A stretch of DNA of 64,000 bases. It comes from Thermosediminibacterales bacterium (GTDB lineage: Bacteria > Bacillota > Thermosediminibacteria > Koleobacterales > JARRCM01). Every line of letters begins with the position of its first letter. The first letter of the stretch is position 1. Position numbers and translations under genes: made by a program. Shown here piece after piece: positions 1 to 64,000 of the stretch. The stretch is from positions 1 to 64,000 of the forward strand of contig JARRCM010000009.1 in assembly GCA_029982205.1 (NCBI GenBank). The letters run 5' to 3'. The notes below the pieces were generated by a model. The model ran no database searches. It saw only the letters and a program-made list of their open reading frames with translations, and was not told where the DNA came from.

Positions 1-240
1 AAAACACAATTAGCTGTGTTTACCCTTGTAAGCAATTACAAAAACCCTATTCCAATATTTTTAGGGGCTTCAGCTGCTTTAATTCTTGTAACTTTGATAG
101 GTACAGTTTTCGGGCATCTTGTGACAAAATACATACCGGCCAACTATTTACAGTTTGGTGTAGGCCTGTTGTTTTTAGGAATAGGGATTTTCGTTTTGAA
201 AGATGCTTTACCAGACATACTGAGCAGTTTTATAAAATAA
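1..240 (+). CDS. GDT1/TMEM165 (UPF0016) cation transporter, 3' fragment
   Basis: The C-terminal part of a small membrane protein; the reading frame is open from base 1, so the 5' end lies outside the window. The first residues read K-T-Q-L-A, matching the end of the E-x-G-D-K-T signature of the UPF0016/GDT1 family, whose members move Mn2+ or Ca2+ across membranes. Two hydrophobic segments follow (about residues 20-40 and 50-68), fitting the second three-helix half of the family. The GTG at base 16 is an internal codon, not the start. The gene ends just before a long hairpin and converges with the KDG kinase gene. Confidence 0.8.
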   Translation, partial: KTQLAVFTLVSNYKNPIPIFLGASAALILVTLIGTVFGHLVTKYIPANYLQFGVGLLFLGIGIFVLKDALPDILSSFIK

Positions 241-241
241 G

Positions 242-298
242 AACAGCACATAAAAACAACCGGTAGGTTAATCCTACCGGTTGTTTTTATGTGCTGTT
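242..298. terminator. Bidirectional terminator, 26-bp perfect stem
   Basis: A perfect inverted repeat: 26-base arms (242-267 and 273-298) around a 5-base loop. It lies between the convergent GDT1-family and KDG kinase genes and takes in the last bases of the latter's stop codon. A-rich and T-rich tracts within the arms allow it to work in both directions. The stem is unusually long for an intrinsic terminator. Confidence 0.85.
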
Positions 299-1322
299 AT
301 CTCTGAACTCTTCCTGAAGCGTCACCTTCTACAAGGGTATTCACTTCATCCACAGTTACCATATTAAAGTCTCCAGGAATAGTGTGTTTTAGACATGAGG
401 CTGCAACGGCAAACTCCACTGCACGCTGACAGTCAAATCCATTGAGAAGGGAGTATATTAATCCACCTGCAAAAGAATCTCCTCCTCCTACTCTGTCTAC
501 TATCCTTATGTTATATTTCTTTGAACGGTAAAACTCTTTGCCGTCATACAACAGCGCCGACCAGCCGTTGTCTGATGCGGAATAGCTCTCTCTTAAGGTT
601 ATGGCTGCTTTTTCGAAACCGAATTTTTCTACCAGCTGTTTTGCTACTTGTTTGTAGCCTTCTTCATTGAGCTGGCCGGTTGTTATGTCTGATTCTGCTG
701 CTTTTATGCCAAATACTTTTTCTGCGTCTTCTTCATTGCCTATCGCTACATCTACATACTGCATTAGTTCTGTCATGACTTCTCTTGCTTTTTCGGGGCT
801 CCAGAGTTTTTTGCGGTAGTTTAGGTCACAGCTTACTTTTACTCCGTGTTTTTTGGCTGCTTTTGCTGCTGTTTTTGTTATTTCTGTGGCTTCATTACTT
901 AATGCAGGGGTTATCCCTGTAAAGTGAAACCATGCTGCCCCGTCAAAGATTTTATCCCAGTCAAATTCTTCGGGGTTTGCTTTGGATATGGCTGAACCCG
1001 CTCTGTCATAGACTACTTTGGAGGGACGTTGGGATGCTCCGGTCTCTAAAAAGTATATGCCTAATCGGTCTCCTCCTCTTGCGATGTAGTCTGTTTTTAC
1101 TCCGTATCTTCTTAGGTGGTTTAATGCTGACTGGCCTATGGGGTTGTCTGGAAGTTTTGTGATAAAATATGCATCAAGTCCGTAGTTTGCTAATGATACC
1201 GCTACATTGGCTTCTCCTCCTCCATAGGTTACATCAAAACTCTGGGCTTGAATGAATCGCTGATAGCCGGGAGTTGATAGTCTCAACATTATTTCTCCTA
1301 ATGTGATTACTTTTTTCGTCAT
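297..1322 (-). CDS. kdgK: 2-keto-3-deoxygluconate kinase (PfkB family)
   Basis: Phosphorylates 2-keto-3-deoxygluconate (KDG) to KDPG in the cytoplasm using ATP. The 341-residue protein has the PfkB N-terminal glycine motif (GGGEANVA, residues 34-41) and the C-terminal anion-hole/catalytic motif D-R-V-G-G-G-D-S-F (residues 276-284, catalytic Asp282). The start at 1322 is preceded by AAGGAGG; an open frame continues further upstream but overlaps the aldolase gene and has no ribosome site. It is the last gene of a long catabolic run, directly after KDPG aldolase, so the two together turn KDG into pyruvate and glyceraldehyde-3-phosphate. Specificity is assigned from family and context; a 2-keto-3-deoxygalactonate kinase is the main alternative. 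Confidence 0.88.
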   Translation of the reverse strand: MTKKVITLGEIMLRLSTPGYQRFIQAQSFDVTYGGGEANVAVSLANYGLDAYFITKLPDNPIGQSALNHLRRYGVKTDYIARGGDRLGIYFLETGASQRPSKVVYDRAGSAISKANPEEFDWDKIFDGAAWFHFTGITPALSNEATEITKTAAKAAKKHGVKVSCDLNYRKKLWSPEKAREVMTELMQYVDVAIGNEEDAEKVFGIKAAESDITTGQLNEEGYKQVAKQLVEKFGFEKAAITLRESYSASDNGWSALLYDGKEFYRSKKYNIRIVDRVGGGDSFAGGLIYSLLNGFDCQRAVEFAVAASCLKHTIPGDFNMVTVDEVNTLVEGDASGRVQR

Positions 1323-1339
1323 TGGTCTTGCCTCCTTGT

Positions 1340-1993
1340 TTATAGTTTTTGCCTTGCTTTTTTGATTTTTTCTACGAATTGTCTGGCTTTCTGGGTTATT
1401 ATGCTGTAATCGTTTTTCTGTATGGCTTCTTTTGTGAGGTCGCCTCCTACTCCTACTGCTGCTGCTCCTGCTTTTATCCATTCTTCTACGTTGTTAAGGC
1501 TGACTCCTCCGGTAGGCACTAGTTCTGCTTGTGGCAAGGGCCCTTTTATGGCTTTTATTGCTTTGGGGCCAAACATACTGCCGGGAAATAGTTTTACTAC
1601 ATCGGCTCCGGCTTCCATGGCTTCTATTATTTCTTTTATTGACATTGCTCCGGGCATGCAGATTTTCTGATATCTGTTGCATATTTTTACTACTTCTTGG
1701 TTGAGATGAGGGCTTACTATGTATTCTGCCCCCGCCAGCATGGCTGCTCTTGCTGTTTCGGCATCTAATACTGTGCCTGCCCCTACTAGAATCTGGTCTT
1801 TGGGGTATGTGGAGGCTACTTGTTTTATGACGTCTATTGCTCCGGGCACTGTCATGGTTATTTCTATGGATGTTATTCCGCCTTCTTTGCATGCCCCGGC
1901 AATTTTGAGTGACTGCTCCGGCGATTTGGCCCTCACTACGGCTATTATGCCGCTCTCAAGTATTCGTTTGAGATTCTCATATTTGGGTATCAT
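1340..1993 (-). CDS. eda: KDPG/KHG aldolase
   Basis: Class I (Schiff base) aldolase that cleaves 2-keto-3-deoxy-6-phosphogluconate to pyruvate and glyceraldehyde-3-phosphate, the lower step of Entner-Doudoroff and hexuronate catabolism. Of 217 residues, the family's catalytic Glu44 (S-I-E-I-T), Schiff-base Lys134 (V-V-K-L-F-P) and phosphate-binding T-G-G-V (161-164) are all visible. AGGAGG lies 8 bases ahead of the ATG. It is followed 17 bases later by the KDG kinase gene. Some members also cleave 2-keto-4-hydroxyglutarate; sequence alone does not separate these activities. Confidence 0.92.
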   Translation of the reverse strand: MIPKYENLKRILESGIIAVVRAKSPEQSLKIAGACKEGGITSIEITMTVPGAIDVIKQVASTYPKDQILVGAGTVLDAETARAAMLAGAEYIVSPHLNQEVVKICNRYQKICMPGAMSIKEIIEAMEAGADVVKLFPGSMFGPKAIKAIKGPLPQAELVPTGGVSLNNVEEWIKAGAAAVGVGGDLTKEAIQKNDYSIITQKARQFVEKIKKARQKL

Positions 1994-2020
1994 TTACCGC
2001 ACCTCCTGTTTTTTAATAAG

Positions 2021-3853
2021 TTATACAAACCTGTTTACAGGCTTCTTCTTACATATCATCATCCCGTCTTTTTCTTTTTTTATCACAAGGTAATGCTGCC
2101 ATTCAGGATCTCTACGCCCAACCGGAATGTTGTCTTCATAACGTTCAAAAAAGAGATGAGGACCTCTGCTTTCTTTTCGAGTTATACATGCGTTCAGGAC
2201 CATCTCGGAAACAATAAGCATCATCTTAGTTTCCAAAGCATGGCATATATCTTTATCAACCACAATTTTTTGAACCTTTAATTCCCTTATGGTTGTCAAA
2301 GCTTCTAACAATTTATTTTCTGTTCGTACGATGCTGGCACTGTCGGTCATAATTTCTTGAATTTGTTTCTTCAGTTCGGATGCATGTATACCATTTTTGT
2401 TGGAAATCAATTCTAATAACTCGCTTTTGTACTTATTAATCTCTTGAGATGTTATTTCAACAATGTTTGTTCCCAATGCTCTTATTACTGCAGCTTCCCC
2501 AGCTATTTTTCCAAACACCTGACCATCTAACAGGGCGTTTCCTCCCGGTCGGTTAGCTCCATGCTGACCTCCTGCACATTCTCCTATAGCATAAAGCCCC
2601 GGAATGCAGGTATTACCCTGTTCTCCTATCCTAATACCTCCTTGAAAGTGCTGGCCACACACAGCAACTTCTACCATGTCTCCTTGTTCAAGGTCAATAC
2701 CCCTGGCCTTAAGCCAATCTATAGACGGCTGGTTGATTTCCTTCAACCGATTTAGAGGGCTTTTAATACGCAGCTTGTATCCTAGGTCTACACTCATCTC
2801 GTTTTTATACATCTGCTTGTTTTTTTCTGAGAGCTTTTCAAAATCAAAGTTATCTGGATTCTTGCTGTAATCCAGATATACCCGTCTTCCCTTTTGGGTT
2901 TCTTTGTAAATCGCAATATCTATTATGTGAGTTGTGTGTTCATAGGTCACCGGCCAGCTGGCACCTTTCTGAAAAACAAAATTATAAACATCTGCTAAAG
3001 AATATTCTTTAGGGAAATATTTAGCTAAAAATTCCTCTCCACTGTCATTAACGATACGAGGCACAGCTCTCATCATACTGCCTGAGCAATTCAACTTTGT
3101 TTTTGTTGATGCAAGCCCCAGTTGAATAAACTCCATGTTGACAAGTTCTGCTCCTGCCTCATAGGCTACTGCATAGCCGTCCCCTGTCATGCCTTCTGGG
3201 TAAACATTGTGTCTGAAAATTTCTCCTGCTCCTCCTGTAGCAAGGATCACATTAGGGGTTTCAAAAACATATATGGAATTTACGGACTCTTGGGTTTCAA
3301 ACTGCATATCAAGACCAAAAGCTCCTATCAACTCGCCTTTTTTAGTCAGAAGCCTTGTAATCATACAGTGTTCTATAACCATTATATCCAGTTCTCTGAT
3401 TTTTCTGACCAGGGCCTGTTCGATATGCACTGCGGTATATGGCCCTGTAAAGCATGCTCTGGCATAATCTGAACCATCAGTTATAAACTGCACCGCTTTT
3501 CCATCTTTTTTAACAAAGGGCACTCCCAATTTATCCAGGTAATGAAAGGCATCGGCTGCATTCCTGGCAAGGATTGAAGCAAGGTTTGCATCAGATACCT
3601 CCCCTCCTATTTCATAAATATCCCTGGCATGCAGCATCCACGCATCCTTTCCACCGGGTTCAGTGTGCTCAAGTGTCGCATGAAAGGCCATTCTATCCGA
3701 GCATGCTGTGGCTGTAACACCACTTTCGCCCAATTTTCCCTTTGTTACAAGCACCACTTTAGCCTCTGGCCGCTTTTCCTTGGCTGCAATAGCTGCTCTA
3801 AGGCCCGCTCCGCCACCTCCCACAATCAACACATTACACTGTATTTTCCTCAT
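2021..3853 (-). CDS. FAD-dependent oxidoreductase, fumarate reductase/SdhA flavoprotein-like
   Basis: A 610-residue flavoprotein with an N-terminal dinucleotide fold (V-G-G-G-G-A-G, residues 11-17) and the family's FAD-linked segments further on (G-Q-H-F-Q-G-G-I, then H-G-A-N-R-P-G-G-N near the C-terminus). It belongs to the succinate dehydrogenase/fumarate reductase/aspartate oxidase superfamily. The segment that in fumarate reductases carries the catalytic Arg (L-x-P-R-D) reads S-L-A-D-V here, so its substrate is probably not fumarate. No iron-sulfur or membrane-anchor subunit is adjacent. Lying between the zinc dehydrogenase and KDPG aldolase genes, it most likely oxidises or reduces an intermediate of the sugar-acid-type pathway. 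The exact reaction cannot be read from sequence. Confidence 0.75.
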   Translation of the reverse strand: MRKIQCNVLIVGGGGAGLRAAIAAKEKRPEAKVVLVTKGKLGESGVTATACSDRMAFHATLEHTEPGGKDAWMLHARDIYEIGGEVSDANLASILARNAADAFHYLDKLGVPFVKKDGKAVQFITDGSDYARACFTGPYTAVHIEQALVRKIRELDIMVIEHCMITRLLTKKGELIGAFGLDMQFETQESVNSIYVFETPNVILATGGAGEIFRHNVYPEGMTGDGYAVAYEAGAELVNMEFIQLGLASTKTKLNCSGSMMRAVPRIVNDSGEEFLAKYFPKEYSLADVYNFVFQKGASWPVTYEHTTHIIDIAIYKETQKGRRVYLDYSKNPDNFDFEKLSEKNKQMYKNEMSVDLGYKLRIKSPLNRLKEINQPSIDWLKARGIDLEQGDMVEVAVCGQHFQGGIRIGEQGNTCIPGLYAIGECAGGQHGANRPGGNALLDGQVFGKIAGEAAVIRALGTNIVEITSQEINKYKSELLELISNKNGIHASELKKQIQEIMTDSASIVRTENKLLEALTTIRELKVQKIVVDKDICHALETKMMLIVSEMVLNACITRKESRGPHLFFERYEDNIPVGRRDPEWQHYLVIKKEKDGMMICKKKPVNRFV

Positions 3854-3872
3854 ACTTGCTTCCTCCTTGTTA

Positions 3873-4961
3873 TTACGGTATCAATACGGCTTTCAATGCT
3901 TCTTTATTATCCATTGCTCTTAATGCCTCATTGGCTTTCAAGAGGGGATATCTATGGCTAATCATTTTTTCAAAAGCTTCGGGGTTGGATAACACAAGGT
4001 TCATGGCCTGGAAAGTGTGCCTTGTATCACTCACCCAAACTCCCATAATTCTTATATTCTTTCTAACAAGGTCACTGTAACCATCAAACTCAATACTACC
4101 CATAGGCTGAGCAAATCCCATAGACAGGTATGTTCCACCAGGCCTTACCAGGCCAAGACCTTCCCTAAGAGCCTGGGGGTATCCTGCTGCTTCGATCACA
4201 TAATCCGCTCCCCGACCCCTGGTAAGCTCAAAAATAGCCTGTTTTCTATCCTCTCTGGTTGTTTCGTGGCGGTTAAGTATTCTTGTCGCTCCGAATTCCC
4301 TGCAGAGGTCAAGTCTTTTTTGGGTGCCTCCAATAACGACGATCTCCTTAACACCACATGCTTTGGCGAAAGCAACCGAGAAGATGCCTACCGGACCCGG
4401 GCCCTGAATTACAACCACATCTCCATTCCCGGGTTTTATAATATCAAAGCCGTGGGCTGCTGTTGCACCAGAACAGGATGCGTTAACGATGATTGCCGGG
4501 TCTATATCCTTAGGTATCTTGAAAACGTCGGTGTTGTGTCTTAAAACAATATATTCAGAGTAGCATCCGTTAAGGTGAGGATGCTCATTGAATGAAATGT
4601 TAATGCCGTAAACTTTTCTATCTTCGCACAGAAATGGCTGTCTGGCCACCTTACAGTAAAAACATTTCCCACAGGTGATGCCCCTGTTCCATAAAATGGT
4701 ATCTCCTGTTTTTAGTTCTATTCCATCTACCGTCTTTTTACTTCCATTTATCTCTACGATTTCTCCCACACCTTCATGCCCCAGCACAATAGGAAGTGGT
4801 GTGCGAGGGTCTTCTCCTTTCCACATGTGGACATCGGAACCGCATACTCCCGATGCTGAAATCTTAACCAGAACCTCGCCTGATGATAATTGGGGGATTT
4901 CTACTTCTTTTTCTACAAGAGGTTTGTTGAATTCTTCTAGAACCATTACTCTTGACAGCAT
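3873..4961 (-). CDS. Zinc-dependent alcohol/polyol dehydrogenase (MDR family)
   Basis: A 362-residue medium-chain dehydrogenase/reductase of the sorbitol/threonine dehydrogenase type. Catalytic-zinc ligands Cys40 and His62-Glu63 are present. The structural-zinc cysteines 97, 100, 103 and 112 are intact. The central G-x-G-x-x-G nucleotide motif (G-P-G-P-V-G) indicates an NAD(P)-binding Rossmann domain. The ATG follows AAGGAGG by 7 bases, and its 5' end overlaps the cupin gene by 16 bases, so the two are translationally linked. It probably oxidises a hydroxyl of the compound imported by the neighbouring TRAP transporter. The family does not reveal which sugar acid or polyol is used. Confidence 0.85.
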   Translation of the reverse strand: MLSRVMVLEEFNKPLVEKEVEIPQLSSGEVLVKISASGVCGSDVHMWKGEDPRTPLPIVLGHEGVGEIVEINGSKKTVDGIELKTGDTILWNRGITCGKCFYCKVARQPFLCEDRKVYGINISFNEHPHLNGCYSEYIVLRHNTDVFKIPKDIDPAIIVNASCSGATAAHGFDIIKPGNGDVVVIQGPGPVGIFSVAFAKACGVKEIVVIGGTQKRLDLCREFGATRILNRHETTREDRKQAIFELTRGRGADYVIEAAGYPQALREGLGLVRPGGTYLSMGFAQPMGSIEFDGYSDLVRKNIRIMGVWVSDTRHTFQAMNLVLSNPEAFEKMISHRYPLLKANEALRAMDNKEALKAVLIP

Positions 4962-5353
4962 TGCATTGCCTCCTTATGTTTTAAATGGCCATGTTTTTCC
5001 TGATTCCAGTGTTCAACAACTCCTTTTGGAGCATAGCAGAAAATCATCACAAGATCTTCTTTCCCATTATTCATTAAATGGTGCTCTTGATGAGGTGAAA
5101 TATACACATAATCTCCTTTTTTAACACTCAAACTTTTATCTTTTATTCTTATTTCACCATTTCCTTTTAGAATTAAATAAACTTCCTCCTGTTCATGAGA
5201 ATGTAAAGGAACAGATCCGCCAGGATAAATTGTTACATAACCCATCACAAAACCCTCAGCTTCTACTGGAGCACCAGGGCCTACTATTACTTTTGTGTTT
5301 CTTCCAGCAGGAAAATCAGTTCCTTTGATATCAAAAACATTATATTTTTTCAT
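4946..5353 (-). CDS. Single-domain cupin protein
   Basis: A 135-residue cupin with motif 1 (H51-x-H53-x3-E57) and the motif 2 histidine (H88/H91 region), so a metal-binding site is likely. Small cupins in sugar-acid operons often isomerise or epimerise keto sugars (KdgF-type, for example, converts unsaturated uronates) but may also only bind ligand. The C-terminus ends in an unusual Gln-Cys-Cys-Gln-Glu tail. It overlaps the dehydrogenase gene by 16 bases and follows the TRAP permease gene by about 54 bases. A KdgF-like role is plausible from context only. Confidence 0.7.
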   Translation of the reverse strand: MKKYNVFDIKGTDFPAGRNTKVIVGPGAPVEAEGFVMGYVTIYPGGSVPLHSHEQEEVYLILKGNGEIRIKDKSLSVKKGDYVYISPHQEHHLMNNGKEDLVMIFCYAPKGVVEHWNQEKHGHLKHKEAMQCCQE

Positions 5354-5407
5354 TTTTAAAATCCACTCCGTTCTATAATAAGTTCTATAATAATATCTTC
5401 AACCTTT

Positions 5408-6682
5408 CTACATAAACAAATTAGGTAAAAACATGACAAGCCCCGGGAAATAAGTTATGATCATTAACACCGCAATCATTATAGCTAAATAGGGCAATAG
5501 TGATTTTATTAACTGGGTCATAGATATCTCAGCTATACTGCATGCAACAAACAATGTGATACCTACCGGCGGAGTGCACATTCCAATAGCAAGATTTGTA
5601 ACAGTAATCAAACCAAAATGAACGGGGTCAACACCCAGCTTTGTAACCATTGGGAGAAAAATTGGTACAAGCAATATTATAGCTGGAGTTGTATCAAGAA
5701 AAGTGCCTACAATCAGCAGGATTACGTTTATAAAAAGAAAAATCAAATAGGGGTTTGTGGTAATAGACAGCATGAAGTTTGCCAATTTCAAGGGTATCTG
5801 TTCACTAGTAAGAATCCAGGCCAAAACGGCTGTTGTTGCCACACAAAACATAACAATTGATGTTATTATTCCACTTTGTATAAGAATTTGGGGTAAATCC
5901 TTGATTTTTAAATCTTTATAAATAAACAAACCAATTATCAAGGCATAAACCACCGCAATGACAGAAGCTTCTGTCGCTGTAAAAACTCCAGAAAGAATAC
6001 CTCCCATAATAATAACCGCCATCATCAAAGCCCAAAAAGATTCTTTAAAGGATTTCCAGAGAGAAGGCAAATCAGCCCTAGGTTCTGCAGGATAATTGTA
6101 TTTCAGGGCAAAACCATAACTTACTATCATCAATCCAAGGCCCAGGAGGATACCAGGAATATAACCCCCTAAAAACAGTTTTCCAATTGAAACATCAGCT
6201 GTTAAAGCATAAATTACCATCGGAATACTTGGAGGTATTATTACACCAATCGAACCTGCCGTGGCTTGGACTGATGCCGCATAGCCTTTACTATATCCTT
6301 TTGCTTTCATAGCAGGTATCAAAACAGAACCAATGGCAGCTGTATCTGCTGAAGCAGAACCGGAAATCCCTGCAAAAAACATTGCAGCAACGGTTGAAAC
6401 TAAAGCTAATCCACCTCTTATATGACCAACAAGATTCCCAGCAAAATTAATAAGTTTTATCGATATCCCACCTCTATCCATCAAACCTCCTGCCAGAACA
6501 AAAAAGGGTACCGCCAGCAGAGGAAATGAATCCAGCTGGGTAAACATTTTTTGAATCACTATCAACAGTGGAACATCGCTTTTAAAAAACAGGGCAATAG
6601 CTGAAGACAGCCCTATAGCAAAAGCTATGGGTATTCCTAAAACTGCTAACATAACTAAAATCACAAAAAGCAAACTAATCAT
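5408..6682 (-). CDS. TRAP transporter large permease subunit (DctM family)
   Basis: A 424-residue very hydrophobic protein with about 12 predicted membrane helices. It forms the ion-coupled translocation channel of a tripartite ATP-independent periplasmic transporter. Characteristic DctM stretches are visible: the N-terminal P-I-A-F-A-I-G-L, then F-F-A-G-I-S-G-S-A-S-A-D and the G-V-I-I-P-P-S-I-P block. It overlaps the small-subunit gene by 8 bases. Together with DctQ and DctP it would import a carboxylate, plausibly a sugar acid given the downstream KDG genes. Confidence 0.92.
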   Translation of the reverse strand: MISLLFVILVMLAVLGIPIAFAIGLSSAIALFFKSDVPLLIVIQKMFTQLDSFPLLAVPFFVLAGGLMDRGGISIKLINFAGNLVGHIRGGLALVSTVAAMFFAGISGSASADTAAIGSVLIPAMKAKGYSKGYAASVQATAGSIGVIIPPSIPMVIYALTADVSIGKLFLGGYIPGILLGLGLMIVSYGFALKYNYPAEPRADLPSLWKSFKESFWALMMAVIIMGGILSGVFTATEASVIAVVYALIIGLFIYKDLKIKDLPQILIQSGIITSIVMFCVATTAVLAWILTSEQIPLKLANFMLSITTNPYLIFLFINVILLIVGTFLDTTPAIILLVPIFLPMVTKLGVDPVHFGLITVTNLAIGMCTPPVGITLFVACSIAEISMTQLIKSLLPYLAIMIAVLMIITYFPGLVMFLPNLFM

Positions 6683-7157
6683 TTCTGGAAGCCCCCTCTT
6701 TTTTGCAGTATCGGCAAAATGCTTCTAACACATGTATTATCATAAATATTCCCGAAATCGGAATTGCAAGGTAAGGAAAGGACATTCTTATGTGTAAGGC
6801 AGGCGAAAACTGCATCCAGGTAAATTGTACTACCTGAAATCCATACACTATCATTATTAACGCAAACAACAGTATAACAAAAAAAGTTAATACGGATAAT
6901 AATCTTTGCAGTTTCTGAGGTAAGCTTTGAGCTAAAACGTCAATACCAAAGTGGGCTCCCTTTGAGATGGCAAGACTCGCACCAATCAATGTTATCCAGA
7001 CAAAGAGGTATCTTGCCATTTCAGCACTCCATGATAATGGGCTGTGCAGGGCAAATCTGGCTATTACCTGAGCAAAGGTAACAATTACCATTAATACAAG
7101 GGCATTTATTATTACGGCTTTTTCAAATAAAACTATTGCGTTGTAAATCTTTCTCAC
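6675..7157 (-). CDS. TRAP transporter small permease subunit (DctQ family)
   Basis: A 160-residue protein with four predicted membrane segments (roughly residues 12-35, 45-65, 85-110, 128-148). The DctQ-typical W-S-A-E-M-A-R-Y-L-F-V-W motif lies between helices 1 and 2. It docks the substrate-binding protein onto the large permease. The gene sits between the DctP and DctM genes; its last 8 bases overlap the latter. Confidence 0.9.
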   Translation of the reverse strand: MRKIYNAIVLFEKAVIINALVLMVIVTFAQVIARFALHSPLSWSAEMARYLFVWITLIGASLAISKGAHFGIDVLAQSLPQKLQRLLSVLTFFVILLFALIMIVYGFQVVQFTWMQFSPALHIRMSFPYLAIPISGIFMIIHVLEAFCRYCKKEGASRND

Positions 7158-7229
7158 TTAAAATCACCTAACCTTCAAAAGGGTATATTGAAGGTGAGAT
7201 GAGAAACCCTCACCTCACCCTTTATGTCG

Positions 7230-8264
7230 CTATTTTGTATTTGCAACCGCTTCTATTAGATCCTTGCCAATTTTATCTTCATACTTTTTCCATACTGTCT
7301 TCACAGCTTCTCTGAAGGGTGCTTGATCAACATCATTGAATTCCATGCCTTCTGCTTTTAATTTTTCTACAACTTCCTTTTCTTGATCTATCCATAGTTG
7401 TCTCTGATAATCCTTAATTTCTTCAGCTGCTTCCAAAATAGCCTCCTGTATATCCGCAGGGAGCTTGTTCCATACCTTCAGGCTTATCATCAAGACATCA
7501 GGGGTTCTGAAATGGTCTGTCATTGAGAAATATTTTGTAACTTCATGGTGTTTCTGCTGATAAGCAAACAAAGGCGCATTTTCTGCTCCATCAATTATTC
7601 CTTGCTGTAGTCCCGTATATATCTCAGCTAACCCCATAGGTACACCTGTTCCTCCCATTGCATTTATGGTTTCTACCATCAATGGGTTTTCAGGAACCCT
7701 TATTTTAAGCCCTTTTAAATCTTCTGGTTTAGTGATTGGTCTTTTTGAATTGTAAATACTTCTGGAGCCAGCATCATAGAACAACAGCCCTTTCAAACCT
7801 ACTTTCTCCATTTTTTCATTAAGAAAAGACTGGCCTATTGGACCATCCACCACTTTATAGAAATGTTCTCTATCCCTGAAAATGTATGGCAAATCAAAAA
7901 CCATAATTTCTGGAAGCACATTAGCAACTACAGCAGTCATTGATTTGCCCATGTCTATTGTTCCCATTTGCATGCCCTCAACAAGCGCCCTTTGCTGACC
8001 AAGTTGGTTATTAGGAAATACCTGAATTTCTACTCTGCCGTTGGTCTTCTCTTTTACCAATTTTGCAAATTCCTTGTGGGTTATTGTATGGGGATGGGTT
8101 TCTGCAAGACCACCGCCCAGCTTAAGAATAATCTTTTCTTGCTCTTTAGGCTGCTCTTTCTCGGCTTCTTTCTGCTTGCCTGCAGGACTGCCGCATCCAG
8201 CCAGCAATCCAACCATCATGGCCAACACCAACAGAATAGTTATCGCTTTTACTCTCTGCCTCAT
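7230..8264 (-). CDS. TRAP transporter substrate-binding lipoprotein (DctP family)
   Basis: A 344-residue extracytoplasmic solute receptor. An N-terminal signal with lipobox L-L-A-G-C (Cys24) anchors it to the outer face of the membrane. The DctP fold is recognisable: an early H-P-H-T segment, then K-G-L-K-I-R-V-P-E-N containing the arginine that in this family salt-bridges the substrate carboxylate, then G-A-E-N-A-P. The ligand is therefore expected to be an organic acid. First of the three TRAP genes; 128 bases separate it from the LacI gene upstream, so an internal promoter is possible. Confidence 0.92.
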   Translation of the reverse strand: MRQRVKAITILLVLAMMVGLLAGCGSPAGKQKEAEKEQPKEQEKIILKLGGGLAETHPHTITHKEFAKLVKEKTNGRVEIQVFPNNQLGQQRALVEGMQMGTIDMGKSMTAVVANVLPEIMVFDLPYIFRDREHFYKVVDGPIGQSFLNEKMEKVGLKGLLFYDAGSRSIYNSKRPITKPEDLKGLKIRVPENPLMVETINAMGGTGVPMGLAEIYTGLQQGIIDGAENAPLFAYQQKHHEVTKYFSMTDHFRTPDVLMISLKVWNKLPADIQEAILEAAEEIKDYQRQLWIDQEKEVVEKLKAEGMEFNDVDQAPFREAVKTVWKKYEDKIGKDLIEAVANTK

Positions 8265-8392
8265 AAAAATACCCCCTTGTTTTTTTAACCTAAGACTATA
8301 CGACCTGGCATTTTAAATTAAACAAATTTTGTGAACACCCCCCCTTTTTTTTATAAGTACTTTTAGAAAAAAAATAAATAATTGTTAAAAGC
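8265..8392 (-). other. AT-rich gap between lacI-type gene and TRAP operon
   Basis: 128 bases with a run of eight C followed by T on the plus strand. The region could hold a promoter for the TRAP genes, but no well-spaced -35/-10 pair or convincing operator was found. Confidence 0.4.
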
Positions 8393-9406
8393 TTAACGGG
8401 TTGACTTTCTTATTATCAACTCAGCTTCCATCACATCGATTACAGGTTCTGCGTTCTGTCCGTTTTTAATAAGCTGTATAAGCTTATTCACGGCCCTTGC
8501 GCCCATATCATAAAAAGGCTGTGCCATAGTAGATAGTGGAGGATCCAGTAATGAGCTAAATTCCAGGTTGTCAAAACCTATAACAGAAATATCCTCAGGC
8601 ACCCTTAGGCCATGGTCCTTTATAGCTCTTATAGCTCCGATAGCACGTAAATCCGTCGTGGCAAAAACGGCATCGAAGTCAATACTCTGATCAAGCAATC
8701 TGTTTATTGCATTGTATCCGTCTCTGCTCCACTGAACACACTCTGCATCCTCACCTGTTATCAGTTCCTCTTTCAAAGGCAATCCAGCATCTTTTAATGC
8801 CTGTTTATATCCTCTAAAACGTTCCCTGTAAAGGGCCAGCTGCTGGTTGCCTTTTATAATGGCGATTTTTTTGTGCCCTGTTTTCACAAGGTAAGACACA
8901 GCTTTGTATGCCGCTTTAAAGTTATCTATTATAACCGCATCAACATGTTTGTCGATGTTTCTAATCAGCAGCACAACAGGAAACCCTTTTTTCTTTAACT
9001 CGAGTACGTGATCTATATGTTCAGAAACCGTTGCAAGAATAAAACCATCTACCCATCGTTTACGCAGTTTTTCCACATACTCTCTTTCGATAAGCACGTC
9101 CTCATCGGTATTACACAACACGACAGTATAGCCCTGCTTTCGGGCTGTATCCTCCACACCTCTTACTACAGCAGGAAATATGGGGTTCCGTATGTTAGGA
9201 ATTATCAAACCTATAGTTTTAGTTCTGCCTTCCTTTAAGCCCTTTGCCAGAAAATTAGGTCGATAATTCAAAGCCCTTACTGCTTCCATCACTTTCTGCC
9301 TCGTTGCATCATTAACCGGGCCGTTTCCGCTGATAACCCTTGAAACAGTACTTGTCGATACTCCTGCTTTCTTAGCAACATCTTTTATGGTAACTATAAC
9401 AATCAT
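8393..9406 (-). CDS. LacI-family transcriptional regulator
   Basis: A 337-residue regulator. The N-terminal helix-turn-helix (T-I-K-D-V-A-K-K-A-G-V-S-T-S-T-V-S-R, residues 6-23) and hinge (N-Y-R-P-N) are typical of LacI/GalR proteins, followed by a periplasmic-binding-protein-like effector domain (N-I-R-N-P-I-F near residue 75; V-I-G-F-D-N near 278). It lies between the FMN reductase gene and the TRAP genes, in the same direction, and is likely the local substrate-responsive repressor. Palindromic CG-centred sites upstream of the first gene (10791-10806 and 10954-10969) are candidate operators, though CcpA could also use them. Confidence 0.9.
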   Translation of the reverse strand: MIVIVTIKDVAKKAGVSTSTVSRVISGNGPVNDATRQKVMEAVRALNYRPNFLAKGLKEGRTKTIGLIIPNIRNPIFPAVVRGVEDTARKQGYTVVLCNTDEDVLIEREYVEKLRKRWVDGFILATVSEHIDHVLELKKKGFPVVLLIRNIDKHVDAVIIDNFKAAYKAVSYLVKTGHKKIAIIKGNQQLALYRERFRGYKQALKDAGLPLKEELITGEDAECVQWSRDGYNAINRLLDQSIDFDAVFATTDLRAIGAIRAIKDHGLRVPEDISVIGFDNLEFSSLLDPPLSTMAQPFYDMGARAVNKLIQLIKNGQNAEPVIDVMEAELIIRKSTR

Positions 9407-9449
9407 CCCTTCTTCTTGCGTTTTTTATAAATAAATTAATTTTCTACTC

Positions 9450-10766
9450 TCATGTTGTTATGGATTTGTAAATAGGAGCATAAACTCCTCTATCCCTGAT
9501 AACACAACCTGTCGTGCCTCCCCTTCGCATGATTTCGGTACACTTGCTGCAGGCAATACAGCACTTTCTCCTTTCCATTGCTCCGTGTAATAAAATATCT
9601 TTTGGGAAATCGGGATATGCAAATGCCTGTCGGCCAAAACCTGCGATTCTGAACCAACCTGCCTCAATACCTCCTGCTGCAATAAGTGCTGCAAATTCGC
9701 GCAACCAACTGAAACCGGTAGCAATGATTGATACTTCAGGAACACTTTTCTGTATATCCCTTGCGGTTTGCAATAATCTAAGCACTCCCATAAGAGGATG
9801 CTCGGGAGAGGAATAACCACCGGTATCAAAGGGTCTACCTATATGAGGGTTGTAGTAAGGGTTGCCGCAAGTTATATTAATCAGCTTAACTCCTTTTTCT
9901 TTAAGAAGCTCGACCAGCTTAATAGGTTCAGCAAGATCGGGTTTGGAATCATCTTCAGCATCAACTCCCCATCCATAGGGATATGGAATAGCATCATAAG
10001 CATTAAGCCTTACTGCAATATCAATTGAATCACCTAAACGGGTTTTGATTTTGTCTACTATATTCAGAAGAAACCTTGTTCTGTTTTCAAAGCTTCCACC
10101 GTATTCCCCGTTTCTTGTATGAGCAGACAGAAGTTCTGATATAAGGTACCTGTGACAGCTCTTGATATCTACTGCATCAAATCCTATTTTCTGGGCAAGC
10201 ACTGCGGCCTCTACAAAACGGTCTTCTAGTTGCTTTAGTTCATCATCTGTTATTATCCTGTAATGGAGTGATGATTTGTCGAGATATGGGTTTTCTGCAG
10301 CTATTATTGGAGCGGGTTTGCCTTCCGGTTTACTGTAACGTCCAGAATGGGTTAACTGCAGCACAGTATAAGGTCTGTAATCAGATCCAAATTCCTCCTG
10401 TGAAGTACTGATTATTAAGTCATATAATCTGGAAAATGCCTCTACATTCTGTCGACAGAGAAACAGCTGCCTGGGATTGGCTCTCCCTTCCGGAACAATA
10501 GCTGTAGCCTCAATCCATATAAGGCCGGCACCTCCTCTTGCCATTCTTTCATATCTTCTGTAAGTTAATTTATCAGGTTTTCCATCTTTTGTCCCATCAC
10601 ATCCCTCCATAGGATGAATGGATAAAGCATTAGGTATGGTTTTGCCTCCTAAATGTACAGGCTGTTCTAAGATTTTTAAATCATATGAAACAGGCAGTTC
10701 AAAACCTGCGGAATTTATCTCATCCAACAAATCAGTGATAGATTCATAATTAAACTTCATCTTCAT
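9450..10766 (-). CDS. NADH:flavin oxidoreductase, old yellow enzyme family with Fe-S cluster motif
   Basis: A 438-residue FMN TIM-barrel protein. The N-terminal barrel resembles old yellow enzyme/2,4-dienoyl-CoA reductases. The C-terminal Cys403-x2-Cys406-x2-Cys409-x11-Cys421 arrangement (plus adjacent Cys402) is close to the 4Fe-4S motif of the FadH group. The flavodoxin-like and NADH domains of full-length FadH (about 650 residues) are absent, so electrons must come from another protein or directly from NAD(P)H. First gene of the catabolic run, with two palindromes upstream. It probably reduces an activated C=C or C=O bond of the pathway substrate. The reaction is unknown. Confidence 0.78.
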   Translation of the reverse strand: MKMKFNYESITDLLDEINSAGFELPVSYDLKILEQPVHLGGKTIPNALSIHPMEGCDGTKDGKPDKLTYRRYERMARGGAGLIWIEATAIVPEGRANPRQLFLCRQNVEAFSRLYDLIISTSQEEFGSDYRPYTVLQLTHSGRYSKPEGKPAPIIAAENPYLDKSSLHYRIITDDELKQLEDRFVEAAVLAQKIGFDAVDIKSCHRYLISELLSAHTRNGEYGGSFENRTRFLLNIVDKIKTRLGDSIDIAVRLNAYDAIPYPYGWGVDAEDDSKPDLAEPIKLVELLKEKGVKLINITCGNPYYNPHIGRPFDTGGYSSPEHPLMGVLRLLQTARDIQKSVPEVSIIATGFSWLREFAALIAAGGIEAGWFRIAGFGRQAFAYPDFPKDILLHGAMERRKCCIACSKCTEIMRRGGTTGCVIRDRGVYAPIYKSITT

Positions 10767-10790
10767 TTATAGGCTCCTTTCCAAGGCTTT

Positions 10791-10806
10791 CTGTAAACGT
10801 TTGCAT
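10791..10806. promoter_or_regulatory. LacI-family/CcpA-type operator candidate, site 1
   Basis: CTGTAAACGTTTGCAT: a CG-centred palindrome fitting the cre/LacI-family pattern TGNAANCGNTNNCA. It begins 25 bases upstream of the FMN reductase start codon, where a bound repressor would block transcription or elongation. Confidence 0.55.
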
Positions 10807-10953
10807 AAAATTGCAAAATAAAAAAATCACAAATTTCTATAGTGAAAATTTATATGAATAGACATAATAACTGATAATAAGCCGATATCAAGCTCTTATG
10901 TATACTTTCTCCAAAAATTTCAAAACCAACACAAAAACTTTTCTAAATATTTT

Positions 10954-10969
10954 ATGGGAACGTTTTCAT
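10954..10969. promoter_or_regulatory. LacI-family/CcpA-type operator candidate, site 2
   Basis: ATGGGAACGTTTTCAT: a second CG-centred palindrome, 163 bases from site 1. A pair of sites at such a distance suits looping by a tetrameric or dimer-of-dimers LacI-family repressor, or dual control by CcpA and the local regulator. Confidence 0.5.
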
Positions 10970-11062
10970 AGATAAATATTCTACATGTGTTTGAAAAATC
11001 CTGCTAAATTTTTAAAAATTTTTTATATGAAAATAAATTTAGTTCAAAATTCGTAAACAAAA

Positions 11063-11091
11063 AGCAGGATTGGACTACATTCCATCCTGCT
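11063..11091 (-). terminator. Terminator after nrdJ
   Basis: Stem AGCAGGA/TCCTGCT extended by TGGA/TCCA with one bulged T. On the minus strand it is followed by TTTTTGTTT. It lies 10 bases past the nrdJ stop. Confidence 0.8.
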
Positions 11092-11101
11092 CGTTTTATA
11101 A

Positions 11102-13402
11102 CTATCCACATTTAGAATACCCGCATGAGCGGCACACAATACACCCACCTTCATGTTCAATAACACCCCCACACTCAGGGCATCTGGTTTTAAAACTTAA
11201 ATCTTCAGCTAAGCAGCCTGTTTCATCTTCAGAGGGGTAAATCTTGCTCATGAGTTCGCGGTTACCACCATTCCCATTAGAAATATTAATTTTTTCTCCT
11301 ATACAGCGTTCAATAGCCCTTCCAATAGCATCAGGGCAAGATAAAACTTTGAGCCCTTTTTTTCTGATGGTAGAGTGGCATCTGATTCCCTTCAGCTGTT
11401 CTACTATTGATTTGACTTCGATTCCCGAGCGCAGGGCAAGAGATATCAGTCTGCTCGTGGCCTCCGACTGCGAAGGGCAGCCTCCGGCACGTCCGAGGTT
11501 TGTAAACACTTCACATATACCTTTTTCATCTGAATTTACTGTTATGTATAGATTGCCGCAACCTATCTTAACCTTTTCTGTATTGCCATATGTTATATTA
11601 GGCCTGGGACGGGGAGTTAGTTTTCCGCTTCCGCCTTCCTGTTTGGGAGGATCATTTTCTCCTTGTTTTTGAGCCAGACCTTTGTTCAAAACCTGTTCCT
11701 CACGGCTGCCGTCACGGTAAATGGTAACCCCCTTACAGCCCAGCTTATAAGCCATCAGATAAACCTTTTTCACATCTTCTTTTGTGGCTTCATTCGGGAA
11801 GTTTACCGTTTTTGATACGGCATTATCGGTATACTTCTGAAACGCTGCCTGAATCCTTATGTGCCATTCCGGTTCCACATCATGTGCAGTTACAAAAACT
11901 TTTTTAATGTCTTCCGGGATAAAGTCTATGTCTTTTAATGAACCTCTTTCCGCAACTTTCCTCAGAAGTTCATCGCTGTAAAATCCCCGTTCTTTAGCTG
12001 TTTCTTGAAAAATCGGATGAACCTCAACAAGCCTGTCGTTATCCATTACATGACGTTCAAAAGCCAGGGCAAACACAGGTTCAATCCCGCTGCTGGCCCC
12101 ACATATAATGCTGATGCTTCCTGTTGGGGCTATAGTTGTTGTTGTGGCATTCCTCAACTTCATTCCGCCGGGTCTATCAAAGATACTTCCTTCAAAGTTC
12201 GGAAATGTTCCCCTTTCAATTGCAAGACTTTCAGATGCTTTTTTGGATTCACAGTTTATAAACTTCATTATCTCTTCTGCGGTTGTTACTGCAGCTTCAG
12301 AGTTATAAGGGATACCCAGGCGAATAAGCATGTCCGCAAAGCCCATAACTCCAAGGCCTATTTTCCGGTTCGCTTTTGTTTTTTCTTCTATAATTTTTAA
12401 CGGGTATTTATTTACATCGATAACATTATCAAGAAACCTCACCGCAAGGTGCACGGTTTTCTTCAATTTTTCGTAATCTACAGCCCATCTGCTGCTGTTT
12501 TGTTCTTTTTTAACCATTTTTGAAAGGTTTATCGACCCAAGGTTGCATGACTCATAGGGCAATAAAGGCTGTTCCCCGCATGGGTTAGTGCTTTCAATCT
12601 GCCCGTCTTTTGGTGTAGGATTAAATTCATTCATGCGGTCGATGAAAATAATCCCAGGCTCGCCGTTTTTCCAGGCCATTTCCACTATAAGATTAAAGAC
12701 CTCCCGGGCGTTTAGGCTGCCGGTTATCTTTTTCGTATGAGGATCAATAAGGTTATAGTCTTTGTTTTCTTCAACAGCCTTCATAAACTCATCTGTTAGC
12801 GCCACGCTTATATTAAAATTGGTGATATCTTTATTGTCCCTTTTACACCTGATAAACTCCAGTATGTCGGGGTGGTCTACCCGCAGGATGCCCATGTTGG
12901 CACCCCTTCGCGTACCGCCCTGTTTCACAGCTTCGGTGGCCGAGTTGAAAACTTTCATAAATGATATGGGGCCCGAGGCTACCCCACCTGTTGACCTTAC
13001 CGTAGAGCCCTTAGGCCTAAGCCTTGAAAAACTAAAACCTGTTCCGCCCCCGCTTTTATGGATAAGAGCAGCTTGTTTGATTGCGTCAAATATGCCTTCC
13101 ATTGAGTCTTCCACAGGAAGCACAAAACATGCGGAAAGCTGCCCAAGCTCCCTTCCCGCATTCATCAAAGTAGGAGAGTTGGGCATAAACTCCAGTCTTG
13201 TCATCATTCCGTAAAACTCTTCTTCTATCCTTTTTACATCAGCATTTTTATCATAATTCAGTTCAGCCTGTGCTATTGTTTTTGCCACCCTTCGAAACAT
13301 GTCTTCAGGTTTTTCAACAAGCCTGCCGTCTTCATCTTTTTTCAGGTATCGCCTCTCTAAAACTTTAACCGCATTTTCTGTTAATTTCAGTTTTTTCTCC
13401 AT
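11102..13402 (-). CDS. nrdJ: Adenosylcobalamin-dependent (class II) ribonucleotide reductase
   Basis: A 766-residue enzyme that reduces ribonucleotides to deoxyribonucleotides using B12 to make a thiyl radical, with no oxygen requirement. The N-P-C-G-E motif (radical cysteine and glutamate) and the preceding S-A-C-F-V-L-P cysteine segment are visible. The C-terminus is a Cys-rich zinc-ribbon-like tail (C-P-E-C-G-G ... [10 protein letters not shown]) typical of this subgroup. The ATG at 13402 is chosen because AAGAGGTG precedes it by 7 bases; a GTG three codons upstream lies inside that ribosome site. It follows the class III activase by 12 bases, so both reductases share one operon. Confidence 0.93.
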
Positions 13403-13414
13403 TAACAGCACCTC

Positions 13415-14104
13415 TTATCTTATTATAGATTCCAAAACATAGTTTTTTAAAACTCTTTTTAAATACATGAATTCTTTATCAGAATATGTTGTTTTAGAAA
13501 CAAAATCGCTATCTAGCGTCTTTGTAGGAACAAATTTTTGAAGAACATACCTTTCAGCACCTTTTATGATTTTTGCTATTTGTATTATATCATTCAAATC
13601 AAGCATAGATTTTATTACAGTTGTTCTAAACTCATAATCTAATCCCGAATCCATAATCAATTTTATGCTCTGTTTGATTTTTCCAGGGTCAACACTACTT
13701 CTTGCGATTTCTTTATATTTTTCTAACGGAGCTTTTATGTCCATAGCAAAATAATCTATAGTTCTTGATTCAATCAACTTATTAATCGTTTCCGGATTGC
13801 TCCCATTCGAATCCAGTTTGACAAGATACCCCATATCCTTAATACGCTCAATAAAATCAATTAAATCGGTTTGAAGTGTTGGTTCACCACCTGTTACAAC
13901 AACAGCATCAAGTTTCCCCTTACGACTCTTTAAAAATCCGAAAACTTCTTCATTGCATAAAGGTTCCTCAAAAAAATCAGGATTAACAAGCTCCGGGTTA
14001 TGACAATAAGGACACCTGAAATTGCATCCCTGTGTAAACACAACAGCGCTGATTTTACCCGGATAATCTATTAGTGAGAACTTCTGTAAGCCTCCAATAT
14101 TCAT
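13415..14104 (-). CDS. nrdG: Anaerobic ribonucleotide reductase activating protein (radical SAM)
   Basis: A 229-residue radical-SAM activase that installs the glycyl radical on NrdD. Cys27-x3-Cys31-x2-Cys34 (G-C-N-F-R-C-P-Y-C-H) binds the 4Fe-4S cluster and SAM. The following G-G-E-P-T motif is the SAM-binding glycine-rich segment. It is longer than the E. coli type (about 155) and belongs to the clostridial/archaeal subgroup. Its start overlaps the nrdD stop by 4 bases (ATGA), which supports coupled translation and the partner assignment. Confidence 0.92.
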   Translation of the reverse strand: MNIGGLQKFSLIDYPGKISAVVFTQGCNFRCPYCHNPELVNPDFFEEPLCNEEVFGFLKSRKGKLDAVVVTGGEPTLQTDLIDFIERIKDMGYLVKLDSNGSNPETINKLIESRTIDYFAMDIKAPLEKYKEIARSSVDPGKIKQSIKLIMDSGLDYEFRTTVIKSMLDLNDIIQIAKIIKGAERYVLQKFVPTKTLDSDFVSKTTYSDKEFMYLKRVLKNYVLESIIR

Positions 14105-16197
14105 AATCCCTTAACCTCAAAAGTTTTTCTCAGTTTAAACTCCTCTTTTTTACCTTTGTTCCATTGATTAACAGGTCTCAGATAACCCACCACACGTGAA
14201 TAGACTTCACACACAGACCCACATCTTGGACATTTGCTGTGTTCTCCTGATAAATAGCCATGAGCGGGACAAACGCTAAATGTAGGTGTTAATGTAAAGT
14301 AGGGCAGACGGTAGTTTTCACAAATTTTTTTAATCAAATTTTTAACTGAGTCCCTATTATTTATTTGCTCACCTAAAAAGATATGCATCACAGTACCGCT
14401 TGTGTATTTTGTCTGTATTTCGTCCTGCAGATCCAAAGCTTCAAACACATCATCGGTAAAATTGACAGGAAGCTGGCTGGAATTTGTATAAAACGGTTCT
14501 GCGCCTTTTTTGTATTCCTCTTCATTTGCACAAACTATTTCAGAGAATTTATCTTTATCTATTCTTGCGAGCCTGTAAGACGTCCCTTCAGCCGGAGTGG
14601 CTTCGAGATTATAGTTGTTTCCGGTTTCCTCCTGGAACTCAAGCAGTTTATCCCTCATAAAGTCTAAAACCTTAAGGGTAAAAGCCCTTGATTTTTCTGA
14701 AGCAATATTTTCCCCAAACATGTTTAAACAGGCCTCATTCATTCCAACCAAACCCAGTGTAGAAAAATGGTTTTTCCAGTATTCATTAAAACGTTTTTTA
14801 ATATCCCTCAGATAGTATTTGGCATATGGATAAAGGTCTTCACCGGTATACTTTTCAAGGACCTTTCTTTTTATCTCAAGACTGCTTTTTGCCAGAACCA
14901 TAAGTTTTTCTAATCTGTCAAAGAAATCGGCCTCATCTTTGGCAAGGTATCCAAGCCTTGGCATGTTAATCGTAACCACACCAATAGAACCGGTCAAAGG
15001 ATTCGCTCCAAAAAGACCTCCTCCCCTCTTCTTCAATTCCCTTGTATCGAGGCGGAGACGGCAGCACATTGACCTTGCATCTTCAGGGCTCATGTCTGAA
15101 TTTATGAAATTAGAAAAGTAGGGGATACCGTATTTGGCCGTCACTTCCCAGAGAATATCCAGATTGTGGTTTTCCCAGTCAAACTCATTAGTTATGTTGT
15201 AAGTTGGTATGGGGAAGGTGAAAACCCTTCCTTTAGCGTCTCCTTCCAGCATTACTTCCAGAAACGCCTTGTTGAGCATGTCCATCTCTTTCTGAAACTC
15301 TTTATACGTTTCCTTTTGCTGTCTGCCTCCGATTACTACAGGCTGATCAGCAAGATATCCAGGAACAGTAAGGTCAAATGTGACATTTGTAAAAGGCGTC
15401 TGAAATCCAACCCTTGTGGGGACATTCAGATTAAAAACAAATTCCTGCAGAGCCTGTTTGACATCTCTAAACCCAAGACCGTCATATCTTATGAAAGGGG
15501 CAAGATATGTGTCAAAGTTGCTGAAAGCCTGAGCACCGGCAGCCTCACCCTGAAGCGTATAAAAGAAATTGACTATTTGACCAAGTGCGCTGCGAAAATG
15601 TTTTGCAGGTTTGCTTTCTACCTTTCCGGGCACTCCTTTAAAACCCTCTACCAGCAGGTCATAAAGGTCCCATCCTACACAGTAGACAGAAAGAATGTTC
15701 AAATCGTGAATATGTAAATCCCCGTTCACGTGAGCCTGTCTGATTTCAGGCGGATAGATTTTGTTCAACCAGTAAATTTTACTTGTTTCTGAAGAAATAT
15801 AATTGTTTAACCCCTGTAAAGAAAAATTCATATTGCTGTTTTCATTAACCTGCCAGTCAAGCTGTTTCAGATATTGGTCTATCAGGTCAATCCCTGCCTT
15901 GGCTGTAATTTCTCTTATCTTTGCATGCTGCTCTCGATAAATAATATACGCTTTTGCAGTCCTTCGATAAGGAGAAGACAAAAGGACTTCTTCTACTATG
16001 TCCTGAATCTCTTCAACCGTGGGAATTTGCTGCCCGAAATATTTTTCAGCCAAATTTAAAACCTTAATAGTAAGCCTTTTCGCAATATGACAGTCAAATT
16101 CCCCCGTTGCCGCACCGGCCTTCGCAATCGCATTCGTAATTTTCTCAGCATCAAACTCGGTTATTCTGCCATCTCTTTTTTTAATAGTTTTGAACAT
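14101..16197 (-). CDS. nrdD: Anaerobic (class III) ribonucleoside-triphosphate reductase
   Basis: A 698-residue glycyl-radical enzyme. The N-terminal ATP-cone (residues 1-90, beginning K-K-R-D-G-R) is the allosteric site. The C-terminal region has the zinc cysteines (V-C-P-A-H-G ... K-C-P-R-C-G) and the radical site R-V-V-G-Y-L with Gly671. The ATG is preceded by AAAGGAGAG. It is active only without oxygen, which fits an obligate anaerobe. It heads the nrdD-nrdG-nrdJ operon; an imperfect dyad near 16243-16259 is a possible NrdR target. Confidence 0.95.
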   Translation of the reverse strand: MFKTIKKRDGRITEFDAEKITNAIAKAGAATGEFDCHIAKRLTIKVLNLAEKYFGQQIPTVEEIQDIVEEVLLSSPYRRTAKAYIIYREQHAKIREITAKAGIDLIDQYLKQLDWQVNENSNMNFSLQGLNNYISSETSKIYWLNKIYPPEIRQAHVNGDLHIHDLNILSVYCVGWDLYDLLVEGFKGVPGKVESKPAKHFRSALGQIVNFFYTLQGEAAGAQAFSNFDTYLAPFIRYDGLGFRDVKQALQEFVFNLNVPTRVGFQTPFTNVTFDLTVPGYLADQPVVIGGRQQKETYKEFQKEMDMLNKAFLEVMLEGDAKGRVFTFPIPTYNITNEFDWENHNLDILWEVTAKYGIPYFSNFINSDMSPEDARSMCCRLRLDTRELKKRGGGLFGANPLTGSIGVVTINMPRLGYLAKDEADFFDRLEKLMVLAKSSLEIKRKVLEKYTGEDLYPYAKYYLRDIKKRFNEYWKNHFSTLGLVGMNEACLNMFGENIASEKSRAFTLKVLDFMRDKLLEFQEETGNNYNLEATPAEGTSYRLARIDKDKFSEIVCANEEEYKKGAEPFYTNSSQLPVNFTDDVFEALDLQDEIQTKYTSGTVMHIFLGEQINNRDSVKNLIKKICENYRLPYFTLTPTFSVCPAHGYLSGEHSKCPRCGSVCEVYSRVVGYLRPVNQWNKGKKEEFKLRKTFEVKGL

Positions 16198-16242
16198 GAT
16201 ACTTCTCTCCTTTAATTACTGTTTCATTTAAATCTTCCTGAC

Positions 16243-16259
16243 AAACTATATTTTAGTTT
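16243..16259. promoter_or_regulatory. Dyad upstream of nrdD, possible NrdR-like site
   Basis: AAACTA-N5-TAGTTT, 46 bases ahead of the nrdD start. It resembles an NrdR box (ACTATATATAGT-like) but is one base longer and is single, while NrdR boxes normally occur in pairs. Weak candidate. Confidence 0.25.
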
Positions 16260-16512
16260 ATAAATCGGATATATAAAAATATTCTTTAGTATTTTTATAA
16301 TCACTATCTAATTTATAGCAAAACACTTCATCAAAGTTAGTATTTTTAAGGTATTGATTATTATCTAAAAGATTTTTAAAAGCTTCCTTTGCGTTTACAC
16401 CAGAAGAAAAACCAATTACTTGTAAATTCTCAATATCTGGTAAAATAGATTCTGAATTAGGTTGAAAAGTATATCCTTCGGTTGTCAAAAATATATAGTA
16501 ATTTATATCCAC
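16258..16512 (-). CDS. Small conserved-looking protein of unknown function (84 aa)
   Basis: Not assigned to a named family. The 84-residue acidic protein is predicted to be a compact alpha/beta domain with no signal peptide or membrane segment (N-Y-Y-I-F-L-T-T-E-G at the start; K-E-A-F-K-N-L-L-D-N mid-protein). Start GTG at 16512 has GGGAGG 11 bases upstream. Its 5' end overlaps the PLD-type nuclease gene by 10 bases, so the two are co-translated. Base composition is strikingly AT-rich compared with nrdD and the following genes. Given the pairing, it might be an antitoxin, immunity or accessory protein for the nuclease; that is inference only. Confidence 0.65.
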   Translation of the reverse strand: MDINYYIFLTTEGYTFQPNSESILPDIENLQVIGFSSGVNAKEAFKNLLDNNQYLKNTNFDEVFCYKLDSDYKNTKEYFYISDL

Positions 16513-17312
16513 AGCTTTTTGTACCTCCCTTTACCTAAAAATTTTATTAATCCCATATCTCTTAGGAATTGTAATTGCTGACGGATTTTGGCTTCTATGT
16601 TATGGTTTTCCGGGTAAATTTTTTGTAAATCTGGCTTATATTTATAAACATCACTTAATTCAAAGACAAATTTGTTAATTTTATTTAATTGATTAAATAT
16701 TGCAAGTTTCCACCCTGAAAGACTTTTTTTTATTGATTCTATACCTCCAGTAAATAAATCATCTTGATAAACCTCCTCATCTTGAAAGCCTATTAAATTT
16801 ATTTCTGGAAGTTTAATTTTCTTTTCTTGAGGTATATTATTTAGAATTCTATCAATGGTTTCAATAATTTCATTTGTAATTTCTCCACTTAATTCACTCT
16901 GATAAATCAAATCAAAATCTTCACATACTTTCTTAACCAAATTCGGCTCATCTGAAAGTATTCCATATTCATAGTTTTTAGTTAAACCAGAATTAGTAAG
17001 GTTAGCTGAGGTTATAACAACAGATCTTTCATCAAAAATATATATTTTCGCATGCAAATTTTGATAATTCTTTATTCTTCCATTTTTCTCTAAAATATAA
17101 CGCATAGCCTCAAGGTCAGAAGCTCGTTTATAAAAATGTGCAATATTAAAATTAGTAATTAAATCAAAATTAACTTTTTTACTTTTATATTTGAAAATCT
17201 TTTTTAAAACCTTATATTTGACAAATGGAGAACATATTTTGATACTGTTTTTAGTTTCGAAAACATATTGAAGAAATTTATTTTCCCATGGTTTATTAAT
17301 TATTTCTATCAT
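16503..17312 (-). CDS. Phospholipase-D-family nuclease with restriction-enzyme-like C-terminal winged helix
   Basis: A 269-residue protein with one HKD motif: His87-x-Lys89, then Asp94 and S-A-N (Ser102, Asn104), the pattern of PLD-superfamily nucleases such as Nuc and BfiI, which act as dimers. The C-terminal 30-odd residues (K-I-R-Q-Q-L-Q-F-L-R-D-M-G-L-I ... G-K-G-R-Y) match the winged-helix tail found in several type II restriction enzymes, pointing to DNA as the target. No methyltransferase gene is nearby. ATG 17312 follows AAAGGGTG; a GTG three codons earlier lacks a ribosome site. AT-rich, codon use unlike its neighbours, probably acquired by transfer. Confidence 0.72.
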   Translation of the reverse strand: MIEIINKPWENKFLQYVFETKNSIKICSPFVKYKVLKKIFKYKSKKVNFDLITNFNIAHFYKRASDLEAMRYILEKNGRIKNYQNLHAKIYIFDERSVVITSANLTNSGLTKNYEYGILSDEPNLVKKVCEDFDLIYQSELSGEITNEIIETIDRILNNIPQEKKIKLPEINLIGFQDEEVYQDDLFTGGIESIKKSLSGWKLAIFNQLNKINKFVFELSDVYKYKPDLQKIYPENHNIEAKIRQQLQFLRDMGLIKFLGKGRYKKLWI

Positions 17313-17500
17313 TTTCTTCACCCTTTTATATAATTACTTGATAATACTCATATTTAATTGTTAAATCCCATATATAGTAACCAATTTTATTATAATACTC
17401 AATATATAGTATGTCCAACTCTTGTTTGGTAGATATTCTCTTTAATAAGTTAATATATCTTTTTTTTCCTCCAAATTACTTTCAGTAATTTATTTATAAG
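17313..17500. other. AT-rich spacer upstream of the nuclease gene
   Basis: Very AT-rich sequence that must contain the promoter of the nuclease pair. No clear promoter pair, repeat or open frame could be singled out. Confidence 0.4.
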
Positions 17501-17526
17501 AATAACAGCCCCAAAGGGCTGTTATT
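17501..17526 (-). terminator. Terminator after the DUF4015 lipoprotein gene
   Basis: Perfect 11-bp stem AATAACAGCCC/GGGCTGTTATT with a 4-base loop, 43 bases past the stop. On the minus strand it is followed by a T-rich stretch. Confidence 0.85.
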
Positions 17527-17568
17527 GTTCTGTTCTTTACATTTTTTACAAAGAATTGCACTAATATA

Positions 17569-18801
17569 TCATTCGCTTCGTTCCTCTTCAATCCCTAAAG
17601 TGTTCATGGCCTCAAGTTTTTCAGTTGTAGTTTGTTTTTTTTCCAACGCCCCCACAGTATAGTAATTGCTTGGATTCCATAAAATCCACTCTTTAAGACC
17701 GGTATCATAAACTGCCTTGATCTGTGCTTTCACTTCTTTCACACCATAAGGATAACCCAGAGAAAAATCCTGGAGCCATGGTCTTATTATTGCTTTATTG
17801 TTATCCATCTTGTTTAAACGCCTTACAGCATGACTCAGGCTTGCATAAACGGTTTCATAAGGAGATGCATTTGGATTTGGTATCCCGTAAGAACCCATAG
17901 CATAATGAGAAGGATACACCATCGGACATATATAGTCAACTACTTCTGCGATATCTTCTAATACCTGACCGATATTGAGGTCATCTGAAGCTGAAGTGAC
18001 AAGACCGAAAACGTCTGCAGAAACATATACTCCCCGCGGGTTTAAACGGCTTCGGGCATATTCCAAAAACCTTTTAATCACTTTGGATTTCGGTTCATCT
18101 GTGATTTTATCATATACAATGTTTTTCAGGTTTCCGTCTGACGGAAACCTTACATAATCAAACTGAATTTCTTTAAATCCCAGTTTTGCCGCTTCTTCAG
18201 CCAATTTTATATTGTATTCCCAAACTTCTTTTAAATAAGGATTGACCCATCCTTTCCCTTTATAATCAGTCCACACTCTGCCATCTTTAGTTTTCACTGC
18301 CCACTCTGGCTTGTTTTTTGCTAATATTGGATCTTTAAACACAACTATTCGTGCAATAGAATATATGTGATTTTCTTCTAGTATCCTTAAAATCTCTTTA
18401 ATATCATTTATTTTAGCAGAAACCGCATTTATGTCTTTAGCCTGCTGCACCTGGGTATTGAAAGTCACTTGTCCTGTAGCATCTTTGATATCTATCACCA
18501 TAGAATTAAGCTCTGTTGATTTCACAAGATCCACCAATTCAAAAAAACGTTTTCGATTTCCCGCGCTCCAACCTGTCAGATAAATACCCTTTACTTCCAC
18601 AGGTTTCCATACTGGTTTCACCTTCTCAAAGGGCTGAATGAAAAAGTCATCTATACTTTTGTTTTTTTTCTCAGTGTAAACCTCGTCACTAACCGAAACA
18701 TCATCCTGATATGCAGGGATTGATTTGTCACAGGCTGTTAGTACCATTGATACTATTATTAATGTAATTATAAAAAAAATGTTTTGCCTCTTTTCCCTCA
18801 A
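17569..18801 (-). CDS. DUF4015 putative glycoside hydrolase lipoprotein
   Basis: A 410-residue exported protein: hydrophobic signal followed by lipobox V-L-T-A-C (Cys24), a variable linker, then a TIM-barrel-like domain from about residue 68 (V-K-G-I-Y-L-T-G). Signature segments of the DUF4015 family are present: D-I-K-D-A-T-G near residue 100 and F-D-Y-V-R-F-P-S-D-G near 215. The family is predicted to hydrolyse extracellular or cell-wall polysaccharide, but its substrate is not established. The start codon is TTG at 18801, preceded by AGGAGG 9 bases away. It follows tupC after a 143-base gap. Confidence 0.8.
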   Translation of the reverse strand: MREKRQNIFFIITLIIVSMVLTACDKSIPAYQDDVSVSDEVYTEKKNKSIDDFFIQPFEKVKPVWKPVEVKGIYLTGWSAGNRKRFFELVDLVKSTELNSMVIDIKDATGQVTFNTQVQQAKDINAVSAKINDIKEILRILEENHIYSIARIVVFKDPILAKNKPEWAVKTKDGRVWTDYKGKGWVNPYLKEVWEYNIKLAEEAAKLGFKEIQFDYVRFPSDGNLKNIVYDKITDEPKSKVIKRFLEYARSRLNPRGVYVSADVFGLVTSASDDLNIGQVLEDIAEVVDYICPMVYPSHYAMGSYGIPNPNASPYETVYASLSHAVRRLNKMDNNKAIIRPWLQDFSLGYPYGVKEVKAQIKAVYDTGLKEWILWNPSNYYTVGALEKKQTTTEKLEAMNTLGIEEERSE

Positions 18802-18944
18802 GCTTTTCGACCTCCTGTTTGTGTTTAAATGCTATGTTAATACTTTTAACTTGCTTTATCTGATACTGTAAAGCATAAAACAACTCATAACAGGAGTTCG
18901 ACATAAATCGCTTTTTTCCTTTTTGGCAAAACTTAGTGAAAGTA

Positions 18945-19985
18945 TTATTTTATAATGTGGACATCATCTGTATCAAAAGATATTTTTACTTCTGCTCCTT
19001 CACTGAACTTTTCGGTTGTTAATACCCATAAATCAAAACCGCAGTTTATTTTAAGCTTATAATAACTACCCCTTGATAAGGTTTTTTTAATTGTTCCACT
19101 TAACCTGTTTTCACCGGTTTCTTGATTTATTTTAATATTCTCCGGCCTGATGCAAACCTTGACTTCCTCTACATTTATCGGTTTATTTATATTAATTTTA
19201 ATATTACCAATCATTATTTCTGAAGAATCTTTACAGGTTTTCAAAACTTTACCATCCAGAATGTTTTCTACTCCTACAAATTTTGCGATTTCAGCTGTTT
19301 CAGGTTTACGCAAAACCTCATCAGGAGAGCCTGTCTGTTTAATCCTTCCGGAAAACAAAACAGCTGCTTTTGTTGCAATATAAGGAATTTCGGTAAAATC
19401 ATGTGTCACAAAAACTGCAGTAATCCCCGTTGTGTCAAGAATCTCTTTAAATTCAGCAAGAAGCTTTTCACGTGTGGGAGCATCCAAAGCCGAAAAAGGC
19501 TCGTCTAAAAAAATCACCTTCGGATTGTAGCACAGCGACCTTGCAATAGCAAGCCTCTGTGCCTCACCTCCCGAAAGTGTTTTGGCATATTGGTCTTTCA
19601 AGTGATATATCCCCAATCTTTTCAGCCAGTAATTAGTATTTTTTATTATTTCCCATTTGCTCAATCTTCTAAATTTTAGACCCAAGGCAACATTATCAAA
19701 TACAGTCATGCCTAATAATACAGGGTTCTGAAATATTGCTGACATCTGTCTTATAAAAGGCAGCAAGTTTTCTTTAAAATTTATCTCGTTGCCCTGAAAA
19801 TAAACCTTTCCATGAGATGGTTTTTCCAAAAGGCACAATGTCTTTAAAAGGGTTGATTTGCCTGCACCGTTTGGCCCGATTAAAGCCAGCCTGTCACCCT
19901 GCCTGAGAACAAACTCGTCAATAGTTAAGATTGTTTTATTTGATTTTACAATTTCTACATCCTCAAGCCTTAATATTTCTTCCAA
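18945..19985 (-). CDS. tupC: Tungstate ABC transporter ATP-binding protein
   Basis: A 346-residue ABC ATPase. Walker A G-P-N-G-A-G-K-S-T (residues 37-45), signature L-S-G-G-E-A-Q-R, Walker B V-I-F-L-D-E-P and the switch His (V-T-H-D-F) are intact. The last 110 residues look like a regulatory oxyanion/TOBE-type domain as in molybdate and sulfate transporters. It overlaps tupB by 16 bases. It energises uptake of the oxyanion captured by TupA. Confidence 0.88.
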   Translation of the reverse strand: MEEILRLEDVEIVKSNKTILTIDEFVLRQGDRLALIGPNGAGKSTLLKTLCLLEKPSHGKVYFQGNEINFKENLLPFIRQMSAIFQNPVLLGMTVFDNVALGLKFRRLSKWEIIKNTNYWLKRLGIYHLKDQYAKTLSGGEAQRLAIARSLCYNPKVIFLDEPFSALDAPTREKLLAEFKEILDTTGITAVFVTHDFTEIPYIATKAAVLFSGRIKQTGSPDEVLRKPETAEIAKFVGVENILDGKVLKTCKDSSEIMIGNIKININKPINVEEVKVCIRPENIKINQETGENRLSGTIKKTLSRGSYYKLKINCGFDLWVLTTEKFSEGAEVKISFDTDDVHIIK

Positions 19986-20680
19986 TTATATGTCCTCCTC
20001 TGCTGAACAGTAGTAAGAAAGTATGTTATGAGGAATGATAAAAACATGAGGATAAGGCCTAATGCTATTGCAAGCTCAAACTCTCCTCTTGATACATGAA
20101 GGCTGATTGCGGTAGTTAAAACTCTTGTAAGCCCTTTAACATTTCCCCCTACCATCATTGCTGCCCCTACTTCTGATACTACCCCGCCAAACCCGGCTAT
20201 TACAGCTGCTAACAGCGAAAGCCTTGCCTCTGAAACAAGAAGCAAGGTTAACTGGAATTTAGATGCGCCCAGGGCCTTTAGCTGTAACCGAAGATTAGGG
20301 TCAAGCTGTTGTATTGCTGCCATAGACAAACCCATTATAATAGGAGAAGCGATAACGGCCTGGGCAATGATTATTGCCGTAGGAGTGTACATAAGGTTTA
20401 AAAAACCCAAAGGGCCATATCTCCACAAAAGAATCGATACCCATAAACCTACAACCACCGGTGGCAATCCCATGCCCGTATTTACTATTGTTATTATAAA
20501 TCTCTTACCGGGAAAATCACGGAGGGCCAAAAACAACCCAACTGGCAGCCCAATGAACACACTTAAAAGCGTTGCAGTTCCGCACACTTTAAAAGTCAAA
20601 AGAGTTATCTGTAAAACTTCTTTATCTCCTCTGAGCAGTAGTTTTAAAGCTGTTTTTAGCCCTTCCAGTATAAACTCCAT
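19970..20680 (-). CDS. tupB: Tungstate ABC transporter permease
   Basis: A 236-residue integral membrane protein with about five or six helices and the cytoplasmic coupling loop typical of oxyanion permeases (G-A-S-K-F-Q-L, then E-A-R-L-S-L-L-A-A). It lies between the genes for its partner subunits, 14 bases after tupA and overlapping tupC. Confidence 0.9.
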   Translation of the reverse strand: MEFILEGLKTALKLLLRGDKEVLQITLLTFKVCGTATLLSVFIGLPVGLFLALRDFPGKRFIITIVNTGMGLPPVVVGLWVSILLWRYGPLGFLNLMYTPTAIIIAQAVIASPIIMGLSMAAIQQLDPNLRLQLKALGASKFQLTLLLVSEARLSLLAAVIAGFGGVVSEVGAAMMVGGNVKGLTRVLTTAISLHVSRGEFELAIALGLILMFLSFLITYFLTTVQQRRTYNWKKY

Positions 20681-20694
20681 TTAAAAAACACCTC

Positions 20695-21558
20695 TTATTT
20701 AAGCTGATCCTCGCTTTTTCCTGCATCAGGGAAAAACAAAGGCTGCCCATATTTATCCTTGCCAAAGTCTTTGATTATCTTTTGGGCTTTTTCCGAAACC
20801 ATAAAATCTACAAACGCTTTTCCTCCATCAGCGTTTACTTTGTCAAATTTTTCAGGATTTACCTGCATTACATGGTAGATGTTCATGAGCATCGGATCAC
20901 CTTCAACTAATATTTCCAACGCCAGATTTTCCTTGAGGGAAAGATAAGTTGCCCTGTCCGTTAATGTATATCCGTTTTTCTCAGATGCGATTTTTAAGGT
21001 TTGACCCATACCAGCACCTGCTTCTTGATAAAATTTGCCCTGCGGGGTGAGCCCGGTTTTTCCCCAGATGGCTTTTTCTTTTTTATGTGTCCCTGAATCA
21101 TCACCCCGTGATATAAACAAGCACTGTTTTTCGTATATGGATTTAAATGCTTCAGCCACGTCATTGAGCCCTTTTATACCTGCAGGGTCACCGGAAGGCC
21201 CAACTACAACAAAATCATTGTGCATAACCAATTTACGGTTTATGGCAGATTTGTTTTCCACAAGGGGTATTTCCGCATCTGGAGCGTGAACAAGTAATAC
21301 ATCAGCTTCACCGTTATCTCCCATTTTAAGTGCTTTACCCGTACCTACTGCTATAGGTTTTACCATATAACCTGTTTGTTCTTCAAAAACCGGAATCAAA
21401 ACATCTAACAACCCACTGTCATATGTAGATGTGGTTGTGGCTAAAATAACCTCCTTTTTAACGGGTGCTTGAGGTTGTTGTGTATGGCTGCAGCCAACCA
21501 ATAAACCAAAAACAAGCAAAACTGCTAACAAACCTGAAACAAATCTTACTTTTTTCAT
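20695..21558 (-). CDS. tupA: Tungstate-binding lipoprotein
   Basis: A 287-residue solute receptor with signal and lipobox L-L-V-G-C (Cys23). The TupA signature T-T-S-T-Y-D-S-G-L-L (about residues 43-52), the G-T-G-K-A-L segment and the S-R-G-D-D-S-G-T motif place it in the tungstate-specific TupA family rather than ModA. The tungsten would serve enzymes such as aldehyde:ferredoxin oxidoreductase or tungsten formate dehydrogenase, none of which are in this window. Expression is governed by the upstream riboswitch and attenuator. Confidence 0.92.
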   Translation of the reverse strand: MKKVRFVSGLLAVLLVFGLLVGCSHTQQPQAPVKKEVILATTTSTYDSGLLDVLIPVFEEQTGYMVKPIAVGTGKALKMGDNGEADVLLVHAPDAEIPLVENKSAINRKLVMHNDFVVVGPSGDPAGIKGLNDVAEAFKSIYEKQCLFISRGDDSGTHKKEKAIWGKTGLTPQGKFYQEAGAGMGQTLKIASEKNGYTLTDRATYLSLKENLALEILVEGDPMLMNIYHVMQVNPEKFDKVNADGGKAFVDFMVSEKAQKIIKDFGKDKYGQPLFFPDAGKSEDQLK

Positions 21559-21626
21559 ATGACTTCTACCTCCAGTTTCTAATTTTAAACCACCCCTTAC
21601 CCGTTAAGAAAGACCTTATAAAAAAA

Positions 21627-21654
21627 TAAACTAAAGCTACATTGCTTTAGTTTA
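21627..21654 (-). terminator. Attenuator hairpin of the tup riboswitch
   Basis: 11-bp perfect stem TAAACTAAAGC/GCTTTAGTTTA with a 6-base loop. On the minus strand it is followed directly by six T. It sits between the aptamer and tupA, so ligand binding to the aptamer can stop transcription before the coding region. Confidence 0.88.
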
Positions 21655-21660
21655 CGCAAT

Positions 21661-21768
21661 CTAGCTCCTTTCCACAACGGGAGGCATATCGGTTACCCGG
21701 TATACCCTAACGGTCCGGTTATCCTTCAAAATTTTTCCTATAGGATAAAAGGACTCGGAGCGGTTATT
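21661..21768 (-). ncRNA. Moco/Tuco-type (molybdenum/tungsten cofactor) riboswitch aptamer
   Basis: Read on the minus strand, the leader has the hallmark blocks of the MOCO RNA motif in order: ACCGCTCCGAGTCC, then GGATAACCGGACC, then ACCGATATGCCTCCCG, and finally GTGGAAAGGAGC. The pairing of the CTCC and GGAG segments and the conserved GCCTCCC are as in the published motif. The attenuator hairpin follows directly. Position ahead of tupABC indicates feedback from tungsten cofactor; Tuco variants of this class are known on tungsten genes. Boundaries are approximate. Confidence 0.85.
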
Positions 21769-21780
21769 CTTTTGTATTAA

Positions 21781-21809
21781 ATATTATCACATTTCATGGC
21801 TTTTTTCAA
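21781..21809 (-). promoter_or_regulatory. Sigma-A promoter of tupABC
   Basis: -35 TTGAAA (21804-21809), 17-base spacer, -10 TAATAT (21781-21786) on the minus strand. The expected start of transcription, near 21774, lies just before the riboswitch aptamer. Confidence 0.75.
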
Positions 21810-21833
21810 TACAAAAAAATTCTAACAAGAACT

Positions 21834-22724
21834 TTAAGTTTCCAATAGTTCCCTCAATCTGGGTATTATTTTTCTTGTAGCCCTTTCCCCTTTTTCTATG
21901 GCTTCTGGTATTCTGGTGAATTCCAGCAGACCCATATCATATATTTCAGGGTCTATAACCAAATCTGCATATACATCCAGTTTGCAATCCGATAAGCTTT
22001 GACCCATTATATCAGCACTCTGGAGCAGGATTTCCAACATAGTATTAATGTTTTGATCATCCTGACTTGCAAATTTAAGGTCTACTGCAAGGACAACATC
22101 TGCACCCCAAATCCTAAGTATGTCTACAGGCACATTATCTTTTATGCCGCCATCCACCAGATATCTGTTTTTCAACTTTTTCGGTGCGAAAACACCTGGA
22201 ATGGAAATGCTAGCCCTGCAAGCCTCCGCAATTGTTGCATCATCAATAAATACCGTATCTTTGACATATGTTTTTGGAATATATTCCTTTCCTGTAAAAA
22301 TGATTCTTTCCCCGCTGTTGATATCTGTCGCAGTAATAGCAAGAGGCATTGAGATCTGATTAAGCATCATTCCCTTTGTCATCATAAACAAAAGGTTCTC
22401 TATATAATTACCTTTTATCAAACCCAAAGGTAAACTTAACGAACATTTAAAAAGCGATTTTATACCCATCCAAATGATATTAAAAAAATTAACACTCCAA
22501 TCTACTATGTTTTTTTTCTTCACATTGACAACTGCGGTTTCTATATCATTAAAACTTAATCCGGCCACAAAGAGTGATGCAACTATACTGCCGGCACTGG
22601 TACCTGCAATATAGTCAGGAAGTATGCCGTTTTCTTTTAATACTTTTAATACGCCTATATGTGCTGCTCCCCTTAAAGAACCACCGCTTAAAGCCAAACC
22701 TAACGTTTTTTTCTTCCCGAGCAT
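21834..22724 (-). CDS. Patatin-like phospholipase (RssA/YchK type)
   Basis: A 296-residue serine hydrolase-fold protein. The oxyanion loop G-G-S-L-R-G (residues 14-19), nucleophile motif G-T-S-A-G-S with Ser43, and D-G-G with Asp191 complete the patatin Ser-Asp dyad. It is predicted to hydrolyse acyl chains of lipids in the cytoplasm or at the membrane inner face; the physiological substrate is unknown. GGGGGTG precedes the ATG. It stands alone between the lysS terminator and the tup promoter. Confidence 0.88.
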   Translation of the reverse strand: MLGKKKTLGLALSGGSLRGAAHIGVLKVLKENGILPDYIAGTSAGSIVASLFVAGLSFNDIETAVVNVKKKNIVDWSVNFFNIIWMGIKSLFKCSLSLPLGLIKGNYIENLLFMMTKGMMLNQISMPLAITATDINSGERIIFTGKEYIPKTYVKDTVFIDDATIAEACRASISIPGVFAPKKLKNRYLVDGGIKDNVPVDILRIWGADVVLAVDLKFASQDDQNINTMLEILLQSADIMGQSLSDCKLDVYADLVIDPEIYDMGLLEFTRIPEAIEKGERATRKIIPRLRELLET

Positions 22725-22824
22725 TAAGACACCCCCTTTGTTTTATGTTATGCTTTAATTTCACAAGTTCTTATGTAATTATAGTATGCAGGGTATCTTT
22801 TATTAGTTCTCAATCCAAAACAAA

Positions 22825-22850
22825 AAAGCTCGCCCTAAAGGGTGAGCTTT
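22825..22850 (-). terminator. Terminator after lysS
   Basis: 11-bp stem AAAGCTCGCCC/GGGTGAGCTTT with one G-T pair and a TAAA loop. It is followed on the minus strand by TTTTGTTTTGG. Confidence 0.88.
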
Positions 22851-22878
22851 ACTCAGGTATAGTTTACGGAGATATTAA

Positions 22879-24845
<1,967 letters not shown>

Positions 24846-24963
24846 TTTTTTCTCCCCTTTACTGTGCAGAAATGAAAGTATTAAATATATTTTCTAATAT
24901 ATGCCCTATCGATTGATTTTATTCAATACTGTTATATCGATATCTGTGCCATATATATCAGAA

Positions 24964-24997
24964 ACAAGCACTGTAAGTTTGTCTTAGCAGTGCTTGT
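24964..24997 (-). terminator. Hairpin after the quinate-dehydrogenase-like gene
   Basis: Stem ACAAGCACTG/CAGTGCTTGT with an inner TAAG/CTTA pair. It lies about 65 bases beyond the stop of the 25064-25975 gene. The following tract is only moderately T-rich, so termination strength is uncertain. Confidence 0.6.
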
Positions 24998-25063
24998 ATA
25001 ATTTGGTTTTTTCCCTTCATGTAATTATAGTTTAATCGATATTTGATGTCAAGAAAATTCTTT

Positions 25064-25975
25064 TTAAAAGCCTTCATTTAAAACTTCAACCCTGGGTTTA
25101 AAACTCATTTTATTTAAGAGTTCTGAATAGTCCTGAGCTGTTATTTGGGAAAGGGGTTTTTTAATTAATGACACAAAAACACCTTCCATTACATTCGTTC
25201 CAAAAGACCTGCCGTTAAGGTTCGGAGTTGTTGTTACAAGTATTGCTACTCCTCTCTGCTTTAAGTTTTCTATATCCTCACTCGTAACTGTATTTGTTAT
25301 AATGGTTTTTCCTTTCATATCATAGGGCATGTATTTTTTGATGAAATGGAAATCACCTGCGATGATTTCCGCTTCTTGATAGTATTTAGAGTACTTCGGA
25401 TTGGTGACTTCTTGTTTCTTACCTGTCGGATATAAATATTTAAAGGGGAGCTTAACAATAATCGGTGCTAACAATCTTGCAAGCTTGTCTAAGGTTTTAA
25501 GAGATTTGATCTTTATAGGAATACCTAAAGCAAAAATCAGGTCTCCTAAAACAAGGTCACTTTTTAAACTTTCAAAAGTTTCGGCCATACCAAACCTATC
25601 CATGCCGCTTACCAGCAATACTTTCTTGTTTTTGAAACTCATCCCCAGCTCATCATTAAGATATCTTATCACATTACGCTCTAAAGTGTTTTTTAACCCT
25701 GAACCATCAACAATGGGAGTTTTTTTGGCAGCCCTGGCGATATTCAAGGCATCTCTAAATGCATATTTTCTATTGCCAATACATATGTAAAGGTCTATTC
25801 CCCCCATTCCAAACGCATCAACTTTTCCGTCAAGTTTTCTTATCAACTCTATAGCCTTTTTCATATCTCCGTCTGTGCCAATTCTTTCTATTTTAAACTT
25901 TTCTCCTAAAATTTCTGTTTCTACACTGTGATTACGTTTTGAAGAACCCAGACTTACACTTACTACATGTTTCAT
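25064..25975 (-). CDS. Conserved protein annotated in relatives as quinate 5-dehydrogenase-like
   Basis: A 303-residue soluble protein. Relatives in thermophilic Clostridia carry the name quinate 5-dehydrogenase, but I can see no standard NAD-binding G-x-G-x-x-G motif at the usual place. A glycine-rich stretch (F-G-M-G-G-I-D, residues 55-61) and a Rossmann-like mid-region (V-L-L-V-S-G-M-D-R-F-G-M-A) are the main marks. It begins one base inside the HTH gene's stop codon (TGATG), so the pair is translationally coupled. No quinate or shikimate pathway genes are near. The true activity is unknown. Confidence 0.6.
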   Translation of the reverse strand: MKHVVSVSLGSSKRNHSVETEILGEKFKIERIGTDGDMKKAIELIRKLDGKVDAFGMGGIDLYICIGNRKYAFRDALNIARAAKKTPIVDGSGLKNTLERNVIRYLNDELGMSFKNKKVLLVSGMDRFGMAETFESLKSDLVLGDLIFALGIPIKIKSLKTLDKLARLLAPIIVKLPFKYLYPTGKKQEVTNPKYSKYYQEAEIIAGDFHFIKKYMPYDMKGKTIITNTVTSEDIENLKQRGVAILVTTTPNLNGRSFGTNVMEGVFVSLIKKPLSQITAQDYSELLNKMSFKPRVEVLNEGF

Positions 25976-26511
25976 CAGTTCTTACCCCCCGTTTTTAAAT
26001 TTTTTATCAGGTTTCGAACCTTATCAGGTTCCACGTAAACATCTTCGGTTATGGGGGATTCTCCTATTACCAGAGGAAACACTTCTTTGTCAAGCAGAGC
26101 CTCAAAAATCTTTATCCTGTAATCAGAACCTATTATAACTACAGTATCATATGACCTGATCTTAGCAGCCAGCTCCATAATTGTGTTAAAAAGGTCGATA
26201 CCGCTTTTTTCTTCCACAAAATCCCATCTTTCTTTTTCTGTCATAATTATGCTGAAATCGACTCCCTCATCTCTTAAAACTTTTTTAATTTCATCAGTAT
26301 TTTTTATTGGAAAACCAATAACTGCTATTCTTTCTCCTTTTCGCAATTCACCTAAACTCTCCAAACGTGAAATAAAAGTACGGGCTATACCTAATTTATC
26401 GGCAACATCCTGCTGGGAAAGGCCCTGGCTTCTGAGTTCAAGTATTTCCTTCGCAGATTTTTGTATTTTTACATAACTTATAAGTTTATCACCAATTCGA
26501 TAAAAGTCCAA
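25975..26511 (-). CDS. HTH-domain transcriptional regulator with C-terminal sensor-like domain
   Basis: A 178-residue protein with an XRE/sigma-like helix-turn-helix (L-S-Q-Q-D-V-A-D-K-L-G-I-A-R-T-F-I-S-R-L, about residues 31-50) and a 120-residue Rossmann-like C-terminal domain with two V-I-G/V-I-I-G-S strands. I choose TTG at 26511 because TGGGGGT precedes it by 7 bases; an in-frame TTG six codons earlier lacks a ribosome site. It is coupled to the quinate-dehydrogenase-like gene, which it may regulate. A dyad upstream (26542-26566) could be its own operator. Confidence 0.72.
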   Translation of the reverse strand: MDFYRIGDKLISYVKIQKSAKEILELRSQGLSQQDVADKLGIARTFISRLESLGELRKGERIAVIGFPIKNTDEIKKVLRDEGVDFSIIMTEKERWDFVEEKSGIDLFNTIMELAAKIRSYDTVVIIGSDYRIKIFEALLDKEVFPLVIGESPITEDVYVEPDKVRNLIKNLKTGGKN

Positions 26512-26541
26512 TCGTATACCCCCAGTCAAAATTTAACGTGC

Positions 26542-26566
26542 ACAATGCTGTGTTCAATAACATTGT
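26542..26566. promoter_or_regulatory. Inverted repeat upstream of the HTH gene
   Basis: ACAATG-N13-CATTGT, centred about 43 bases ahead of the chosen start codon. Possible operator for autoregulation by the HTH protein; no other support. Confidence 0.3.
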
Positions 26567-26589
26567 ATACTCATTTTTCTGAAAATGCA

Positions 26590-26664
26590 AGATGTTTAAT
26601 CGACTTAAGACCAAGGGCTTTCTGGAAACCTCTGAAGGTTTTTCCGTCCCGGCATGGCAGCAGG
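26590..26664. other. GC-richer, structured noncoding stretch between dus and the HTH gene
   Basis: About 75 bases with visibly higher GC than other gaps. It holds an imperfect hairpin (GGAAACC ... GGTTTTTCC) and a GCCGGGACGG block on the minus strand. There is no T-run typical of a terminator and no open frame. It could be a small RNA or dus mRNA 3' structure; no match to a known RNA family was recognised. Confidence 0.3.
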
Positions 26665-27642
26665 CTATTTAAATCCAGATTGAATTTCCTTCAGAAAATT
26701 TTTAAGTATATCTTTCATTCCTTGGGTATCATTACACTTAAAAACCTCCTGTTTTATTTTGGCAGAATTTTTAATCCCTTTCAAATACCATCCTATATGT
26801 TTTCTCATTTCTAAAACCCCTGCTTTTTCACCTTTAAACTCGATTACCATATCAAGATGTTCAATAGCTTTTAAAATTTTCTCTTCAGGAGTGGGTAAAG
26901 GTTTCTTAATTCTTTCGATTTGAAAAGAATTAACCCTGCTGAAAATCCACGGATCACCTAAAGCGCCACGTCCTATCATAACAGCATCACAACCTGTCTG
27001 TTGTAACATTCTTTCTGCATCTTCTGGAGATGTTACATCCCCATTCCCAATCACAGGAATATCAACAGCTTCTTTTACTTTTTTTATAATCTCCCAGTCT
27101 GCTTTACCGCTATAAAACTGGCTGCGGGTGCGGCCGTGGATTGCTATGGCTTTCACTCCGGCAGCTTCAGCCCTTTGCGCAATTTCTACAGCATTAACTG
27201 AAGAGCTGTCCCACCCTTTTCGGATTTTTACAGTTACAGGTTTTTCTGTTGATTCCACTACTGATTTTATGATTTTTTCCGCTAAATCAGGGTCTTTCAT
27301 CAATGCGGCTCCGCTGCCGTTGTTAACTATTTTAGGTGTAGGGCATCCCATGTTAATATCTATTATGTCAAAAGAATAATTTGAAACGATTTTTGCGGCT
27401 TTTGCCATTATCCCAGGGTCACTTCCAAAAATCTGAACTGCTACAGGTTTTTCCTCGTCTGCGGTTGCCAGAAGTCTTCTGGTTTTTTGGTTTTCATAAT
27501 AAAGGCCATTAGCGCTTATCATTTCAGTATAAACGAGCCCGCAGCCTTCACGCTTAACCAACAATCTGAATGGGAGGTCTGTAACACCCGCCATCGGAGC
27601 TAATACCGTTTTGTTAAATATTTTTACTGTTCCTATCTGCAA
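26665..27642 (-). CDS. dus: tRNA-dihydrouridine synthase
   Basis: A 325-residue FMN enzyme that reduces uridine to dihydrouridine in tRNA D-loops. The TIM barrel starts with L-A-P-M-A-G-V-T-D (residues 14-22). The catalytic Cys100 lies in D-I-N-M-G-C-P, followed by G-S-G-A-A-L-M. The G-R-T-R-S-Q segment and V-I-G-N-G-D-V are also standard. It fits the DusB-type subgroup that sits beside lysS in Firmicutes. Downstream lies a short structured region rather than an obvious terminator. Confidence 0.94.
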   Translation of the reverse strand: MQIGTVKIFNKTVLAPMAGVTDLPFRLLVKREGCGLVYTEMISANGLYYENQKTRRLLATADEEKPVAVQIFGSDPGIMAKAAKIVSNYSFDIIDINMGCPTPKIVNNGSGAALMKDPDLAEKIIKSVVESTEKPVTVKIRKGWDSSSVNAVEIAQRAEAAGVKAIAIHGRTRSQFYSGKADWEIIKKVKEAVDIPVIGNGDVTSPEDAERMLQQTGCDAVMIGRGALGDPWIFSRVNSFQIERIKKPLPTPEEKILKAIEHLDMVIEFKGEKAGVLEMRKHIGWYLKGIKNSAKIKQEVFKCNDTQGMKDILKNFLKEIQSGFK

Positions 27643-27718
27643 GTGGATTCCTCCATTTTCAACAAAAAAGTTTTATCCAATAAAAAACTATTAATTATTT
27701 TAGCACAAACGTAAAAAT

Positions 27719-27750
27719 AAAATAAGAGGAAGCTTGGTTCCTCTTATTTT
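27719..27750 (-). terminator. Terminator after coaX
   Basis: 13-bp perfect stem AAAATAAGAGGAA/TTCCTCTTATTTT with a 6-base loop, 8 bases past the coaX stop. It is followed on the minus strand by TTTTTAC. Confidence 0.85.
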
Positions 27751-27757
27751 ATAGCCT

Positions 27758-28528
27758 TTATTTTTCTTTGTTTTTTTCATACAGAATTCTTAATCCTTCA
27801 AGTGTTAATAGGGGATTTACTTCATCAATATGTTTAGTTTCCCTGCTAATAAGGTTTGCCAATCCTCCGGTTGCAACAACAAAAATATTCTCATCGCCCA
27901 TTTCCTGTTTAAACCTTGATACTATATAGTCCACCTGTCCAATATAACCATACACTATCCCAGCCTGCATACTTGCAACGGTGTTTCTCCCGATTACCTT
28001 TTCCGGCTTAATCAGTTCTATTCTTGGGAGCTTAGCCGCTCTCTGGAAGAGTGCCTCGGTAGCTATCCCAATTCCAGGGCTGATTGCACCACCGAGGTAA
28101 TCTCCATCTTTTGAAATAGCACAAAAAGTTGTAGCAGTCCCAAAATCAACAACTATAACCGGCCCTCCATAAATGTTATAAGCAGCCACGGCATTAACAA
28201 TTCTATCAGCGCCTACCTCTTTAGGATTGTCATATCGTATATTTATGCCAGTTTTAATTCCTGGGCCCACTATTATTGGTTCTACCCCGAAATATTTGAC
28301 CGCCATCTTTTCAAAAATCGGCATTAATGGAGGCACCACCGATGATATGATTACAGCTTTTATTAAATTCGTATCAAGGTTCTCATATTTAAACAGGTTG
28401 TTTATAAGCATGCCGAACTCATCTGAAGTCTGACGATGAGTTGAAACTCTCCAGTTTGTAACAAGGGTTTTCCCTTTATAAACCCCCATTACTATGTTTG
28501 TGTTTCCAATATCTACCGCAAGTATCAA
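27758..28528 (-). CDS. coaX: Type III pantothenate kinase
   Basis: A 256-residue kinase for the first step of coenzyme A synthesis. ASKHA-fold motifs: N-terminal phosphate loop D-I-G-N-T-N (residues 6-11), D-x-G-T-A-T-T mid-protein, and G-G-A-I-S-P-G. I take TTG at 28528 as the start because AGAAGG lies 7 bases before it and the resulting N-terminus matches the family; a GTG three codons earlier overlaps the panT-like stop (GTGA). Coupled to the upstream pantothenate transporter gene. Confidence 0.93.
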
Positions 28529-28533
28529 ACCGT

Positions 28534-29034
28534 TCACCTTCTAAACCTTTGAATACCCTTAACCAATAAAACAGTAAGCAATACTGCCACAGCTATTTCA
28601 GGAATACCGTGGGTAATACCTATTCCTACAGCTGCTGCCATCGGGAGATAGCCTTTTAATACAATCAAGCCTAAAACTCCGATGGTGTTTGTAGCAGTAC
28701 CAATTACTGCTGCAGCGGCTCCGCTCTTTGTAATTCGGTAGGCCATATATGCCATAACCCCTATAAATACCCTGGGAAGGATTGAAATTATAGGATCGGC
28801 AAAAAACGCATTGGTGGCTCTAAGAAAACTGTGAACACCAAAAATCAGGCCCACCAATCCCCCTACTACCGGGCCCTCTAAAATCCCACCCAGAATAGCC
28901 GGAATATGCATTATAGTAGCATGGCCAGCCGGTGTGGGTACCGGGATAAAGCCCAGAGGGGTCATTCCCAGAACAACAGCCACCGCACCCAACAAACCCG
29001 TAATGGCAAGCTGTCGGGTAGTTAGTTTGATCAT
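28534..29034 (-). CDS. ECF transporter S component, probable pantothenate transporter
   Basis: A 166-residue protein with five or six membrane helices, typical of ECF-type S components. The G[10 protein letters not shown] loop and internal small-residue (A/G-rich) helices match this fold. Overlap with coaX makes pantothenate the likely ligand (PanT-like); the general A/T energising module (EcfA1, EcfA2, EcfT) must be elsewhere. ATG 29034 follows GGAGGTG by 6 bases; a GTG three codons earlier lies inside that site. Confidence 0.82.
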
Positions 29035-29148
29035 ATCTTTCACCTCCGTTCCAGTTCCCTTTCAAGGATACCGGACGTTTTTTGGAAAACTATATTAACT
29101 TTTTATCAATTATAATATTATCAGAAGAGTTTGTTTGAATCAAGGTTA

Positions 29149-29553
29149 TTACTCTTCCCTTTCGCTCAGTTCTACAAGTACTCCCTGTGTGGATTTGGGA
29201 TGTATGAACGCTATATTTGCGCCACCGGCACCATATCTCGGTTTTTCATCGATCATCCGCATCCCTTTATCCTTCATTTCCTTGATAGCTTCTTCAATAT
29301 TATCTACTCTAAAAGCTATATGTTGAATCCCTTGTCCTCTTTTTTCAATGAACTTTGCAATGGGGCTATCGGGGTCAGTGGGCTCCAGTAGTTCAATCTC
29401 AGTGTCTCCTATAGGCAAAAATGCAACTTTAACTTTCTGTTCTTCTACAATCTCAGTATCCGCAAGGTTAAGTCCCAAAACATCCGTATAGAGTTTTAAA
29501 GCTTCTTCCAGATTTGAAACAGCAATACCTATATGGTCAATTTTCTTTATCAT
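29149..29553 (-). CDS. mce: Methylmalonyl-CoA epimerase
   Basis: A 134-residue glyoxalase/VOC-fold enzyme that interconverts (R)- and (S)-methylmalonyl-CoA. Metal-ligand and family segments are present: D-H-I-G-I-A-V at the N-terminus, [10 protein letters not shown] in the middle, and G-V-L-V-E-L-S-E at the C-terminus. The ATG at 29553 has AAAGGAG 10 bases upstream; a TTG two codons earlier is too close to it. It follows the mutase large-subunit gene by 36 bases. Confidence 0.93.
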
Positions 29554-29589
29554 AAACAAGTCACTCCTTTTATGCTTTTTTATAAATCT

Positions 29590-31269
29590 TTATAATATTA
29601 CATTTGCCTTATACTCTCCGAAAACTTCACGCAATACACCACAGATCTCGCCCAATGTAGCGTATGCCTTGACACAATCCAAGATATACGGCATTAAGTT
29701 TTCATCTGTTTGGGCTGCTTTCTTCAGAGAAGCCAAAGTATTATCTACTGCAATATTATCTCTGGTTTCTCTAAGCTGTTTCAGCTTTTTCTCCTGAAGT
29801 TCTCCAACGGCGGGGTCAACTTTTAGAAGGTCTTTTGGAGGTTCTTCCTCGATTTTGAATTTGTTTACACCTACCACTATCCTTTTGCCGCTTTCTACTT
29901 CTTTCTGATAATTATATGCACTATCTTGAATCTCTTTTTGAATATATCCTTTTTCGATAGCTTTTGGCGCTCCACCCAGCTGATCGATTTTCTCAATGTA
30001 TTCCATTGCCTCTTTTTCTATTCTGTTTGTCAGAGCTTCAACATAATAGGAACCTGCAAGCGGGTCTATGGTTTCGGTTACTCCACTCTCATAAGCTATA
30101 ATCTGCTGTGTTCTTAAAGCAATCCTTACTGAATCTTCACTCGGAAGAGCGAGAGCTTCATCCCTGGAATTGGTATGAAGTGACTGAGTTCCTCCCAAGA
30201 CAGCAGCTAGTGCTTGAATGGTTACTCTTATAATATTATTATCAGGCTGTTGTGCGGTCAATGTAGAACCACCTGTCTGAGTATGGAAACGCAGCATCAT
30301 GGATTTTGGTTTTTTAGCTCCGAAGCGTTCTTTCATCAACCTTGCCCAGATTCTTCTGGCTGCTCTAAACTTGGCAACTTCTTCTAAAAGGTCATTATGT
30401 GCATTAAAGAAGAAGGAAAGCCTGGGTGCAAATTCGTCAACTTCAAGCCCCGCTTTTATTGCTGCTTCTACGTAAGCAATACCATCCGCCAGGGTAAATG
30501 CTACTTCCTGAACAGCCGTTGAACCGGCTTCTCTTATATGATAACCGCTGATGCTGATTGTGTTCCATTTAGGTACTTTTTGTGAACAAAACTCAAAAAT
30601 ATTAGTAATCAATCGCATTGATGGTGCTGGTGGAAAAATATATGTTCCTCGAGCAATATATTCCTTTAAAATATCATTTTGAATTGTCCCCCTGAGCTTA
30701 TCAGAAGACACGCCCTGTTTTTCAGCAACTGCAATGTACATAGCCAGAAGTATTGCAGCAGGTGCGTTAATAGTCATAGATGTACTAACCTTGTCTAATG
30801 GAATGCCATCAAACAAAATTTCCATATCCTGCAGAGAATCCACAGCAACACCTACTTTGCCCACTTCGCCCTGGGCCAAAGGATGGTCTGAATCATATCC
30901 AATTTGAGTTGGCAGGTCAAATGCAACACTCAAACCAGTTTGCCCTTGTTCCAAAAGATATTTATACCTTTTGTTAGATTCTTCGGCAGTGGCAAAACCT
31001 GCATACTGGCGCATGGTCCAGAATCTGCCTCGATACATAGTCGGTTGAACGCCACGGGTGTAGGGATAACTTCCTGGGAAACCCAAATCTTTTGAATAGT
31101 CAAGGTTTTCCGTATCAAGTGGTGTATAGAGGCGTTCCACCTCCTTGCCGGAACCTGTTGTAAATTTTTCTTTTCTTTCAGGATACTTTTCTAGCGTTTT
31201 TTTCAATTCACCGTTTTCCCAATCAGACTTATTTTTGCGTATTTCTTCAATTATTTCTTTCTTATACAT
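29590..31269 (-). CDS. Methylmalonyl-CoA mutase, large (catalytic) subunit
   Basis: A 559-residue catalytic subunit for the B12-dependent conversion of methylmalonyl-CoA and succinyl-CoA. [17 protein letters not shown] includes the Tyr and Arg that mark methylmalonyl-CoA mutases as opposed to isobutyryl-CoA mutase (Phe). The C-terminal cobalamin domain (D-x-H-x-x-G) is absent, as in archaeal-type split enzymes, so a separate small B12-binding subunit must be encoded elsewhere. Clustered with the epimerase, pointing to propionate metabolism. Confidence 0.9.
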
Positions 31270-31320
31270 TCCTTAACCTCCTCTTTTTCTTAAAACGATA
31301 TTTTGATGGAAGTTTAAGAG

Positions 31321-31347
31321 TATTGAATACAATATACTTATTCAATA
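31321..31347. promoter_or_regulatory. Inverted repeat upstream of the mutase gene
   Basis: TATTGAATA-N9-TATTCAATA, 52 bases ahead of the mutase start. A perfect 9-bp dyad suited to a dimeric regulator; its owner is unknown. Confidence 0.35.
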
Positions 31348-31406
31348 TAAAACTCATTTTCCCTTTTAGTTTTTCAAAAAAAATTTTTTATAAAACACAA
31401 ATATTA

Positions 31407-31436
31407 AAGAACCCAACTTTTTTTAGCCGGGTTCTT
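31407..31436 (-). terminator. Terminator after glnA
   Basis: 8-bp stem AAGAACCC/GGGTTCTT closing a 14-base interior, about 53 bases beyond the glnA stop. T-rich sequence follows on the minus strand. Confidence 0.65.
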
Positions 31437-31488
31437 CCAATCAAGGGGCAATTATAATAAGAGGGCAATTATTTAAGTAGTCTATAAA

Positions 31489-32820
31489 CTAAAATACATC
31501 TAAATATTGATCAATTTCCCATTTATGCACCTGAGTTCTGTAGATATCCCATTCAATTGTCTTGGCTTTCACAAAATGTTCATAAGCATGTTTGCCTAAA
31601 GCTTCCTTAATAACTTCATCTTTAGCCAGATGTTCTAAAGCTTCTTTTAAGTTTGCAGGCAAACTTTCGATTCCTGCTTTTATGCGCTCTTGTTCAGTCA
31701 TTTCATATATGTTATTAAAAGTCTGAGGGCCTGGATCTATCTTGTTTTTGATGCCGTCCAAACCGCTTTTAAGCATTACTGCAAGCGCCAAATAGGGATT
31801 TGCCGCCGGGTCCGGGTTTCTCAATTCTACCCTTGTTGCTAATCCTTTTGCTGCCGGAACTCGAACTAAAGCACTTCTGTTTTTCCCTGACCATGAAATA
31901 TACACAGGCGCTTCATATCCCGGCACGAGCCTTTTATACGAATTTATCGTCGGGTTTGTTATTGCTGCAAAACTTTTGGCATGTTTTAACAACCCACCGA
32001 TATAGTGCTTTGCAATTTCACTTAAACCAAGTTCACCATTCTCATCATAAAACACATTGTTCCCATCTTTAAATAATGATTGATGTGTATGCATGCCTGA
32101 ACCGTTTATTCCAAATATAGGTTTTGGCATAAATGTAGCGTAGAGCCCATGCTCTTTCGCTATTGCTTTAGTCACAAACTTAAATGTGGCTATATTGTCA
32201 GCTGTTCTCAGTGCATCTGTATATTTGAAATCTATTTCATGCTGACCAGGCGCAACTTCATGGTGTGCAGCCTCAACTTCAAACCCCATTTTATCAAGCG
32301 CAAGCACTATGTCTCTTCGGGCATTTTCCCCTAAATCTACGGGTGATAAATCGAAGTAACCACCACCATCATGTGTCACCAGCATAGGCCTTCCCTTTTC
32401 ATCGGTTTCAAAGAGGAAAAATTCGGGCTCTGGGCCTGCATACATAGTAAACCCAAGTTCTTTAGCCTCATTGATAACCTTCTTTAATATTCCACGGGGG
32501 CATCCTTCAAATGGTTCATTATCAGCAGTATAAACATCACATATCAGCCTTGCTTCTGCTCCATCTTTAGGCCTCCAGGGAAGAACAACAAAAGTGTCAT
32601 AATCAGGTTTCAGATACATGTCGGATTCCTGGATTCGTGTAAAGCCTTCAATAGAAGAACCGTCAAACATTATTTCCCCATCTAAGGCTTTTTCCAATTG
32701 TTCAACCGTTATGGTAACATTTTTAACTATGCCTAAAATGTCTGTAAATTGCAGTCTTATAAACTTTACATTTGAGTCTTGTGCTTTTCGTAAAATGTCA
32801 TTTTTAGTTAATTTACTCAC
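31489..32820 (-). CDS. glnA: Glutamine synthetase, type I
   Basis: A 443-residue enzyme that makes glutamine from glutamate, ammonia and ATP; it forms a dodecamer. Family signatures: F-D-G-S-S-I-E-G-F (residues 52-60), the E-x-E metal-ligand stretch [11 protein letters not shown]-x-x-G-x-N-G-S-G-M-H-x-H, and N-R-S-A-x-x-R-V-P. Length is that of the Gram-positive GSI-alpha form that is controlled by feedback and GlnR rather than adenylylation. The GTG start has GGGAG 8 bases upstream. Divergent from glnR. Confidence 0.97.
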
Positions 32821-32856
32821 CTTGCTCTCTCCCTTCTAAAAATAAATGTTAACATT

Positions 32857-32885
32857 ATATTAACATTAAATTTTTATATTGTCAA
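32857..32885 (-). promoter_or_regulatory. Sigma-A promoter of glnA with overlapping dyads
   Basis: -35 TTGACA (32880-32885), exact 17-base spacer, -10 TAATAT (32857-32862) on the minus strand. The -10 lies in a palindrome AATGTTAA-N7-TTAACATT (32845-32867), and TGTCA/TGTTA half-sites cover the -35. These resemble GlnR half-sites (TGTNA/TNACA), though the palindrome's 9-base spacing is longer than the classic 7. Confidence 0.72.
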
Positions 32886-33075
32886 GTTTATGTTATGTTT
32901 TTTTGATTTTTTAACAAAAATCTTGAGTTTATGCTGAGTTAAAAAACAAAATTTGACATAATCGTAATTAATTAATCTTTATTTTTACTTTTGCTTTTTT
33001 AATATAAACAAAATCTAAATATTTGAAATCCGTTTTCTTACTAGTGATACTGTTCAAAAAAGTCCGTTTTTAAAA
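32886..33075. other. Shared glnA-glnR control region
   Basis: Centre of the 326-base divergent intergenic region. AT-rich, with several further TGTTA/TAACA-like half-sites and no open frame. The two promoters flank it. Confidence 0.5.
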
Positions 33076-33104
33076 TTGACATTTATGTTTAATTTTGATA
33101 CTAT
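33076..33104 (+). promoter_or_regulatory. Sigma-A promoter of glnR
   Basis: -35 TTGACA (33076-33081), 17-base spacer, -10 TACTAT (33099-33104). A TGACA half-site overlaps the -35, consistent with autorepression by GlnR. Confidence 0.75.
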
Positions 33105-33146
33105 ATTTACACAACAATCTGCAAACCTAGGAGGGGGTAGGTTTTA

Positions 33147-33530
33147 TTGGAAAAGAAAGATCCCGCGGTTTACTCTATCGGAATAGTTGAGGAGAGAACA
33201 GGTTTAACAGGCCGTCAGATAAGGTACTATGAAAAAATGGGTCTTATTACGCCTGAAAGAACAGAAGGTAAACAGCGTCGTTATTCAGAAAAAGACATCA
33301 ACCTTCTTCTTAAGATCAAGCAACTTCTATCAGAAGGTCTTGATATAAAAGGTGTTAAAGAAAAACTAAAAGCAATTAAAGAGGAATTAGATTTAAAAGA
33401 AGACCTTTTAAACAGTAAGTATTCCGTCAATATTCCGGGAAGAAAGGAAATTTCTTCACTTTATCCCGTTTCAGATCGAGCGGCTTTAATTGAATTACTC
33501 ACCGAAAAAGAAAAGAACAAAAAAGATTAA
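33147..33530 (+). CDS. glnR: GlnR-type MerR-family repressor of nitrogen assimilation
   Basis: A 127-residue regulator with an N-terminal MerR winged helix-turn-helix (S-I-G-I-V-E-E-R-T-G-L-T-G-R-Q-I-R-Y-Y-E, residues 9-28) and a short hydrophilic C-terminal tail as in Bacillus GlnR/TnrA, which senses feedback-inhibited glutamine synthetase. Divergence from glnA strongly supports the call. The TTG start follows AGGAGGGGG. One of the few plus-strand genes. Confidence 0.9.
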   Translation: MEKKDPAVYSIGIVEERTGLTGRQIRYYEKMGLITPERTEGKQRRYSEKDINLLLKIKQLLSEGLDIKGVKEKLKAIKEELDLKEDLLNSKYSVNIPGRKEISSLYPVSDRAALIELLTEKEKNKKD

Positions 33531-33601
33531 GCACGCATTATGCGTGCTTTTCATTTATAATTTACCAAGCCTTAAATAAATTACTGCTTATACTTGTATA
33601 T

Positions 33602-34111
33602 TTAAGCTTCCCAAACAACATTGAATGCAGCTGTTTTTTGAACTGTTTCTGTGTCTTTTAAAATTTCCAAGGCTTTTTTCAACGGCACGCCCCATGGATC
33701 TTTAATTTCAGGTTCGATTTCTAATAAGGGCACCAGCACAAATGCTCTATTAGTCATTTCAGGATGGGGAATAACAAGGTCAGTTTCATTTAAGATGATA
33801 TCTTTATAAAGCAATATGTCTATATCAATTGTTCTTGGGCCCCACTTTATTGTCTTTACTCTTTTTAGGCTTAGTTCTATTTTTTTTATATGTTCTAATA
33901 AGTCATGTGGTTCTAAATCCGTATCAATTATTACTGCTAAATTAAGAAACCAAGCCTGGTTTTTGTATCCTACAGGTTCGGTCTCATAAACCGAAGAAAC
34001 TTTTCTTATTTTTGTGGTCTTATCATTTTCCAGCATTTTAAGAGCCTGTTTTAAATTTTTTTCCCTGTTACCCAAATTCGAACCCAGACTAAGTGCAGCC
34101 CAATTCGACAA
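33602..34111 (-). CDS. folK: HPPK, folate biosynthesis kinase
   Basis: 6-Hydroxymethyl-7,8-dihydropterin pyrophosphokinase, 169 residues. Signatures S-L-G-S-N-L-G-N near the N-terminus and W-G-P-R-T-I-D-I-D-I-L (residues 88-98, metal-binding aspartates) are complete. TTG at 34111 is preferred since AGGAGG lies 10 bases before it; an ATG 11 codons earlier lacks a ribosome site. It lies 61 bases after folP. The folB gene that normally separates folP and folK is missing. Confidence 0.92.
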   Translation of the reverse strand: MSNWAALSLGSNLGNREKNLKQALKMLENDKTTKIRKVSSVYETEPVGYKNQAWFLNLAVIIDTDLEPHDLLEHIKKIELSLKRVKTIKWGPRTIDIDILLYKDIILNETDLVIPHPEMTNRAFVLVPLLEIEPEIKDPWGVPLKKALEILKDTETVQKTAAFNVVWEA

Positions 34112-34172
34112 CTTACAAAAACCTCCTCGCCGGTTATTCGACATTTATTTCCCGGGAAATTAATTTCGACAA

Positions 34173-35354
34173 TCAGGGTCGAACTATTGCATCTGTCATC
34201 CGCACAACTCGAGCCATTTCTCTTACATCGTGTACTCTAACGATATCAATTCCTTGTGATATTCCCAGTGCAACCGTAGCAGCAGTACCCTCTAATCTTT
34301 CATCTACGGGAAGATCCAGTGTGTTTCCTATCATTGATTTTCTGGAAGTTCCCAGAAGTATTGGTTTTCCCAGACCTTTAAGTTGCCTAAGGTTTCTCAT
34401 AACCTCAAGATTCTGTTCGGTGGTTTTGCCGAAACCTATCCCAGGGTCAATTATTATGTTGCCATGGTTGATTCCTGCCCGTTCCGCTTTTTCAATTGAT
34501 TCTTTAAGAGATGATATTATATCTCCCATAAGGTCTTTATAATAAAAATCATCCTTATTGTGCATTAAAATTACCGCACCGTTATATTTAGAAATTACCT
34601 GGCCCATTTTGGGATCTGCTTTAAGACCCCAGATATCGTTAATAATATGTGCTCCCATTTGTAGCGCCCTTTCTGCCGTTTCTGATTTATAAGTATCTAC
34701 AGATATAGGAACATCAACCGTTTTAATTAAAGGCTCCAGCACAGGTACTAAACGGTTCAACTCTTCTTCCAATGAAATAGGGGTAGAACCCGGTCTGCTT
34801 GATTCAGCACCAACATCAATAATATCAGCACCTTGTTTCACCATTTCTACAGCCCTTTGAATCGCTTTTTCCCTGTTGTTGTATTTCCCGCCGTCAGAAA
34901 ATGAGTCAGGTGTTATATTTAATATACCCATTATATATGTTTTTTCACCTAGCGGCAGGGTGTGTTTGCCCAGTTTAAGCACCTGTGTTTTTTCCCCTTC
35001 AAGGTTGTTAAGCAGCTTTTCAATCTCATCAGCTATTTCTTTTAAACCAAATGGCTGAATTTTAAGTTTGTATAAAAGCCTTTCATACTGTTTTAAGTTG
35101 CCCATCAAAAGTATATCGGTCTTTTCGCTGCTAAAATCCAATACTGACCTAGAAACAGCTGCCTCTCCGCCTTTTGAAAGCATTTCTTGTTTTATTATAT
35201 TGGCAGCTTTTGTAGAAACATCGGTAATCTTAATAAGGCGAAAAACTCCCTTGGGCGCCATGATACTGATAGATGATGCATCAGGTTTAATCTTTCGAAT
35301 TTCTTCTTTGATCTCTTTAAGGTTATCAGCATACAACACCTGAAGAGCTGGCAT
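34173..35354 (-). CDS. folP: Dihydropteroate synthase with N-terminal extension
   Basis: Joins p-aminobenzoate to the pterin pyrophosphate to make dihydropteroate, the sulfonamide target. The catalytic TIM barrel starts near residue 138 (M-G-I-L-N-I-T-P-D-S-F-S-D-G-G) and includes D-V-G-A-E-S-S-R-P-G and D-P-G-I-G-F-G-K. At 393 residues it is about 115 longer than the usual 270-285; the extra N-terminal domain has no motif I recognise. ATG preceded by AAGGAGG. Middle gene of folE-folP-folK. Confidence 0.93.
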   Translation of the reverse strand: MPALQVLYADNLKEIKEEIRKIKPDASSISIMAPKGVFRLIKITDVSTKAANIIKQEMLSKGGEAAVSRSVLDFSSEKTDILLMGNLKQYERLLYKLKIQPFGLKEIADEIEKLLNNLEGEKTQVLKLGKHTLPLGEKTYIMGILNITPDSFSDGGKYNNREKAIQRAVEMVKQGADIIDVGAESSRPGSTPISLEEELNRLVPVLEPLIKTVDVPISVDTYKSETAERALQMGAHIINDIWGLKADPKMGQVISKYNGAVILMHNKDDFYYKDLMGDIISSLKESIEKAERAGINHGNIIIDPGIGFGKTTEQNLEVMRNLRQLKGLGKPILLGTSRKSMIGNTLDLPVDERLEGTAATVALGISQGIDIVRVHDVREMARVVRMTDAIVRP

Positions 35355-35388
35355 TTACATCCCTCCTTTTGGCTGTTTTATTTATATT

Positions 35389-35961
35389 TTAAGTATCCCT
35401 TCCTTTAATCAGGGCTAAAACTTCAGCTCTTGATGCCTCGTTTTTTCTGAATATTCCTCTGACTGCCGAAGTTACCGTTTTAGCCCCGGGTTTTTTGACA
35501 CCTCTCATAGACATACACATGTGCTCAGCCTCAATAACCACTGCAACTCCGTAAGGTTCAAGAACTTCCATAATTGAATCAGCGATAATAGAAGTAGCCC
35601 TTTCCTGTAACTGAGGTCGTTTCGAAACTGTTTCAACTACTCTTGCAAGTTTGCTCAAACCCGTAAGCTTACCTTTTTTCGGAATATAAGCAACATGTGC
35701 TTTCCCTATGAAAGGCAGGAGATGATGCTCACACATCGAATAAAATGGTATGTCTCTGACAACAACCATCTCTTCATGGTCTTCATTGAAATATACCTCA
35801 AGCTCTTTTTTCGGGTCTTTGTGAAGGCCTGAAAAAAGTTCACAATACATCTCGGCAACCCTTTTTGGCGTATCTAATAATCCTTCCCTTTTAGGATCTT
35901 CTCCTATGGCTTCAAGTATCATAGTAACTGCTTTTTCTATTTTTTTCATATCAAAGTTCAT
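35389..35961 (-). CDS. folE: GTP cyclohydrolase I
   Basis: A 190-residue enzyme that opens GTP to dihydroneopterin triphosphate, the first step of folate synthesis. The zinc site is visible in [10 protein letters not shown] (Cys and two His), with the second Cys in H-M-C-M-S-M-R-G-V. The Q-E-R-x-T and L-S-K-L-A-R-V-V-E motifs are complete. First gene of the folate operon. Confidence 0.96.
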
Positions 35962-36172
35962 TTCTGCAACACTTCCTTTTTTCGAATTTATGTTATTTTA
36001 AATACTATTATACAACAACATTATGTTTTTAAAAGTTTTAGCATGAAGTTTTAGACAAAAAATTGTATCAAAAAAGGATTTTCCCCCTTTATTATAGAAT
36101 ATTTTTTTGTATGTAGTTAATTTTAAAGCGTCTTATTTTTTAAAGTTGCTAATCGGGAAGGAGTATGGCTTT

Positions 36173-37549
36173 TTGAAAAGGTCACTGGTTTATACATTCA
36201 ATCCTTTAGGTGCAGTATTAATAGTGTTATTAATAATTATTGTATCAGGGTCTCTGGCTTTACTGTTATTGATTTCAAACCCTGACAGTTTCGGTATTGT
36301 TACAAATGATTTCAGTTTTAACGAAGTTTATTCATTTCAAAAATTTGATTTTTCCAGTGATTTCATATCATTTTCTATTAAAGATGCGGGTTATTTGATT
36401 CCTGGATATATAGACGATTCAGTATATGGTATCACGATTATAGGTAATGGAAGTTATGTATTAAAATCTCCTGACAAAGAACTTCAAGGTTCATTTGATG
36501 CGTTATTTATGCCCCTAAGCCCAGAACGCTACATGCAAATTAGAGACGGGTTTCTTGTTAAAAAAATATATAACTCTGAACCCCTTGAAAAGGCAAGAAA
36601 AATATTCGAGGAAAACAAAACCTCATTTTTCCATATTGTGCTTTTCAATCATATTAGGAGCTTTATCCCTGATCCTGACATATATTTAGGCAGTATTTAT
36701 TCACAAAACAGAGGCATGATTCGGTTTATAGAAGCCAAAAACGTGACATTTATTCCTGAAAAAGGTGAAAAGATAAATTTTAGAAATCCAAAAGCATGTT
36801 CAGAATATCCCCCAAACAACCTTTTACCTATCACTTTTTTAGGCTTGATTATTATTACATTAATATTTAGTCTTACTATATATATACTAACTCTAGATTT
36901 AAATACCAAAAAAAACTCGTATCTGTTTAAAGATATTAATTCAAAAGCCCAAAAAACAAATCTACAATTAACCATCCTCATAATCTCATTTGTGGTGGTT
37001 TTCAGCTTAAACACATTATATCACATTTTAAACAACAGCGACCTTATTTATCCGATATTTGCTGCACTTTCCCTGGTTATTATGATGAAAAAAGGATATA
37101 CCTTTTTGGGCATAGGTATTAACAATTCCAATTTTTTAAGATGTGTTTTTCTCGGATTAATTATTGCTATTATGGGAATCCTAATAGGGTCTATGGGTGT
37201 TATTCCGCGGGGTCTTGATACTCCTCCGGTTAAATTGATTTTAGTTTCTTTTCTCATTGGTCTTTCTAAAGAAATCTTTTTTAGAGGATTTATCCAAAAC
37301 TCCCTGGAAAAAGCTTTTGGTTTCTTACCCAGTTTATTAATAACGCCTTTTTTAATAGGATTACTGCACTTTATTCCCAATCTCTTACTACCAAACGGGG
37401 TGGATTCAAGCAGCCTTTTCAATTCTTTTGCTGTAATTCCATCAGTTTCTTTTATTCTCGGCTACTCTTTTTATAAAACAAGGAGTTTAGTGCCATCTAC
37501 AATATTTCAAACTTTAATCAATCTTGTTCCATTAACTTTAATTTATTAA
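36173..37549 (+). CDS. CPBP-family (Abi/CAAX protease-like) membrane protein, divergent active site
   Basis: A 458-residue protein with one N-terminal helix, a large extracytoplasmic region (about residues 40-215), and at least seven helices from residue 225 on. The last 110 residues resemble CPBP intramembrane metalloproteases: S-K-E-I-F-F-R-G-F at about 365 corresponds to motif E-E-x-x-x-R with the first Glu replaced by Lys, and L-L-H-F-I-P near 398 gives motif 2 His. The last motif (H-x-x-x-N) reads Q-T-L-I-N, so catalysis is doubtful. TTG 36173 follows AAGGAG by 9 bases. Role unknown. Confidence 0.68.
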   Translation: MKRSLVYTFNPLGAVLIVLLIIIVSGSLALLLLISNPDSFGIVTNDFSFNEVYSFQKFDFSSDFISFSIKDAGYLIPGYIDDSVYGITIIGNGSYVLKSPDKELQGSFDALFMPLSPERYMQIRDGFLVKKIYNSEPLEKARKIFEENKTSFFHIVLFNHIRSFIPDPDIYLGSIYSQNRGMIRFIEAKNVTFIPEKGEKINFRNPKACSEYPPNNLLPITFLGLIIITLIFSLTIYILTLDLNTKKNSYLFKDINSKAQKTNLQLTILIISFVVVFSLNTLYHILNNSDLIYPIFAALSLVIMMKKGYTFLGIGINNSNFLRCVFLGLIIAIMGILIGSMGVIPRGLDTPPVKLILVSFLIGLSKEIFFRGFIQNSLEKAFGFLPSLLITPFLIGLLHFIPNLLLPNGVDSSSLFNSFAVIPSVSFILGYSFYKTRSLVPSTIFQTLINLVPLTLIY

Positions 37550-37552
37550 TAC

Positions 37553-37594
37553 AAAAATTAAGGTAGAGAAATATATTTCTCTACCTTAATTTTT
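37553..37594. terminator. Bidirectional terminator, 20-bp stem
   Basis: Perfect 20-base arms around AT, with A-run and T-run at the ends. It serves both the CPBP-type gene and the convergent CoA-transferase gene. Confidence 0.88.
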
Positions 37595-37596
37595 GT

Positions 37597-38865
37597 TTAT
37601 ATAATACCTTTTTCTTTAAGCTCATTAATTTTTTCTGTTGAATAGCCCAAAAGTTTTGTTAAAACAGCTTCATTATCTTGACCTAAGTAAGGTGCGCCCC
37701 TCCAAACTTTACCTGGTGTTTCGCTGAATTTCGGAACAATTCCAAAGGCTTTAATCGTTTTTCCTAAGGTCTGATCTTCATACTCAATAAAGTCCTCTCT
37801 ATCCAACCAATGCTTGTCATTTACCGCGTCTTCAGCAGTGTTGACTTTCGCACACCCTACTCTAAATTTAGCGAGATGTTCTACGACCTCATCAGCGGTT
37901 CTTTCTGACACCCATTTTATAGTTAATCTATCAAGCTCTCTTCCCTTTTCAGAGCTAACTGCCTCAACAGATGAAGCACAATCTTTGAAATTATAATAAT
38001 CAACATCTAAACCTAATGCTTCAATGAAACGTTTGTATACTGCCGGACCAAAAGCACCAATCGCAACATACCGATCATCTTTAGTCTTAAACAATCCATA
38101 CGGCTGAAATGCAGCTGCTTTTACCCCTGTCCTGGTTCTCAAAACATTTGCTTCAGTCCATGAAACGAATGTATCAGACAGTATTCTTGCATTTGCCTCA
38201 AACTGTGCTACATCAACAACCTGACCCTTTCCGGTTTTTTGTGCATTTATATATGCAGCAAGGGCTCCAAAAAGGGCGTGCAATGCCGAAATATAATCAT
38301 TTGTCCATGGTTTTGTAAGCATAGGCATAGAAGGCTCTGGATCTCCGTTAAGATGCATAAACCCACTGTAAGCCTGGCCAATCATATCGTACGATGCCCG
38401 ATCACACACTTCAGGAATTCCGCCAAATTGAGGTCTGCCATATCCGCTTATGTGAACTATTACAAGTTTCGGATTTACTTCCATCAGCATTTCATCTGAT
38501 ATCCCGTATTTTTCTAACCACACAAGGTTTTCCATAAATATATCAGCTTTTTTAATAAGACCCAAAAAAATGTCTTTGACTTCAGGAATGGAAAGGTTAA
38601 GGTTTAAGGTCATGCTTAATCTGTTTCTGGCATCCTGTGCCCAGCTTGTGCTCACCTTTTTCCCTTTATATTCAGCAAAAGGTGCTAATCCTCGGTAAGT
38701 ATCCCCAACTTTCGGTCTTTCAATATGGATTACCTCTGCACCAAAGTCAGCCATCATATTTGCCGCATGGGGCATTGCTACTATGCTTCCAGCTGTTATA
38801 ACCCTAATACCAGACAGCGGTCCAAATTCAGGTACTATAAACTGCTCTTTTGAATTGTTGTCCAT
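37597..38865 (-). CDS. CaiB/BaiF-type (class III) CoA-transferase
   Basis: A 422-residue family III CoA-transferase. It aligns along most of its length with carnitine CoA-transferase CaiB: F-G-P-L-S-G-I-R-V near the start, the D-F-G-A-E-V-I-H-I-E nucleotide-binding segment, W-T-N-D-Y containing the position of the catalytic Asp, and the near-identical tail C-A-K-V ... P-K-F-S-E-T-P-G-K-V-W-R-G-A-P. It would move CoA from product to incoming substrate. Last gene of the acyl-CoA dehydrogenase-EtfB-EtfA operon, so it probably activates the carboxylic acid reduced there. Confidence 0.85.
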   Translation of the reverse strand: MDNNSKEQFIVPEFGPLSGIRVITAGSIVAMPHAANMMADFGAEVIHIERPKVGDTYRGLAPFAEYKGKKVSTSWAQDARNRLSMTLNLNLSIPEVKDIFLGLIKKADIFMENLVWLEKYGISDEMLMEVNPKLVIVHISGYGRPQFGGIPEVCDRASYDMIGQAYSGFMHLNGDPEPSMPMLTKPWTNDYISALHALFGALAAYINAQKTGKGQVVDVAQFEANARILSDTFVSWTEANVLRTRTGVKAAAFQPYGLFKTKDDRYVAIGAFGPAVYKRFIEALGLDVDYYNFKDCASSVEAVSSEKGRELDRLTIKWVSERTADEVVEHLAKFRVGCAKVNTAEDAVNDKHWLDREDFIEYEDQTLGKTIKAFGIVPKFSETPGKVWRGAPYLGQDNEAVLTKLLGYSTEKINELKEKGII

Positions 38866-38899
38866 TAAATATGCCTCCTTTATAAATTGGTTAAATTTT

Positions 38900-39913
38900 T
38901 TATTTATTCAACATAGCCTTAAACTTTTTAATCAATTCAGGAACAATCTCTTCAACTCTTCCTACAATACCGTATGTTGCCACATTAAATATTGGTGCAT
39001 CAGGGTTTTTGTCAATAGCGACTATGACATCGGCAGACTGCATACCTACCGTAAATTGAACGGCCCCTGAAATGCCACATGTAATAATAAGTTTAGGTTT
39101 CACAGTTTTACCGCTTTGACCGATCTGATAATATGGAGGAAGCCATCCTTCATCTACTAAAGGTCTTGTCACACCTATAGTTCCTCCCAAGACATCTGCA
39201 AGCTCCTTTATTAATTTAAGGTTTTCTTTAGTTTCTAAACCGCGTCCACCAGCTACTATAACATCAGCTTCCTCAATTTTAGGCCCTTTTGACTCTTCTT
39301 TAGCAGTTTCAATGATTTTAACTGGTATGTCTTCTTCTTTTATATTTACCTTCTTTCTAACAATCTCGCCTGTTCTTGAACTGTCCCTTGCCGGCATAGG
39401 AAATACTTTTGGCCTTACAGTTGTCATCTGAGGTCTGTGATTAGGACAGATTATCTTACACATTATGTTTCCGCCATAGGAAGGTTTTGTCTGAATAAGC
39501 AAACCATTATCGTCAACTTCCAAATCCAAGCAATCAGCGGTCAAACCGGTTTTTAGTCTTGCAGCGACCCTTGGCGCAAGGTCTCTTCCTACAGAAGTCG
39601 CTCCATATATTATCATTGACGGTTTGTATTCATTCACCAATTCTACCAGTATATCAGTATAGGGGTTTGTGCGGTATTTAGAGAACACAGGTGAGTCAGC
39701 CAGAATAACTTCATCTGCTCCAAAATAAATCAGTTCATGTGCTGTATCCTCCAAATTTTCACCAATCAAAACCGCGCTGAGCTTTTGCCCCAATTTATCG
39801 GCAAACTCTCTACATTTACCCAACAACTCGAAAGTTACGTTTGCAATCACTCCATCCCTCTGTTCCGCAAACACCCATATGCCTTTGTATTCACTGGAAT
39901 TTGTAGCTGTCAT
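38900..39913 (-). CDS. etfA: Electron transfer flavoprotein alpha subunit
   Basis: A 337-residue FAD-binding subunit. The C-terminal FAD motif (G-I-S-G-A-V-Q-F-T-V-G-M, then V-A-I-D-K-N-P-D-A-P-I-F) is characteristic, and R-P-K-V-F-P-M ends domain I. ATG 39913 follows AGGAGGT by 8 bases, while the ATG 15 codons earlier lies within etfB. Together with EtfB it carries electrons to the acyl-CoA dehydrogenase; in anaerobes such pairs may bifurcate electrons with ferredoxin. Confidence 0.93.
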   Translation of the reverse strand: MTATNSSEYKGIWVFAEQRDGVIANVTFELLGKCREFADKLGQKLSAVLIGENLEDTAHELIYFGADEVILADSPVFSKYRTNPYTDILVELVNEYKPSMIIYGATSVGRDLAPRVAARLKTGLTADCLDLEVDDNGLLIQTKPSYGGNIMCKIICPNHRPQMTTVRPKVFPMPARDSSRTGEIVRKKVNIKEEDIPVKIIETAKEESKGPKIEEADVIVAGGRGLETKENLKLIKELADVLGGTIGVTRPLVDEGWLPPYYQIGQSGKTVKPKLIITCGISGAVQFTVGMQSADVIVAIDKNPDAPIFNVATYGIVGRVEEIVPELIKKFKAMLNK

Positions 39914-39926
39914 CCTTATCAACCTC

Positions 39927-40709
39927 CTATAACACTTTCTTTTCCCTGAGTTTTTCAAACAGGGTGTTTGCGATCTCTTCTGCGGTACCTTGAATCATTT
40001 CTACTTCAGTAGTCTTCTCAGGTGTAAATATATCCACCACTTGTGTAGGTGAACCTTTTAATCCTATTTGTTCCGGGTCTGCGTTGAGTTCACTTGCCGA
40101 CCATATGGGGATTTCTTTACGAGCGGCCTTCATTATTTTAATAGGTGATGGGTATCTCGGTTCATTAAGTTCTTTTGTTGTTGTAATAACTGCCGGCAGT
40201 TTTACTGTTACCTTTTCTACCGCATCTTCTAACAGCCTTTCCGCAACAACAGCGTCATTTTCAAGCTTAAGGCTTTTTACAAATGTTATTTGAGGTATTC
40301 CCAACCTCTCAGCAATCTCCGGGCCAACCTGGCCTGTATCAGCATCTACTGCATGCTTGCCGCAGAAAATCAGGTCATAGTTCCCGATTTTTTTGATGGC
40401 TTCTGCCAATACATAGGATGTGGCCAGGGTATCAGCCCCTGCAAATGCCCTGTCACTGATTAATATCGCTTCATCTACTCCCATGGCTAAAGCTTCTTTT
40501 AGAGACTCTTTAAACTGCGGAGGCCCCATGCTTATCGCCGTTACCTTCCCGCCATACTCATCTTTTATTTTAACCGCTTCTTCTATAGCGTTTTTATCAA
40601 AAGGATTAATTACCCCTTCAATGCCCTCTCTAATTAAATTTTTTGTAACTGGGTCAATTTTTACATCCATAGTATCTGGAACTTGTTTTACACATACTAT
40701 TATGTTCAT
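39927..40709 (-). CDS. etfB: Electron transfer flavoprotein beta subunit
   Basis: A 260-residue partner of EtfA. The N-terminal M-N-I-I-V-C-V-K-Q-V-P-D-T start and the nucleotide-binding segment D-A-D-T-G-Q-V-G-P (about residues 122-130) are typical; the D-x-D-T-x-Q-V-G-P form occurs in Etf groups that include FixA and electron-bifurcating proteins. It sits directly after the acyl-CoA dehydrogenase gene and 13 bases before etfA. Confidence 0.93.
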   Translation of the reverse strand: MNIIVCVKQVPDTMDVKIDPVTKNLIREGIEGVINPFDKNAIEEAVKIKDEYGGKVTAISMGPPQFKESLKEALAMGVDEAILISDRAFAGADTLATSYVLAEAIKKIGNYDLIFCGKHAVDADTGQVGPEIAERLGIPQITFVKSLKLENDAVVAERLLEDAVEKVTVKLPAVITTTKELNEPRYPSPIKIMKAARKEIPIWSASELNADPEQIGLKGSPTQVVDIFTPEKTTEVEMIQGTAEEIANTLFEKLREKKVL

Positions 40710-40732
40710 TTTTCTCCACCTTCATAATTTTA

Positions 40733-41875
40733 TTATTTGCTTCTAAGAACAGTGCTGCCTATAACCATTCTCAGCACTTCCGATGCACCTTCGCCGATTT
40801 CTAAAAGTTTTGCATCTCTTAATAGCCTTTCCGGTGCATAATCTCTGGTATAGCCATATCCCCCAAGTATCTGTATGGCGTTCTTTGCAGTTTTCATCGC
40901 CATTTCAGAACCAAAAACTTTAACCATAGCAGCTTCCTTACTGTATCTGATTTTCTTGTCTCTTAAAGTGGCTGTCTTATAAACCATAAGCCTCGTTGCT
41001 TCTATTTCCATTTCCATATCTGCAATCATAAACTGAACGGCCTGGAAGTTTCCAATGGGCTGACCAAAAGCATATCTCTCTTTTGCATATTTTACCGCTA
41101 TATCTTTTGCAGCCTCCGCCAGGCCAACGGCCATAGCCCCAACATGCATACGGCCTCCGTCTAGTGCTACCATTGCAATCTTAAATCCTTCTCCTTCTTT
41201 GCCCAAAAGGTTTTCTTTCGGAACTCTGCAGTCTTTAAGGATTAGTTCAGTTGTTATTGAACCCCGGCATCCCATCTTGTCTTCTTTTTTACCAATAGAA
41301 AATCCGGGGCTGCCTTTTTCAACTATAAAGGTGCTTATCCCTTTAACGCCTTTTGATTTATCTGTTTTTACTGCGATTACATAAATGTCAGCTGCATCGC
41401 CGTTTGTAACAAAAGCTTTTGTCCCGTTTAAAACCCATTCATCACCATCAAGCTCTGCAGTAGCTTGAATCGCTGCGGCATCTGAACCTGCTACTGGTTC
41501 AGTTAATGAAAATGCTGCAATTTTTTCGCCGGTTAATGCAGGAGTCAGGTATTTTTTCTTCTGTTCTTCATTACCAAAAAGGTTGATTGCATCTACCGCC
41601 AGCCAATGAGCGTCAAGTGTTAATGCCACACTCGCACTGCCTTTTGCCAGCTCTTCAATTGTAATTACACCACAAACCGAATCGGCACCTGCACCTCCAT
41701 ATTCCTCCGGGTAAGGAATACCGAAAAGCCCGTTTTCTGCCATTTTTTTCATGATGTCATACGGAAACTCTCCGGTCCTGTCCATTTCTTCATCTCGAGG
41801 CGCCACTTCCTTTTCGGTAAATTCTCTTACCATCTTTCGAATCATCTTTTGTTCTTCTGTTAATTCAAAGTTCAA
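40733..41875 (-). CDS. Acyl-CoA dehydrogenase (CaiA/Bcd-like)
   Basis: A 380-residue flavoenzyme that interconverts acyl-CoA and 2-enoyl-CoA. Domains follow the family: N-terminal helical part, the F-S-L-T-E-P-x-A-G-S-D substrate/FAD loop (about 127-137), and C-terminal I-G-E-G-A-S-E-V-L-R with the catalytic-base Glu position of short-chain enzymes. The TTG start has GGAGG 10 bases upstream. With EtfAB and a CaiB-type transferase it most likely works in the reducing direction on an enoyl-CoA. A sigma54 promoter lies 99 bases upstream. Confidence 0.9.
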   Translation of the reverse strand: MNFELTEEQKMIRKMVREFTEKEVAPRDEEMDRTGEFPYDIMKKMAENGLFGIPYPEEYGGAGADSVCGVITIEELAKGSASVALTLDAHWLAVDAINLFGNEEQKKKYLTPALTGEKIAAFSLTEPVAGSDAAAIQATAELDGDEWVLNGTKAFVTNGDAADIYVIAVKTDKSKGVKGISTFIVEKGSPGFSIGKKEDKMGCRGSITTELILKDCRVPKENLLGKEGEGFKIAMVALDGGRMHVGAMAVGLAEAAKDIAVKYAKERYAFGQPIGNFQAVQFMIADMEMEIEATRLMVYKTATLRDKKIRYSKEAAMVKVFGSEMAMKTAKNAIQILGGYGYTRDYAPERLLRDAKLLEIGEGASEVLRMVIGSTVLRSK

Positions 41876-41973
41876 AGTTCCTCAACCTCCTTTTGATAAA
41901 TTTATGTCTCAGGATTCATTGATTGTGAAAAAACAAACAATGACATTTGTTATATATATGTTATATATAATTA

Positions 41974-41990
41974 ATGCAAGTCTCATGCCA
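41974..41990 (-). promoter_or_regulatory. Sigma54 (-24/-12) promoter
   Basis: On the minus strand TGGCATGAGACTTGCAT matches TGGCAC-N5-TTGCA with GG and GC at the required spacing. It faces the acyl-CoA dehydrogenase-etfBA-CoA-transferase operon, directly downstream of the sigma54 activator gene. Transcription should start near 41962. Confidence 0.85.
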
Positions 41991-42018
41991 TTATTATTAT
42001 CTGACTAAGAAAAATAAA

Positions 42019-42042
42019 TATTCCCCTATATATAGGGGAATA
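42019..42042 (-). terminator. Terminator of the sigma54 activator gene
   Basis: A 24-base perfect palindrome, TATTCCCCTATA and its complement, followed on the minus strand by TTTATTTTTC. It separates the activator gene from the sigma54 promoter. An operator role is also possible. Confidence 0.7.
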
Positions 42043-42099
42043 TAAACAAAAAAGAATTCATGTTAATATATTGCCCTTATGTATTACTTAATAAATATG

Positions 42100-42164
42100 T
42101 GCGTTTACGCATATTGGCTTGCGTTAAAATACATGATTCAAAACACGAAGCATCTTACAATGCT
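42100..42164. promoter_or_regulatory. Candidate upstream activating sites for the sigma54 activator
   Basis: Two dyads with GCG/GCAT-like half-sites: TGCGTTTACGCA (42100-42111) and AGCAT-N6-ATGCT (42149-42164), 110-175 bases upstream of the -24/-12 promoter, the usual distance for enhancer-binding proteins. Confidence 0.5.
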
Positions 42165-42201
42165 AAGTTCTATTTTATAATGTGTAATATCGCATATGTT
42201 A

Positions 42202-42217
42202 TATGCATTAATGCATA
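42202..42217. promoter_or_regulatory. 16-bp perfect palindrome at the end of the activator gene
   Basis: TATGCATTAATGCATA spans the activator's stop codon about 220 bases upstream of the sigma54 promoter. It shares ATGCAT-type half-sites with the dyads at 42149-42164, so it may be a further activator binding site. Confidence 0.4.
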
Positions 42218-43683
42218 CTTTTTTTGTTCTTATAAATATTGTATTTTTGTTTTTTCCTTGTCAATGTAGACAAATCAATACCAAGCGCTTTTGCTGCCTC
42301 ATTTAATGTAGCATATGTCTCTACAGCCTGCTGAATTGCCAACCTCTCAGTGTTTTCAATTATTTGTTTCAGAGTCTTTTCATCGGAAAGAACATGAGGG
42401 TTTTCTACATTCTCAAGGTGTTTTGGTAAGTCTTCTATTCCGATAGCTCTATGCGGCACCATAATAATTAATCTCTCTAATGTGTTTTCAAGTTCTCTAA
42501 CATTTCCAGGCCAGGATAGTGTTTTAAAATAATCAACAACCTCCGGAAGCAGGATTTTATCAGTTTCATATTTTTTATTTAACTTCTTCAAAAAATGATA
42601 AATCAGGGGAACTATATCCTCTTTTCGATGTCTTAGAGGCGGAACATATATCGGTATAATATTCAGACGATAAAAAAGGTCACTCCTGAAAAGCCCTTTT
42701 TTGCACATTTTATCAAGGTTTTGATGAGTTGCAGCTATAAAACGAACACTTACTTTTCGTTTCTTAACACCACCTATTCGCATTACCTCTTGAGTCTGCA
42801 GCACATTTAGGAGTTTAACCTGTAGGCTAAGGGGCATTTCACCTATTTCATCCAGGAAAAGAGTACCTCCATCTGCCAGCTCCATAAGGCCCGGTTTGCC
42901 TTCTTTCCTTGCACCTGTAAACGCTCCTTTTTCATATCCAAACAGTTCAGATTCTATAAGGTTTTCAGGTACCGCTCCACAGTTTATATGAATAAAATTA
43001 CCGGTTTGACTTCGGTTGCTGAGTTTGTGGATAAGTTCTGCAATCACGCCTTTTCCGGTACCGGATTCACCAGTAATCAAAACCGTAGCATCGACTTTCG
43101 CTACCCGTTGAATTGTATTTATAATAGAAGTTATTGCACTACTGTGCCCTACAAGTTTGCTCTTAATCAACTGGTTTGATTTCATTTCTTGTAACTGACG
43201 CTCATAATTTTTATATAATTCCTTTGTTTTTTTTAGGTTTTCTTTTATAGCATTCAGTTCAGTTAAATCTCTACATGTACATACAATTTTTTCTAATTCA
43301 TCTCTGCTGTTTTTGATAGGTATCCCTGTGACCATAACCTCTTTGTTGTTTAAAAACCTGATCATTTTAGTTACGGGCTGACATTTTTCAATAACATCTA
43401 GCACAACAGATTCGGAATAAAAACCGTTTTTAACAAGATATTTTACGTTCTTGCCTATTGCCTGTTTGAAATTTATTCCGGTTATTCGCACAAAAGCTTT
43501 ATTATAAAAAAGCACCCAGCCATTATGGTCGGTAATCAAAACACCATCTGAAACCGAATCAAAAATAGTTCTAAACTCCTCTTTTGTAAAAGTGATTATA
43601 CTATCACCTATTTCAAAAACGCTCAACATCGGATTTTTTTGCAGATTTTTGCCATCCATACTTACCCGCCCCCAGTTTTTCAT
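42208..43683 (-). CDS. PAS-domain sigma54-dependent transcriptional activator
   Basis: A 491-residue enhancer-binding protein. A PAS sensor domain (about residues 35-145), a short linker coiled coil (145-180), then the AAA+ domain with Walker A G-E-S-G-T-G-K-G (about 205-212), sigma54-contact loop G-A-F-T-G-A and G-T-L-F-L-D-E-I-G. The C-terminus carries a Fis-type helix-turn-helix ([15 protein letters not shown]). It lies immediately upstream of a sigma54 promoter driving the acyl-CoA reduction operon, which it very probably activates. A start at 43659 is an alternative. Confidence 0.93.
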
Positions 43684-43733
43684 GAAAAACTCTCTGTTTT
43701 TTATATTAACAAACTGTTTAACCTATGACAACA

Positions 43734-43754
43734 AAAAAATGCCCGGCGGCATTT
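43734..43754 (-). terminator. Terminator after the YdcZ-like gene
   Basis: Stem AAATGCC/GGCATTT around CGGC, followed on the minus strand by a T-run. It lies 26 bases past the stop. Confidence 0.8.
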
Positions 43755-43779
43755 CTATTTAATACTTACAGTATAAGTT

Positions 43780-44229
43780 TTAGTTTAACAAAAGCTTTGC
43801 TCCTGTTGCAAGGAGGACAAGGCCTGCTAACTTTATCCAGGAAAAGGGAACCTGTTTAAGACCAAACAAACCAAAATGATCAACTGCCATCGCAGTTAAA
43901 ACCTGCCCCACAATTATCGCAGTGGTGGCAACTGCTGCACCCAATTTCGGAATGCTGATAACGACACCATATGTAATCAAAACCCCTATTAGCCCTCCCA
44001 TATAAAGATACCAGGGAGCTTTGCTAAAGTTATTAAAATCACCTTTTCCTGTATGAAGAAGAAAAAGCATAATAACAAGCACAATTGAAGCTGATAAATG
44101 TACCAAAAACGTTGTTTCCCAGAGCCCTATTATTTTCCCCAGTGCTGAATTAATAGCGCCCTGTAATGCCATTGCTATTCCGGCCACTAATGCCATAAAA
44201 AGAAAAAACAGACCTCCAGAAAAAGACAA
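43780..44229 (-). CDS. YdcZ/DUF606-family membrane protein (DMT superfamily half)
   Basis: A 149-residue protein with five predicted helices. The N-terminal helix pattern (A-L-Q-G-A-I-N-S-A-L-G) and the L-G-A-A-V-A-T-T-A-I-I-V-G-Q segment are typical of DUF606 proteins, half-size relatives of the drug/metabolite transporter superfamily thought to work as dimers. Substrate unknown. Located between the sigma54 activator and the thioesterase-like gene. Confidence 0.78.
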   Translation of the reverse strand: MSFSGGLFFLFMALVAGIAMALQGAINSALGKIIGLWETTFLVHLSASIVLVIMLFLLHTGKGDFNNFSKAPWYLYMGGLIGVLITYGVVISIPKLGAAVATTAIIVGQVLTAMAVDHFGLFGLKQVPFSWIKLAGLVLLATGAKLLLN

Positions 44230-44328
44230 TACAGTTTCCTCCTATTCAATACATGTTTTTCATAATCAATAAATTAATCCTTAATAATTTCCCCTTTTTC
44301 TGGAGGAGTTATTCCATAATTTGAACTG

Positions 44329-44724
44329 TTAACTCTGTTTTTTCGCCTGATTTTTCTTCATAAATTTTTCTATGTCGATTATAAACCTTTCATGGCTTCC
44401 TTCACCTATCTTTTCCTTTTCATCATAAGCTTCAACCTTAAACACAAGCCGACGACCGTCAACCTCTATAAGTTCAGCCTTTGCTGTTGCTTCCATCCCT
44501 ATGGGTGTTGCTGCTAAATGTTTAATATCTACTCTGGTTCCCACAGTTGTTTGACCTTCTGGCAGGTATTCCTGGACACAGTTTTTTGCTGCACCTTCCA
44601 TTATTGCTACAAGCATAGGGGTAGAAAGCACTTCCACAAAACCACTACCAAACTTAGCTGCGGTATGTTCAAACTCTACTTTCAGTTTGAGTTCTCCTTT
44701 TATACCCGGCTTAAGCCGACTCAT
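44329..44724 (-). CDS. FlK-like hotdog-fold acyl-CoA thioesterase
   Basis: A 131-residue single hotdog domain. The triad of fluoroacetyl-CoA thioesterase FlK is recognisable: Thr in S-T-P-M-L-V, Glu in I-M-E-G-A-A, and His in I-K-H-L-A-A-T-P-I-G. Most bacterial homologues do not meet fluoroacetate; they probably hydrolyse other small acyl-CoAs. Near the acyl-CoA dehydrogenase operon, so a role in releasing CoA there is possible, but it has its own gap on both sides. Confidence 0.75.
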   Translation of the reverse strand: MSRLKPGIKGELKLKVEFEHTAAKFGSGFVEVLSTPMLVAIMEGAAKNCVQEYLPEGQTTVGTRVDIKHLAATPIGMEATAKAELIEVDGRRLVFKVEAYDEKEKIGEGSHERFIIDIEKFMKKNQAKKQS

Positions 44725-44814
44725 AAACAGGCCTCCTTTAGTGTTTTTATTTTAATATGTTTTTTTAAGTATTATAACATATATCTTCATATGTTTCACA
44801 TGTTCGGCCAACTG

Positions 44815-45267
44815 CTAAAACATCTTCTTTATCAAAGCTTCTCCCACCGTAACCCAAAATACTGCCCATGATATATCTGCAATCCCAATATAAAACATAA
44901 AAACCAGTAAAGGTGTCCTGCTAGCTCCAAGAACCCATGCTCCCTGAGCGTATCCACCTAACCACCGCAGCACCAGCATTACACCCGGCCCTCTTTTTGA
45001 TATCTGTTTCGTTGCATGAACTAACCATCTGCTTTTACTATTAAATAGTAAACTTCCTCCAGTGTAACCGATATAGTATCCTGTAATGTTTCCCAAGAAA
45101 CTGCCGCCAGCTGCATAACCCACTGCTGCCAGTGTCGATATTTGCCCTTTGGCAACCAGATAATCAAGCAATCCAAACAATAAAGGAAGTGGTAACGGAA
45201 ACCCTATCCCCTGAAGAACAAAACCTATGAAAACCGTAAATTCATTTCCTTTTAATAAAAGATTCAT
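44815..45267 (-). CDS. DedA/VTT-domain membrane protein
   Basis: A 150-residue membrane protein. The G-G-S-F-L-G-N-I-T-G-Y-Y-I-G-Y segment and R-W-L-G-G-Y-A-Q-G correspond to the conserved loops of DedA proteins (lipid-phosphate scramblase/transporter-related). It is shorter than the usual 200 residues, with fewer N-terminal and C-terminal helices. Function cannot be defined further. Confidence 0.75.
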   Translation of the reverse strand: MNLLLKGNEFTVFIGFVLQGIGFPLPLPLLFGLLDYLVAKGQISTLAAVGYAAGGSFLGNITGYYIGYTGGSLLFNSKSRWLVHATKQISKRGPGVMLVLRWLGGYAQGAWVLGASRTPLLVFMFYIGIADISWAVFWVTVGEALIKKMF

Positions 45268-45312
45268 GTTAACAACACCTTCATCTGCAGCCTTGTTTTT
45301 AAGATATAAAAA

Positions 45313-45354
45313 AGATAGGCATATTTACATCATACTCGTAAATACTGCCTATCT
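45313..45354 (-). terminator. Terminator after ftsH
   Basis: Two-part hairpin: AGATAGGCA/TGCCTATCT outside and ATTTAC/GTAAAT inside, with TTTTTTATA following on the minus strand. It begins 6 bases past the ftsH stop. Confidence 0.82.
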
Positions 45355-45359
45355 ATTAA

Positions 45360-47156
45360 TCACACACTTGCAAACACTTGTTGAAACTCTTCTGCATTAA
45401 GTTTTTCTTTTTCTAATAGCACATCTGCCACTTTATGAAGTTTTTTGATGTTTTCTTTTAGAAGGGTTTCAGCTCTCTGATAGCATTTGTCTATTATTGC
45501 CCTGATCTCTTTGTCAATGGCAGCTGCTATTTCTTCACTGTAGTTCCTCTGCTGCCCAATATCCCGTCCAAGAAACACCTCTTCATGCCTATGGCCCAAG
45601 GTGATAGGCCCTAAGGTTTCACTCATGCCAAACTCGGTAACCATTCTACGGGCTATTTTTGTAGCTCTTTCAAGGTCATTTTGAGCACCGGTGCTTATCT
45701 CATTCAACACCAGCTGTTCAGATACGCGTCCTCCCAAAAGATGTGTAACCTGGTCTAGAAGTTCACTTTTCGCCATAAAGTAACGGTCTTCCTTAGGCAG
45801 TATCATAGTATATCCTCCTGCCCGACCCCTTGGCACTATTGATACTTCATGAACAGGGTCAACATTCGGCAGGAGTTGTGCCACAACAGCGTGACCTGCC
45901 TCATGATAAGCCACCAAACGGCGTTCTTTTTCACTCATTACACGGCTCTTTTTCTCAGGGCCGGCTACCACTCTGGTAATAGCCTCCTCTAACTCTGTCA
46001 TTGATATTTTTCGTTTATTTCGACGGGCAGAAAGAAGTGCAGCCTCATTGATAAGATTTTCCAAATCGGCACCTGTAAAGCCAGGCGTCCTTCTAGCAAG
46101 CACTTCAAGGCTTACATTCTCATCAAGGGGTTTTGAACGTGAGTGAACCTTAAGTATGGCTTCACGCCCTTTTATATCAGGTACATCTACAACTACCTGA
46201 CGGTCAAATCTGCCCGGGCGCAGTAGTGCAGGGTCTAAAATATCAGGTCGGTTTGTGGCTGCGATTATTATTATCCCTTCATTCATGCCAAATCCATCCA
46301 TCTCAACAAGAAGCTGGTTAAGTGTCTGCTCTCTTTCATCATGGCCCCCTCCAAGGCCTGCACCCCTTTGACGGCCTACAGCATCTATTTCGTCTATAAA
46401 CACTATACATGGCGCATTCTTTTTTGCCTGTTCAAACAGGTCTCTTACCCTTGAAGCACCAACTCCAACAAACATCTCCACAAAGTCTGATCCGCTAATA
46501 CTAAAAAAAGGTACTCCCGCTTCTCCCGCTACTGCCCTTGCAAGAAGTGTTTTTCCCGTTCCCGGAGGGCCAACCAGAAGCACTCCTTTAGGTATTCTTG
46601 CGCCTAACTCAATAAACTTTTTTGGATGTTTTAAAAACTCAACGACTTCTTCCAGCTCTTCTTTTGCTTCATCTACTCCTGCAACGTCTTTAAAAGTAAC
46701 GCGTTTTTTCTCTTCGCTATATAATCTTGCACGGCTTTTACCGAAAGACATTACACGATTTCCGCCTCCCTGCTGCTGCATAAAAAAGAACCATGCTCCT
46801 ATAAACAGTAAAACCAAAAACAGGGAAGGCAGTATTTGAGCCCACCACGGAGGCTCAGGTGGAGGCTCACTGGAAAACTGTATTTCACCCGAATCTATTT
46901 TAGGCTGAATTCTTTCCATAAAAATAGAAACATCTGGCACATAACTTATGAATTTACTGCCGTTTTTTAAAACTCCTTTGACATTTTTATCAACGAGGGT
47001 TATCTTTTCTACTTGGCCCTTATCTAATGCCAGAATGAGCTGGGTATAATCTATTTTTGTTATATCGCCCTCTTTGTTTGAGTACCACTGTACCAGCGAA
47101 AGTATTAAAATAAAAATCAGCAAATAAAAACTGATGTTTCTAAAAAGCTTGTTCAA
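45360..47156 (-). CDS. ftsH: ATP-dependent zinc metalloprotease FtsH
   Basis: A 598-residue membrane AAA+ protease for quality control and regulatory proteolysis. Two N-terminal membrane helices (about 7-25 and 105-125) flank an extracytoplasmic domain. Walker A G-P-P-G-T-G-K-T is near residue 198, the second region of homology follows, and the zinc site H-E-A-G-H is near 418. TTG start behind GGGAGG. Placed after hpt as in B. subtilis (tilS-hpt-ftsH). Confidence 0.97.
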
Positions 47157-47233
47157 ATAATTGACCTCCCTTCTAATTCAGCGGGCATATCATTTCCTAT
47201 TGTAACACAATACATTTTAAATTACAACAGGTT

Positions 47234-47773
47234 TTAAGCGTTGTAGACTGAGGGTTTAAGCACACATATGAAAGGGAGGTTTCTGTAACATTCATTATAA
47301 TCTAGACCATATCCTACAACAAACTCATCAGGTATTGAAAACCCTTTATAGTCTATTTTGATATCTACTTTTCTTCTCTCAGGTTTATCAAGAAGACTGC
47401 ATATTTTTAAACTTGCAGGTTTCCTGGATTGAAGAATTGTTGTAAGATATTTCAGTGTAAGGCCGGAATCTATTATATCCTCTACAATCATTACATGTTT
47501 GCCTTCAATGCTTTCATCCAGGTCTTTGTTTATCCTTACCACACCAGATGTCTCGGTGGACGAACCATAACTCGATACGTCCATAAAATCAACTTTAACC
47601 TGAACGGTTATCTGTTTCATAAGGTCGCCTATGAACATTACTGCCCCTTTTAGAACTCCAATTAACAGAAGCTCTTTGCCTTCATAATCTTTAGAAATTT
47701 GACGTCCTAACTCTTTAACCTTTTGCTGAATTTGATTTTCTGATATCAGTATTTCCTTTATATCATCTTTCAT
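47234..47773 (-). CDS. hpt: Hypoxanthine phosphoribosyltransferase
   Basis: A 179-residue purine-salvage enzyme. The PRPP-binding motif V-M-I-V-E-D-I-I-D-S-G-L-T (about residues 94-106) is complete, and D-E-F-V-V-G-Y-G-L-D-Y is the usual C-terminal active-site block. ATG 47773 follows the tilS stop by one base; an in-frame GTG four codons earlier would sit inside the ribosome site. Confidence 0.96.
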   Translation of the reverse strand: MKDDIKEILISENQIQQKVKELGRQISKDYEGKELLLIGVLKGAVMFIGDLMKQITVQVKVDFMDVSSYGSSTETSGVVRINKDLDESIEGKHVMIVEDIIDSGLTLKYLTTILQSRKPASLKICSLLDKPERRKVDIKIDYKGFSIPDEFVVGYGLDYNECYRNLPFICVLKPSVYNA

Positions 47774-47774
47774 A

Positions 47775-49190
47775 CTACAACCCACCTTCCTTAGTGTAAG
47801 AAGCTTTTAAAACCAAAAGGTGTTTTGTGTGTTCGTCAACTTTGTATTTCTCACTTATTCTGTAACCCACAACCCAGATTATATCATCGCCAGATACCAC
47901 CAGGGGAATCATGTCTCTGATATCTCTGGGGATTTTCTCATCAATAAAAAACTGTTTCAGTTTTTTATTGCTTTTCATTCCAAGGGGAATAAACTTGTCC
48001 CCAGGCTGTCTGTTGCGAACTTTTAAAGCCCTGTCAGGTATTTTGTCTAAATCTATATATTCCGTCATAAGGTCATCATTGTTAAGTTCGGCCATACATT
48101 CTTTTTGCTTAATACTGGAAGTCAGTCTCATGTTTGTTTCCTTTAAAAAAACTTCCCCTGGCACATCTAAACTGTATTCAAAACTTATATTTTTACTTTT
48201 TGATTTCAGGCCGTTCTTATAAAAAAACAAATCATTATACCCTTTTTCCACAACGACACCGTTTGGTAAACACAGCCGGCTGCCCACATTTGAATTTTTA
48301 ATTAAATTGATTATATCAAAAACATGGACATATTCCAAGTCTTTACTGCTGCCTGAAATCTCAGACACAGCCACGCGAAGACATCTGGTTATAAGCGCCA
48401 TCGGTGTTTCCTGAAACATCTCTTGAGAAATAACCAGTTTTTCATTTTCCCATTTTGAATTCTTTCGAAAAACATCTTCAGAAACTTTTTCTAAATATGA
48501 ATTATCCTCTCTAATGATTTCAGCCGTTCTTGCAAGTACAGATTTAATATTCGGGTTGTATTCTGCCTCTAAGTAGGGTATTAACTCAAGTCTAATACGG
48601 TTTCTGTAATAAACAGCCTCTAAATTTGTTTTATCAATACGATAACTTATTTTATTCTGTTTAAGATAGTTTTCTATCTCAAAACGGCTTATATATAAAA
48701 GCGGCCTGATATACCTTCCCTGTCGAACCGGTTCAATACCCGCAAGTCCTTGAGTTCCGCTTCCTCTTAAAAGTCTCATCAAAACGGTTTCAGCCTGGTC
48801 GTCCTGGTTATGCCCCAGGGCAACTTTGTTCCCCTTGACCTTTGTTAAAGCCCTTTCATAAAACTCGTACCTGACCTTCCTTGCGGCAACTTCCGGGGAA
48901 AGCCTTGTTTTTTTAATATATGCCGGTACATCTATAGTTTCCATTATAAGTGGGATCTGCAATTTTTGACATACTTCTTTTACAAATAACGCATCGTTCC
49001 GTGATTCTTCATCACGGAACATATGATCTAAGTGAGCAACATACAAGCTGATATTAAACTTATGTTTTAATTTACTTAAAACGTGTAATAAACATATAGA
49101 ATCAGGGCCACCGGAAACCCCAACTATAATCCTGTCTCCGCTGCTTATCATGTTGTATTTTTTAATGGTTTCAACAACTTTGTTAAGCAA
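47775..49190 (-). CDS. tilS: tRNA(Ile)-lysidine synthetase
   Basis: A 471-residue ATPase that converts C34 of tRNA-Ile(CAU) to lysidine so that it reads AUA codons. N-terminal PP-loop S-G-G-P-D-S (residues 26-31), then the A-L-G-H-N-x-D-D-Q-A-E-T helix and L-L-R-G-S-G-T-Q-G-L-A-G motif. C-terminal TilS domains (about 380-470) include R-x-R-Q-P-G-D-K-F. TTG start. Conserved neighbour of hpt and ftsH. Confidence 0.95.
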   Translation of the reverse strand: MLNKVVETIKKYNMISSGDRIIVGVSGGPDSICLLHVLSKLKHKFNISLYVAHLDHMFRDEESRNDALFVKEVCQKLQIPLIMETIDVPAYIKKTRLSPEVAARKVRYEFYERALTKVKGNKVALGHNQDDQAETVLMRLLRGSGTQGLAGIEPVRQGRYIRPLLYISRFEIENYLKQNKISYRIDKTNLEAVYYRNRIRLELIPYLEAEYNPNIKSVLARTAEIIREDNSYLEKVSEDVFRKNSKWENEKLVISQEMFQETPMALITRCLRVAVSEISGSSKDLEYVHVFDIINLIKNSNVGSRLCLPNGVVVEKGYNDLFFYKNGLKSKSKNISFEYSLDVPGEVFLKETNMRLTSSIKQKECMAELNNDDLMTEYIDLDKIPDRALKVRNRQPGDKFIPLGMKSNKKLKQFFIDEKIPRDIRDMIPLVVSGDDIIWVVGYRISEKYKVDEHTKHLLVLKASYTKEGGL

Positions 49191-49221
49191 AAATTACCCT
49201 CCCGTTTTTTGTTTGAATTTA

Positions 49222-50133
49222 TTATATCATACCAAGTTTTTTTAAAGCCATCACAAAAAAAACAGAAGTCAAAACTAGACTAAATAAAAACACCATGTTC
49301 AAAACCATATCACCATTTGCTTTTTTTTTCAATACCGATTTTCTCGATTGTTTATTGATAAGACGTTTTAAATCACAAAAAAACTCTGTTGTATCATTAT
49401 ACTTTTGAAAAAAACCTTTCTTCAAAAGCTCTTTTGTTTGCGGAGTGGCTTTTTTAAGACCGTTAATCATTGTAACTAGTTTGTTTTTATCACCGGGTAA
49501 TACGCTCTTCCCGTTTAAGAGAACATACAAGAACATCGTAAGGGAAAAAACATCATATTTCTCATCTGCCCAGCGTGACCCCATTTTCCAACTCGCTCTA
49601 TCAAAACAAGGAGTAAACTCTTTTACTCCTTTCCCCTTTTCAACAATCCCTCCAAAATCTATAAGCTTTATTTGCCTGTTTTCTCTGTTATATACAACGT
49701 TTTCTGGTTTTAAATCACAATAAACATAACCGAAGGAGTGTAGTCTGTTTAATAACGCTGCAACTAATAATGTCATATATAATGCTTCTTTAAGTTTAAA
49801 GTTATAATTAGCCATCAAAAATTTAAGGTTTTGCCCTTTTATAAACTCCATTGAAAAAAAATAAAATGTTTTATTTTGAATTTTACAGTCATCTAAGCAA
49901 TAAACTTCAGGAACTGCCGAAATCCCCTTAAGCATTTTTAAACATTCATATTCTTTAGTCATGCTAGAAAGGTTTCGGCCTATTTTGACTGCTACTTCTT
50001 CTTTTTGTTCTGGATTATAAGCCCTGTATACTTCTCCTATACCGCCTCTTCCTATTATTTGTATTATAATAAACTTTTTCCCGCTCCAACGACCTGTTAT
50101 AGTGTATCCTGACGGAAGATGCAGCTCATTCAT
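49222..50133 (-). CDS. Membrane-anchored Ser/Thr protein kinase (YabT-like)
   Basis: A 303-residue Hanks-type kinase. Gly-rich loop I-G-R-G-G-I-G-E-V-Y near residue 27, catalytic Lys in V-A-V-K-I, catalytic loop Y-C-D-L-K-P-E-N-V-V, and D-F-G-G metal site. One C-terminal membrane helix (about 278-298) ends the protein, as in B. subtilis YabT, a spore-development kinase without extracellular sensor domain. Order yabS-yabT-tilS is retained, which supports orthology. Confidence 0.88.
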   Translation of the reverse strand: MNELHLPSGYTITGRWSGKKFIIIQIIGRGGIGEVYRAYNPEQKEEVAVKIGRNLSSMTKEYECLKMLKGISAVPEVYCLDDCKIQNKTFYFFSMEFIKGQNLKFLMANYNFKLKEALYMTLLVAALLNRLHSFGYVYCDLKPENVVYNRENRQIKLIDFGGIVEKGKGVKEFTPCFDRASWKMGSRWADEKYDVFSLTMFLYVLLNGKSVLPGDKNKLVTMINGLKKATPQTKELLKKGFFQKYNDTTEFFCDLKRLINKQSRKSVLKKKANGDMVLNMVFLFSLVLTSVFFVMALKKLGMI

Positions 50134-50201
50134 TCTATTACACCTCTTCTACACAGCGGTATTTCTTTAATTATAAAACAAGGCCTTTTTTATAAGGCCT
50201 T

Positions 50202-50909
50202 TCAAATTATCTGTTCCTTTAACAACAAGCCACCTTTAGGTTCATCGCTGATGAAATTTAGAGAATCACGTATTGCTAAAGCTGTAGGAGTGGCACCTTC
50301 AGCCCTAAGACCTTCAAGGTTTTGTTTTAAACTCTCGAGATCATCAGTAAAACCGGAAATTGTATATGAGGTCCTCCCATTTCTTCCGGGAAAACCCATT
50401 ACAGCTATAAGGTTTTTCCCTTTACGGGTTTCAAGAGATTTGAACAGGCTTAATATGCTTTCTTTTGCCACAAGCAGTTTATCTGCCATACTCCCGCTGG
50501 TGTCTATTAATATTACTACTTTAAGATTTACTTCATCCTGCAGCCTGTCTATCAAATCAATTATCTGACACCTGTCATTAGGAGGAATATTTTCTATGTC
50601 TTTTCCCATAATTTGTCTCAGCTGTTTGTTAACAATACCTTCTATTGTCCCCTGTATTGAGCTTTGGGTAAGCATTATCATAGATGACGCAAGCTCTTCC
50701 AATTCTACTATTTGGTGGCACCCTCCCCCTGCCAGCGCAATCTGTTCTACTTCTTCAATGCCTTTGCTGTTCGGAGACGCTATTCCTATGGCATTAACTA
50801 TAACCCCATTTTTTTCAGCGTTTGCAGCCGCCGCACATGGGTCTCCTCCTGTATTCGAATGCCCATCAGTAACCAAAACAATTTGTTTGACTTCAAAATC
50901 TTTTTCCAC
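50202..50909 (-). CDS. yabS: von Willebrand factor A domain protein (YabS-like)
   Basis: A 235-residue protein. The central and C-terminal MIDAS motif D-T-S-G-S-M-A (in V-V-I-L-I-D-T-S-G-S) indicates a metal-dependent adhesion fold, with another vWA-like half at the start (L-V-T-D-G-H-S-N-T-G-G-D-P). GTG 50909 is preferred because GAGGAGG precedes it and the resulting N-terminus lines up with B. subtilis YabS; the ATG at 50960 has no ribosome site. In Bacillus it is sporulation-associated; the molecular role is unclear. Confidence 0.83.
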   Translation of the reverse strand: MEKDFEVKQIVLVTDGHSNTGGDPCAAAANAEKNGVIVNAIGIASPNSKGIEEVEQIALAGGGCHQIVELEELASSMIMLTQSSIQGTIEGIVNKQLRQIMGKDIENIPPNDRCQIIDLIDRLQDEVNLKVVILIDTSGSMADKLLVAKESILSLFKSLETRKGKNLIAVMGFPGRNGRTSYTISGFTDDLESLKQNLEGLRAEGATPTALAIRDSLNFISDEPKGGLLLKEQII

Positions 50910-51013
50910 AATCAACACCTCCTCAGCCTTAGGATACCCATATTGTTTCAATATATGCATAATATTCCATTTGTTTTAAAACCTTAAAAAAGCAGACAAC
51001 AAAAAACTCCGGT

Positions 51014-53461
51014 CTATGCCCGGAGCCTTCTTTCCCAAAGTTTTGCAGCCAGTATAGTTATATCATCCCTTATATCAAAATTTGTAAGTGTTAAAACATC
51101 ATTCAAAAGTGTATCTGCTAACTCTTGAGGGTTTCTGGTATTCAAACTTTTTATTTTTTCAGAAATCCACTTTTCAGGGTCGTTTTTGATAAGGCCAACA
51201 GAGTCAATCAAACCATCACTCATCATAATAACAATATCACCCGGTTTTAATTTCTTTTTAATTTTCTCAACTTCTACTGAATTTAATATTCCTGCAGGCA
51301 AACTCTCTGATTTAATTGCTTCAACACTGTTTTCCCTTTTTATAAAACTAGTACATGATCCTGCTTTCACAAAATTTATTTCACCATTATACAGATTTAC
51401 CATCCCCATGTCTATTGTAGAGAAGGTTTCTTCCCTTGACCTGTGCAAAAGCACAGAATTAATTGTCTTAACCGCAACATCTTCCTTGAAACCAGTTTCA
51501 AGAAGCCTTTCAAGAAGGCTTATAGCTGTATCGCTTTCTTTTAATGCTTTTGAACCCACACCCATTCCGTCACTTATAGCTAAAAGATATCTTCCATCCC
51601 GTAAATGCCTAAAGGTGTTTGTGTCACCTGACACCTGATTTCGGTTTTTAGGCATCGTGGCTACCCCCACCGCAACCTCAAACACCTCTGCGGAGTTCAA
51701 TCGAACACGACAGATATTCTTGTTGTTTTTTAATCCACACATTGAATCCCTGATGACCATTCTATCACCTACGGCTTCTGAAACAGCAGGCAGAATTTTT
51801 GTTATACAGTCCCTATCGCCCTTACAAGCGGTTTTTTCGAGATTTATTTCCAGGCCATAACCGGGATTTTCCATTACCAAAAGTTCTTTGTACTCAACCC
51901 CAATTGTTTTTAGCTTGTTTATTATTTTTTCTTCAAGGTCTCTTCTAAATATCACTTCTGTTTTTATTTCATCAGCAATATCTGCCATAATTCGAGAAAT
52001 GCTCTTTAGCTGTTCAGCCACAAGTTCCTGGTTGTCCGCTACTTTTTTCTGCCATTGGTAATTAATCCTGCACGCCTCTACAAGGCTGTTTATCATATCA
52101 ACAAGTTTTTCAGTGCGTAAACACCGTTTAGAAAAACTTATCGGCAGGTTGTTGCCTCCTGCTTTTTTGTTTTCACACAATGAAATAATATCAAATATTT
52201 GTTGATATGTTTTATAAAAATCCTTTTCCCAACAAGTTTTATAAAGTGAACACGAATTACACACCTTGTTCATAACAGCAGCAAAAATCTCTTCTAAATT
52301 GTTCTTTTCTATTATTCCTTTTCTGTTTTGTTGTGGAGCAAAAATACATGATAAATCTTCAAAGAGATATGATACTTCCTTTAATCTTAGTGAAGCAAGG
52401 CACCTTACTTTTTCACTAAACACGCCATCCGCCCACGAATGGAATCCTGATATTGAAGAACTTAAACCTGAAAAAAGCAAGTTACGATTTGATGTTAAGT
52501 TCATAGTTTTCCTAGGTATTGCCAAAAACACCAAAGATGCCACAAACACTTCTTTTATCGGAACATAAATTTCCGAGAAATGGTTTATATAATAAGTCAG
52601 CAAACTGCTTCCACCTATGAAACCAACAATCACACCTATTTTCCCCATAGTATTAAATATTCCTGACATCAATCCTGCAAACGAATATACTCCTATCAAC
52701 ATAGGAGATGCAGCAGCCATTAACGAATTCAAAACCCCCAGTATCGCACCTCCTGCAGGCCCTATAGAAGCGCCGTATATATAAGAAACCATAAGAATGA
52801 CAAAAATCTGCAGGCTTGTTGAAACAGATGCACCATATATTTTGATTTCAAAACCTGACAGCACAATTCCTAAAAGAATAATAATAGCAACAATCTTTTC
52901 ATCCGTCAAACTTACCTCTTTACCGTCATGTTTTAAAAAACATGGCAAACCACAGAAAAAAATATATGAAAGAAGAAAAACCATTAAAGATTCAAAAGAA
53001 ACAACTATCACATCATACAATATAAATCCCTGAAAATAAACTATAATCAAACTTGTTACAAGACTGATTTCAAACATTAAAGCAGCTGTAACCAGGCCGT
53101 TCCCATTCAATTTCTTTTGAACAACCATGTAAATCAAAACAAACAAAACCGCAGAAATAATATAACGAAGTGAATCAACCTCCCAATGGGATGATAAAAA
53201 ACCTAATATCGTAAAAACTGCTACACCAATAACCTTTTTACGCTGTGCAGAAACAGCCGCAATATAAGCCAGTCCAAAAGGAGATAGGCCACCTAAAATA
53301 GATGCTCGTCCCAAAAAAAATCCTAATAAAGCAGGAATAATGTTTTCACTTGTTATAATACTTAACAGCTTTTTTAGAAATTTCCTTCCTCCCGTATTCT
53401 GAAATTTGACTGTAGTTTTAAAAATTCTTTGATCAGAAAATGCTTCAGCTTTGTTAAACAT
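51014..53461 (-). CDS. spoIIE: Stage II sporulation protein E (PP2C phosphatase)
   Basis: A 815-residue membrane phosphatase that dephosphorylates SpoIIAA, activating sigma-F in the forespore, and acts in polar septation. About ten N-terminal helices (residues 30-300), a central regulatory region with a cysteine cluster (C-x2-C-x4-C-W, about 410-418), and a C-terminal PP2C domain (L-A-I-S-D-G-M-G-V-G; V-I-M-M-S-D-G-L). The frame stays open to an ATG at 53563, but those 34 codons cover the promoter and Spo0A boxes and have no ribosome site, whereas GGGTGGTG precedes 53461. Length is close to the 827 of B. subtilis. Confidence 0.95.
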   Translation of the reverse strand: MFNKAEAFSDQRIFKTTVKFQNTGGRKFLKKLLSIITSENIIPALLGFFLGRASILGGLSPFGLAYIAAVSAQRKKVIGVAVFTILGFLSSHWEVDSLRYIISAVLFVLIYMVVQKKLNGNGLVTAALMFEISLVTSLIIVYFQGFILYDVIVVSFESLMVFLLSYIFFCGLPCFLKHDGKEVSLTDEKIVAIIILLGIVLSGFEIKIYGASVSTSLQIFVILMVSYIYGASIGPAGGAILGVLNSLMAAASPMLIGVYSFAGLMSGIFNTMGKIGVIVGFIGGSSLLTYYINHFSEIYVPIKEVFVASLVFLAIPRKTMNLTSNRNLLFSGLSSSISGFHSWADGVFSEKVRCLASLRLKEVSYLFEDLSCIFAPQQNRKGIIEKNNLEEIFAAVMNKVCNSCSLYKTCWEKDFYKTYQQIFDIISLCENKKAGGNNLPISFSKRCLRTEKLVDMINSLVEACRINYQWQKKVADNQELVAEQLKSISRIMADIADEIKTEVIFRRDLEEKIINKLKTIGVEYKELLVMENPGYGLEINLEKTACKGDRDCITKILPAVSEAVGDRMVIRDSMCGLKNNKNICRVRLNSAEVFEVAVGVATMPKNRNQVSGDTNTFRHLRDGRYLLAISDGMGVGSKALKESDTAISLLERLLETGFKEDVAVKTINSVLLHRSREETFSTIDMGMVNLYNGEINFVKAGSCTSFIKRENSVEAIKSESLPAGILNSVEVEKIKKKLKPGDIVIMMSDGLIDSVGLIKNDPEKWISEKIKSLNTRNPQELADTLLNDVLTLTNFDIRDDITILAAKLWERRLRA

Positions 53462-53496
53462 ATAAAACACCACCCGTTGTTTTAGTGTGTTTTTAT

Positions 53497-53529
53497 ATTG
53501 TAATACAAACGGATGGTTTTTTTTGTCAG
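53497..53529 (-). promoter_or_regulatory. Spo0A-dependent spoIIE promoter with 21-bp spacer
   Basis: -35 CTGACA (53524-53529), 21-base spacer, -10 TACAAT (53497-53502) on the minus strand. The long spacing is the hallmark of the spoIIE and spoIIG promoters, which sigma-A uses only with Spo0A~P. Transcription should start near 53490, 29 bases before the ATG at 53461. Confidence 0.8.
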
Positions 53530-53537
53530 TATCAGTA

Positions 53538-53563
53538 GGGTCGAACTCATAATTTTCCGACAT
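53538..53563 (-). promoter_or_regulatory. Candidate Spo0A boxes
   Basis: Two matches to the 0A box TGTCGAA: TGTCGGAA at 53555-53562 and GGGTCGAA (plus strand) at 53538-53545. They lie just upstream of the -35 element, the position used in B. subtilis spoIIE. Confidence 0.6.
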
Positions 53564-53587
53564 TTATTTCTATAAAAAATAAAAAAA

Positions 53588-53607
53588 TGTGCTTTACGCA
53601 CATTTGA
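53588..53607 (-). terminator. Terminator after the tRNA-Met pair
   Basis: Stem AAATGTGC/GCACATTT around GTAAA. On the minus strand it is followed by TTTTTATTTTTTAT. It isolates the tRNA transcript from spoIIE. Confidence 0.8.
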
Positions 53608-53627
53608 TTGACAATTTTTTATTTGTT

Positions 53628-53704
53628 TGGTGGCGGCGCAGGGATTTGAACCCCGGACACTGCGGGTATGAACCGCATGCTCTAGCCAACTGAGCTACGC
53701 CGCC
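53628..53704 (-). tRNA. tRNA-Met (CAT), elongator type
   Basis: 77 bases with encoded CCA. Cloverleaf: acceptor GGCGGCG/CGCCGCC, anticodon loop TTCATAC with anticodon CAT, stem TGCGG/CCGCA, T-loop TTCAAAT. The paired first base and lack of three G-C pairs in the anticodon stem indicate an elongator; a lysidine-modified tRNA-Ile(CAT) cannot be wholly excluded. Confidence 0.9.
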
Positions 53705-53705
53705 C

Positions 53706-53781
<76 letters not shown>

Positions 53782-53935
53782 TTATTGTGAATCATTGTTC
53801 TGCTGTAAACCAGCGACAAATTATATTTTATATCATATTTCATAAAAGTTCAATACTTGAATTGCTGTTATAAACTTTTATATTCCCCAATATCTTAAAT
53901 ATGCTCTGTTATACTTGTATTTTCAGTACCGCACT

Positions 53936-54856
53936 TCACATCATCTTGAATACCTTCAATGCATACCCTAAAAGCAGGTCAGAATCCCTTACTATTATTT
54001 TTTGCAAACCCATCATTTCAATAATAGTTTTGACTATTAAAGCACCGGCGGGAATTATATCAGCTCTTTCAGGTTGAAGACCGGGAATTTTTTGTCGTTC
54101 TGTAGTAGTTTTTGCTAATAATTTCTCAATTATGCGGTTAACTTCTTTTAATGTCAAACAAAAACCGTTAATATATTCAGGATTATACTCTTTTAACCTT
54201 TTCTCAATTGCCGCCAAGGTAGTCATTGTTCCTCCCACGCCTATTGCCGTTTTAAAGTTGTGTTTTTGCAGTTTTGACCTTAATAATGTGATTTTGTTTT
54301 TTATAAACAAAGCCGCTTTTTGATACTCTTCCTCAGTTATAGGATCATTTTTGAAAAAACGTTCCGTTATTCTTACGGCTCCTATATCTATACTATCTGA
54401 GAAAACCGGCTTTCTGCAGCCGATTGTAAATTCAGTACTGCCACCACCGATATCGATTACAAGCACAGGAAACTCACCTTCAAAATCCCAAACTGCACCT
54501 TGAAAACTCAGCTCAGCTTCCTCTATCCCTGATAATACTTTGACATTTAATCCTGTCTCATCTTTAACCCTTTTAACAAACTCCTCTCTATTACCTGCAT
54601 CCCGTACCGCACTTGTAGCAAGGGGAAAAAATGAACTCACACCTGATTCCTGCGCTTTTGATTTAAGCTCTCTTAATGCAGATATCCCTCGGTCTATAGC
54701 ATGAGAAGAAAGCAGCCTGTTTTTATCTACTTCTTCACCCAAACGCACAATCTTCATTGCTCGTAATAGTGTCTCTATACCCCCATTGATATTTCTTTTC
54801 ACTGCAAGTATTCTTATCGAATTTGTGCCTATGTCTATTACAGCTATGGGGCCCAT
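53936..54856 (-). CDS. Exopolyphosphatase/pppGpp phosphohydrolase (Ppx/GppA family)
   Basis: A 306-residue ASKHA-fold phosphatase: N-terminal phosphate-1 motif D-I-G-T-N-S-I-R (residues 7-14), T-S-A-V-R-D-A, phosphate-2 motif V-I-D-I-G-G-G-S-T-E, and G-V-G-G-T late. It is the short form of about 300 residues without the C-terminal HD domain of GppA. It removes terminal phosphate from polyphosphate or pppGpp; which is not decided by sequence. Neighbour of yabR and the tRNA pair. Confidence 0.88.
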   Translation of the reverse strand: MGPIAVIDIGTNSIRILAVKRNINGGIETLLRAMKIVRLGEEVDKNRLLSSHAIDRGISALRELKSKAQESGVSSFFPLATSAVRDAGNREEFVKRVKDETGLNVKVLSGIEEAELSFQGAVWDFEGEFPVLVIDIGGGSTEFTIGCRKPVFSDSIDIGAVRITERFFKNDPITEEEYQKAALFIKNKITLLRSKLQKHNFKTAIGVGGTMTTLAAIEKRLKEYNPEYINGFCLTLKEVNRIIEKLLAKTTTERQKIPGLQPERADIIPAGALIVKTIIEMMGLQKIIVRDSDLLLGYALKVFKMM

Positions 54857-54913
54857 GAAACATCCTCCTAATAATTAAAGCACCTCACTTCCGTGAAATG
54901 CTCGATTTTATGT

Positions 54914-55327
54914 TTAATAGTCCCTATTACGCCTGAAACCGGCTGCTTTTTTCTTAGATTCGCTGTTTCTTCGCAAATCCTGCTGTTTTTCTTCACTTTC
55001 TTTTAGAAACTTCAACAGCTTATCTTCAAAGGAAAGGCCTGAATCACGTCTTCCATTTATCCAGTCGATTTCAATAGGCTGAGAAGATTTTTTAGGTTTA
55101 ACTCGACGAATAGACAAACTGATTCTGCCTTCTTTATCTATAGATATCACTTTTACTTTTACTTTTTCATTGTCTTTTATATGGTTTTTAATATCCTTCA
55201 CAAAAGTGTCTGCTATTTCAGATATGTGAACAAGACCTGTTTCACCTCCAGGCAATTCAATAAAAGCTCCAAAATGTGTAATGCCTGTTACCTTTCCTTC
55301 TACTATTTGTCCTACCTCAAGCGGCAT
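54914..55327 (-). CDS. yabR: S1-domain RNA-binding protein (YabR-like)
   Basis: A 137-residue protein with one N-terminal S1 RNA-binding domain (residues 2-72: G-Q-I-V-E-G-K-V-T-G-I-T-H-F-G-A-F-I, V-H-I-S-E-I-A) and a charged, mostly disordered tail rich in Lys, Arg and Ser. Position between divIC and ppx/spoIIE matches yabR of B. subtilis. Thought to bind RNA or ribosomes; role unclear. Confidence 0.9.
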   Translation of the reverse strand: MPLEVGQIVEGKVTGITHFGAFIELPGGETGLVHISEIADTFVKDIKNHIKDNEKVKVKVISIDKEGRISLSIRRVKPKKSSQPIEIDWINGRRDSGLSFEDKLLKFLKESEEKQQDLRRNSESKKKAAGFRRNRDY

Positions 55328-55399
55328 ACCTCAAAAATTCCTCCTTTAGAGATTAAAAATAAACACAATTTAACAAATTAATTATACTCTAAAAAAACT

Positions 55400-55726
55400 T
55401 TACTTGTCAACAAAAGGCTGTTTTGAAGGCAAAACTTTATATATTACTTCACCGGGTTTGACCAAACCTAATTCCTTTCGTGCGATTTCCTCAATATATT
55501 CATCTTCATTAAGGAGTTTTATCTGTTCCTCAATTCTATGTTTTTCTTCAAGGGCTGCTTTAATTTCCCTTTCTACTTCCTGCTGTGATTTATTAATAGA
55601 ATTGATTTGTATTTGCTGATTAACAAAAACAAAAACAAGATACATCCCAAAAACAGTCAACAGCAGATGTCTTATTTTAAATCTCTTTTTTGATTTTTTT
55701 CTGTAGTAATAACTACGGTGTGCCAA
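55400..55726 (-). CDS. divIC: Septum formation initiator DivIC/FtsB family
   Basis: A 108-residue bitopic division protein. A short basic cytoplasmic N-terminus, one membrane helix (about residues 22-38), then a coiled coil (42-80, N-K-S-Q-Q-E-V-E-R-E-I-K) and the R-x-E-L-G-L-V-K-P-G-E end motif of the FtsB/DivIC family. It recruits septal peptidoglycan synthases with FtsL/DivIB. TTG start with GGAGG. Order yabP-yabQ-divIC-yabR is retained. Confidence 0.9.
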   Translation of the reverse strand: MAHRSYYYRKKSKKRFKIRHLLLTVFGMYLVFVFVNQQIQINSINKSQQEVEREIKAALEEKHRIEEQIKLLNEDEYIEEIARKELGLVKPGEVIYKVLPSKQPFVDK

Positions 55727-55796
55727 GGCAAACCCTCCATAAACCTTCTGTACAATTTTTATTCTACAAACAAGTTCTAAAACCCTCTTTTTTTAT

Positions 55797-56288
55797 TTAG
55801 CGGTTTTTTATGATTTTGGGAAATGATAATCTTACTCTATCTATTATACGGGAAGGCAAAAGGCCCATTTTTTTAAAAAATCTCTTTTTTTTATGCAAAA
55901 ACAAATTTATCGTTTTGATTGCTTTCTTTAAAGGCCATAGTACAATCTTAATTATGCCAGTCAAAATATTATCTATAAAGTTAATGGTTTTTATTATAGA
56001 CCTTACAATTATTCTACTCAAAAGTTTTTTGTATAAAAAAAAACCAACGAAAAAAATAATCGCCAGATAAAACCTCATTTCCCCCCAATTGCTATAAAAC
56101 AATACAGCAAACACCGTGAAAGTTATAAGCACCCAAAACACAAGGTCTCCAATTACAGTAGCAACACCTCCCGGCTTAACTAGGCCTCTAATAATTCTAT
56201 AAACATCAAACACTGCTCCGATCAAAAATCCGATTCCAATGGAAACAGCTATAAGTTTAAGCTGCAGAACAACATCGGTTAAAATCAT
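55797..56288 (-). CDS. yabQ: Spore cortex biosynthesis protein YabQ
   Basis: A 163-residue protein with four membrane helices in the first 90 residues, including the G-A-x-F-D-V-Y-R-I-I-R-G motif of YabQ, and a basic C-terminal tail. In B. subtilis it is needed for spore cortex formation in the mother cell. ATG 56288 follows GGAGGTGGG by 6 bases; the frame is open upstream but without a ribosome site. Confidence 0.88.
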   Translation of the reverse strand: MILTDVVLQLKLIAVSIGIGFLIGAVFDVYRIIRGLVKPGGVATVIGDLVFWVLITFTVFAVLFYSNWGEMRFYLAIIFFVGFFLYKKLLSRIIVRSIIKTINFIDNILTGIIKIVLWPLKKAIKTINLFLHKKKRFFKKMGLLPSRIIDRVRLSFPKIIKNR

Positions 56289-56379
56289 ACAAGGCCCACC
56301 TCCCTCATAATTTAAATATATTATTATATTATGCAGCATATTTATAAGTGTGAATTTATTTTTTAGATAAAAACAAAAA

Positions 56380-56394
56380 AGCGGCTTCGCCGCT
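56380..56394 (-). terminator. Terminator at the end of yabP
   Basis: AGCGGC/GCCGCT with a TTC loop, overlapping the yabP stop codon. It is followed on the minus strand by TTTTTTGTTTT. It lies upstream of yabQ, so part of the transcripts may end between yabP and yabQ. Confidence 0.75.
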
Positions 56395-56671
56395 ATCTTA
56401 ACAGTTTACTCAAAAAACCCTTCCCTTTCTGTTTTACATCTAATTCACTGTATTGATAACTCTTTATCGTTCCATCTATTGTCAATTCTCCATTATCTAA
56501 ATTTAGTTTTTTCATGTGCATGTTTTCTCCTTTTATTGTTAGCATTCCCATTGAAGTCTCTAAAATAACTTCTGTATCATTAAATTTTTCTACATTTATT
56601 ATTCCGCTGATATCCATAAGTTTCCTGTCTTTCAGAGTAACATTGTGTTTTAACTGTTTTTTTTCGTCCAC
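56393..56671 (-). CDS. yabP: Sporulation protein YabP
   Basis: A 92-residue protein of the YabP/YqfC family. It is mainly predicted beta strands, with the H-N-V-T-L-K-D-R-K-L-M-D-I-S-G-I start and M-L-T-I-K-G-E-N-M-H motif. It is part of the mother-cell spore programme together with YabQ. The GTG start is preceded by AAAGGAGGG. Confidence 0.9.
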   Translation of the reverse strand: MDEKKQLKHNVTLKDRKLMDISGIINVEKFNDTEVILETSMGMLTIKGENMHMKKLNLDNGELTIDGTIKSYQYSELDVKQKGKGFLSKLLR

Positions 56672-56855
56672 GCAACTCCCTCCTTTCTTTTGAAAGAGTT
56701 TTCTAACAAATCCTGAAATTGGTTAAACATCCTTAATTGATAAATATGCTTGTAAAATTTTTTTATGATTATGGTCTTTTGATGTTTTATGTTTAGCACA
56801 CTTCTTATAGAGACGATGAAACCCGACTTGATACCCTGTTGAGTACAAAAAAAAC

Positions 56856-56869
56856 GGCGTTAATACGCC
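56856..56869 (-). terminator. Terminator after the SpoIID-like gene
   Basis: GGCGT/ACGCC with TAAT loop, followed on the minus strand by TTTTTTTTG. It starts 4 bases past the stop. Confidence 0.8.
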
Positions 56870-56872
56870 ACT

Positions 56873-57838
56873 TTAATCCCAAAGGTTTACTATTTCAACA
56901 TCCTTAAAATAGTACTTCACTATCTCATCAGGTGATTTTCCTCTTTCAGCCATGATTTTTGCCCCCCATTGGGCCATTCCCACACCATGGCCGAATCCCT
57001 TTCCTTCAATTATTACTTTACCGTTTTCAAGCCGAAGACTTGAAAGCAGTGTCGAACGCATTCTCATGGGATCCAGGGCAATTCGGACATCCGGTGCGGC
57101 TATTTCAGTTCCGTTAATTCTTAAAGTTACTGCCCTTCCGGAGGGTCCCCTTTTCCCCACGGAAATGCTCCTAATTTCACCAAAATCTTTCCCCAATTTT
57201 TGTTTTATTCTGCTTCTAAACTCTTCAGCAATGAAAGATGCTGACCAGCTGCTTTCAGGGCCTACTCCGCCATCAGGAGATTTAACAATTTTAATGTAAG
57301 GAGGCTCTGCTTCTTCAAAAGCCAGGCCTTCTTTAGCTGTGGCGGTTAGCCCTCCCGAATGTGAGTGAAACCATGCGTTTATAAACTTTCCATTGTAAAC
57401 CGCAACCTTACCCCGGGTCATTTCCACAGCCCTTTTGATCCTGTCATTAATATTATCAGGATTCCATGCCTGGGCTTCTTTAAAGTCAGTGGAGATGTCA
57501 GCACCTCCATATTTTGACCCGCCTTTTGATTCAATAAAGTATAATACATAGGTCCGAGCTACAATCGCCTGGGCTGCTAGGGCTTCTACAGGCCAGTAAT
57601 TTTTCATTTCACCTGCTATTACTCCAGTTACATATTCTTCAATGTTCATCTTTTTATTCTTTTTTTCATCTACTAAATATACTGTTAGTTGTGGTTCTTT
57701 TCCCGGGCCCCGGCTTATTTTAGCGGGTATTTCAGGTTTTTTTACGGGTTTTCTAAAAGGGCTTCTAATACATCCTGCAATACTTATTATTAAAAACAAT
57801 ACCAGAAAAACGGAAACCCATTTAACAATTTTTTTCAT
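56873..57838 (-). CDS. SpoIID/LytB-domain lipoprotein
   Basis: A 321-residue exported protein with signal and lipobox S-I-A-G-C (Cys23). The SpoIID domain starts near residue 50 (V-Y-L-V-D), with E-E-Y-V-T-G-V-I-A-G-E-M, A-L-A-A-Q-A-I-V-A-R-T-Y, the H-S-H-S-G-G zinc region and G-F-G-H-G-V-G-M-A-Q-W-G-A. SpoIID enzymes cleave peptide-free glycan (lytic transglycosylase) during engulfment. It may be SpoIID itself or a paralogue; in Bacillus spoIID is elsewhere. It takes the place where yabO is usually found. ATG 57838 follows GGGAGG by 9 bases. Confidence 0.85.
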   Translation of the reverse strand: MKKIVKWVSVFLVLFLIISIAGCIRSPFRKPVKKPEIPAKISRGPGKEPQLTVYLVDEKKNKKMNIEEYVTGVIAGEMKNYWPVEALAAQAIVARTYVLYFIESKGGSKYGGADISTDFKEAQAWNPDNINDRIKRAVEMTRGKVAVYNGKFINAWFHSHSGGLTATAKEGLAFEEAEPPYIKIVKSPDGGVGPESSWSASFIAEEFRSRIKQKLGKDFGEIRSISVGKRGPSGRAVTLRINGTEIAAPDVRIALDPMRMRSTLLSSLRLENGKVIIEGKGFGHGVGMAQWGAKIMAERGKSPDEIVKYYFKDVEIVNLWD

Positions 57839-57916
57839 TAAAAACAACCTCCCTGAAATTTACGTCACATCTTTATTATCCTCTCTCATTTGAAAAATAT
57901 ACCGCTTAACAAAAAC

Positions 57917-57949
57917 AAAAGATCAGGTCCTTTCAAGACCTGATCTTTT
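57917..57949. terminator. Terminator after hup
   Basis: 13-bp perfect stem AAAAGATCAGGTC/GACCTGATCTTTT with a 7-base loop and T-runs on both strands. Confidence 0.88.
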
Positions 57950-57966
57950 TATTAGACCACCCCAAT

Positions 57967-58242
57967 TTATTTATTTACACTGTCTTTTAGTGCTTTTCCT
58001 GCTTTAAATGCTGGAATCTTGGCGGCAGGGATTTCGATTTCTTCACCCGTTTGAGGATTTCTCCCTTTTCTGGCACTGCGCTCTCTGACTTCAAAAGTTC
58101 CGAATCCAACCAGCTGAACCTTTTCCCCATTTACGAGTGCTTCTTCTACACTTTCAACAAATGCGTTCAATGCTTTTTCAGAATCCTTTTTGGTTAATCC
58201 GCTTTTTTCTGAAATACTGGTTATTAATTCTGCTTTATTCAA
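57967..58242 (-). CDS. hup: DNA-binding protein HU
   Basis: A 91-residue histone-like protein that bends and compacts DNA as a dimer. N-terminal helices ([15 protein letters not shown]), the [10 protein letters not shown]-x-A-R-x-G-R-N-P-Q-T-G arm motif and the V-N-K end are all standard. TTG start preceded by AAGGAGGG. Located after mazG as in many Clostridia. Confidence 0.97.
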
Positions 58243-58311
58243 ACTTTTTCCCTCCTTGTAAAATATATGGTTTTCTATATTGTCTATTCTCTAAAATAAC
58301 CAAAAGTCCTG

Positions 58312-59802
58312 CTATTTATAGCATTTTTTGTTGTTTTTTTTCACATTTAGCATATGTTTCCCCTCATTCCACAATTTATCCATTTCATTAAGAGTCATAT
58401 CCTTCAAATCCTTATTAAGTTTTTTTGCAGTTTCCTCGATATAAGAAAATCTCTTAATAAACTTTCTGTTTGTTAGATCTAATGCTAATTCGGGATTTAC
58501 TCCTAAAAACCTGGCAACATTCACCACTGCAAATAGTGTATCACCCAGTTCTTCCTTTATTTTATCTCGATTTGCTGAATTGTATACTTGTTTTAGTTCT
58601 TCTATCTCTTCAAAAACTTTCTCGAAGGCGTCTTCAACCCGATCCCAATCAAACCCCACCAGTGCTGCCTTTTGCTGAATCTTAAAAGCCCTCATCAAAG
58701 CAGGCAGTGTTTTCGGGATGTCTTTCAAAGTATCTGTGTAAGTGTTTATATCCTTTTCCCGTTTTTTTATCTCTTCCCAATTTTTAAGAACAAGTTCTGA
58801 AGTTTTAATGTTTTTGCCGCCAAAAATATGAGGATGACGCCTTATCATCTTTTTGCTAACAGAAGTTATGACATCATAAATATCAAATTCTTCGTTTTCT
58901 TTTGCAATCTGTGCATGAAACACTATTTGCAAAAGAAGGTCTCCCAATTCTTCGGCTAACCCTTTCCAGTCTTTCTCATCGATTTTCTCTAACACTTCAT
59001 AAGTTTCTTCTAACAAAAATTGTTTTAACGAGGTGTGGTCCTGTTCAAGGTCCCAAGGGCAGCCGTTCTCCCCACGCAAAACAGCCATAATTTCTACTAA
59101 ATCTTTCATTTCAAATCTGTCTTTGTTTTTAAGGCTTAGAGGAGGTATGTAAAGTGTTGTTAAATGGTCTATCCAGGGTTGACGGTCAAGTTCATAAAGG
59201 GGAATTTTTTTTACAATTTCATCCGGGGTTCCGGCAGCTTTTATTAAAACAACTTCAAATTCATCAGGATAAAATTCCATAAGGTTAATTTTGACTTGAG
59301 ACGCAACCAAAGGACTGTATATTTGTGTAACGATATTTCCACATTTTGTATCAGGCATGTCCATTTGAAGTGCATCTATGAGTTTTATGCCGTTAATAGG
59401 ATTTATATTTAAAGAAACAAAAACTGAATCCAAAAAGCTTACAGCAGGCATTATTTTCACATCTATATTATTCTGCTCGGCTTTTTTAACAAGAATCTCA
59501 ACTGAGCTTTCAGCTACCATTGGGTTTCCCGGTACCGCATATACAATTCTGGAATATTTTAATGCTTCCTTCATAAGATGTTTTACTATGTCCTCATAAA
59601 CCTGTTCAAACCGTTGATTTCTGTCATATACCCAGTCAAAACTAATGTAGTTTATACCATAATCAGGAAGTTTTTTTGCTATTGGGTGTCTTTCTGTTCT
59701 TAAAAACACTTTGTCGGCATTTTTCATGGCCTCTAGGGCGCCGAGAGTCAAAGTGTTTTCATTTCCCGGGCCAAGCCCTATCACTGTTATTATATTTTTC
59801 AT
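58312..59802 (-). CDS. mazG: MazG nucleotide pyrophosphohydrolase fused to a tetrapyrrole-methylase-like domain
   Basis: A 496-residue YabN-type fusion. Residues 1-220 form a SAM-dependent (tetrapyrrole) methylase-like domain (I-G-L-G-P-G-N, residues 9-15; V-Y-A-V-P-G-N-P). From about 235 come two MazG repeats (C-P-W-D-L-E-Q-D-H-T-S-L ... E-E-T-Y-E-V-L-E; then the E-E-L-G-D segment twice), which remove aberrant NTPs. The fusion is the usual form in Gram-positive spore formers. It overlaps no gene; 3 bases separate it from the flippase upstream. Confidence 0.94.
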   Translation of the reverse strand: MKNIITVIGLGPGNENTLTLGALEAMKNADKVFLRTERHPIAKKLPDYGINYISFDWVYDRNQRFEQVYEDIVKHLMKEALKYSRIVYAVPGNPMVAESSVEILVKKAEQNNIDVKIMPAVSFLDSVFVSLNINPINGIKLIDALQMDMPDTKCGNIVTQIYSPLVASQVKINLMEFYPDEFEVVLIKAAGTPDEIVKKIPLYELDRQPWIDHLTTLYIPPLSLKNKDRFEMKDLVEIMAVLRGENGCPWDLEQDHTSLKQFLLEETYEVLEKIDEKDWKGLAEELGDLLLQIVFHAQIAKENEEFDIYDVITSVSKKMIRRHPHIFGGKNIKTSELVLKNWEEIKKREKDINTYTDTLKDIPKTLPALMRAFKIQQKAALVGFDWDRVEDAFEKVFEEIEELKQVYNSANRDKIKEELGDTLFAVVNVARFLGVNPELALDLTNRKFIKRFSYIEETAKKLNKDLKDMTLNEMDKLWNEGKHMLNVKKNNKKCYK

Positions 59803-59805
59803 GCT

Positions 59806-61416
59806 CTACCCCCTTGTTATTCCAATCTTACTCAAAATTCTTGCAATCACAGGTCCCCATCTGGGTATTAACTCAAGGTCTTTTTCTGATATCCCGCCGA
59901 TACTCAACAACATTAAGACATATATAATTCCCCCAATGCTTATAGCTGATAGGGTAGCTAGAGTATTACTGCCTAACAGGGCCAAAGCTCTATCATATGT
60001 AAACAAAACCGCAATACCCATTGAAGCAACTGCAATCAGTGGTTTTATTATCATTTGCTTCAAATTCATATTTATACCTATATACCTGTTTACCGCCATA
60101 ACATTAAGCATAGATGCAACAAGGTAACCCCCGACTGTACCTATAGCGGCGCCCCTAATGTTTATCGCAGGTATTCCTGTAAGAGTAAAATTAAGAACCA
60201 CTTTTACAATTGCACCCATCAGCAAATTTTTAACAGGGACCATTGTTCTTCCTGTGCCCTGGAGAATCCCTGCAGAAGTCTGGTTTAGGGTTAGAAAAAT
60301 CACACCAAACGCCAGTACCGAAAGGGGCACTCCTGCTTCAGGATTGTCATAGAGCATTTCACAAATTGGTGTTGCCAGAAGGTATAAGCCAATGGATGAC
60401 GGCAAACCGAATATAATAGTCAACCTAATCCCTGTAGTAACCTTTGAGACTACCAGCCTGTGGTTCTTACGAGCAATAGATTCGGAAATGGCCGGCACTA
60501 AACTGGCCGCAAGAGCTATAGTAAGTATTGGAGGAAGATTTACCAAAGGGCCTGCCATTCCTGTTAAATACCCGAAAAGTGTTGTGGCCTGTTCAACACT
60601 AAACCCGGCAACTAAAAGGCGTCGATTTACAATAGCTGTATCAGCTAGATTCATGATAGGTATTATTAATCCGCCGAGAGTTATTGGAACTGCAAAAGCA
60701 AAAAGCTGGTAAACTATTGATAAAATGCTTTCCTGCTTTATTGTTCTGTCATTTGCTATTTCATTCATAATAAACGACTTTTTTCGCTGGAAAATTACCA
60801 AAAGAATTATAAGACCCATAATGGCGCCCACTACAGGCCCAAACGCAGCACCGGCAGCTGCATACTTTACTCCTTTAGGCATTAATATAATCACGAGAAT
60901 AAACACTGCAGCCACTCTGCCCACCTGTTCTACAACTTGAGAAACAGCAGATGGTATCATGTTTTGCATTCCCTGAAAGAACCCTCTATATGCAGACATT
61001 ATTGAAACAAAGAATATAGCAGGAGCTATGCTCACAAGAGGATAAAACGCTTCGGGATTTGCTATTATCTTTTCAGCAATAAAACGGGCGCCTAAAAGCA
61101 GTGTAGCTGAAAATATGATACCTATAGTTGTTAAAATAAGCAATGAAACTTTAAACACCCGGTACGCTCCCCGGGGATTGTTTAAAGCCCTTCTTTCTGC
61201 AACCATTTTTGATATTGCCGTAGGTAAACCTGCTGTTGAAATAGAAAGCAGAGTTACATATATAGGATATGCCATCTGGTACAGCCCCATGCCTTCACCC
61301 TGAATCAGCCGTGACAGGGGAATCCGATAAAGCGCTCCTAAAAGTTTAACAATTAATCCTGCAGCTGTCAGAACTAATGTTCCTTCAAGAAAGGTTTGTT
61401 TTCGGTGTTTTTCCAT
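59806..61416 (-). CDS. SpoVB/MurJ-type polysaccharide (lipid II) flippase
   Basis: A 536-residue MOP-superfamily membrane protein with about 14 helices. The early R-I-P-L-S-R-L-I-Q-G-E-G-M-G-L-Y-Q-M-A-Y-P motif is the signature of the SpoVB/YabM/YtgP group, which flips peptidoglycan lipid II or a related lipid carrier. Position between spoVT and mazG corresponds to yabM in B. subtilis. ATG 61416 follows GGAAGGCGG by 10 bases; the longer open frame lacks a ribosome site. Confidence 0.9.
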   Translation of the reverse strand: MEKHRKQTFLEGTLVLTAAGLIVKLLGALYRIPLSRLIQGEGMGLYQMAYPIYVTLLSISTAGLPTAISKMVAERRALNNPRGAYRVFKVSLLILTTIGIIFSATLLLGARFIAEKIIANPEAFYPLVSIAPAIFFVSIMSAYRGFFQGMQNMIPSAVSQVVEQVGRVAAVFILVIILMPKGVKYAAAGAAFGPVVGAIMGLIILLVIFQRKKSFIMNEIANDRTIKQESILSIVYQLFAFAVPITLGGLIIPIMNLADTAIVNRRLLVAGFSVEQATTLFGYLTGMAGPLVNLPPILTIALAASLVPAISESIARKNHRLVVSKVTTGIRLTIIFGLPSSIGLYLLATPICEMLYDNPEAGVPLSVLAFGVIFLTLNQTSAGILQGTGRTMVPVKNLLMGAIVKVVLNFTLTGIPAINIRGAAIGTVGGYLVASMLNVMAVNRYIGINMNLKQMIIKPLIAVASMGIAVLFTYDRALALLGSNTLATLSAISIGGIIYVLMLLSIGGISEKDLELIPRWGPVIARILSKIGITRG

Positions 61417-61595
61417 TGATAAAAATCCGCCTTCCCTAGAAAAATCCAATCTGCTATAATCTATAATAATCTACAATACATTATAGCTTATATCTAATAA
61501 AAAGAGAAGTTGATCGACTTTTAAACTTTAAAACAAAAAAGAATAGCAACCAACGGCTACTATTCTCGTTCTTTATAATTTCAATTGTTTTATAT

Positions 61596-62153
61596 TTACT
61601 GTTCCATCTGTTTAGCCAAAAATCCTGCCGCCGTTTCGGCTAATTTAACCTCCAGATCACCCATTTTAACGTTTTCGTCTTTTGAAAGCAGTATAACGGA
61701 TCCGATAGGATCCCCTTCAGCTATGATAGGTGTTATAACCTCTGCAGTATATTTGTAACGGTTTTCTTCTTCATCTGCACTAATCCTGTAATATTTGCCA
61801 TCACCTTTATTAACCAAAACTGTCTTTCGCTCTTCCATAATTTTTTCAATATCCGGACTTATAGGCTTATCTAAAAATTCTTTTTTAGGCGCCCCGGCCA
61901 CAGCTATTATTGCATCTCGATCAGCAATACAGGTAATATGATTTACTGCCTCATGAAGGGAATCGGCATATTCCTTGGCAAAATCGCCCAATTCTCCAAT
62001 TGGAGAATATTTTTTCAGAATAACCTCGCCCTCTCTATCGGTAAAAATCTCTAAGGGGTCTCCTTCGCGAATTCTTAAAGTCCGCCTAATCTCTTTAGGG
62101 ATGACGACTCTGCCCAAATCATCAATCCGTCTGACTATCCCTGTTGCCTTCAT
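61596..62153 (-). CDS. spoVT: Stage V sporulation regulator SpoVT
   Basis: A 185-residue forespore regulator. The N-terminal AbrB-like swapped-hairpin domain (T-G-I-V-R-R-I-D-D-L-G-R-V-V-I-P-K-E-I-R, residues 4-23) is followed by a GAF domain (about 55-185). ATG 62153 has AGGAGGG 6 bases upstream, and length is close to the 178 of B. subtilis. Its place downstream of mfd and a PpiC foldase is conserved. Confidence 0.96.
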   Translation of the reverse strand: MKATGIVRRIDDLGRVVIPKEIRRTLRIREGDPLEIFTDREGEVILKKYSPIGELGDFAKEYADSLHEAVNHITCIADRDAIIAVAGAPKKEFLDKPISPDIEKIMEERKTVLVNKGDGKYYRISADEEENRYKYTAEVITPIIAEGDPIGSVILLSKDENVKMGDLEVKLAETAAGFLAKQMEQ

Positions 62154-62269
62154 TACCATCCCTCCTTTTTCTGCATTAATTAACAATTACGTCCTTCCAT
62201 AAATAGTATATAGCTTTTTTATGGTTTTTATTCATGAGGAATGAGTAAAAAGAAGGCAATGTAATATTT

Positions 62270-63250
62270 TTACAGATATTTCTTTATCCTGGATTTATCC
62301 TTCCATTCATTGAGTCTTTCTGTAAAAACTTCATTCTTTCTGTCACTAAGCAGCATTTTTCTGATTTCATTTTCTACTTCTTGAAATTCATATACTGGAT
62401 ATATTTTCTTGTCTTCAACTTTAATTATATGATAACCAAAGTCTGTTTTCACAATATCGCTTACCTGACCTGGCTCCAGCTCAAAGGCTGCTTTTTCGAA
62501 GGGAGCTACCATTTGACCTCGGCGAAAATACCCTAAGTCTCCACCTTTTTCAGCGCTTTCAGGGTCCTCAGAATTTTTTTTCGCCAATTCCGCAAAATCT
62601 GCGCCGTCTTTGATCTGTTTTAAAATTTCTCTGGCTTTTTCTTCGGAAGATACAAGGATATGCCTTGCTCTAACCTCATCAGGTGATTCTTTAAATTCAT
62701 TTATATGGAGGTCATAATATTCCTTAACTTCTTTTTCTGTAACTTCTACATCTCTAGTTACTTCATCAAGTAACCTGGAGTATAACATCTCTTGTGTCAC
62801 ATTCTTTTTTACGTCATCTAAACTTAGCCCCTGTTCTTTTAGAAACTCTTCAAAATTTTGCTCTCCTCCAAACTGGGTTTTCAGTTCATCAAGCCTTTTT
62901 TCAAGCTCGTCTTCTGTGATTTCAATTCCACGTTTTTTTGCTTCCTGTTCAATAATAACATTGTTAATCATGTCTTCAAGCAGCTGTTTTTTTATATTTT
63001 CCATAGTGGTTTTTCCTTCTTCAGATTCAAGAACATCTTCTCCGTAGTGTTTCTTTAACATTTCCTCTATATCTTGTAGGTTTTTGTCATATTCGCTTTT
63101 AAGGATTTTTTCATCGTTTACAACCGCTACTACTTCCTGGCCATCTATGGTTTTACCGATTTTTTCTTCTTTTTTTATAAGGTTACAGCCGGTTAAAGAT
63201 AATATTGTTAAAATAACAAGCAGAACATAAAACACCTTTTTTTGATTCAA
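62270..63250 (-). CDS. PpiC-type peptidyl-prolyl isomerase lipoprotein (PrsA/SurA-like)
   Basis: A 326-residue extracytoplasmic foldase. Signal with lipobox S-L-T-G-C (Cys22), an N-terminal SurA/trigger-like helical domain (about 40-190) and a parvulin domain (about 195-285: [30 protein letters not shown]). TTG 63250 is chosen because GGGAG lies 10 bases before it; a GTG three codons earlier is too close. It probably assists folding of secreted proteins. Confidence 0.88.
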
Positions 63251-63306
63251 TATTTCCACTCTCCCTTATTTTTAAAACATATAGTTAAGCTTGACCAACA
63301 ATAATA

Positions 63307-64000
63307 TTATACTATAGTTGCTTTCGTCTGGAAAGATTTAAGGTCTTCCAATATCTTCTCTACCCTCTGCGCTAATTCATAATTTTGGGCTCCTTTCGTT
63401 TTAAAAACAAAATACGGTGGTGTCTTTGCTGTGAAAACTAATCTTCGGGAATAACGGTTTATAAGTTTTAACACTGTTTCCCTGGCAATAGATTTGTCTT
63501 TCTCAAAAGTTAAGGTTACGTTTTCTCCTTTTTGTATAACCGAAGCTATCCCTGTTTCACGCGCATATATTTTAATTCGAGAAAACGCCAAGAGATTACG
63601 GGCTGCTTCAGGTATATCACCAAACCTGTCTTCCATTTCTTCTTCTATGTCATTTACTTCAGCAATAGTTTCACTGTTGGCTATTCTTTTATAAAACTCC
63701 ACTTTATATGCAGGTTTTATATATTCATCACTGATATAAGCATCTATTTTCAAATCTATTACAGGTTCTGTAGAAACCGCATCTTGTTTTTCTTTACCTT
63801 TCAGCTCTGCCACTGTCTCTTCAAGCATACGACAGTAAAGTTCAAACCCCACAGCAACCATATGCCCATGCTGTTGTGCTCCTAAAATGTTGCCAGCGCC
63901 ACGAATTTCCAAGTCCCTAAGAGCAATTTTAAATCCTGAACCAAACTCGGTAAACTCTTTAATGGCTGCAAGCCTCTTCTCGGCGATTTCGGACAATACC
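63307..64000 (-). CDS. mfd: Transcription-repair coupling factor Mfd, C-terminal fragment
   Basis: The last 231 or so residues; the frame is open to the window edge, so the 5' part is outside. R-L-A-A-I-K-E-F-T-E-F-G-S-G-F-K-I-A (helicase domain end, with motif VI-like R-D-L-E-I-R-G-A-G) and the C-terminal TRCF domain (I-S-D-E-Y-I, then E-M-E-D-R-F-G-D-I-P) are clear. Mfd removes stalled RNA polymerase and recruits UvrA. It opens the conserved mfd-foldase-spoVT series. Confidence 0.95.
   Translation of the reverse strand, partial: VLSEIAEKRLAAIKEFTEFGSGFKIALRDLEIRGAGNILGAQQHGHMVAVGFELYCRMLEETVAELKGKEKQDAVSTEPVIDLKIDAYISDEYIKPAYKVEFYKRIANSETIAEVNDIEEEMEDRFGDIPEAARNLLAFSRIKIYARETGIASVIQKGENVTLTFEKDKSIARETVLKLINRYSRRLVFTAKTPPYFVFKTKGAQNYELAQRVEKILEDLKSFQTKATIV

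Follow-up and report, generated by a model that had tools for sequence, protein, structure and literature searches.

The segment upstream of a SpoIIE start in a Thermosediminibacterales bacterium is most likely a promoter with a widely conserved 21-bp spacer

We found that in the window, that is, the whole 64,000-nucleotide stretch of DNA analyzed here, the spoIIE coding sequence most likely starts at the ATG at position 53461 on the minus strand and extends to 51014 (815 codons plus stop). The longest open reading frame begins at the ATG at 53563 and has 849 codons; its 34 additional codons (53462 to 53563, minus strand) are most likely noncoding promoter and 5' leader. In our judgment it is highly probable that this segment serves spoIIE as promoter and leader, activated by phosphorylated Spo0A and used by sigma-A RNA polymerase, with translation from 53461. 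On the minus strand, the order of elements is ATG 53563, CTGACA (53529 to 53524), 21 bases, TACAAT (53502 to 53497), GGGTGGTG, and ATG 53461.

The protein read from 53461 matched the SpoIIE profile TIGR02865 over its full length (profile positions 2 to 764 of 764) at 678 bits, above the curated cut-off of 490.8, and also matched the solved SpoIIE phosphatase chain 5ucg. The initial annotation had placed the only ribosome site at 53461 and had suggested an alignment of SpoIIE N termini. Pairing with the anti-Shine-Dalgarno sequence was calculated as -9.8 kcal/mol at 53461 versus -0.1 kcal/mol at 53563, and of the five start codons in frame between 53563 and 53314 inclusive, pairing was good only at 53461, the others ranging from -4.0 to +1.3 kcal/mol. 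Besides, the SpoIIE N termini of three relatives from the same order begin to align at the methionine at 53461. A longest-ORF gene caller would place the spoIIE start 34 codons too far upstream. Downstream of spoIIE (49222 to 50960) we observed a VWA-domain-like protein and a PrkT-like Ser/Thr kinase (both below curated cut-offs), followed by tilS.

The pair CTGACA-N21-TACAAT occupies 53529 to 53497 on the minus strand, 35 bases upstream of 53461. Its -35 hexamer (53524 to 53529) and -10 hexamer (53497 to 53502) are 21 bp apart, within the 21- to 22-bp spacing that characterizes spoIIE/spoIIG-type promoters. The motif pair alone was no better than chance in the window: 19 N21 pairs with two mismatches were found versus 13.7 ± 3.75 expected, and 11 of 100 shuffles of the window gave as many. 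Motif counts within the window fail to separate the site from chance and were not used as support; its significance comes from its position and its conservation.

We examined this conservation in 134 spoIIE upstream regions, including the window's own, representing 114 genera in 71 families of the phylum. Fifty-four regions were best matches, and 80 were chosen from match lists to cover many families and genera; further matching genomes (matches were obtained in 188 of 299 in one search and in 56 of 61 in another) were left out, and six named loci (L003 to L008) were not counted. The first 30 upstream sequences had already been seen when the rest were picked, and picking did not use the promoter sequence. 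The 400 bases before each SpoIIE match (fewer in 2 of the 134 regions) were scored against TTGACA/TATAAT as matches out of 12, and family counts are also given because the genomes share descent.

Pairs at 21 bp that match in 10 or more of the 12 positions were present in 94 of the 134 regions (54 of the 71 families), versus 3.1 expected from shuffles, which supports the promoter that the initial annotation had read ahead of 53461. When pairs of either 21 or 22 bp were accepted at the same threshold, the counts rose to 110 regions and 59 families; the spacing, first claimed as conserved in this one distant genome, is kept more widely than was proposed. Pairs at 21 or 22 bp were lacking in 24 of the 134 regions at the threshold of at least 10 matches and in 15 at that of at least 9. 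In a control stretch 400 to 800 bases upstream (n = 127), 33 pairs were found at 17 bp and 3 at 21 bp, whereas the proper regions of the same 127 genomes gave 89 at 21 bp and 3 at 17 bp. Because the control stretch peaks at 17 bp, the odd spacing belongs to spoIIE and not to the genomes. Secondary peaks at 10, 11, and 12 bp (17, 26, and 22 of 134 regions, respectively, versus about 3 expected) are attributed to a conserved spacer element; a 16-bp pair was also seen in 14 of 134 regions versus 3.1 expected. One surveyed genome (G153) encodes a SpoIIE very close to PDB 5ucg, from Bacillus subtilis, and shows the same promoter array at spoIIE.

A consensus was derived from the 106 regions (59 families) in which the best pair had a 21-bp spacing and 9 or more matches out of 12. 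The hexamer columns are conserved by this selection; the columns at -72, at -45, and from -30 to -25 were not selected. In these hexamer-selected promoters the third base of the -10 hexamer is T in 83% and C, as in the window, in 13%. The family-weighted consensus contains a TGTCGAA-like box near -72, a C at -45 (73%), and a stretch at -30 to -25 that is T-rich and then C. The corresponding place in the window (53520 to 53515, minus strand) reads AAAACC. Because position -30 was not listed in the 6-of-7 count of 0A matches, the idea of a third tandem 0A box there was rejected, and we claim no more than a conserved pattern of bases.

The initial annotation had located candidate 0A boxes at -40 to -70. 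A conserved distal box was confirmed, but at -72 to -66, just outside that range: TGTCGGA (53556 to 53562, minus strand) has one mismatch to TGNCGAA and provides the upstream 0A box expected of such promoters. When sequences with no more than one mismatch to TGNCGAA were counted in the 106 promoters, 46 carried a forward box beginning at -72 and 18 one beginning at -71; the median position has none. The claim needs amending for TTCGACC (53539 to 53545, minus strand; -55 to -49), the other 0A-like match within that range; it is in reverse orientation, lies off the conserved register, is not among the enriched 0A positions in the 6-of-7 count over the 106 promoters, and is absent from the three same-order relatives (G001, G002, and G003); it is probably fortuitous. 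To the original proposal we add a second, weak 0A-like site that overlaps the -35 hexamer itself, TGACAAA (53528 to 53522), with one mismatch to TGNCGAA, although most of these letters are fixed by the -35 sequence. An 0A-like match over the -35 region was found in the forward direction at -38 in 29 and in the reverse direction at -40 in 27 of the 106 promoters.

The false ATG at 53563 consists of an A and the TG of the distal 0A box. We counted start codons in 124 regions, namely, the 106 above and those with 22- or 20-bp pairs of at least 10 matches, leaving out 10 of the 134. In 80 of these promoters a stop codon between the -10 hexamer and the start closes the SpoIIE frame; in 44, as in the window, the frame stays open through the -10 hexamer. 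In all 124, the candidate with the strongest anti-Shine-Dalgarno pairing, at -6 kcal/mol or stronger, is an in-frame start below the promoter. In 25 of the 124, a start codon in frame lies above the end of the -10 hexamer, so the same false-start error is possible there, and in 7 of these 25 one such start is formed at the TG of an 0A box. The fixed box at -72 is one source of false starts, a fact added by this analysis.

It is very unlikely, in our view, that the promoter is real yet responds to another regulator, or to sigma-A alone through another spacing, so that Spo0A is not needed in this lineage. The window's own assembly is 86% complete, and we found in it only receiver-domain matches and no Spo0A_C domain, which would suit such a reading, as would the window's 0A boxes, which are only near consensus. 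However, matches to recN and spoIVB in the same bin were only weak and partial, and in G002, from the same order, a stretch of about 4.1 kb contains recN, spoIVB, and spo0A. Since these neighbors are missing as well, a gap is the simplest reading; the absence of spo0A is probably a gap of the incomplete bin, with one missing stretch explaining all three genes, and a reading of spo0A as lost was rejected on the same ground. Furthermore, Spo0A_C was detected in 19 of 19 other genomes tested, among them all three same-order relatives, which also keep the conserved Spo0A helix. That helix was read by a text pattern in 10 of the 19 loci; eight of these 10 relatives have TTPSRVERAIRHAIE, and two (G153 and G201) differ by one residue. 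The -72 box is itself kept in the window. As for another spacing, a poorer alternative -10 hexamer is readable (CTGACA-N18-TATTAC), but a scan for pairs of 16 to 18 bp under its own rules listed none on the minus strand between the terminator and 53461. We infer from these sequence comparisons that the window promoter may well depend on Spo0A.

Upstream of spoIIE are two tRNA-Met (cat) genes (53628 to 53704 and 53706 to 53781, minus strand); tRNA genes, mostly Met and Glu, were also seen in the flanks of 21 of 42 other spoIIE loci scanned. Between them and spoIIE lies an intrinsic terminator stem-loop (53585 to 53605, minus strand; 1 found versus 0.6 expected in the stretch scanned), and the 21 bases from its stem to the false ATG begin with a T-rich tail of ten. 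The least probable reading, to which we give hardly any weight, is that ATG 53563 is the true start and that SpoIIE with 34 extra residues is translated from a tRNA read-through transcript: the frame is open and begins with ATG, the tRNA genes are preceded by a pair resembling a promoter (53853 to 53825), and G003 carries a TTG in frame at the corresponding position, but this ATG is without a ribosome site, the terminator stem ends at 53585, G001 and G002 are without a start codon above the -10 hexamer, and the feature common to the four same-order genomes there is a pattern in the DNA. Comparison with the 133 other genomes, the Shine-Dalgarno test, and the terminator immediately above the false start together uphold the initial annotation in rejecting ATG 53563 as the start and in regarding the 34 upstream codons as a promoter region.

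The same spacing was found at spoIIG. In the window's genome, TGACA-N21-TATAAT lies upstream of spoIIGA (contig 2, from 34518). Among 30 spoIIGA upstream regions, the best 30 of 132 genomes with a match and scored without a shuffle control, 27 had an N21 pair matching in 10 or more of 12 positions; among the remaining three, the spacing is 22 bp in G153, G105 shows neither spacing, and G068 offers only 41 bases. The 27 promoters have C at -45 in 93%, A at -44 in 85%, and T at -30 to -28 in 85 to 93%. We also observed an 11-bp pair in 12 of the 30 regions, and the T-rich spacer pattern that spans -30 to -25 at spoIIE spans -31 to -27 at spoIIGA. An exact bin-wide scan for TGACAW-N20-TAYAAT does not define a regulon, as it gave five sites, including those at spoIIG and spoIIE, versus four in the reversed control. 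Tentatively, the 21-bp spacing might be an ancestral trait that marks the two Spo0A-sigma-A promoters, together with a spacer element that is T-rich and, at spoIIE, followed by C. The C at -45 lies 10 bases above the C and A of the -35 hexamer, and the spacer element about 10 below, perhaps reflecting half-sites phased by 10 bp through which a single Spo0A array could hold the polymerase over the long spacer; we regard this proposal as possible but doubtful.

In the explanation that we favor, a promoter and leader in front of ATG 53461, the sequence itself, its conservation, the ribosome site, and the sequence of the terminator are what we observed; binding, the sigma factor, and the transcription start are what we infer. 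Phosphorylated Spo0A would bind the distal 0A box at -72 and the weak site overlapping the -35 hexamer, and sigma-A RNA polymerase, on its own presumably ill-fitted to a 21-bp spacer, would thereby be recruited and positioned. Transcription would then begin near 53490, which puts the -10 hexamer at -12 to -7 and predicts a leader of about 29 bases. Translation would start at ATG 53461, and ATG 53563 would be a by-product of the 0A box.

This kind of promoter is already known; what is added here is the breadth of its conservation and the conserved spacer element. Our literature search, conducted mostly outside full texts and subscription papers, found no description of phylum-wide conservation. 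With the geometry present in 59 of the 71 families examined, it could mark direct Spo0A control in uncultured spore-formers.

The spoIIE and spoIIG promoters of B. subtilis have spacings of 21 to 22 bp, and Spo0A positions the polymerase there. Those promoters resemble that of the window in this spacing, in having 0A boxes upstream and near the -35 hexamer, and in driving the same genes; the window differs in its TACAAT hexamer, its 0A boxes that are each one mismatch off, and its in-frame false ATG. In Clostridioides difficile, the Spo0A DNA-binding domain binds weakly in vitro upstream of spoIIE and spoIIGA (PMC3485338). A more recent study (PMC13395437, 2026) describes predicted Spo0A sites in the C. 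difficile spoIIE promoter at positions similar to those in B. subtilis and finds that spoIIE transcription is promoted when one CAAAAA, adjacent to a predicted Spo0A site and near the -35 region, is methylated. CamA, the enzyme that methylates this motif, is reported to be specific to C. difficile (PMC13395437), and we claim no methylation for the window. CAAAAA was found at -35 in 9 of our 124 promoters. Like the CamA site Me3 of the C. difficile spoIIE promoter, where CAAAAA stands beside a putative Spo0A site near -35 (PMC13395437), the window has this motif at -35, at 53525 to 53520, overlapping the -35 region.
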